Shown here: positions 1 through 27,891 of the stretch, in pieces
Layout of the letters: each line of letters starts with the position of its first letter
Position numbering within the stretch: the stretch's first letter is position 1
Virus record (IMG/VR): IMGVR_UViG_3300037558_002050
Span: 1-27,891 of that record
Direction: 5' to 3' (one strand)
Length of the DNA stretch: 27,891 nt
From: a virus
Notes under the pieces: generated by a model
Seen by the model: the letters and a program-made list of their open reading frames with translations, nothing else
What the model was told of the DNA's origin: nothing
The model's database searches: none
Translations under genes and position numbers: made by a program

Positions 1-255
1 AAAATACATTGAATTATTGTCATTAAATTTAGATAAGAAGGCAAGTAACAAAAATGCAGATAAATCTAATAATTGATTTTTTTTTCGCAGATATCTAATT
101 AGTGTATAAACCAAATATTATGATACATATCAATAAATGATACAAAAGAGTTTCTAGCAGAAAGTATAGCTATATCATTTCTAGTGCGTAGACGTGAGGG
201 AGTCTTGAAAAGGTGAAAAAGTTGTTAAATGATAAAAAATTAGGTGAATCTTTAA
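1..255. other. AT-rich non-coding region upstream of the plus-strand membrane gene
   Basis: No gene is supported here. The stretch is very AT-rich and holds several small repeats: aaatgata at 135-142 is the inverted copy of tatcattt at 173-180, and tttctag occurs at 151-157 and again at 178-184. A GTG at 213 opens a 21-codon frame that ends with TAA at 276-278, overlapping the GTG start of the next gene. It could be a coupled leader peptide but is too short to call. No clear -35/-10 pair was found; TTGATT at 73-78 has only a poor -10 partner. Confidence 0.4.
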
Positions 256-270
256 TTGGGGTTGAATCTA

Positions 271-951
271 GTGAGTAAAATAAAACCTTTTGTGTTTAGT
301 GTCGGCGTAAGTCTTTTTATAGCTTTAATTTTTCTATTCATAACTTTCTGGATTTTTTATGAATTCTCTTTTAGTAGTAAATCTGCTGAAATATCCCTTG
401 CTACAACTGGAAGTTACTTTGGTGGAGTTGCCACTTTAGCAGCAGCAATCATTGCAGCGTATTTATATACCGATTGGAAAGAGCCGCATTTTATTTCAAA
501 AATAGCATTAGAACAAAAAGAGATAATTGCCCTAACTAGACGGATGAAGAGAAATATAGATGCCTTCAGTTTATTCATGAACACTCGAAAACCTTTCTAT
601 ACTGGCTTAAATAATGGCGATGAGTTTGCTCTTCAATATCAAACGTTAGTGAATAACATCTTAGATGATATTGACGATTTAGCGGGTTTATTAAAGGCTT
701 ACGAGTTCAATTTTAAAGATGATATACCCCATGAAAAGGAGCACTTACACAGATTAAATACAAGTCAAGGCAAATTAGGTGATCTTCATAGTGTGTTTGC
801 TGAACCCAATCCTGTTATCGGATATATTGACTCATATCCCAAGGTTAAAACCAAAGTAGACTCAGGTGAGTTAATAGAGTTATATAAAGAAATCCTATTG
901 AATATGCCTGATTATTTATCCGAATACTATTCAGCATTAACGAGACGTTAA
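271..951 (+). CDS. Membrane protein of unknown function, moron-type gene
   Basis: The only well supported plus-strand gene, convergent to the phage lysis genes. The protein has about 226 residues. A hydrophobic segment at the N-terminus (SVGVSLFIALIFLFITFW) is followed by a second (YFGGVATLAAAIIAAYLY) ending in a TDWK motif, then a soluble region of about 150 residues rich in charged helices. Two N-terminal membrane helices plus a cytoplasmic domain fit a widespread but uncharacterised bacterial membrane protein type. The GTG at 271 was chosen because it overlaps the stop of a short upstream frame and has GGGG upstream. A TTG at 256 with AGGTGA eight bases upstream would add five residues. 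It has its own downstream terminator. Its place next to phage lysis genes suggests lysogenic conversion or superinfection exclusion, but it could also be host DNA. Function not recognised. Confidence 0.7.
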   Translation: MSKIKPFVFSVGVSLFIALIFLFITFWIFYEFSFSSKSAEISLATTGSYFGGVATLAAAIIAAYLYTDWKEPHFISKIALEQKEIIALTRRMKRNIDAFSLFMNTRKPFYTGLNNGDEFALQYQTLVNNILDDIDDLAGLLKAYEFNFKDDIPHEKEHLHRLNTSQGKLGDLHSVFAEPNPVIGYIDSYPKVKTKVDSGELIELYKEILLNMPDYLSEYYSALTRR

Positions 952-957
952 GATTTT

Positions 958-980
958 AAAGCCCCCACTTAGAGGGCTTT
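958..980. terminator. Terminator between convergent genes
   Basis: AAAGCCC (958-964) pairs with GGGCTTT (974-980) around a 9-nt loop and is followed on the plus strand by TTTCTT. It lies just after the plus-strand stop at 951 and just before the end of the last minus-strand lysis gene. It could serve both directions, and the T-run favours the plus strand. Confidence 0.7.
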
Positions 981-981
981 C

Positions 982-1083
982 TTAATTCACACACTCCACA
1001 CATACAGTGACATGCACCTTTGTCGAAATCGAATGCGCTGTGCAGCCTGATAGCAGGATGCACAGCATTAGGGCTTTGATCAT
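982..1083 (-). CDS. Small Rz1-like lysis lipoprotein (33 aa)
   Basis: A 33-residue protein with a short charged start (MIKAL), a hydrophobic stretch and the lipobox LLSGC, so Cys14 would be lipidated. The mature peptide is about 20 residues and ends with two further Cys (VCVECVN). Its ATG overlaps the lysozyme stop as ATGA (1080-1083), which indicates translational coupling, and no strong ribosome site of its own is seen. Small outer-membrane lipoproteins directly after a phage lysozyme are typically Rz1-type spanin subunits. No Rz partner is seen beside it, so a spanin role is inference. A longer frame (956-1150) covers the same DNA but has no lipobox, no coupling and a poor-looking product. 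The lipobox coding region is also a strong hairpin, listed separately. Confidence 0.7.
   Translation of the reverse strand: MIKALMLCILLSGCTAHSISTKVHVTVCVECVN
1037..1066 (-). other. Strong hairpin inside the lipoprotein gene
   Basis: On the plus strand GCTGTGCA (1037-1044) pairs with TGCACAGC (1059-1066). One G/A mismatch then separates a further four pairs, CCTG (1046-1049) with CAGG (1054-1057), closed by the loop ATAG. The result is 12 pairs with one mismatch and a tetraloop, within the codons for the signal peptide and lipobox. No T-tract follows, so it is not a terminator. Confidence 0.7.
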
Positions 1084-1658
1084 GATAGAAACAAAGCCTT
1101 TTCTTTAGCACGACGATTAACAAGCCCTTGCATACGTTTACCGCCAGCATTCACCCATACATCGAACTGATCTGCTGCACCGCGAATATCATTGCCATTC
1201 AGCTTTTTTACTAATGTTGATTTGCTAAAAGCACCTGTCCCAATGTTGTAGGCAAGTGATACCAGTGCATCAAACTGATTTTGATTAAGCGGCATCTTCA
1301 CTGCATTATTTACAGCAGCTTCAAACTTCTTCAAATCATGCGCCATGTATGCCTTGGCCTGTGCTTCAGTGCAGGTATCACCTTTCTTGACTTTAATGCC
1401 GTTCGGATAAACTGTGGTACCGAAACCAATCGTCCACACTCCCACCCCATCGTCATAGGCAGTAAGCCGCTTTCCCTCAAAACCACAGATGAGATCCACA
1501 CCAAAAAGACTAACAGCCATCTGGTCGATCGCAATACCCAACATATCAGCCACTGATACATCTGTAGCTGTAGCAATCACTTGATTGGCAGCATCTACCT
1601 GTTTTTGAGTAAGTGTTCCACCACTGATCTTTCTTAAAAAATCAAAAATATGTTTCAT
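1080..1658 (-). CDS. Endolysin, GH24 lysozyme
   Basis: A peptidoglycan-cutting lysozyme of the T4/P22 type that degrades the host wall at the end of the lytic cycle. The catalytic triad is plain: Glu61 in CGFEG, Asp70 in AYDDG and Thr76 in VWTIG, with the same 9- and 15-residue spacing as T4 lysozyme Glu11-Asp20-Thr26. The C-terminal half contains NQFDALVSLAYNIG and a VNRRAKEK end, both typical of the family. The protein has 192 residues, with about 55 residues before the catalytic domain that are not part of a minimal GH24 fold. They contain LTQKQVDAANQV, whose role is unknown. No signal-anchor sequence is visible, so release probably depends on the holin encoded just upstream (1670-2041). 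The last bases overlap the start of the lipoprotein gene. Confidence 0.93.
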   Translation of the reverse strand: MKHIFDFLRKISGGTLTQKQVDAANQVIATATDVSVADMLGIAIDQMAVSLFGVDLICGFEGKRLTAYDDGVGVWTIGFGTTVYPNGIKVKKGDTCTEAQAKAYMAHDLKKFEAAVNNAVKMPLNQNQFDALVSLAYNIGTGAFSKSTLVKKLNGNDIRGAADQFDVWVNAGGKRMQGLVNRRAKEKALFLS

Positions 1659-1669
1659 TTTTCACTTAC

Positions 1670-2041
1670 TCACTTAAACATTGCTTTAAAAGCCGAACGA
1701 ATTTCGAAAATTAACTCACCAATGGTTTTACCACGTAATAGCTGGATTGCTTGATACCAGATGCCAATTAACAACATTCCAAAAATCGCAAAGATTAGCA
1801 TCACAAAACCTTGTGTCATATGTGAGTAGACATGCCAACCATAATATTCAATAAAAGCTGAGCCACCATATAGACTAATTGCCACGCTGAAGGTGAACTT
1901 CATAATCACACCCATCGTGATTTTAATTCGTCCCTCAGTGTCGATATCCCCCGATAACGTCAGAGCAAAGATTGCCCCAACCACTGCAGCGATAATTTTA
2001 AAAAGCCATGGTAGGCCCTTGATGCTTAACGGGTCATTCAT
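1670..2041 (-). CDS. Holin, three-helix inner-membrane protein
   Basis: A 123-residue membrane protein directly upstream of the lysozyme gene. Three hydrophobic segments are visible: about residues 14-31 (FKIIAAVVGAIFALTL), 46-66 (MKFTFSVAISLYGGSAFIEYY) and 76-97 (GFVMLIFAIFGMLLIGIWY), followed by a basic amphipathic tail. Size, topology and position fit a class I-like holin that opens the inner membrane to release the endolysin. The start has a strong ribosome site, AGGAG six bases before the ATG. A T-tract hairpin separates it from the tail-tip gene upstream, so the lysis genes may be partly uncoupled from the tail operon. The specific holin family was not identified. Confidence 0.82.
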   Translation of the reverse strand: MNDPLSIKGLPWLFKIIAAVVGAIFALTLSGDIDTEGRIKITMGVIMKFTFSVAISLYGGSAFIEYYGWHVYSHMTQGFVMLIFAIFGMLLIGIWYQAIQLLRGKTIGELIFEIRSAFKAMFK

Positions 2042-2066
2042 AGACCACTCCTAATTTTTTGGCAAT

Positions 2067-2087
2067 AAAAAAGCACCCGAGGGTGCT
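2067..2087 (-). terminator. Hairpin with T-tract between tail and lysis genes
   Basis: Read on the minus strand, AGCACC-CTCG-GGTGCT is followed by TTTTTT. It begins six bases after the stop codon of the tail-tip gene at 2093 and lies before the holin ribosome site. It shares the CACC-loop-GGTG core found at several other borders of this operon. Confidence 0.8.
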
Positions 2088-2092
2088 ATTGA

Positions 2093-2326
2093 TTAAATTT
2101 CGAGTTGATGAATCGGCAGATCTGGTGCCTTTGATTCAATTCGATTTCCGATGAGTTTAACTTTGTCTCCAGTGCTTAAACTGCTGTCTGAATAAGCGCG
2201 TATTGAACCCCCACCGACCAGATTGACCGAGTATTGACCTTGGCCATGTACAGCTGTAATTTCGCCTAGATTCATAGGTTGACTGGGTAGCACATCATCA
2301 ATGAACTGTTTCCATATATTTTTCAT
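2093..2326 (-). CDS. Small tail-tip protein, predicted beta-barrel
   Basis: A 77-residue protein at the end of the tail gene set. After a short helical start (MKNIWKQFIDDVL) comes an alternating beta pattern, GEITAVHGQGQYSVNLVGG, then LSTGDKVKLIGNRIESKAP, which looks like the small OB-fold barrels of tail-tip and spike proteins. The ATG at 2326 overlaps the stop of the hub gene as ATGA, so translation is probably coupled. The frame could open at 2386, but that would run far into the hub gene and lacks a reason. The partner is likely the hub encoded just upstream. No specific family was recognised, and the fold is a guess from the residue pattern. Confidence 0.72.
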   Translation of the reverse strand: MKNIWKQFIDDVLPSQPMNLGEITAVHGQGQYSVNLVGGGSIRAYSDSSLSTGDKVKLIGNRIESKAPDLPIHQLEI

Positions 2327-4392
2327 GCTATATACCGCTCTACCGTAAATGTCTGTCGGATCTTCAACCCTGCATCCCCATTCCAATTGGCTGAAATTGA
2401 TGTGCCATAGCTATGCCCATTCCATGTACTTAAATCCTTGTCTTGCATACCAATGATCTTACTCGGAAGAATAACTCCCACATCCGGATGCAATGGAATG
2501 GTGTCCTGATACATACGCTTTTTGCCGTATTTGGATAGTTCAGCTCTCGCCATGGTCCGTGCAGGTTGTTCTGAATTGATAAATGCTGTGACTGCGGTCG
2601 GCGCCATTTTGTCACCCGCTGTGCCTCCATGCTTAACAACTGCTTGAATGCCCTGACTCTCAGCGGCCACAGTCACTGCATTGTATTCAGGTTTAAAGTC
2701 TTTCTCCCTGGTACGCTGCAGAACTAAATTGAATGGGATTGATACCTCAGGGATTAAGCCCACCCACTCCCATGGCGCATACGCATAGCGCGGCTGGATC
2801 AGCAGCTTGCGATCTTTCATATGAGAAGACACAAACCCACCAGCCCCTTCTGCAATCTCCTGAATTGCCTTAATTGGCGTCAGTTCGGCATATGACCAGG
2901 CATTTGCAGGAACATTCCATCCGGTCTGATCCACCAGTGCCCAGTCCAGTGTGAATGGCGTAGCTGATGTAATACGTTCCAGTTCAGCTTGTGCTAGTTG
3001 TACAGATGAAGCTGAAGCAGTCTGATTGTAGCTTCGGGTGCCGGCTTCTTCTGCCAGCATCGCTGTAAGTGAACGTCCTTTTATTTGAATATCCGTGGTG
3101 GCAAACTGCTGGTTGCTAGTATTGGATTCAATCAAGAAATGCCAGATAAAGCCATTCAAGCCCAATTCAACTTCAATGTATTCTTCATCAGTATTCACTT
3201 TAAGTTCTTCGGTAAATGGCAATGATGCACTGAAACTCCAGCACCATGAATCACGGTCGATGGAGAGATTCAGGCTTTTCACTTCAATTGGTGCGCCATC
3301 GCTAACACGTTTTAAATAACCCTCATTCATAATGAAATAAACCTTTTTATTATCAAGGTGACCTGTTTCACCATCATCACAGCATGGGTCGTCACTGAAA
3401 TTCAGTACAACATTAAGTGGATCAACATCAATACATTTGCAGCAAAAATTAAGATCACCAGACCCAACATAAGGCGGGCGACCTGGTTCTAGATCAGGAA
3501 CCCAAACTCCAGTCTCAGGGCGTTTGGTTTGTTGGTGGCGTAAATGCTCAAGTAGTTTTAACCATGCTGTTGCATTAAAACCAAAGCCCTTTGTAACGCC
3601 AGTTTGAATAGCTTGTTGCCACCAATTCAATGATGATTTTCGTGTTCTCAAATGATCATTGTATTGTTCTGAAGCAATAAGATTTAAACCAGCGGTTTTC
3701 TGCCAAATTTGTTGACCTGATTGCCTGCGTAGATCATTACTTTGATGTAAAGCATTTTTGCTTAATTCAAGCTGCCTTGTTCCTTCCCAAGCCTGAACTT
3801 GATCAACTTTAAATTGCTGTACAGATTCATATCGGTCACCACCAATCAAATCTATATTTTTAGTCAACTGATGCTTTAATCGAGCCTGATCTTTAAATTG
3901 ATTTACGATCTGGTGATGTGCACTCACGGTATCGGTAACAACAAGTGTTTTATCGAAATATGAAGATCGGTCTGCGGTTGTATAGCGCTGAACATTAAAA
4001 TCATACTCAGCATCAATACTTAATACAGGCGACTGAATTTCAGCAACAAATACAACATTAGAAGAAACAACGACGCGAGTACTAAAACTTAATTGAGGCG
4101 CAGCTATTTCTAATAAAAAAGCTGCATCTATCGGCGGTATGGAGGTACTGGTTGCTTCAATGTTTAAGATTGGTGCTGTTAGCTCACCAAAAAGATGTGC
4201 AATTACGTCATCAGTTTGTTCAAAATCCGCATTGATAATTAATTGAGGAGACTGAGTTTCAGCTACAAAAAAAGCAGCTACATCTTTTGACTCACTGCTT
4301 TCACCAAAATTTAAAATAACATTGTGCGAATTTGCTCGATGCTTCTCTTTACTAAAATTTAGTATCAGATTATGAGGATTCTTTTCTTCCAC
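2323..4392 (-). CDS. Tail hub/tip protein with N-terminal repeats and a Cys cluster
   Basis: A 689-residue tail protein. The C-terminal 300 residues look like a baseplate/tail-tip hub related to the GpD/Mu gp44 type: a region ending with PEYNAVTVAAESQ, then a segment with PARTMARAELSKYGKKR and a final beta region. The N-terminal 130 residues carry four copies of a roughly 25-residue unit with core E-x-x-[AS]-P-x-L-x-[IF]-x-[AT], at E45, E70, E95 and E118. Short N-[LV]-[IV]-LNF repeats occur at residues 8, 24 and 327. Five Cys cluster at 317, 318, 320, 337 and 338. A helical linker (about 150-290) joins the two parts. The start is GTG at 4392 with GAGGT upstream; an out-of-frame ATG overlaps it. 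Role in host contact or DNA exit is inferred from position. Confidence 0.75.
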   Translation of the reverse strand: MEEKNPHNLILNFSKEKHRANSHNVILNFGESSESKDVAAFFVAETQSPQLIINADFEQTDDVIAHLFGELTAPILNIEATSTSIPPIDAAFLLEIAAPQLSFSTRVVVSSNVVFVAEIQSPVLSIDAEYDFNVQRYTTADRSSYFDKTLVVTDTVSAHHQIVNQFKDQARLKHQLTKNIDLIGGDRYESVQQFKVDQVQAWEGTRQLELSKNALHQSNDLRRQSGQQIWQKTAGLNLIASEQYNDHLRTRKSSLNWWQQAIQTGVTKGFGFNATAWLKLLEHLRHQQTKRPETGVWVPDLEPGRPPYVGSGDLNFCCKCIDVDPLNVVLNFSDDPCCDDGETGHLDNKKVYFIMNEGYLKRVSDGAPIEVKSLNLSIDRDSWCWSFSASLPFTEELKVNTDEEYIEVELGLNGFIWHFLIESNTSNQQFATTDIQIKGRSLTAMLAEEAGTRSYNQTASASSVQLAQAELERITSATPFTLDWALVDQTGWNVPANAWSYAELTPIKAIQEIAEGAGGFVSSHMKDRKLLIQPRYAYAPWEWVGLIPEVSIPFNLVLQRTREKDFKPEYNAVTVAAESQGIQAVVKHGGTAGDKMAPTAVTAFINSEQPARTMARAELSKYGKKRMYQDTIPLHPDVGVILPSKIIGMQDKDLSTWNGHSYGTSISANWNGDAGLKIRQTFTVERYIA

Positions 4393-4396
4393 ATGG

Positions 4397-4804
4397 TTAG
4401 ACCTCTTTTAATTGAGCTTGATTCACGATAACCTGCCCACCCGCAAAAACCTCACCATCAGCATTCAGTATACGAAAAACTGCAGTGGATTCGGATCCAC
4501 CAGCATCACAGTCTGCTACCCAATTTCCAGCAGAGTCTGTTAATCGACACCAAGTCACAACACCATCAAGTAATGCCATTGCAGAAAATGGAGCAGCTAT
4601 CGTTAAAACCCCATTAGACACATTCACCGCGCTTGGTTTTGGAATTGTGAGTTCACAAAGCAGTGGTTGGGAATGTGCTGTACCAGCAGAAGGCTGCACA
4701 CCACCATATAACTTGATTTTAGCCCCACCCGTACCTCCATCTAAAGCCCGAGTGAAGGCTTGAAGTCTATCTGCTTTGACATTATTGCTAAAAACTAAAT
4801 TCAT
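4397..4804 (-). CDS. Tail-tip protein of unknown function (135 aa)
   Basis: A 135-residue protein in the tail-tip gene set. It is mostly beta in pattern with many Gly and Ala: LDGGTGGAKIKLYGG near residue 22, VSNGVLTIAAPFSAMALLDG in the middle, and FRILNADGEVFAGGQVIV near the end. The start is at 4804 and overlaps the stop of the previous gene as ATGA (4801-4804), so the two are translationally coupled. It ends five bases before the hub gene. The family was not recognised. Position between a beta-rich fibre-like gene and the hub suggests a distal tail component. Confidence 0.75.
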   Translation of the reverse strand: MNLVFSNNVKADRLQAFTRALDGGTGGAKIKLYGGVQPSAGTAHSQPLLCELTIPKPSAVNVSNGVLTIAAPFSAMALLDGVVTWCRLTDSAGNWVADCDAGGSESTAVFRILNADGEVFAGGQVIVNQAQLKEV

Positions 4805-5157
4805 CCCGCCACCAATGCGTCATCAATAACTGCGTTATATTCACCAGAATTATCAAAACCAACAATAAAACACTCCAAACCGAGGGCGATATTTCTGATC
4901 GCGTAAGATCCATCGCGTTTAGGTTTTGTTTCCCATAAAACAGATCGCGTACTCTTTTTAAATAAAACCAAGGTTGCATCATTATAGTTGACGCCCAGTT
5001 TCTGCACGGTTCCCTCGATTCGCCCAAATCCTTGGTTTGCATTCAAAACAGTAATTATTCGTTTGCCTGGCTTAATTACTAAATACTTTCTGTCAGACAA
5101 GGCTTGATAGTTGGGTGTATATCCTCCAAAAAAAGTACGACATAGTTTAATTGCCAT
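4801..5157 (-). CDS. Tail-tip protein with a beta-sandwich (carboxypeptidase-regulatory-like) domain
   Basis: A 118-residue protein. The second half, from about residue 48, reads RIEGTVQKLG ... ATLVLFKKSTRSVLWETKPKRDGSYAIRNIALG (interrupted here), which matches the pattern of carboxypeptidase regulatory-like beta-sandwich domains: an opening G-x-V strand, a D-G-S-Y turn and a final strand. Such domains are common in phage tail-tip and fibre proteins. It overlaps the 398-aa gene upstream by 11 bases and the 135-aa gene downstream by 4. AGGAAA six bases before the ATG serves as ribosome site. The domain call comes from the visible pattern only. Confidence 0.74.
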   Translation of the reverse strand: MAIKLCRTFFGGYTPNYQALSDRKYLVIKPGKRIITVLNANQGFGRIEGTVQKLGVNYNDATLVLFKKSTRSVLWETKPKRDGSYAIRNIALGLECFIVGFDNSGEYNAVIDDALVAG

Positions 5158-6343
5158 ATTTTATTTCCTCGACAGGAAAAACTAGAAAAACCGCATAATC
5201 CACACTATTTGCTCTTGCCATATGTTGGATATAGCACTTACTTTCAAAATCAATATCTATGGTTTCTACAATATTGCTGCCAAATGTAGTTGATGGGGTG
5301 TTAGTACTCCCATACTGAGCCACGTAAACCCCGCCAGAAACAAAACCTAAATGCTGTCGGGTGCTGCGCTCATAGATTGAGATTGGTCTTGCTGTTGTGG
5401 TATTAAAATTATCAATGGTTGTAGGTAGTAAAGATAAAGCTGCTTGCTTTTCATTAAATATCAATGCAGACGTACTACTATTTTGATCAAATGCCACACT
5501 TATATTGCCAATGTACGCACTATAGCTAGTGGATAACCCTTGAGTCTCTCCATTTCCAGCTGCTACCTTTCCAGTAATGACTGGTAATTTTAAGGTGTTG
5601 TATGTTGTTGTGACGGGGAAGAAGCCATTTACAATTCCAGTCATTCCTCCCGATTGAAGGTTGCTCAATACAGCCAAATGATATTTGCTACCCACAACCA
5701 CCCCTTGCCCAAACAAAGACTCTCCTTGGCTATATGAGTAATTGTTGTATGTTGCTGCTGCAAATGAGGTAAATTCCCATTTCAAAGAATTACCAGGAGA
5801 CACAATAGATTGATTGGCGGCATAGGATTCTTTATCGGTAATTACACCTGTTGCAATATCCGCAGTTCGACCAATGCATGGTGCTATAAAGTTTCGTGTG
5901 GAACCATTTGTTGCAGCAAAAACCAATCTTAAGTACAAATCCGATTCATCTAAATCCTTAAATTTGTATAAATGCACAGAACCACTTTCAAACACCAACT
6001 CATAACCCAAAGGTGCAACTTTTGTTGTAAATCCACCTGATAATATTGGTGGATTTTCAACAGTAATTGTTACGGTAGTGTCGGTTATGCTGTGAATAAC
6101 ATACTCTCCCTGTATACCTGCACTACCAACCCATAACACTCGATCCACGGCATATCCATGCAAAACACCATACTCAAAGGTGACCTGATTACCTTCTACT
6201 GTTACTGAAGAGACTGTTTTTTCATTAAACCCTGTTGACAGCATCTTTTTAAAAACATTAGGAAACTTAGCCTTTGAGCCTGCACAAAAATCCAAATCTG
6301 TATCAGAGAAATTAAACATTTTGGTTTGAGTTTGTTTAACCAT
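5147..6343 (-). CDS. Tail or fibre protein, 398 aa, beta-rich
   Basis: A 398-residue protein rich in Thr, Ser, Gly and Val with little charge, typical of phage tail-surface or fibre proteins. The N-terminal 110 residues look like a small beta domain (VEGNQVTFEYGVLHGYAVD, then YVIHSITDTTVTITVENPP). The rest resembles a beta-sandwich receptor-type region with Ser/Thr/Asn-rich loops. The last part (CYIQHMARANSVDYAVFLV) closes the domain. A T-tract hairpin separates it from the 1206-aa gene upstream, and its end overlaps the next gene by 11 bases. No family was recognised. A role in host surface binding is possible but unproven. Confidence 0.72.
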   Translation of the reverse strand: MVKQTQTKMFNFSDTDLDFCAGSKAKFPNVFKKMLSTGFNEKTVSSVTVEGNQVTFEYGVLHGYAVDRVLWVGSAGIQGEYVIHSITDTTVTITVENPPILSGGFTTKVAPLGYELVFESGSVHLYKFKDLDESDLYLRLVFAATNGSTRNFIAPCIGRTADIATGVITDKESYAANQSIVSPGNSLKWEFTSFAAATYNNYSYSQGESLFGQGVVVGSKYHLAVLSNLQSGGMTGIVNGFFPVTTTYNTLKLPVITGKVAAGNGETQGLSTSYSAYIGNISVAFDQNSSTSALIFNEKQAALSLLPTTIDNFNTTTARPISIYERSTRQHLGFVSGGVYVAQYGSTNTPSTTFGSNIVETIDIDFESKCYIQHMARANSVDYAVFLVFPVEEIKYGN

Positions 6344-6357
6344 TTTCTACTCACAAT

Positions 6358-6380
6358 AAAAAGACCACTACAAAGTGGCC
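6358..6380 (-). terminator. Hairpin with T-tract between tail genes
   Basis: On the minus strand GGCCACT-TTGT-AGTGGTC (seven pairs, one G-U) is followed by TTTTT. It lies after the stop of the 1206-aa gene at 6398 and just upstream of the 398-aa gene start. Confidence 0.75.
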
Positions 6381-6397
6381 TTTTACTAAAATTGAAA

Positions 6398-9300
6398 TTA
6401 CTGACGATCGACACCGCACCGTACCTGGATTTGGAATGAATCATCAATCACTGACGATATCCCTTGTTTAACAGTACGAGCCGCCCAAATAGGAAAATTC
6501 GCTCCTGCTGTATTAAATCGAAGAACGTTGCCAGAAGACCACCCCCCACCAAAACCAAGTGCCTTTACCTTAAAGTATGGTGTGCCGTCTGATGGATTGG
6601 GTGGAGCTGTATCAGATGTTGTGTTACCTGTTCCAATTTGCCCTACGCTCTCCCCAATGATCCGGAATTCGGTTGCTGATGTAAAAATAAGCGCCCATTT
6701 TTCCTCAATTGCGCCCATATTGGATACCTCAATGGGGTACATCACATCATTGTATTGCGCATTAATAACCGAACCTTGGCGTTCGTTAGTCCAAAGATTA
6801 GACCATGAAGCCTGACTAAATACCGTATGTGTTCTGGCCTGCATATCCCCAATAATCATGGCAGAAGAAACAAAGGTCTGCCCTGTACTATATGTATGTG
6901 AAATCGGAATGTTTAAGGTCAGCTCTCCATTGATCTGAACATCAAGACACATACCCGCATCTTCAATCCGGTGCTCTGCAACAATCGGTAATTCATATGC
7001 TGATGCCTCAAAATTCCCTAGTAGCGTCACATCCCCCAAATCTGGATCAGTTTGATACATATTCGGATCCACTGGCTTACCTGTGTGATCATAAAGCTTG
7101 ATATATGATAAGCGCATGCGACCAACATTGAATGATGCCAGTGGTAGAGGCGAATCAACATCAATGCGTTGGGTGTTATGAATCACAGCAATATCACCAC
7201 GACGGAAAATCGGCACACGACCATCACTTGGTAGGCGTACTGGATCAAGACCCAGTAAGTCAGCATTTAGAGGTAAATAGCTAAATGCCACCGCACTAAA
7301 GCGAATCGTTTCAGGTAATACAAACACCGGGGTATTGATGTATGTCGTGCCATTTTCCGTGAACTCCATGCCTGCGTCATACCATGGCTGAGCCTCAATT
7401 TCTGGACGGTTAGCAGCTGTAATCTGCACTTTCTTGCGAAATACAAACTGGCCAACAGCTTGATCAAAATTAAAATAGCCCTCACAGTCCGCGCTGTCCA
7501 CATAACCATCTTTATCTGGCATCACATTAATTTGCCCACCTTCTACCTTGGTTGCGGTCAATGTCAGTGACTGCGGACGCAGCGGCAACATCGGTGCCCG
7601 AAATGCCACTTGGTTGGTGGTGCTTGGCTCAATCTGCGTGACTAAACTTTCAAGTGTCGGGCTGTTTGCTGCTCCCGCATCCCAACCGGTTAACTCAATA
7701 TTGCCGTTACCATAATGAATCTGTCCCGCCACAGTGCCCGAGCCAGTCGTCACTGATGGATTGCGATAAAGAGATCCCATCCGATCAATATAGGTTGATC
7801 CCCCCAAGCCAAATCTCACAGATCCTGAAAGAATCTGTTCTGCATAACCCTCAGTCACATCAAGCTTGAGTGCCGACATAACAATTTCATCCGTAAAGGT
7901 TTGTGCAGTTGAGGTATCACGGTAGGACACAACAATAGATACAGCCGCAACAACATTTTCAAGGCTCAGTTCATGTTCTTCTTTGATCGAGACCGTCTGA
8001 CGAATCACATCCTTACGTGGTGTAATGTCATAGCTCACAATTGCACTACCCATATTCTTCTGACGCACTTCGGCTTCCAGTTCATATCGGTATGAATCAA
8101 CATTTGAAGTCGGTGTAATGCTGAACGTTCGAGTTAAATAATTAACACTGCCTTGCTGATCCCCCGATGCTGTGACCAAATGCCCCGTATTGGCATCTAT
8201 AGGGCGGTCATATAAATCAACTTCACCACTATAGTTTCCATCATTGGAACGTACAGGAACACGCACACGAATCGTTTTCGGAATCAATGCCTGACTGCCG
8301 TTTTCAAGCACAAAACTGACTGCGCCATTGCTCGGCACTACAGAAACTGTTTCCGTAAGCTTATTACCCTTTTGCGCACTTAAATTCAGCGTGGTACCAC
8401 CATTTGGCAACATAGTAGGCATCATTTTGGCGATGCCATCTGCGTAGTTAATAGTACCTGTCGCATCCCCTGAAAAGTTGCCTGCACCATCATCTGTTGC
8501 CGTTTTAGCCACACCATTTAAAAGCCAATTTACCGTCAGTGTTCCTGGTACATAATCAGTGCCAGAATTAAACTCAATATAGGCTTTCTTGATTGGTAGA
8601 CCTGCACGCTCATACACGGAGACCTTATTCCCCCAAGTCAACAAGATTGCAGTATTTGCATCCGGCAAGGCACCTGTAGTTAGAACCATCGCGCCAGTTT
8701 CATAGTTAATGGTCCCTGATCCATAAGCTGAATCTGCACCACGTAATTGTCTGGCTCCATTATCACGTAAAGTGTAAACCTTGCCTTGTGCGACATAAGA
8801 CACTTGCAATGATGCAGGAGCAGGCAACGGTAGAATGTTACGGAGCCAGTTGTAGCCTCGGTTTTCAACCGTTACATAAATTAAAGCTGACTCTTGCGGA
8901 AAGCTCGGTGAGGCAGCAGGAATGAAGCTTATATTAAATGTAGTTGTACCCGTACCTGCATTAGCATTCCAATTAATCAGGCCATTCTGATAATCAATGG
9001 TACCCACTACCGTGCCAGCACTATTTTTTAATTCACCACCTACGTCGCTAATCGCACTACCAAATAGGGTAAATGAAACACTTTTTGGTAAAACCGCAGA
9101 GCCTAAATAAAAGCCTTGTGAGCTATTAACGTTAATAGAGTGCTGTTTGGTTAATGGTGTGCCACGTCCAGCGACTAAAGAGTTGAGCTGTCCTGCAGCA
9201 TCTATTTCTGAAAGTGGTGTTTCTGTTTGAGCGCTTGGAACCAATTGAGAATAAATGGAATCAATATAGATTTTAGTTGATCCCAATTGGATGTCCTGTA

Positions 9301-10018
9301 CCAACTTTTTAATACCATAGTAATTTGTAGCATCCGCAACACGAGTATCGCGAACAAAAGCAATTGGGGTATTACCACTAAGAAATTGTTGTACCGTCTG
9401 TCCCTCAAAATCACTACGCAATGCGTCAGAAATTCCACACGTCACTACACGGCGTTTTACAACTCGTCCACTAATTTCAAAATCCCTTACCTCGTTGGCC
9501 ACAATCTCGGTCACTCGGACAAATTGATATTTTTCAGTAATTTTTCCCTCATTTGAAACCAGAACAACTGTTTTTCCTTGTATTGGAATATTTTGACTAT
9601 TTTCATTCAAAGACATCTGAAATGTACGCTGCCCTTGCAACTGAAGCTCAAGTAAATGCCCCTCCCATTTCACATCACGCGCCAAATACTGTTCAACCTG
9701 ATTTTGCGCATTGGTGCGACGATCAAACCAATTTTTGGTGGTGAATAAGTTCACCGAAACATTGGGATCTGTCGGCATACGTGAAATGATGACATGTACC
9801 CCAAATGCTGTAGGTGTCATTGGGGTTTTAATTGCTGGAAAGAACTTACGCAGTCCGACACGTCCGTATAGGCGATCCATTTCATCGACATCTGGAAATA
9901 GGTTATTAGACTGCCCATCAATAATTTCATTGGCCGTCATTTGACCACCGCCATCCGGTGTGTCTAGCAGCACTTGTGACTTCATTAATTTGATGTCACC
10001 ACTTTTAATTTCTGCCAT
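6398..10018 (-). CDS. Large tail protein (1206 aa) with repeated beta modules
   Basis: The largest protein here, between tape measure and hub, so a tail-tip protein by position. Residues 1-300 form a unique region. From about 311 on, a unit of roughly 90 residues recurs. Each unit opens with P-x-[ST]-[LIV] (near 311, 401, 491, 580, 815 and 902; a variant near 731) and closes 28-43 residues later with G-[TSQ]-[IV]-x-Y-x-x-G-like motifs: GTIDYQNG 339, GTINYETG 435, GTINYADG 521, GSVNYLTR 623, GQIHYGNG 765 and a weaker GYFNFDQA 847. DDGAGN-like turns sit between them. The C-terminal 200 residues (from about 1000) are unique. The start overlaps the stop of the upstream gene by one base (TGATG). 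The family was not recognised; an elongated beta-repeat fibre or tip scaffold is the likely form. Confidence 0.8.
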   Translation of the reverse strand: MAEIKSGDIKLMKSQVLLDTPDGGGQMTANEIIDGQSNNLFPDVDEMDRLYGRVGLRKFFPAIKTPMTPTAFGVHVIISRMPTDPNVSVNLFTTKNWFDRRTNAQNQVEQYLARDVKWEGHLLELQLQGQRTFQMSLNENSQNIPIQGKTVVLVSNEGKITEKYQFVRVTEIVANEVRDFEISGRVVKRRVVTCGISDALRSDFEGQTVQQFLSGNTPIAFVRDTRVADATNYYGIKKLVQDIQLGSTKIYIDSIYSQLVPSAQTETPLSEIDAAGQLNSLVAGRGTPLTKQHSINVNSSQGFYLGSAVLPKSVSFTLFGSAISDVGGELKNSAGTVVGTIDYQNGLINWNANAGTGTTTFNISFIPAASPSFPQESALIYVTVENRGYNWLRNILPLPAPASLQVSYVAQGKVYTLRDNGARQLRGADSAYGSGTINYETGAMVLTTGALPDANTAILLTWGNKVSVYERAGLPIKKAYIEFNSGTDYVPGTLTVNWLLNGVAKTATDDGAGNFSGDATGTINYADGIAKMMPTMLPNGGTTLNLSAQKGNKLTETVSVVPSNGAVSFVLENGSQALIPKTIRVRVPVRSNDGNYSGEVDLYDRPIDANTGHLVTASGDQQGSVNYLTRTFSITPTSNVDSYRYELEAEVRQKNMGSAIVSYDITPRKDVIRQTVSIKEEHELSLENVVAAVSIVVSYRDTSTAQTFTDEIVMSALKLDVTEGYAEQILSGSVRFGLGGSTYIDRMGSLYRNPSVTTGSGTVAGQIHYGNGNIELTGWDAGAANSPTLESLVTQIEPSTTNQVAFRAPMLPLRPQSLTLTATKVEGGQINVMPDKDGYVDSADCEGYFNFDQAVGQFVFRKKVQITAANRPEIEAQPWYDAGMEFTENGTTYINTPVFVLPETIRFSAVAFSYLPLNADLLGLDPVRLPSDGRVPIFRRGDIAVIHNTQRIDVDSPLPLASFNVGRMRLSYIKLYDHTGKPVDPNMYQTDPDLGDVTLLGNFEASAYELPIVAEHRIEDAGMCLDVQINGELTLNIPISHTYSTGQTFVSSAMIIGDMQARTHTVFSQASWSNLWTNERQGSVINAQYNDVMYPIEVSNMGAIEEKWALIFTSATEFRIIGESVGQIGTGNTTSDTAPPNPSDGTPYFKVKALGFGGGWSSGNVLRFNTAGANFPIWAARTVKQGISSVIDDSFQIQVRCGVDRQ

Positions 10019-10446
10019 CAGTCAACCTCAATAAAATATAAATTGCAGAACCAGACTTCATCATCGGTATTCGTTCCCACAAAGCCTTTCACTGGCTCCG
10101 ACTTCAGCGGGCCAGAAGTCTTAAAAATCACATTAAAGTTGCGTGTACCGCCGCGCTCGAAGGTCAGGCGAAAGCGCTGACCTTTCAAATTGGCCCACTC
10201 ATGCAAAGACTTCACAATGCCACGCTTCGCCCAGCCGGTTTTATCGTCAGGCCGTTCAAGTGTGATTGGTCGACCCGCCAGCTTTTCGCTTTGCTCAACA
10301 ATCAATGCACCAGCAATGGTGTATTCACTGTCATTTGATGCAACCTTGGACCAACTAAACTCATCCACCCACATCAGCTCATCACTGAGTTCAATGACTT
10401 CACCCTCAGGCACATGCCCTGTTCCTATTAACTTCTGCAGTTTCAT
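10018..10446 (-). CDS. Tail-tip protein downstream of the tape measure (142 aa)
   Basis: A 142-residue protein directly after the tape measure gene, where phages usually encode distal tail or minor tail proteins. It begins MKLQKLIGTG, has an acidic first third (EGEVIELSDELMWVDEF) and ends in beta strands (FNVIFKTSGPLKSEPVKG, then EVWFCNLYFIEVD). The start at 10446 was chosen because the frame's first ATG (10476) lies inside the hairpin stem of the preceding terminator and lacks a ribosome site. It shares its last base with the ATG of the next gene. No named family was recognised; distal tail protein is the positional guess. Confidence 0.76.
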   Translation of the reverse strand: MKLQKLIGTGHVPEGEVIELSDELMWVDEFSWSKVASNDSEYTIAGALIVEQSEKLAGRPITLERPDDKTGWAKRGIVKSLHEWANLKGQRFRLTFERGGTRNFNVIFKTSGPLKSEPVKGFVGTNTDDEVWFCNLYFIEVD

Positions 10447-10462
10447 GCTTTTCTCTAGGTGT

Positions 10463-10484
10463 AAAAAACCCACCAATCGGTGGG
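10463..10484 (-). terminator. Hairpin with T-tract after the tape measure gene
   Basis: On the minus strand CCCACC-GATT-GGTGGG is followed by TTTTTT. It begins three bases after the tape measure stop codon (10487-10489) and shows the CACC-loop-GGTG core. Confidence 0.82.
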
Positions 10485-10486
10485 CT

Positions 10487-13400
10487 TTAAGATCGTTTTT
10501 TCATTTCAGTTAAGGCATCCAGTAGATTCTGCTCACTTCCAGCCACGACTTGAACCTGCTTGGTTCCGCCATCTGTACGCAGATCAACTTGAATCGTACC
10601 AAAGCTGGTTGCTTCTAAGGGCTCTGTATTGATCGACACCGGCTCAATAGATGGTGCCATTGCAGAAACCTCGGGATTGGCTTTAAGCTGTGACAGGTTG
10701 CCACCTCCCTTACCACCAGCCAAAGCCATCCGCTCCTTGGTTGCCTCATTAATTTTGGCACGCTTAGCTTTGAATTCCTCCCAGTAGTCTTGACCTGCAA
10801 GACTGTCGGAAGCTCCTGTTGGATTGCTTGGCGTTTCAGCTCTAGAAACCTGACTCACAGTGCGCTGAGTCTCAATTGCAGCTTGCTGGATCTCGCCAAG
10901 TTTAGTAACTGTGGCTTTGCCTGTGGCGTCCAGTTGGACTTGTAGACCAAGACTTGCTGCTTTTGCCTGAGCAACAGCAATTTTGGCCTTATCACCAGTT
11001 GCAATGGTTGAATCCAGCATCAGCTTGTACGCTTGCTGAATACCATCTGCGGTCGCTTGGCCACTTTTGCTAATCACATCAAAATTAGCCTGTGCAGATT
11101 GTGCAGCTGAATCTAACTGTTCTTGAGTTTTAACACCCATGGCATTAAAAGCAGCTTGTGCCGGGTTTAGGATCTCAGGTAACTGTGCCACTTTTTGTTC
11201 GATCTTACTTAAACCTAAAGCAACCTGTTCCCCTGCAATCAATCCCTGCTTACCGAACTCAATCAGCGCACTTTTTGCGTAATCAATTTCAGCTTTGGTC
11301 TGGGCTGAGTCAATAGCCTTATTGAGATTTGCACTTAAAGCTAAACCAGTATCAATCCCTTGGGCTTTGTAGGCTTCAAGATTACCAATAATGACTTGGA
11401 TGTCGTTATTGGCAGACTGGAATGTACTTGAAAATGCACCTTTAAGTTGCTGGGTTTCTAAACCAGTTCGACCTAGTGCAGCTTTCATTACTGCTTCTGT
11501 GACTGCGGCAGATTTAGCAGCTTCTTGTGAAGTTCCAGCAAAGGCTGCTTTGGCATTGGTTTGGAAGACAATAAGATCCTTACCACTCAATGCCTTTGCT
11601 AACTCAGCCTGCATCTGATCAGCAGTAATTTTTCCTTGTTCTCGAAGAAGGTTAAGAGTCGTTACAGCATCATTGATTCCCTTGGTTGAATCAAATGACA
11701 TCGCTTTAGCAACTTTTTCAAGCGCATCCTTGGCCAAGCCACCTTTTTTAACCAACTCATCAAACTCTGCTACAAGTTTTTTAGACTCAGTTGTGAGCTG
11801 ATAAACCTTATCTCGAGCCTTTTCAGCTGCTGCAGCTATTTCTGCCTTTGACTCAGCGACTACTTTTGCTCGAGCAGCCTCAAGAGCCATTTGAGACTCA
11901 AGTTTTGCTAATCCTGCTGCTAACTCCCCATTATGGAATACATAATCTTTCGTTTTTGCTGCCGATTCACCCAACCACTCTCCAAGTGGTGTTAGCGCAG
12001 CTGTCACAGCCCCACCCATAACGCCTAATGCAGTAATGGCTATGCCTAAAGTCCCTAGGCGTCCAACCAATCCCAGAACTCCGCTACTTGCGGAGGTGGT
12101 TGCATTGGAAATTGATTTGATACTAGTTGCTGCTTGAGTCCCTGCTAGTGCTGAGGCTTGTTTTGCGCTTGTAGTAACACGTGTGGCTGCCGCATTGGCT
12201 ATTTGGGCTTGGGTATTTGCGACTACTGATACAGTCTCTTGAGAAATAGCAATTTGAGCAGCCTTAACACTATTTGCCTTTTCCAAGAACATTAGACCAA
12301 TATTTAGAGCTTTATAAGCAATAAATGCCTGACCTGCCAAAATAAGAGTTGATACAATTTGATCGAGGTTTTCTGATACAAACTTAATAGCATTAGCAAC
12401 TCTTTCACTTGCGCCGGTTGCAGAATCCGCCTCACCTATATACAAGGTCCAAGCAGTCTTAAGATTCTCTATTGACTGACCTATGGTGACAGGCATTTTC
12501 CCAAATTCAGCATTTAAGGCTTTGGATTGACTTTCAAGTGCCTTAACAATCACTTCGGATGTAAGCTTTCCTTCACCCGCCATTGCACGTAACTTACCAA
12601 TATTTACGTCCAAACCATCTGCAAGGGCTCTTGCTAAGCGTGGAGCTTGCTCCATCACACTATTGAATTCTTCGCCACGAAGAACTCCTGATTGCAAGGC
12701 TTGGTTAAATTGATAAATTGCTGCTTCGTTTGAAGCTGCAAGACCACCACCAACAATCAGTGATTTATTAACTAAATCAGTTATTCCTAAAGCTCTTTCT
12801 TGTGAATAACCCAGTTGATCCGTTGCACTTTTAACCCGTGTAAATAACTCTGCTGTAGCAGTAAGATTTGAGCGGGTTTCAATTGCAATATTTTTTACAC
12901 CCTCAAAAGCTTCTGCGAAGTTCCCACTTTTAGAGGTTGCAAGATCAATCCTTGCTTCTAAGACCTTGAATTCATCAGCGGTACGGCCAATATCCATTAA
13001 GGACATACCAATACCGAGTGCAGCCATAGCACTCGTTAGTGCTGTATAACCAGTTTTTAAACCCTGAATTTCACCACTTGCTTGCTTGGCAAACGTCTCA
13101 TTTTTCTGAAGTTCTACATTCGTTTTACCAAGCTCTGTATCTAGTTTAGCTACTTCTGGAGTAATTAGGCTTAGTTCGGATTTAAAAGCGCCAAAAGCTA
13201 AATCTGCCTGTTGAACCTCTTTTTCCAAAGCATCAATTTGTTGCTGAGCAATTCGAATATCTTCGGGCGTAGCTTTGGTCTTTGAGAATTCCTCAAGTTT
13301 AGTTTTTGCAGTAGCTAAGTTTGCTTTAAGAAGATTTAATGATCGTACGGAGTCGACTCCAAACTTCTCAAAACTATCTGAAGTACCTACAACACTTGTA

Positions 13401-13774
13401 CCTGTGCTCTTAATAATCTCGGTTGTTTCATTAAGCGATTTAATTAAAGTTGCTGCGCGTTCGCTGGCATTTTTTGGAATGATGTTTCCAATTTCTGCAC
13501 CAGTATTTTTGGCAGTATTTGCTACATCCTGTAGTTCGCCACCAAGTTCGCCCAACTCACCTTTTACTTGTTCTGCTTTTTTTGGCAAGTCTGTTGGTAT
13601 GATTTTACCAATCTCTTTTGCGGTTTCAGCGCTTGTTTGCTTTAATCGCTCAGCTTCACTTTCAATGGTTTCAAATAGCTTTTTACTAACATCTTTGGAT
13701 TGTTTAGCTGCGGCAACAAGGCCTTTACTATCGCCATCCATGATTAATTTGAAAGTTAAATTTTTACCAGACAT
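10487..13774 (-). CDS. Tail tape measure protein
   Basis: A protein of about 1095 residues that sets tail length and occupies the tail tube before DNA ejection. The N-terminal 240 residues are helical and charged. A tape-measure core of the TIGR02675/TMP_3 type follows at about residues 265-450, with ADEFKVLEARIDLAT, then YQFNQALQSGVLRGEEFNSV and APRLARALADGLDVNIGKLR. Two hydrophobic stretches follow, one with TLILAGQAFIAYKALNIGL and one with LGIAITALGVMGGAVTAAL, then a long Ala/Lys/Gln-rich helical part. Start 13774 was preferred over 13831: it has GAGGT five bases upstream, while the longer start would place coding sequence across a terminator. The N-terminus contains two copies of an EIGxIIP motif 40 residues apart. 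The length fits a siphovirus-type tail. Confidence 0.92.
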   Translation of the reverse strand: MSGKNLTFKLIMDGDSKGLVAAAKQSKDVSKKLFETIESEAERLKQTSAETAKEIGKIIPTDLPKKAEQVKGELGELGGELQDVANTAKNTGAEIGNIIPKNASERAATLIKSLNETTEIIKSTGTSVVGTSDSFEKFGVDSVRSLNLLKANLATAKTKLEEFSKTKATPEDIRIAQQQIDALEKEVQQADLAFGAFKSELSLITPEVAKLDTELGKTNVELQKNETFAKQASGEIQGLKTGYTALTSAMAALGIGMSLMDIGRTADEFKVLEARIDLATSKSGNFAEAFEGVKNIAIETRSNLTATAELFTRVKSATDQLGYSQERALGITDLVNKSLIVGGGLAASNEAAIYQFNQALQSGVLRGEEFNSVMEQAPRLARALADGLDVNIGKLRAMAGEGKLTSEVIVKALESQSKALNAEFGKMPVTIGQSIENLKTAWTLYIGEADSATGASERVANAIKFVSENLDQIVSTLILAGQAFIAYKALNIGLMFLEKANSVKAAQIAISQETVSVVANTQAQIANAAATRVTTSAKQASALAGTQAATSIKSISNATTSASSGVLGLVGRLGTLGIAITALGVMGGAVTAALTPLGEWLGESAAKTKDYVFHNGELAAGLAKLESQMALEAARAKVVAESKAEIAAAAEKARDKVYQLTTESKKLVAEFDELVKKGGLAKDALEKVAKAMSFDSTKGINDAVTTLNLLREQGKITADQMQAELAKALSGKDLIVFQTNAKAAFAGTSQEAAKSAAVTEAVMKAALGRTGLETQQLKGAFSSTFQSANNDIQVIIGNLEAYKAQGIDTGLALSANLNKAIDSAQTKAEIDYAKSALIEFGKQGLIAGEQVALGLSKIEQKVAQLPEILNPAQAAFNAMGVKTQEQLDSAAQSAQANFDVISKSGQATADGIQQAYKLMLDSTIATGDKAKIAVAQAKAASLGLQVQLDATGKATVTKLGEIQQAAIETQRTVSQVSRAETPSNPTGASDSLAGQDYWEEFKAKRAKINEATKERMALAGGKGGGNLSQLKANPEVSAMAPSIEPVSINTEPLEATSFGTIQVDLRTDGGTKQVQVVAGSEQNLLDALTEMKKRS

Positions 13775-13796
13775 AGCGACCTCAAATTTTGGGCGT

Positions 13797-13818
13797 AAAA
13801 AAACCACCTCTCGGTGGT
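13797..13818 (-). terminator. Terminator 2 of a tandem pair
   Basis: On the minus strand ACCACC-GAGA-GGTGGT is followed by TTTTTTT; GAGA is a stable GNRA-type loop. It is the second of two hairpins between the moron gene pair and the tape measure gene. Confidence 0.82.
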
Positions 13819-13832
13819 CAAATTTAGACATT

Positions 13833-13856
13833 AAAAAAGCACCCTAAGGTGCTTTT
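13833..13856 (-). terminator. Terminator 1 of a tandem pair
   Basis: AAAAGCACC (13835-13843) pairs with GGTGCTTTT (13848-13856) around the loop CTAA. T-runs on both strands make it suitable for either direction. It begins four bases after the stop of the 206-aa gene. Confidence 0.82.
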
Positions 13857-13859
13857 AAC

Positions 13860-14480
13860 TTAACTTCCATACTTATCTTTGCATGGGGTATATATTGTTA
13901 ACGCTTCAGTTAAATTATTAAAATAGCTTATCTTTAATTCAGCAGCTTTCTTTGTGGCTTTGGCATCATTCTGCATAAAATAAACAAAACTCAAGATGCT
14001 GTCTTCCATAGCTAAGAGCAAATTTTCCTTAGCTCCACTCAAGCACCCAGTAATTGGGGTGCTTTTTAATTCATCCCTAATTTTTCTAAGCTCTGTTACT
14101 GGCCCTGATACAGCAACTCTCGCAGTAGAGGATGCAATAACCTCTTGCGCCATCCACTTATCAGAAATTTGTTGGTACTTTTTAAATTCTTCAACCTCTG
14201 AAGCTTTCTGATCAGATTTCTGCTTCTCATTATCAGCAACTTGTTTCAATTGGGCATTAGTCGCTTGCTCAGCTTTCAATACTCTTGCTTTTTCTGCTTC
14301 AGCCTGCCGAGTTAAAGAGGCTTGTTCATGGTTAGCCTCATTGGTTTTATCTTGCTCCAACTTCTGCTGATGAGCAATCTCGGCCTGCTTTAAACGCTCT
14401 GCATCAGCCTTATTGCTTTGAGACATAAAATAAAAAAGTGCTACAACAGCTATTATGGCTACAATTAATCCGTACTTCAT
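13860..14480 (-). CDS. Membrane-anchored coiled-coil protein, moron-type
   Basis: A 206-residue protein. An N-terminal membrane segment (LIVAIIAVVALFYFM, residues 4-18) is followed by a long, very charged Gln/Lys/Glu/Ala-rich coiled coil (about 25-105), then a helical C-terminal domain with two Cys (TGCLSG and YTPCKDKYG). If the tail faces the periplasm these Cys could form a disulfide. It lies between tail chaperone and tape measure, where most phages have no gene. It follows the exported protein 14490-14768 by nine bases (ribosome site GAGGG) and is closed by two tandem terminators. The pair looks like an inserted cassette for lysogen surface change or entry exclusion. Rz-like spanins also have one membrane helix plus coiled coil, but the distance from the lysis genes argues against that. 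Confidence 0.7.
   Translation of the reverse strand: MKYGLIVAIIAVVALFYFMSQSNKADAERLKQAEIAHQQKLEQDKTNEANHEQASLTRQAEAEKARVLKAEQATNAQLKQVADNEKQKSDQKASEVEEFKKYQQISDKWMAQEVIASSTARVAVSGPVTELRKIRDELKSTPITGCLSGAKENLLLAMEDSILSFVYFMQNDAKATKKAAELKISYFNNLTEALTIYTPCKDKYGS
14041..14067 (+). terminator. Plus-oriented terminator-like hairpin inside a minus-strand gene
   Basis: AAGCACCC (14041-14048) pairs with GGGTGCTT (14057-14064), followed on the plus strand by T through 14067. There is no T-run on the minus strand. It would stop transcription running antisense to the 13860-14480 gene. Confidence 0.5.
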
Positions 14481-14489
14481 TTCTTACCC

Positions 14490-14768
14490 TCAACGCCCAC
14501 TACGAATCGTAGTAACTTTGCCATTCTCAATCACAACGACATATGTTTTCCCATTACTTACATAACTAACTTCGCGCACTGGGGTTTCTTTACCATTGAT
14601 GTTTTTTGTGTAGTCATATGAAGAAGCCGGCTGACCAAGTTTTCCAACAATTTGACCATAAGTATCACCCACACGAACGCGCTCGCCATTAATATTCGCA
14701 TTGGTGATATTGGCATTTGCTAATGTAAAAACAGACATCAAAGCAGCTGTAATTAATAATTTTTTCAT
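14490..14768 (-). CDS. Exported small protein, BamE/DUF2845-like, moron-type
   Basis: A 92-residue protein with a clear signal peptide: MKKLLITAALMSVFTLANA, with cleavage likely after ANA near residue 19-20. There is no lipobox Cys, so a soluble periplasmic form is expected. The mature part has the pattern RVGDTYGQIVGKLGQPASSY, then strands EVSYVSNGKTYVVVIENG and KVTTIRSG. This is how small BamE/SmpA- and DUF2845-type domains look: a helix with G-x-x-x-x-x-V-x-x-x-L-G-x-P, then three strands. It heads a two-gene cassette inserted between tail genes and has its own candidate promoter with a CRP-type site, plus a hairpin that covers its ribosome site GAGGGG. A phage structural role is unlikely; periplasmic lysogen modification is the working idea. 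Confidence 0.78.
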   Translation of the reverse strand: MKKLLITAALMSVFTLANANITNANINGERVRVGDTYGQIVGKLGQPASSYDYTKNINGKETPVREVSYVSNGKTYVVVIENGKVTTIRSGR

Positions 14769-14770
14769 GA

Positions 14771-14798
14771 ATTTACCCCTCGTTATAATTGGGTAAAT
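14771..14798 (-). promoter_or_regulatory. Hairpin masking the ribosome site of the exported moron
   Basis: On the minus strand ATTTACCC (14798-14791) pairs with GGGTAAAT (14778-14771) around a 12-nt loop. The ribosome site GAGGGG (14781-14776) is half loop, half stem, and the start codon follows at 14768. RNA beginning upstream would fold; RNA begun at the candidate promoter (start near 14790) would lack the 5' arm. Confidence 0.55.
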
Positions 14799-14825
14799 AA
14801 TAACGTGATCAATTTCACATCACAA
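14790..14825 (-). promoter_or_regulatory. Candidate moron promoter with a CRP/Vfr-type palindrome
   Basis: On the minus strand TTGTGA (14825-14820) and TATTAT (14802-14797) are 17 bases apart, matching sigma-70 at 4/6 and 5/6. The expected start is near 14790. The spacer is filled by TGTGA-AATTGA-TCACG (14819-14804), nine of ten matches to the CRP half-sites TGTGA-N6-TCACA. At this position a bound protein would repress rather than activate. Confidence 0.45.
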
Positions 14826-14826
14826 C

Positions 14827-15405
14827 TCAATCGTCATTTGACTTTAGTTCGTCAGTCAATTTGGCATAAGCTTTATCTTTGGCATGTTGAGCAGCACGCA
14901 TTAGATTTGTGCTTGTTAAGAGGTTTTGTGATCGTTGCTTTTGAGCTGCTTTAAGGTAACCAATAAAAGATCCATAGCTCATTTGCATGATATCTTCATG
15001 ATGATGACCAGCCTCAATTAAGTATTGGAAAGTTTCAAACCAACTCGTTTGATCCAGCTCTTTGACTTTTCTTGAGCGTTTTCGCCCTGATTCTTTCTCC
15101 GCAAAATAAGCGTCATTCACTTTGATAACTGCTTCAATCAAAGATAAGAATGTTGATTCTGAAGCCTCAGCCATCAAAATCAGCTCACTTTCAGTTTTCA
15201 GTGTGGATTTACCCAACAAAGTCATTACTTCAACTGTATGCGCTTTTAATAGTGATTTATAAATTTCATCTGAGTGAGTTTTTAGAAAAGATTTAATTAC
15301 TGAAGCATATGGTCCCCATTCATCAATGTTATGCATTTTCAATTGATGAATGGGGACGTCGCCAATTACTACGCTTCGATTATTCGCTAAAAAAAATTCA
15401 TTCAT
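14827..15405 (-). CDS. Tail assembly chaperone
   Basis: A 192-residue soluble helical protein between the tail tube gene and the tape measure, the standard position of the chaperone that holds the tape measure during tail building. The C-terminal half has YLIEAGHHHEDIMQMSYGSF and GYLKAAQKQRSQNL, resembling the second domain of siphovirus tail chaperones. Many such genes have a programmed frameshift into a second frame, but none is visible here because a moron cassette follows directly. The start at 15405 has GAGAT upstream. Codons 17-32 contain a perfect 16-bp inverted repeat, which is unusual inside coding DNA and might slow ribosomes or be cut by RNase III. The next genes downstream have their own promoter candidate. 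Confidence 0.75.
   Translation of the reverse strand: MNEFFLANNRSVVIGDVPIHQLKMHNIDEWGPYASVIKSFLKTHSDEIYKSLLKAHTVEVMTLLGKSTLKTESELILMAEASESTFLSLIEAVIKVNDAYFAEKESGRKRSRKVKELDQTSWFETFQYLIEAGHHHEDIMQMSYGSFIGYLKAAQKQRSQNLLTSTNLMRAAQHAKDKAYAKLTDELKSNDD
15312..15357. repeat. Perfect 16-bp inverted repeat inside the chaperone gene
   Basis: GTCCCCATTCATCAAT (15312-15327) is the exact reverse complement of ATTGATGAATGGGGAC (15342-15357), with a 14-nt spacer. It encodes VPIHQ on one arm and IDEWG on the other. It begins 48 nt after the start codon. There is no T-tract, so it is not a terminator. Confidence 0.9.
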
Positions 15406-15422
15406 GATGGAATCTCAAAAAA

Positions 15423-15468
15423 TAGGCACAAAAAAAGACGCTAATGCGCCTAAGGTTCTTTGTGCCTA
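15423..15468 (-). terminator. Nested hairpin with T-tract after the tail tube gene
   Basis: An inner stem on the minus strand, GGCGC-ATTA-GCGTC (one G-U), is followed by TTTTTTT. An outer perfect 10-bp inverted repeat (TAGGCACAAA at 15423-15432 with TTTGTGCCTA at 15459-15468) encloses it and uses part of the T-tract, so the two folds compete. Confidence 0.65.
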
Positions 15469-15474
15469 ATGAGT

Positions 15475-16218
15475 TTATACTGCTACAGAGAAGCGCTCAA
15501 TGTGACCAAAAATACTTAATTCAGTATCGTTCGCTTTAGTGATGTCTGCAAGACATTCACCCTCAAAGCTATAACTCGCAAAATCTTCATGAATTAAGTC
15601 AAATTCCGTTTCAGGAGAGAGCTCTAAACGCCATAGTGTCACTGCAATTTTATCGCCCTGATATGTATCAACCCCTTTAAAGAAGAAACGATATTCCTCC
15701 CCTAGATTGGTAGCGATGGTTGTTCGTGTAATCGCACCAGATTTACCTGACCATTTCACATCAGTAATGGGTTCATTAAAGATGACCGTTCCAAACACGG
15801 CATCTAAAGTATATTTATCTGCAGTAATTGCCGCATCCGCAGGGCCCTTAAAAGCCACATCGGACAAGTTGCGGATCCCCAGATCAATCATTTCATCTGC
15901 TTTAACTGCACCAATTGGTGTTTCAGTAACGGTTACTTCTGGGATTTCTAGTGTTTTACCGCTAAGTACCATTGCCAGATTTTCTTTGGTGACCTCTTCC
16001 AAAGTTCCGCTAACCGATACACCAGTTTGCTTACGCAGTACTGCATCCTTTGCACGCAGACCTGTTTTTGATTCATAGTGATCAGTGGATTCAGAAGTGA
16101 TCTGAAGCTGAAGCTCTGGCGTGTTTCCAATGGATAATAGTGCAGCAGGCTGACCATTGATCATTTTTGCTAAAAATAACTCACCTTGGAGCGAGATTAA
16201 ATCTGGTTTATTCGCCAT
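15475..16218 (-). CDS. Major tail tube protein
   Basis: A 247-residue beta-rich protein directly upstream of the tail chaperone, the usual place of the siphovirus tail tube subunit. The N-terminal part (LFLAKMINGQPAALLSIGN, then ELQLQITSESTDHYESKTG) and the middle (GVSVSGTLEEVTKENLAMVL) follow the pattern of tail tube proteins, where strands, a K-T-G loop and a helix shape one ring subunit. The end reads SFEGECLADITKANDTELS. The start at 16218 lies inside the end of the 61-aa gene (11-nt overlap), with GAGGTG upstream. No contractile sheath gene adjoins it, which supports a non-contractile tail. Confidence 0.8.
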   Translation of the reverse strand: MANKPDLISLQGELFLAKMINGQPAALLSIGNTPELQLQITSESTDHYESKTGLRAKDAVLRKQTGVSVSGTLEEVTKENLAMVLSGKTLEIPEVTVTETPIGAVKADEMIDLGIRNLSDVAFKGPADAAITADKYTLDAVFGTVIFNEPITDVKWSGKSGAITRTTIATNLGEEYRFFFKGVDTYQGDKIAVTLWRLELSPETEFDLIHEDFASYSFEGECLADITKANDTELSIFGHIERFSVAV

Positions 16219-16393
16219 CGGTTTTCACCTCTTCTTTTTTGGCTGGTGCAGGCTTCTGTTTTGAGGCAGGCTCAGCCAACTCAATTACACCGCGCTGTAA
16301 TAAATCTTGAATTTGAGATTCGCTTAAACCACCGACGATATCCCCTGAATGAAATCGCCCGACAGATTGCCGGGCTTTGAATTGTTTTTGCAT
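16208..16393 (-). CDS. Small protein related to the 117-aa protein at 17835-18188
   Basis: A 61-residue protein, basic at the start and Lys/Glu/Pro-rich at the end. Its first 40 residues match the N-terminus of the 117-aa protein encoded 1.4 kb upstream. Shared positions include M-x-K, Q-S-x-G-x-F-x-x-G, V-x-G-L, Q-x-Q-x-L-L-x-x-G-x-I-E. It overlaps the tail tube gene by 11 bases and follows the gp37-like gene by 9. The pair is probably an old duplication within the connector module. Function unknown; a small KOW- or SH3-like adaptor could fit the G-x-V-x-G-L pattern, but that is speculation. Confidence 0.72.
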   Translation of the reverse strand: MQKQFKARQSVGRFHSGDIVGGLSESQIQDLLQRGVIELAEPASKQKPAPAKKEEVKTDGE

Positions 16394-16402
16394 GAATAAT
16401 TC

Positions 16403-16834
16403 CTAAACAAACATTTTTGATTCAAACACCAATGTGATGTACACACACGTTGGTGAATAGTCCTCTTCAACCGCCACCATCTCTAAAGGACGCTTACTGG
16501 ATGCAGGCTGCCAACCAGATAAAAGTTTTAAAGCTTTAATCGTCAGCAAGCCCACTCGATCCAGCACCGCAGACCCATCACTGAGCTGTGATGCTGCATG
16601 TCGTTCGCAAATCGTGACTTCCCACTGCTGAGTAAGCATATTTACTGACGATCGCACAGCTTCATCAGATTTTCGAATACGGCGGTAATAAACTTGGGCG
16701 TTTGGCGTGATCTGGGTTATTTCATCAACTTCCGAAGAGTTTGCTGGTGTATAGATTTTTTTGAAATCTATAATTTCAGTTAGCTTTTCTGCTATCTCGC
16801 TACGTACAGCAAAGAAGTTTTCCTCACTACTCAT
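16403..16834 (-). CDS. Tail terminator / Mu gp37-like protein
   Basis: A 143-residue protein following the gpG-like gene, as in Mu-type phages where gp37 comes after gpG. The features are an N-terminal helix (VRSEIAEKLTEIIDFKKIYT), a middle strand pair (AQVYYRRIRKSDEAV and QWEVTICERH) and an end strand (CVYITLVFESKMFV). This helix-strand order resembles small tail terminator proteins that cap the tail tube at the neck. The start overlaps the upstream stop by 8 bases. The family call is from order and pattern, so it is moderate. Confidence 0.62.
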   Translation of the reverse strand: MSSEENFFAVRSEIAEKLTEIIDFKKIYTPANSSEVDEITQITPNAQVYYRRIRKSDEAVRSSVNMLTQQWEVTICERHAASQLSDGSAVLDRVGLLTIKALKLLSGWQPASSKRPLEMVAVEEDYSPTCVYITLVFESKMFV

Positions 16835-17375
16835 CTGTTAAATGCTCCACAATTAATTCCATTACTTCCTGTTCATCTGTTTCAGTCAGACCTAAAAAAG
16901 GACGGCGTGGCATATTTACTTTGTAGGCTTTCCCTTGAGTTTCCTGCATAAAGTTAGATCGAGCTTTACGAACAAACTTATTTCCTACCAAACCTGTGCG
17001 TAGATCCTGACGAAAGTAAGTGCGACGCATACGTGCTTCATACTTTATTTCACCACCAAAGTGATGAATAGCCGCGTACTCAACATCCGTTCCAATCTCC
17101 ACACTATTCGGTAGTGCGTTATAGGTCATGGAGTTCATGGCTCTGGAAGTATCACGCATGGTGGTACCTCCTTCACGCAAAACTCGACCAGACAAACGCC
17201 ATTTACCCTCAAGGCCCTCACCATTTGCCCATCGAGAGCGAATATTTGAAACAACAGATTGGCCTATCGCATTAAAGAGCTTCAGTTTTCCTTGATCAAA
17301 ACTAGATAAGCGCTCCAGAGCTTGCATTACTGCTGATTCACCATCAGCCTCAATGATGATTCCTACTCCAGACAT
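16827..17375 (-). CDS. Virion morphogenesis protein, Mu gpG / P2 gpS-like tail completion
   Basis: A 182-residue protein that in relatives helps join or complete the tail. It shows the family signs: a start MSGVGIIIEADGES, a basic stretch EGKWRLSGRVLREGGTTMRD, then DTSRAMNSMTY and VEIGTDVEYAAIHHFGGEI, where a Tyr-Ala-x-x-His-x-x-Gly-Gly motif is typical, and MPRRPFLGLTETDEQEV near the end. The start at 17375 was chosen because homologues begin at this point and GAGG lies upstream; the frame could open at 17432, but that would overlap the DUF1320 gene by 50 bases. Confidence 0.86.
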   Translation of the reverse strand: MSGVGIIIEADGESAVMQALERLSSFDQGKLKLFNAIGQSVVSNIRSRWANGEGLEGKWRLSGRVLREGGTTMRDTSRAMNSMTYNALPNSVEIGTDVEYAAIHHFGGEIKYEARMRRTYFRQDLRTGLVGNKFVRKARSNFMQETQGKAYKVNMPRRPFLGLTETDEQEVMELIVEHLTDE

Positions 17376-17382
17376 AACAACC

Positions 17383-17826
17383 TCACTTAATGCTAGGCAT
17401 TTTTCCAAGAACATCGTCACCAAAAACACCACCTGTATAAGTCGTACCTATCGGGGCTGTAGATGGTTTGTTTTTTGGCTGATCATCTATGATTTCTTTA
17501 CTCTGCTCATTTAATATTTGCAGATCCGCTTTTTTATCCTGCACCCGCTTTAAGAAATTTACAGCATCCTCATAACGCTTCCGAACTTCTTCGGTGGAGC
17601 GTTTGAAATAAAGCCGATAGCGTGCGATATCACACGCCATTCGCTCTAAGTTGCTTGGCACATTTGGCAGAGGTAAGGGATAACGACCACCGATGTAGCC
17701 GTTAATTTCTTCTGTTGCGTCCTGTAAGGCATCCTGAACAGCAGTTGATGCACTTGCATGCATCGACTTCAATTCATCAATCTCACCGCCAAATCGTGCA
17801 ACTAGGTTTGCTTCAGTCGCGTACAT
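17383..17826 (-). CDS. DUF1320 / Mu gp36-like head-tail connector
   Basis: A 147-residue protein of the DUF1320 family (Mu gp36), thought to sit at the head-tail joint. It has the family start YATEANLVARFGGEIDEL, a helical middle with DALQDATEEINGYIGGRYPL and PSNLERMACDIARYRLYFKR, and a basic helix RKRYEDAVNFLKRVQDKKA. The C-terminal 30 residues are low-complexity and end in GDDVLGKMPSIK. The gene lies between the small 117-aa protein and the gpG-like gene with short gaps, matching Mu-type gene order. Confidence 0.86.
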   Translation of the reverse strand: MYATEANLVARFGGEIDELKSMHASASTAVQDALQDATEEINGYIGGRYPLPLPNVPSNLERMACDIARYRLYFKRSTEEVRKRYEDAVNFLKRVQDKKADLQILNEQSKEIIDDQPKNKPSTAPIGTTYTGGVFGDDVLGKMPSIK

Positions 17827-17834
17827 GGGTCACC

Positions 17835-18188
17835 TTACTTATCAGCTGCAGTTTTCTTTGCTTCGGTAGTGGCTTTCTTTAGAGCGGCTTCTGATGTAGC
17901 TAAAGCCTTTTCAAGTTCAGCAACCTTGACTTTAAGCCCTTCAATTTCCTGATCAGAATTACTTTTCTCATCCGACATGAGCTTGATAGTTCCCGCTTGT
18001 TCGGCATTTTCCTTTTCAAGTTCAGCTAAACGTGCAGCAGTACCATCAGACTTAGGTTGTTCTGGTGCTTTTTCTTCTTCAATAGCTCCAGATGCTAAAA
18101 GGGCCTGAAGTTGTTTATCTTCAAGCCCTTTAACTTCTTGTCCTGGTCGAAAGGGACCTAGGGATTGTTTTGCAATGTACTTTGGCAT
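17835..18188 (-). CDS. Small protein with a coiled-coil tail (117 aa)
   Basis: A 117-residue protein after the major capsid gene. Its N-terminal 40 residues (PKYIAKQSLGPFRPGQEVKG, then LEDKQLQALLASGAIEEE) match the 61-aa protein at 16208-16393. The C-terminal 65 residues are a Lys/Glu/Ala-rich coiled coil (AARLAELEKENAEQAG onward) ending KKTAADK. A short N-terminal module plus a helix could bind another capsid or connector protein. Function not recognised. Confidence 0.75.
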   Translation of the reverse strand: MPKYIAKQSLGPFRPGQEVKGLEDKQLQALLASGAIEEEKAPEQPKSDGTAARLAELEKENAEQAGTIKLMSDEKSNSDQEIEGLKVKVAELEKALATSEAALKKATTEAKKTAADK

Positions 18189-18198
18189 GCTTTATTCC

Positions 18199-19272
18199 TT
18201 ATACAAACCCACGACCACCAACAAGACCGTTCTTGTTGTTAGGGATTGCGAGTGGTGATGATTCAGCTAACAGCTCAATGCTAGACGGGTTCTTTTTCTG
18301 ATCTTGGGTTAAGAAAAATTCCAAAGCCTGACCAAATGCCTCTAGGTTTTGAATAGCACAGTGCGCGATCCAACCATTAGCATCATTAATCAAGCCAAAG
18401 AAGTCTTCCGGAATAAAGCGACCTGCTGCACCATCCATGTTGTGCTTTACGTCATATGTCCAAATTTCAATATTGTCCACCACACCACGGAACTGAGGCT
18501 TATCTTTATGATCAAAAGTCGGTGTTAATGGGACGCTAATACCTGCATATGGAGCTACGAATTTAGCTACAAATGCTGCATCTTGTTTCATTGCATTGAA
18601 AACTTTTGAGCTCGTTAAAACCATGTTTGGCGATGAGCCGCCATGCTCAATCGATAGATCAATCATCGCCTGCCAATCATCTAGCACTTTCGCGCCAGCT
18701 TGCCCCCATTTGATTAATGGAGAGAAATTACAAGCTGGGTTACGACGGTAGTCCACTTCATATTTCGGGAAGTCAGCAGAAGCAAACGTGGTCTTACCAT
18801 ATAACAAGACATCACGTGCAATAAGCAGTTTTCGGTTATCAATAGACTGACGCAGATATAGGGCCTTTTGCGCTTGGTCAATCAAAAGAAGATCAGCATC
18901 GCTTAGGCGGTTGGAACCTGTTGCAATAACACCATGTTTACGCAATTGCGTAACTAATGCAGCATTTTGAACATCTGCAGGCGTTACTGTCATCATAGGC
19001 TTTAAATAAGCTGGTTTTACAAATTGCACTTGACCTGATTCTTCAACTTTAATCGGTCGAGCACCAGCATTCGGGGTTACAAATGGTGCAAGCGGAGTGG
19101 CTGTATTCAATTCACCAACAGGCACCACATTTTTGTTATATGACACGCGCTGCGGAAAAAAGCGATCGATTAACCAGGTATCTACCTTTTGTGTGGTATC
19201 TGTTAGTAACACCAACTGCGGTACATCTAGGAGCTCTACAGGTGCTTCCTGAAAAGTAAAAATTTGACCCAT
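18199..19272 (-). CDS. Major capsid protein, lambda gpE family
   Basis: The main shell subunit, 357 residues, of the phage_cap_E family with an HK97-type fold. Family features include the start TFQEAPVELLDVPQLVLLTD, the motif WLIDRFFPQRVSYNKNVVPV, PAYLKPMMTVTPADVQN in the first third, and ERFGTP-like spacing replaced here by FDHKDKPQFRGVVDNIEIWT near residue 255. The gene follows decoration protein D by three bases, the lambda-type order. The end of the gene forms an 8-bp hairpin, listed separately. Confidence 0.93.
   Translation of the reverse strand: MGQIFTFQEAPVELLDVPQLVLLTDTTQKVDTWLIDRFFPQRVSYNKNVVPVGELNTATPLAPFVTPNAGARPIKVEESGQVQFVKPAYLKPMMTVTPADVQNAALVTQLRKHGVIATGSNRLSDADLLLIDQAQKALYLRQSIDNRKLLIARDVLLYGKTTFASADFPKYEVDYRRNPACNFSPLIKWGQAGAKVLDDWQAMIDLSIEHGGSSPNMVLTSSKVFNAMKQDAAFVAKFVAPYAGISVPLTPTFDHKDKPQFRGVVDNIEIWTYDVKHNMDGAAGRFIPEDFFGLINDANGWIAHCAIQNLEAFGQALEFFLTQDQKKNPSSIELLAESSPLAIPNNKNGLVGGRGFV
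18219..18238 (-). other. Hairpin at the 3' end of the capsid gene
   Basis: CAACAAGA (18219-18226) pairs perfectly with TCTTGTTG (18231-18238) around the loop CCGT, 20 bases before the stop codon. No T-run follows on the minus strand. It might stabilise or pause the capsid mRNA. Confidence 0.55.
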
Positions 19273-19275
19273 TTC

Positions 19276-19659
19276 TTAATTCCCCACTACTTTTCGTAGT
19301 TCAATTTTGTTGTTTAAACCTTGTGCACGAACAGCATCGATCTGACCTGCTGTTAGCTTCACACCATTGACAGTAACCACAGCCACATCAAAAGGACCTT
19401 GTACATAGATCGGCATTTCTAGGTCATTCGCTGCATGGTAAGTTGCTTGCTCCGCTGTGAAATCAGCGACAGCGATAGCATTCCAATCACCAATTACGCC
19501 ACCCGCCACTTCTGGATGACCAGCCACGTTAGCTGCGTCGATGTTAAGCAAATCTCCTCGCTTATAAGCTGTATTGGTGGTGACCTTTGCATTTTCAGTG
19601 CGTACACCATTTCCAACGACCAATTGTTCTGATGTGATCGTTTGAGTAATTGTTCCCAT
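19276..19659 (-). CDS. Head decoration protein, lambda gpD family
   Basis: A 127-residue shell-stabilising protein of the HDPD family that binds the capsid as trimers. The N-terminal part has TSEQLVVGNGVRTENAKVTT, which matches the usual arm region, followed by YKRGDLLNIDAAN and a VAVADFTAEQATY segment. Position next to the gpE-type capsid gene confirms the call. It overlaps the protease/scaffold stop by one base (TAATG), so translation is probably coupled. Confidence 0.88.
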   Translation of the reverse strand: MGTITQTITSEQLVVGNGVRTENAKVTTNTAYKRGDLLNIDAANVAGHPEVAGGVIGDWNAIAVADFTAEQATYHAANDLEMPIYVQGPFDVAVVTVNGVKLTAGQIDAVRAQGLNNKIELRKVVGN

Positions 19660-20612
19660 TATTTTTGCTCCTGAGAGGCTGCGAATTTACTGAAAGCCTG
19701 ATCTAGTGCTGAACCTTGATTACCGCCTTGCCCTTGCCCACCCTGACCACCTGTAGCTTGGTGAGTAAACAAATGCTGAAAGTGTGATGGAATTTGTTGC
19801 TGCTGTTGTTGACCTGTTGGTGGCTGAGTACCTGCAGAGAATTGACGAAGTTGTTTAGCTGAGAATGCAAATGCAGAGTCATCTAATGCCTTCATCTCGG
19901 TAATATCTTCCGCACTAAATTCTTTGCCCAGATCTTTACCTAAAGCAGTAATTTCTGCTTCACGCTTGGCTGCAGCAAACTGCTTGTTTTGGGCTTCAAG
20001 CTCAGAGTTTTTAGTCTCAAGCTCTTGAATACGGGCTTGCGCCTTTTCTAATTCGGTCACGTCTGTGTCCTCTGTGGGTTGGTTAGGGTTATGGCTTGCG
20101 GCTACTGCCATCGTGTTTTCATCTGCACCTAAGGCACAAAATGAAACTTCACGAATACGACCACCGCGGAATATCGTAATAGGTCCTTGAAGCGTCTTTC
20201 CGTTAACAATCACTGTTTGATCAGCTGCAACTTCTTCAGTCTTAGCAGGCTCAATACGGACAGACATCTGCCACGGAAATCCATCATCTGAGTCTTGTGC
20301 TACCTGAGTACCAAACTCATTGCTCATCAAGTCCCCATGTACAACCAAACCCTCTTGATGGCTAATCGTATGAGTATTGATTGCACCTGCCCGTTGGCGT
20401 GAGCTGTGTTCTAAAAGTGCTGGAATGCGACCCTTAATCTGCATACTATCCAAATCAAAAATCACTCGTGTCCAATACCAGTGATCTGTAATAACCTCAC
20501 CGCTATAAGCCACTCCTGAGAAGGTGCGTTTCTTTTTACCTTCCTCAACAGGATCTACACTTAGGTCACCAAGCCGAAAGCAATAATGATCCTGCTTTTG
20601 TTCATCTGGCAT
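19659..20612 (-). CDS. Prohead protease fused to scaffold
   Basis: A 317-residue protein with two parts. Residues 1-175 are a herpesvirus-type prohead protease: RTFSGVAYSGEVITDHWYW near the start, then PALLEHSSRQRAG with the likely catalytic His, FPWQMSVRIEP with the likely nucleophile Ser, and REVSFCALGADENTMA. Residues 185-317 are the scaffold: a coiled coil (QARIQELETKNSELEAQN), then a Gln-rich run and a Gly/Gln-rich segment near 290, ending DQAFSKFAASQEQK. The protease cuts the scaffold and itself during head maturation. The ribosome site is GGAG eight bases before the start. The fused layout resembles Mu gpI. Confidence 0.87.
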   Translation of the reverse strand: MPDEQKQDHYCFRLGDLSVDPVEEGKKKRTFSGVAYSGEVITDHWYWTRVIFDLDSMQIKGRIPALLEHSSRQRAGAINTHTISHQEGLVVHGDLMSNEFGTQVAQDSDDGFPWQMSVRIEPAKTEEVAADQTVIVNGKTLQGPITIFRGGRIREVSFCALGADENTMAVAASHNPNQPTEDTDVTELEKAQARIQELETKNSELEAQNKQFAAAKREAEITALGKDLGKEFSAEDITEMKALDDSAFAFSAKQLRQFSAGTQPPTGQQQQQQIPSHFQHLFTHQATGGQGGQGQGGNQGSALDQAFSKFAASQEQK

Positions 20613-20626
20613 TTTTCATGCTCCAT

Positions 20627-20648
20627 AAAAAAACCACCCATTAGGTGG
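20627..20648 (-). terminator. Hairpin with T-tract before the protease gene
   Basis: On the minus strand CCACC-TAATG-GGTGG is followed by TTTTTTT. It lies between the 56-aa Cys protein and the protease gene and has the CACC-loop-GGTG core. Confidence 0.75.
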
Positions 20649-20665
20649 CTTCAGTTAATTTTTAC

Positions 20666-20836
20666 TCATGGTTTCTTTGGTGGTCGCGATAGAACGCAGC
20701 ACATAGCACGAACAAGATTATTCACTCTCGATGGACTACCAATCACAACTACTTTTTTCTCGCAGCTACATGGCGAATAACCATTACCATTTCTTCCATT
20801 CAATCCACGTCGACACGATTCACATTTTTCAGTCAT
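20666..20836 (-). CDS. 56-aa Cys-rich small protein, possible zinc-binding
   Basis: A short gene: MTEKCESCRRG at the start, then CSC, and a basic end RPPKKP. Cys5, Cys8, Cys23 and Cys25 (C-x2-C ... C-x-C) could bind one zinc; two more Cys follow at 46 and 47. The ATG shares one base with the stop of the gpF-like gene (TAATG), with GGTGA upstream, so coupling is likely. Small Cys proteins in Mu-type phages include Com, a translational regulator of the mom gene; resemblance is only in size and Cys pairs, and no mom-like gene is seen. Function not recognised. Confidence 0.65.
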   Translation of the reverse strand: MTEKCESCRRGLNGRNGNGYSPCSCEKKVVVIGSPSRVNNLVRAMCCVLSRPPKKP

Positions 20837-22041
20837 TAATTCACCAATGCTTTAAGTGTGTAAATCATCTTGCCATTCAGCGCTTCAATCGAAACCACTT
20901 CAAATGACAAACCCATTGGCATTAATACGCCATGACCAGCATTCAATTCGTTTAGATCAATGCCTAAGCCTTTCGCATTCTCAATCTGCAACACCACATC
21001 GGAAGCATTTTCAGCTAACAGTAATGGCGAATTAAATTGAATCGTTTGCCCAACTTCATAAGCGACTACATGCTGCAAGGTCACACCACCTGTCACGATT
21101 GCAGCTGAATTACTCGCCACGGCGTTTAAGGCTTGCATGTCCTGTGTGAGCCAATGTTTTAAAACATCGTCCGCTTTCGAGCTCACAGACGCATTTAGGT
21201 AGTTCGTGATTGCTGCATCAGTACCCTGTACATAATCCAAGAATGTCTTGATTGCACTTGGTCTAATGGATGGATCTAAAGGAATAACCGTATTGGCCAC
21301 TGTGTTAAATAAATCTCTCGATCTATCATTCATCGGGGCTAAAAGACTGGTGAGCTTTTTAGAAGCAGTCCATTCGGCTTTAATTGCCTCTTTCTGATCC
21401 AGTAGATATTCCTTATCCAGTAATGACTTAGAAATCTTCTGATCCACCAATGCCTCAAACTCTCCAAATTGCAAAGGATGTGAACTCCAGTCCAAAGCTT
21501 CGGCAACCTGAGGCAACTTATCATCAGGTGTAATGCCATATTTAAGCGCCTGCTTCTCCGTAAGCGCGATGACAGTACAACGACAACGAAAACCCAATGG
21601 AGGGTAATGCGTTAGCCAAAATGGGTGATCTATCGGTAATACAATTCGATTCAATGCCAAATGCGCAGGACGCACACGTGAGTCATTGATAGCCGAATAC
21701 ATCAGATACTGACGTTTGTCTTTATTCCGTTGCTGTTGCTGCCAACGTCCATGGCCATATGCACTTTGGATATTGGTACGGAATACATTTTCTAGGTAAT
21801 GCTTTGGTAAAACGATCTCAGACTCAGCTACAAGCTTCTGAAAATCGTTAAAGGTGCCACCCGATGCTAATGTTTTATTTAGAGACTTAATCACCGACTC
21901 AGCTTGCTCAAGACTCGACAAGAAGCTAACCGTAGTCGCCATCTGCCGTGTCTTAAGGTCCATTGAGTAAAACTCATCAGGCAGCACCACTTTCTTACTA
22001 TGCGCATACTGGAGCGCTTCAAGAAACGTGACTGGTTGCAT
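20836..22041 (-). CDS. Minor head protein, Mu gpF / SPP1 gp7-like, with a possible degenerate ART-like end
   Basis: A head morphogenesis protein of about 401 residues, usually bound near the portal. The family core is clear: NIQSAYGHGRWQQQQ near 90, SAINDSRVRPAHLALNRIVL near 116-135, and PFWLTHYPPLGFRCRCTVIA with the Phe-Arg-Cys-Arg-Cys motif near 155. The C-terminal 120 residues (VAYEVGQTIQF, VVLQIENAKGLGIDL, LMPMGLSFEVVSIEAL) follow the order of strands of ADP-ribosyltransferase domains that are often fused to this family, but the usual Arg and Glu-x-Glu are missing. The start at 22041 has GGAG nearby; an earlier ATG at 22053 lies against the T-tract of the preceding terminator and has no ribosome site. 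Confidence 0.85.
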   Translation of the reverse strand: MQPVTFLEALQYAHSKKVVLPDEFYSMDLKTRQMATTVSFLSSLEQAESVIKSLNKTLASGGTFNDFQKLVAESEIVLPKHYLENVFRTNIQSAYGHGRWQQQQRNKDKRQYLMYSAINDSRVRPAHLALNRIVLPIDHPFWLTHYPPLGFRCRCTVIALTEKQALKYGITPDDKLPQVAEALDWSSHPLQFGEFEALVDQKISKSLLDKEYLLDQKEAIKAEWTASKKLTSLLAPMNDRSRDLFNTVANTVIPLDPSIRPSAIKTFLDYVQGTDAAITNYLNASVSSKADDVLKHWLTQDMQALNAVASNSAAIVTGGVTLQHVVAYEVGQTIQFNSPLLLAENASDVVLQIENAKGLGIDLNELNAGHGVLMPMGLSFEVVSIEALNGKMIYTLKALVN

Positions 22042-22053
22042 AGCTCCATCCAT

Positions 22054-22077
22054 AAAAAAAGCAGCCTAATGGCTGCT
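22054..22077 (-). terminator. Terminator after the membrane moron
   Basis: On the minus strand AGCAGCC-ATTA-GGCTGCT (seven perfect pairs) is followed by TTTTTTT. It starts 11 bases after the moron's stop codon at 22089 and ends just before the gpF-like gene. Confidence 0.88.
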
Positions 22078-22088
22078 AGATTTTTTTA

Positions 22089-22670
22089 TTACTTTACCAA
22101 CCTCTTCAAGTCAGTCAGGTTTAAAAACAAATAAAATATAAATAGAAACATGAAGAATATCGGTGAAATTAGAATTAAATAAGCAATCCCCATAACACTC
22201 TTACTTATGTAAAAGTTCACTACCATGTAATTAATAAACCAATTTCCCAAGGACATTAGTACTAGAAAAACGAATGCAAAGAAAATCATTGAAGAGATCG
22301 CCATAGCAACTTCTTTGCAGTAGGTTTTTAAATTTAAATCTAATTTTGTAATTCTTCCATTTTCGTCAGTCGTTTTTATAAGTACTTGATCCCAAAATCC
22401 GACTATAGATGCAATGATTTCGAAGTTGATAAAATCAGGATGTCTAAAATAATAATCCACCAACTCTTGAGAAGCTAAACCATTTCCAGTTAATTTCTGT
22501 GCTGCAGAATTCTTCCGTGCTCGCTTTTCTTCCAGAGTCATCTCTGTTGATGCGTCAATTTCAGAAATTTCATTAAAGTAATTATTTCTTCTTTTTGCAC
22601 GATCATCTGACTTAGCAAATTTATCTTTTCGGCTTATATAAAGTTCAGTCAACTTTGTAAAATCAATCAT
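22089..22670 (-). CDS. Membrane protein of unknown function inserted in the head module (moron)
   Basis: A 193-residue protein. About 115 soluble, charged residues (with TEMTLEEKRARKNSAAQKL and VDYYFRHPDFINFEII) are followed by two membrane segments: AISSMIFFAFVFLVLMSLG and AYLILISPIFFMFLFIFYLF, with a basic end. The gene interrupts the conserved portal-gpF order, has visibly more A+T than its neighbours, ends in its own terminator and has a candidate promoter. These are the marks of a moron, an added gene expressed in the lysogen. The start at 22670 (GGGGTGG upstream) was preferred to the ATG at 22682, which lacks a ribosome site. The start codon and ribosome site lie in the 3' arm of a 12-bp hairpin. 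The family was not recognised; entry exclusion or defence is possible but unproven. Confidence 0.75.
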   Translation of the reverse strand: MIDFTKLTELYISRKDKFAKSDDRAKRRNNYFNEISEIDASTEMTLEEKRARKNSAAQKLTGNGLASQELVDYYFRHPDFINFEIIASIVGFWDQVLIKTTDENGRITKLDLNLKTYCKEVAMAISSMIFFAFVFLVLMSLGNWFINYMVVNFYISKSVMGIAYLILISPIFFMFLFIFYLFLNLTDLKRLVK

Positions 22671-22709
22671 TACCACCCCCATTTTTTCATTTTAAAAGTG
22701 GTAATGATT
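22665..22709 (-). promoter_or_regulatory. 12-bp hairpin that covers the moron start codon
   Basis: On the minus strand AATCATTACCAC (22709-22698) and GTGGTAATGATT (22676-22665) are exact inverted copies with a 21-nt spacer. The second arm contains the end of the ribosome site and the ATG at 22670-22668. In RNA that comes from upstream the start would be paired. As DNA, the arm centres are 33 bp apart, close to three helical turns, so a protein binding site is an alternative. Confidence 0.75.
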
Positions 22710-22737
22710 TTATATGCTTACAAGTTAAATGTAACTT
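22700..22737 (-). promoter_or_regulatory. Candidate moron promoter with a 16-bp palindrome at -35
   Basis: On the minus strand GTTACA (22735-22730, 4/6 to -35) and TAAAAT (22712-22707, 5/6 to -10) are 17 bases apart. The expected start is near 22700, inside the 5' arm of the start-codon hairpin. The perfect dyad AAGTTA-N4-TAACTT (22722-22737) lies on the -35 box and fits an operator. Confidence 0.45.
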
Positions 22738-22739
22738 AT

Positions 22740-24197
22740 CTATTCCCCCCTACCGGCCGTCACATACCCCAAAACATCCCCAGCATATAAAGCCTGATCT
22801 AAATTCGCTTTGAACTGTGCCTTGGAAGCCATTGGGATGAGTTGCATTAAATTGCTTGCTAGATCTTGTGGATCCGTCGAATCAGCCACCAGTTGCTTAA
22901 TCTGATCTTGATTCAATAGTTCAAAATCATCTTGGGCATCTGTCAGTTCATCCAACTCTTGCTGCTCGGGTGACGGCTTTTGCACTGATGCCTTAAAGCT
23001 GAATGCTTGATGAGGTAATGCTGAGAATTGGGTACTTGGAACCACTTGTTCAACAGGCTTTAAATCACCGTCTTGCAAGTTGTACTCGCGAATAAAGTAT
23101 GACTCCGAAAGGTTTGCACCAGCACTCTTTAAGTGCGTATCCCGTTCAGCCTGTTCTTTATTCAATGGTTTCGTTTTTTCACCGAGAAGCACTTTATGTG
23201 GCTTCCAGTCATTCAACACGCATAACGCATCCACGACGGCTTGAAGTGTTGGAGTAACCAATCGAATGTCTGACTTAAGCTTGTCGCCACGGACATTCTC
23301 ATGGACTTGACCAAGTGCATAGCTTCCCTTGCCATCCGTACCACTGGTAAGAGTCTGCCCCAATACAACCTTCTGAATCTGTTGCGCTAAAGTCTTGTTG
23401 AAAGTCTCAAACGCGCCATTAGCTGAACCAGAGCCTTGAGTTGATAGAACTTGAACATCATCCTCAATATCAATTGAAAGTACACTTTGCGCATGAGCAT
23501 TGAGTAATGCTTGGCTCATATCATCGGTTTCAGTGTCTTTACACTTACCCAGTAGGATCGGAGTACCAAAACGCTCCAAGAACTTTGCCCAGAATTTAAA
23601 TCCATTCTGTTTAAAGAAAAACAACCAATACAGTGTCGCCAATAATGCCTTGCCATAAGGTTGTTCAAATGTTGCCTTGCGACGAGTGAGGAAGAACTTT
23701 AGAAATTGATCAACTTCCCGATCTACGCCGCCACCGTCTTGACGATAGATCAATCGACCATCATTTTTAGGTTCAAACCACTGCATCGGCTTTTCACCAA
23801 TCCACTGCAACCCAAGATATCCATCTTGCTTTACTTCATATACAGCCTCTTGCACTGAATAGCCGAAAAACAAAGCATTTAAGGCACCTGATGCAATTTC
23901 GAAGTACCATTCATCAAGCTCAGCTTTTAGATGTACTGCCTCTGGTGTATCACTAGGCTCAATGCGGAACGGCGTTGCCAGTAATGCATCGATACGCGTC
24001 TCTACAGCCTGAGCAATCTCATCATCATCCAGTAATACAGATAAGCGATGACGAGTAATACCCGCTTTACGCAATACCTCGTCATTGTCAGGACGTCTTC
24101 CAAAGTGCGTGAAAAAGTTAGAAATCGCTTCTTGAGTGTATAGACCACCTTTGGACAAAGCCTTCTTTGACGCTTTGTCCTTTTTAGACTTTGCCAT
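22740..24197 (-). CDS. Portal protein, DUF935 / Mu gp29 family
   Basis: A 485-residue portal subunit: twelve copies form the ring through which DNA enters and leaves the head. The family features seen are HFGRRPDNDEVLRKAGITRH near residue 30, DDDEIAQAVETRIDALLATP, an AVYEVKQDGYLGLQWIGEKP stretch, and LYWLFFFKQNGFKFWAKFLE followed by RFGTPILLGK, a well-kept DUF935 motif. YALGQVHENVRGDKLKSDIR comes later. A polar C-terminal tail holds EQQELDELTDAQDDFELL. Nine bases separate it from the large terminase stop, with AGGAAA as ribosome site. Confidence 0.92.
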   Translation of the reverse strand: MAKSKKDKASKKALSKGGLYTQEAISNFFTHFGRRPDNDEVLRKAGITRHRLSVLLDDDEIAQAVETRIDALLATPFRIEPSDTPEAVHLKAELDEWYFEIASGALNALFFGYSVQEAVYEVKQDGYLGLQWIGEKPMQWFEPKNDGRLIYRQDGGGVDREVDQFLKFFLTRRKATFEQPYGKALLATLYWLFFFKQNGFKFWAKFLERFGTPILLGKCKDTETDDMSQALLNAHAQSVLSIDIEDDVQVLSTQGSGSANGAFETFNKTLAQQIQKVVLGQTLTSGTDGKGSYALGQVHENVRGDKLKSDIRLVTPTLQAVVDALCVLNDWKPHKVLLGEKTKPLNKEQAERDTHLKSAGANLSESYFIREYNLQDGDLKPVEQVVPSTQFSALPHQAFSFKASVQKPSPEQQELDELTDAQDDFELLNQDQIKQLVADSTDPQDLASNLMQLIPMASKAQFKANLDQALYAGDVLGYVTAGRGE

Positions 24198-24205
24198 GTG
24201 TTTTC

Positions 24206-25615
24206 CTATTGATATGTCCGACTTCCAGCACCGGCTGGTTTTTTGCCTATTCGTGCTTCATTTAGCTCCGTGAAGCCATCACTACATCCATCCACTTGGT
24301 CGTCATGCGTACCATTTGGAAAGTTGCGTAGTTCCTCAATGAGTGCTTTGTTCCAATCACCACGGAGCATCTTTACATTGCCGATGTTGACCTGAGCTGC
24401 GAATGGTTGTGCCCGAGTAATCTTGTCACCTGATACCGTCTCAGCTTTAACATTGAAACCTGAAAGCATCGTGATGAAGTTTTTAGCTTGAGATTTACCC
24501 GCTTGACCGGGATCTTGAGGTAATCGAATCGAAACAGATTTGCCATCCATTTGAGCTGTTTGCTTAATCGTATTTTCTACCCCATCAGGTCCCCAGCGCC
24601 CGCGAACCATATCGACGATATAAATCATATTTTCTTTGGTCTTCAGCATTCTTGGGCCTGCAGTCCAGTCACCTTCATTTTCAGAAGCTGCTAAGTCCCA
24701 AGCACGAACTTCTTTGATGAATTCCGCAGGTAACGCATCCACAATTTCAATTCTGTCAGGCTTAAAAAAACCACCTGCAGGTGGTGATGGTAATTGTCGG
24801 TACTGACCAGAGAAGACATACGGCGCTGCATCCTCCATGACTCTTAATCGCTCAATACTATGCTTTTCAGGCCAGAGAGCTGAGCCATCAGGCTGAATTG
24901 CAGGTAAACACAAATGTTCCCAATGTTCGCCATTCCCGCCATCTAACAACCAACCTGCAAGGTCTTGCTCATGCAAGCGCTGCATAATGACGATAATGGG
25001 CGTATCAGGTGAGTTTGTTCGAGATTCCAAAGTGTTTTGAAACCATTCAATCACATTGCCACGGATCGTGTCTGAACTCGCTTCACTGGCTTTATGCGGG
25101 TCATCAATAATAATGGCTCCACCAAACTCTTTTCGGATCTTACCTGCACCAAAACCAGTGATGGTACCGCCCGTACCTTGTGCGTAACAAACACCTCCAG
25201 CGACCGTTCGCCAATCATCTTTAGCTTTACTGTCATCCCTTAACTTAAATTCAGGAAATACTCGCTTAAAGGCAGTTTCTTGAACTAGGTTGCGCGTCTG
25301 GAATGCGTTATTAGCCGCTAAGGTTGCTGAGTAGCTGATATGAATAAACTCACAATCAGGAACTTTACCAAAGCACCAAGCCATGAAGTTGATTACTGCC
25401 AGCTCCGTTTTGGAGTATCGAGGCGGAACGTTAATGATTAAACGCTTAGTCTCTCCACGGAAAACTCGCATCAAAGCATCACAAACCACTCGATGGTGCC
25501 AGTTGTGCATCCACTTGTACTTACGACGTTCTTTGAACATGTATCGAGAAAAGAAATACAAGTCCTCTTGAGCCTCAATACGTATTGCAAGTTCACGTGC
25601 TGGATCAGTAATCAT
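24206..25615 (-). CDS. terL: Large terminase subunit
   Basis: The DNA-packaging motor and headful or cos nuclease, 469 residues. The ATPase part has a Walker A-like loop VPPRYSKTE at 63-71, a Walker B strand GAIIIDDP with Asp171-Asp172 and a following motif at IVIMQRLHEQDLAG (207-220). The nuclease part begins with Asp307 in RAWDLAAS and has a second acid cluster HDDQVDGCSDG with Asp438, Asp439 and Asp442. All active-site positions are present, so the enzyme looks intact. It overlaps the small terminase gene by 11 bases. The codons for PPAGGFF (279-285) form a terminator-like hairpin, listed separately. Confidence 0.95.
   Translation of the reverse strand: MITDPARELAIRIEAQEDLYFFSRYMFKERRKYKWMHNWHHRVVCDALMRVFRGETKRLIINVPPRYSKTELAVINFMAWCFGKVPDCEFIHISYSATLAANNAFQTRNLVQETAFKRVFPEFKLRDDSKAKDDWRTVAGGVCYAQGTGGTITGFGAGKIRKEFGGAIIIDDPHKASEASSDTIRGNVIEWFQNTLESRTNSPDTPIIVIMQRLHEQDLAGWLLDGGNGEHWEHLCLPAIQPDGSALWPEKHSIERLRVMEDAAPYVFSGQYRQLPSPPAGGFFKPDRIEIVDALPAEFIKEVRAWDLAASENEGDWTAGPRMLKTKENMIYIVDMVRGRWGPDGVENTIKQTAQMDGKSVSIRLPQDPGQAGKSQAKNFITMLSGFNVKAETVSGDKITRAQPFAAQVNIGNVKMLRGDWNKALIEELRNFPNGTHDDQVDGCSDGFTELNEARIGKKPAGAGSRTYQ
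24764..24785 (-). terminator. Terminator-like palindrome inside the large terminase gene
   Basis: The perfect 16-bp palindrome ACCACCTGCAGGTGGT (24770-24785) is followed on the minus strand by TTTTTTT (24770-24764). It has all parts of an intrinsic terminator but lies between the ATPase and nuclease parts of terL, within codons for PPAGGFF. Whether it acts is unknown. Confidence 0.5.
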
Positions 25616-26069
25616 CTAAAACTCGCTCCCTCGCTTCAAGGTAGCTCTCAGTTGAAACATTGGAATTTACAGTCTCGATTGGCTTGCCATCTTTACCAGT
25701 AATCTCTTGCTTTGTTACACGGCCATCCGTTTCTTGAAAGGCTTGTTTCAGTAAATTCTGTTTAAGCCGTTTGTTTTTCCCTGAATCATCGTACATACCT
25801 TGAAGCTCTTTAAGGCGAAATGCCTTGTTAGCTATCGCAATGTCTTCGATATTTGCTCGAAAGTCTTTGCGTGTGCGGGTGAATAAGTCTTTTAATTTCT
25901 TGCTTAGATTGCGTCCTGAGAACTTTGTTGGGTCGTATCCCTCACACTGCCTTCGATCAATTTCGATGCCAAATCTTTGTTGGACAGCATCAGCTACTTG
26001 TTGAGGGGTATCAAAGCATGCAAGAGACTGTACTATAAAGATTTTTACAGGCTCTTTAAGTGCCGCCAT
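25605..26069 (-). CDS. Small terminase subunit, DUF2280 family
   Basis: A 154-residue DNA-recognition partner of the large terminase. The DUF2280 start is plain: MAALKEPVKIFIVQSLACFD, then PQQVADAVQQRFGIEIDRRQ, a helix-turn-helix type region, and a CEGYDPTK motif. The second half is charged and helical (FRANIEDIAIANKAFRLKEL). The ATG at 26069 has GAGG five bases upstream; a GTG at 26075 overlaps that ribosome site and is unlikely. It overlaps terL by 11 bases. Confidence 0.88.
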   Translation of the reverse strand: MAALKEPVKIFIVQSLACFDTPQQVADAVQQRFGIEIDRRQCEGYDPTKFSGRNLSKKLKDLFTRTRKDFRANIEDIAIANKAFRLKELQGMYDDSGKNKRLKQNLLKQAFQETDGRVTKQEITGKDGKPIETVNSNVSTESYLEARERVLDDY

Positions 26070-26107
26070 AATCACCTCTTTGTCATGCTACGTCCAACAA
26101 GATAGCT

Positions 26108-26131
26108 AAAAAAAATCCCCAGTCAGGGGAT
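26108..26131 (-). terminator. Terminator overlapping the stop codon of the 70-aa gene
   Basis: On the minus strand ATCCCC-TGACT-GGGGAT is followed by TTTTTTTT. The TGA stop (26125-26123) of the upstream gene lies in the loop, so a terminating ribosome covers the 5' stem. Confidence 0.85.
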
Positions 26132-26335
26132 CATTTTGAAATGTTTGAGTGCATCCTCAACATTTTCTCTGAATTCATCGGGACACGGGTGAACCCTTTT
26201 ATTGGAATCATACCGATTAGGTGATTGTCTTTTCGTTAATCCGTAATCACTCTTAACATGTGCAATCCAGCAAGATTTAAATGCTCGATTGTGCTTATTT
26301 TTTAAAAATTCTTGAATCTGTTTGTAGGTAGCCAT
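26123..26335 (-). CDS. Small conserved protein with CWIAHVK motif (70 aa)
   Basis: A 70-residue protein of a type common in bacteria and their phages: a start TYKQIQEFLKNKH, the motif SCWIAHVKSDYGL, then RYDSNKRVHPCPDEFRENVE and DALKHFKMI at the end. The Cys-Pro pair in HPCP and the ALKHF-x-M-I end are typical. The biochemical role is not known to me. AGGAG lies six bases before the start. It is the gene just upstream of the terminase pair and is closed by its own terminator-like hairpin. Confidence 0.78.
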   Translation of the reverse strand: MATYKQIQEFLKNKHNRAFKSCWIAHVKSDYGLTKRQSPNRYDSNKRVHPCPDEFRENVEDALKHFKMIP

Positions 26336-26407
26336 AGTTTTCTCCTTTTCTTAAATCTATAAGAGTAGAAAATAATTAGAAAGTTAAAATGTGATCCTTT
26401 TTGCTTA

Positions 26408-26968
26408 TTAATTAATCACACAGTTCCCACAACACGCAGACACATTAAAATCAGATACAAACGGCGCATTCTTTGAGATTTCGACTAAGCGCTTGACACT
26501 CTCGTTTGCACCCCAACGTTTGACCACGCCATAGAACTCTTCAACGTCATGGCCTGCCAAGTAATGCTTTGGTAAGCCAGTATTGTCGCTGTACATGATT
26601 TCATCATCTTGATCACGTTCTACGCCAATATGATAAAGCTCATGCTCGATCAAGGCACAGAAGTCATGATCTGAAGCTTGTTCACAGAATGATGCGTCTA
26701 TAGTGATGAGATAAACAGGTACACAACCAAACCAATCCCGCATCTGCTGTTCTTGCCGAGCTTTCTTCCATCCGCCCTGGTTAAACATCACTTTTTCACA
26801 TTGACCCAGTACCATGCGCTTTTTTGACTGGCATGCAGATGATGCCCAAGCAAATGCTAAAAAGGTTTCATCGTCGTGTAGTAGCTCAGCAATATGGTCA
26901 TGATCTGGATTGTGGAGCTGGCCACCAATGGTTAGAAAGTTTTTAATCACCCATTCTTTTAATTCCAC
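26408..26968 (-). CDS. Phage metallopeptidase-like protein
   Basis: A 186-residue protein with a zinc peptidase motif His109-Glu-Leu-Tyr-His113 (IEHELYHIGVE), and a later HDVEEFYGVVKRWG in which His140 may be the third ligand. Before it, HNPDHDHIAELL near residue 19 and KKRMVLGQCEKV near 50 match the pattern of the putative phage metallopeptidase family. Cys179, Cys180 and Cys183 lie at the end (ACCGNC). The GTG at 26968 is the only usual start, but it has no ribosome site. The open frame continues upstream with sense codons that look coding (EEEEAIRIAPAVE), and GAGGAAG precedes an in-frame ATT at 26986. The real start may be further upstream. Function in the phage is unknown. Confidence 0.78.
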   Translation of the reverse strand: MELKEWVIKNFLTIGGQLHNPDHDHIAELLHDDETFLAFAWASSACQSKKRMVLGQCEKVMFNQGGWKKARQEQQMRDWFGCVPVYLITIDASFCEQASDHDFCALIEHELYHIGVERDQDDEIMYSDNTGLPKHYLAGHDVEEFYGVVKRWGANESVKRLVEISKNAPFVSDFNVSACCGNCVIN

Positions 26969-27044
26969 GGCGGGCGCAATGCGAATTGCTTCTTCTTCCT
27001 CAGCCTGATCAATGAGATCCGTCGGTGGGAATGGTCTGATTTGT

Positions 27045-27446
27045 TCAATCTTCTATTCTCTCTAACTGCGACTTAATCCAACGAATCACACTACCCGACT
27101 CAATTGCATGTGGCTCAAAACGTTGAATCTTGTAACCCATATCTTCAGCCAAATCATATTTATTAAATGCATTCGCTATCTTTCTTCCACCACGCCCGAC
27201 AGCCCAAGGACTACCCGCTATTTCAATCAGAAGTCGTAACTTCACAATATAAAAATCAAATCGCCAGTTTTTAGTGGATTCAAATTGAAATTTGCGCTCA
27301 GAGCCAATCAGGTGTTCTTCTAATTCTTGGAATAGGGCTTCTTCAGCTTCTAGGTATTTTTCTTTTGCCTTTGGTAAAGGTTTAGAGCGTGGTTTGGTTT
27401 TAGGTGGGCGCTTTTTGGTTTTCCAGAAGTAGTCGTCTGCGTTCAT
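27045..27446 (-). CDS. PD-(D/E)XK nuclease-like protein
   Basis: A 133-residue protein. A basic Pro/Lys-rich start (KTKKRPPKTKPRSKPLPKAK) is followed by a helix (YLEAEEALFQELEEHL) and then the nuclease-like core: NWRFDFYIVKLRLLIEIAGS with Asp in a strand and Glu in the next strand, WAVGRGGRKIANAFNKYDLA, and GYKIQRFEPHAIESG. This order is that of small VRR-NUC/Vsr-like PD-(D/E)XK enzymes found in phages, where the G-R-G-G-R-K loop follows the Glu strand. Such proteins cut DNA or resolve branched DNA; packaging support is plausible given the terminase nearby. The family call is from motif order. Confidence 0.7.
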   Translation of the reverse strand: MNADDYFWKTKKRPPKTKPRSKPLPKAKEKYLEAEEALFQELEEHLIGSERKFQFESTKNWRFDFYIVKLRLLIEIAGSPWAVGRGGRKIANAFNKYDLAEDMGYKIQRFEPHAIESGSVIRWIKSQLERIED

Positions 27447-27460
27447 ATTTTGCGCCCATT

Positions 27461-27483
27461 AAAAAACCACCCGAAGGTGGTTT
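27461..27483 (-). terminator. Hairpin with UUCG loop and T-tract
   Basis: AAACCACC (27464-27471) pairs with GGTGGTTT (27476-27483). On the minus strand the loop is TTCG closed by C-G, a very stable tetraloop, and TTTTTT follows. It starts four bases after the stop of the 30-aa gene. Confidence 0.88.
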
Positions 27484-27486
27484 AGT

Positions 27487-27579
27487 TTAAAACAACATCG
27501 ACATTTGCCCGAACTCATAAATGATTAATGTAAGGACTAAAGCCGAAACCGAGATTACAAGCACATCTTGTGAAGTCAT
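27487..27579 (-). CDS. 30-aa single-pass membrane peptide
   Basis: A 30-codon gene with a strong ribosome site (GAGGG, six bases before the ATG) and a tight terminator after it. The peptide starts MTSQD and continues with a hydrophobic helix, VLVISVSALVLTLIIY, then EFGQMSMLF. It has its own upstream promoter-like region. Small phage membrane peptides are often regulators of host membrane proteins or lysis timers; nothing in the sequence decides which. Confidence 0.62.
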   Translation of the reverse strand: MTSQDVLVISVSALVLTLIIYEFGQMSMLF

Positions 27580-27711
27580 ACTTATCCCTCTTTATTGTTC
27601 TTTTTTTATACTCTCATAATTAAAAATATTATCAATACCGAAAGAATACATTTCTCACAATTAATAGGGATAGATATGTAAGAAATTATACAAGAGCGGT
27701 TTATTTGTTAA
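27580..27711 (-). promoter_or_regulatory. AT-rich promoter region before the 30-aa gene
   Basis: On the minus strand TTGATA (27635-27630) and TATAAA (27610-27605) are 19 bases apart, five of six matches each but with long spacing. TATCCCT (27672-27666) is complementary to AGGGATA (27589-27583), which includes the ribosome site, with a 76-nt spacer. No gene is seen in this stretch. Confidence 0.35.
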
Positions 27712-27885
27712 TTAATCGTACAGGCTTGTTCTTAGATTCTTAACCCGCTCTTTCAACTTAATCATTATGCCATCTATCGCCAGCATCTCATCCCGAGTCA
27801 AACCAGAACGACTTAAATTTTGGTACTTAGACAGCTCAGCAGTGCAAAATTCTAAGTCTTTTTTCGCTTGTACCTTATCTGTCAT
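27712..27885 (-). CDS. 57-aa helical protein of unknown function
   Basis: A 57-residue, charged, mostly helical protein: MTDKVQAKKDLEFCTAELSK, then YQNLSRSGLTRDEMLAID and GIMIKLKERVKNLRTSLYD. It could form two helices in a hairpin with a turn near SRSGLT. The ribosome site would lie just at or beyond the window edge. Not recognised. It sits before the 30-aa gene and the nuclease gene and may be an early or regulatory protein of the phage. Confidence 0.6.
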   Translation of the reverse strand: MTDKVQAKKDLEFCTAELSKYQNLSRSGLTRDEMLAIDGIMIKLKERVKNLRTSLYD

Positions 27886-27891
27886 AAGACC

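Follow-up and report, generated by a model that had tools for sequence, protein, structure and literature searches.

A moron gene with a putative translational insulator in the Mu-type head operon of a temperate phage

The head operon of the Acinetobacter prophage analysed here contains an inserted moron gene, which is quite probably equipped with a translational insulator: its start codon would be masked in the long late RNA and accessible for translation in RNA from a local promoter. This interpretation was put forward in a sequence-only reading of the same DNA and is supported by sequence comparison and folding predictions. The anatomy of the cassette, its insertion between two late genes, the conservation of both hairpin arms and the -10 element, and in most copies also of the -35 element and the terminator, one compensatory base change, and a contrast in the computed accessibility of the start codon can be read directly from the sequences. 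The window, the whole stretch of 27,891 nucleotides that was analysed, is part of IMG/VR virus record IMGVR_UViG_3300037558_002050 (positions 1 to 27,891).

The moron cassette and its place in the head operon

The head operon is encoded on the minus strand in the order terminase large subunit (24206-25615), Mu-type portal protein (22740..24197, PF06074), moron, Mu F-like head protein (20836..22041, PF04233), head maturation protease, and major capsid protein E. The start of the F gene was placed by homology at the ATG at 22041, whereas the ORF tool gave 22053, which falls in the T-run of a terminator. The moron gene (22089..22670, minus strand) starts with the ATG at 22670 and encodes 193 amino acids. 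This start is backed by homology, whereas the longer ORF beginning with the ATG at 22682, selected by the ORF tool, is not conserved. In the moron protein, the N-terminal half is helical, and two membrane helices are predicted. Searches of Pfam, PHROGs, PADLOC, and NCBIfam gave no noteworthy match to it, its AlphaFold2 model of modest confidence (pLDDT 71) has no fold match, and no homologues were found in the annotated phage and plasmid records searched. Acinetobacter genomes contain homologues of 30-50% identity outside the portal/F slot (L045-L051), which together with the moron appear to form a family of small membrane proteins.

The moron is followed by an intrinsic terminator, AGCAGCCATTAGGCTGCT-TTTTTTT (22053..22077, minus strand), which has equivalents in every slot homologue with the hairpin described below. 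Strong intrinsic terminators occur on the minus strand inside the head and tail operon at 26132-26114, 22077-22060, and 15451-15436. Since several strong terminators lie within the late operon, late transcription is probably antiterminated. Antitermination would carry late transcription through the moron, so that read-through would be the normal late state. The operon layout likewise suggests that late transcription crosses the portal/moron junction in the window phage.

Of 50 related junctions in Acinetobacter prophages, about 40 show the portal stop directly adjoining the F start, for example as AAGTAGATGCAACC in L055, and the remaining ten junctions contain small, tightly packed ORFs that are promoterless. 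Small ORFs of this kind, with neither promoter nor hairpin, occupy the slot in L064, L079, L081, L088-L090, L092, L093, L095, and L103. The portal/F slot thus appears from these comparisons to be an insertion hot spot in Acinetobacter prophages. The gap between the two genes in the window is about 700 bp long and consists of a promoter, a hairpin, the gene, and a terminator. The adjacency of portal and F in most of the related junctions identifies the moron cassette as inserted into an operon that is read through. It shares with lambdoid and Mu-like morons the position of an extra gene between genes that are adjacent in relatives, and a promoter and terminator of its own, which are here conserved predicted elements.

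The cassette has moved relative to its surroundings. Near-identical morons in L004 and L006 lie beside portals that are about 55% and 76% identical to that of the window, which indicates that the cassette recombines relative to its neighbour. The moron of L120, the full form of L024, is a recombinant in which the leader and the first codons are of the L004 type and the remaining protein is nearer to the window type (69%). Therefore, leader and body are exchangeable.

The hairpin and the promoter in the moron leader

The leader contains a perfect 12-bp inverted repeat, as the sequence-only reading had described. The 5' arm AATCATTACCAC (22698..22709, minus strand) and the 3' arm GTGGTAATGATT (22665..22676, minus strand) are exact reverse complements (12/12) separated by a 21-nt loop. 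The start codon (22670-22668) is located within the 3' arm, and the Shine-Dalgarno sequence GGGGGTG (22674..22680, minus strand), recognised from sequence and folding, is partly covered, so that the earlier placement of the ATG and part of the ribosome site in the stem was correct. U-G pairs (UUUU/GGGG) can lengthen the stem across the remainder of the Shine-Dalgarno sequence (22680-22674), which is predicted to be paired in the long RNA. Four U residues opposite GGGG, as in a FourU-type thermometer, are present in the window only, and most homologues have fewer U residues; a thermometer of this type was therefore set aside.

Such a repeat is rare. The window contains two perfect repeats whose arms measure at least 11 bp and whose loops do not exceed 60 nt, the masking hairpin being one of them, and about 0.1 perfect repeats of at least 12 bp with loops of at most 60 are expected per shuffled window of the same composition. 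Shuffling of the local 120 nt produced a repeat of at least 12 bp in 3 of 2000 trials. Elsewhere in the window, a perfect 16-bp inverted repeat with a loop of 14 (15312-15357) lies inside the coding start of the minus-strand gene 14827-15405 (phrog_14432). Its pairing is broken in homologues L122 and L123 and absent in L124, and it looks like a product of chance or of a recent change.

A candidate sigma-70-type promoter is located where it had been proposed, with the -35 element GTTACA (22730..22735, minus strand) and the -10 element TAAAAT (22707..22712, minus strand) separated by 17 bp. The last three bases of the -10 element are the first three bases of the 5' arm. Transcription would start 7-8 nt past the -10 element, at 22699..22700 on the minus strand, and the short RNA would retain two to three bases of the 5' arm, in agreement with the earlier estimate of about three. 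The match to consensus is not significant by itself, as the window contains 20 sigma-70-like matches and 29.9 are expected in shuffled sequences, and the -35 element agrees with the consensus at only four of six positions (three of six in most homologues). The significance of the promoter derives from its conservation in homologues instead. The TARAAT -10 element is present in all 19 copies of the cassette in the portal/F slot, and in each of the 18 copies with the hairpin it marks the edge of the 5' arm. GTTAC-N18-TARAAT, which corresponds to hexamers with the exact 17-bp spacer, is present in 15 of the 19, including L034, although the spacer has diverged; L116-L119 keep the -10 element and have lost GTTAC.

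Accessibility of the start was calculated as the predicted energy necessary to open positions -15 to +6 around the AUG. In the slot copies with the hairpin, opening requires 13.2-18.2 kcal/mol in the long RNA, in contrast to 1.9-7.7 kcal/mol in RNA that starts at least 8 nt after the -10 element. In the window, the opening energy decreases from 17.2 kcal/mol with the 5' end at 22709 to 2.8 kcal/mol with the 5' end at 22699. The value for the window remains stable when as much as 400 nt of sequence upstream is included, and none of 300 leader shuffles reached it. Most other gene starts in the window require 3-11 kcal/mol; the start of F is an exception at 15.4, which results from taking 22053 inside the terminator. 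The difference between long and short RNA predicted by folding is that expected in the sequence-only reading. Relief is partial in the lineages of L004, L008, and L116, whose short RNAs still cost 6-8 kcal/mol.

The partial relief bears on the possibility that the start is hidden in all RNAs alike until a factor acting in trans, such as a Com-like protein, a small RNA, or temperature, opens the hairpin; the local promoter would then be of minor importance or inactive. The short RNAs of L004 and L116 keep residual pairing of a U-run with the Shine-Dalgarno sequence, and the opening of a masked start by a trans-acting factor has a precedent in mom and Com of phage Mu. IsrK of a prophage provides an RNA precedent (PMC4825925). 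We nevertheless consider this explanation unlikely, because most lineages retain both the 17-bp spacer and the location of the -10 element on the border of the 5' arm, in the window lineage the short RNA is predicted to be open already at 2-3 kcal/mol, and the loop varies in sequence and length, unlike a binding site.

Conservation of the mask among homologues

Homologues were collected by protein searches and with a gapped DNA pattern, and relatives were reached via an Acinetobacter genome. The same portal/F slot is occupied by the moron in 18 further records, 17 IMG/VR contigs and one contig of an Acinetobacter genome (L039), so that there are 19 slot copies and 18 masked copies with the window counted in both. 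The moron proteins of the slot copies range in identity from 100% down to 49%. Four leader lineages are represented among the 18 of the 19 copies that keep both arms. The 5' arm lies outside coding sequence, and its nine columns after the -10 element differ at a rate of 0.07 per sequence pair among nine distinct leaders; the corresponding rates are 0.43 for the spacer between the promoter hexamers and 0.54 for the DNA that precedes the -35 element (permutation p = 2e-5). The terminator follows the moron in every masked copy, that is, in 18 of the 19.

Among ten distinct leaders, 98.6% of the cells of a 14-pair stem are standard pairs. The L116 group contains the one compensatory double change found, from C-G to U-A. 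Four one-sided changes preserve pairing: C-G to U-G in L032 and, separately, in L116, A-U to G-U in L003, and U-G to U-A in L116. Defects of the stem are an internal mismatch in L005 and L006 and the loss of the end pair in L007. In L116-L119, the Shine-Dalgarno sequence has moved (from GGGGUGG to GAGGU) and is still paired by the opposite strand, within a stem of about 18 pairs. The loop is about 6 to 28 nt long over the masked copies, 19-28 nt in those bearing GTTAC and about 6 nt in the L116 group, where it shortened as the stem grew. The shuffle control for covariation is weak, as 95 of 500 shuffles do as well, because variation is scarce. Counted without L116, the alignment showed no double change, and the wider homologue search then found that of L116. 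The case for pairing rests on the conserved noncoding arm and on the coordinated change in L116-L119. Pairing in homologues had been named beforehand as a property on which the proposal could fail, and it is preserved in the slot copies that carry the arms, with one compensatory and several wobble-preserving changes.

The copy at L034:2930-3700 has the promoter and lacks the hairpin and the terminator, and its spacer and arms are unrelated to those of the other copies. L034 lacks at once the 5' arm, the part of the 3' arm that precedes the ATG, and the terminator. Since the promoter exists without the arm in L034, conservation of the arm in the other copies is not a by-product of promoter function. 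The placement of L034 in a protein tree is compatible both with loss of the mask and with a mask that was never gained. Folding shows no mask in L034, nor at the probable start codons of L045-L051, the more distant homologues at other chromosomal sites.

The inverted repeat might also function in DNA, as an operator at which a repressor, perhaps the moron itself or a phage regulator, occupies both half-sites around the transcription start. The arms flank the predicted start site, and the window lineage has an AAGTTA-N4-TAACTT dyad over the -35 element. Operator half-sites require a fixed spacing, whereas homologues differ by as much as about 20 bp in the distance between the arms, which breaks the helical phase, and the range of loop lengths fits RNA pairing better. 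The L116 group alters both strands while keeping the RNA pairing, including that of its shifted Shine-Dalgarno sequence, and the moron has no match to a DNA-binding family. The dyad AAGTTA/TAACTT is kept in part of the family only and is not conserved in L013 and L039; we set it aside as a functional element. An operator is, in our estimation, quite improbable.

We give very little credence to the explanation that the main role of the hairpin is to block re-initiation or the traffic of ribosomes coming from the portal stop, or to affect transcription or RNA stability, and that the moron is masked only incidentally. The hairpin begins 30 nt past the portal stop, and other ORFs in the slot are tightly coupled to the portal gene, as such a block might lead one to expect. 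The pairing is, however, centred on the Shine-Dalgarno sequence and AUG and tracks the Shine-Dalgarno sequence when that is moved. The minus strand does not contain a U-tract after the stem, which would be necessary for termination, and the hairpin was for this reason rejected as a terminator.

Proposed mechanism and relation to known masked genes

Based on the conserved leader and the predicted structures, a mechanism of masking by the hairpin in the late RNA can be proposed, in which we infer the start site, the repression, the use of the gene in the lysogenic state, and the advantage that the phage gains. The RNA of the late operon would carry both arms, and the 12-bp hairpin would bury the Shine-Dalgarno sequence and AUG, resulting in poor translation of the moron. 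Ribosomes translating the portal gene should not melt the hairpin, because they stop 30 nt before the 5' arm. Transcription from the local promoter would start close to where the 5' arm ends, and the short RNA without the arm would be translated and then terminated. The local promoter alone would thus determine the output of the moron, independently of late transcription. Polymerases passing during late transcription may also occlude the local promoter.

The comparison with lysozyme gene e of phage T4 made in the sequence-only reading is accurate. In T4 e, the long RNA contains a hairpin over the Shine-Dalgarno sequence and AUG, and a late promoter within the region encoding the 5' strand produces a short, well translated RNA; the long RNA yields about 100-fold less lysozyme, and soc, 49, and I-TevI have the same layout (PMC3014915). 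The layout is shared by I-TevII, I-TevIII, segB, and mobE of Aeh1, inserted non-essential genes that are masked in host-operon transcripts and freed by their own embedded promoters (PMC2988022). The moron leader resembles T4 e in the predicted hairpin over the Shine-Dalgarno sequence and AUG of the long RNA, present in the 18 masked slot copies, and both e and I-TevI in a promoter whose placement would leave the 5' arm out of its RNA, as judged from its conserved position and the computed accessibility. The likeness is one of working and not of descent, since the promoter in the window is sigma-70-like, the head genes are Mu-type, and the leaders have no sequence relation. T4 masks a late gene in early RNA and uses a T4-type late promoter, whereas a sigma-70-like promoter would serve the moron and the late RNA would be silenced. 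The leaders of the homing endonucleases (I-TevI, I-TevII, I-TevIII, segB, and mobE) are the closest parallel in biology. They differ in that they belong to endonucleases of lytic T-even phages, which are expressed from promoters of the middle or late class, whereas the window encodes a small membrane protein in the head operon of a temperate phage, with a terminator of its own.

Protection against external promoters by RNA structure reportedly occurs also in IS10/Tn10, for which Davis, Simons and Kleckner are said to have described in 1985 that transcripts entering from outside fold into a structure in which the transposase start is sequestered, unlike RNA started at the promoter of the element itself. 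The moron cassette differs from this element in having neither terminal repeats nor a transposase. Ordinary descriptions of morons do not include a start-codon mask, and none was found for a moron in the openly licensed literature that we searched. What differs from the known masks is the direction, as an accessory gene of a temperate phage would be shielded from late RNA.

The chances are about even, in our judgement, that the cassette represents a transferable insulator, which keeps a membrane gene of the prophage state inside a late operon from being made during virion production, by the logic of T4 e and I-TevI with the timing reversed, and which is carried between phages with differing portals. 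The usual account of accessory genes in late operons, "own promoter plus terminator", leaves expression by read-through unblocked. The conserved mask would supply the missing half, so that the protein would be neither overexpressed at lysis nor disturb head assembly. The arrangement also provides a search rule: a gene inserted in a late operon and preceded by a stem that masks its start codon, with the -10 element of a promoter inside the 5' arm of that stem. Such a search may lead to prophage genes whose product is worth hiding in lytic growth.
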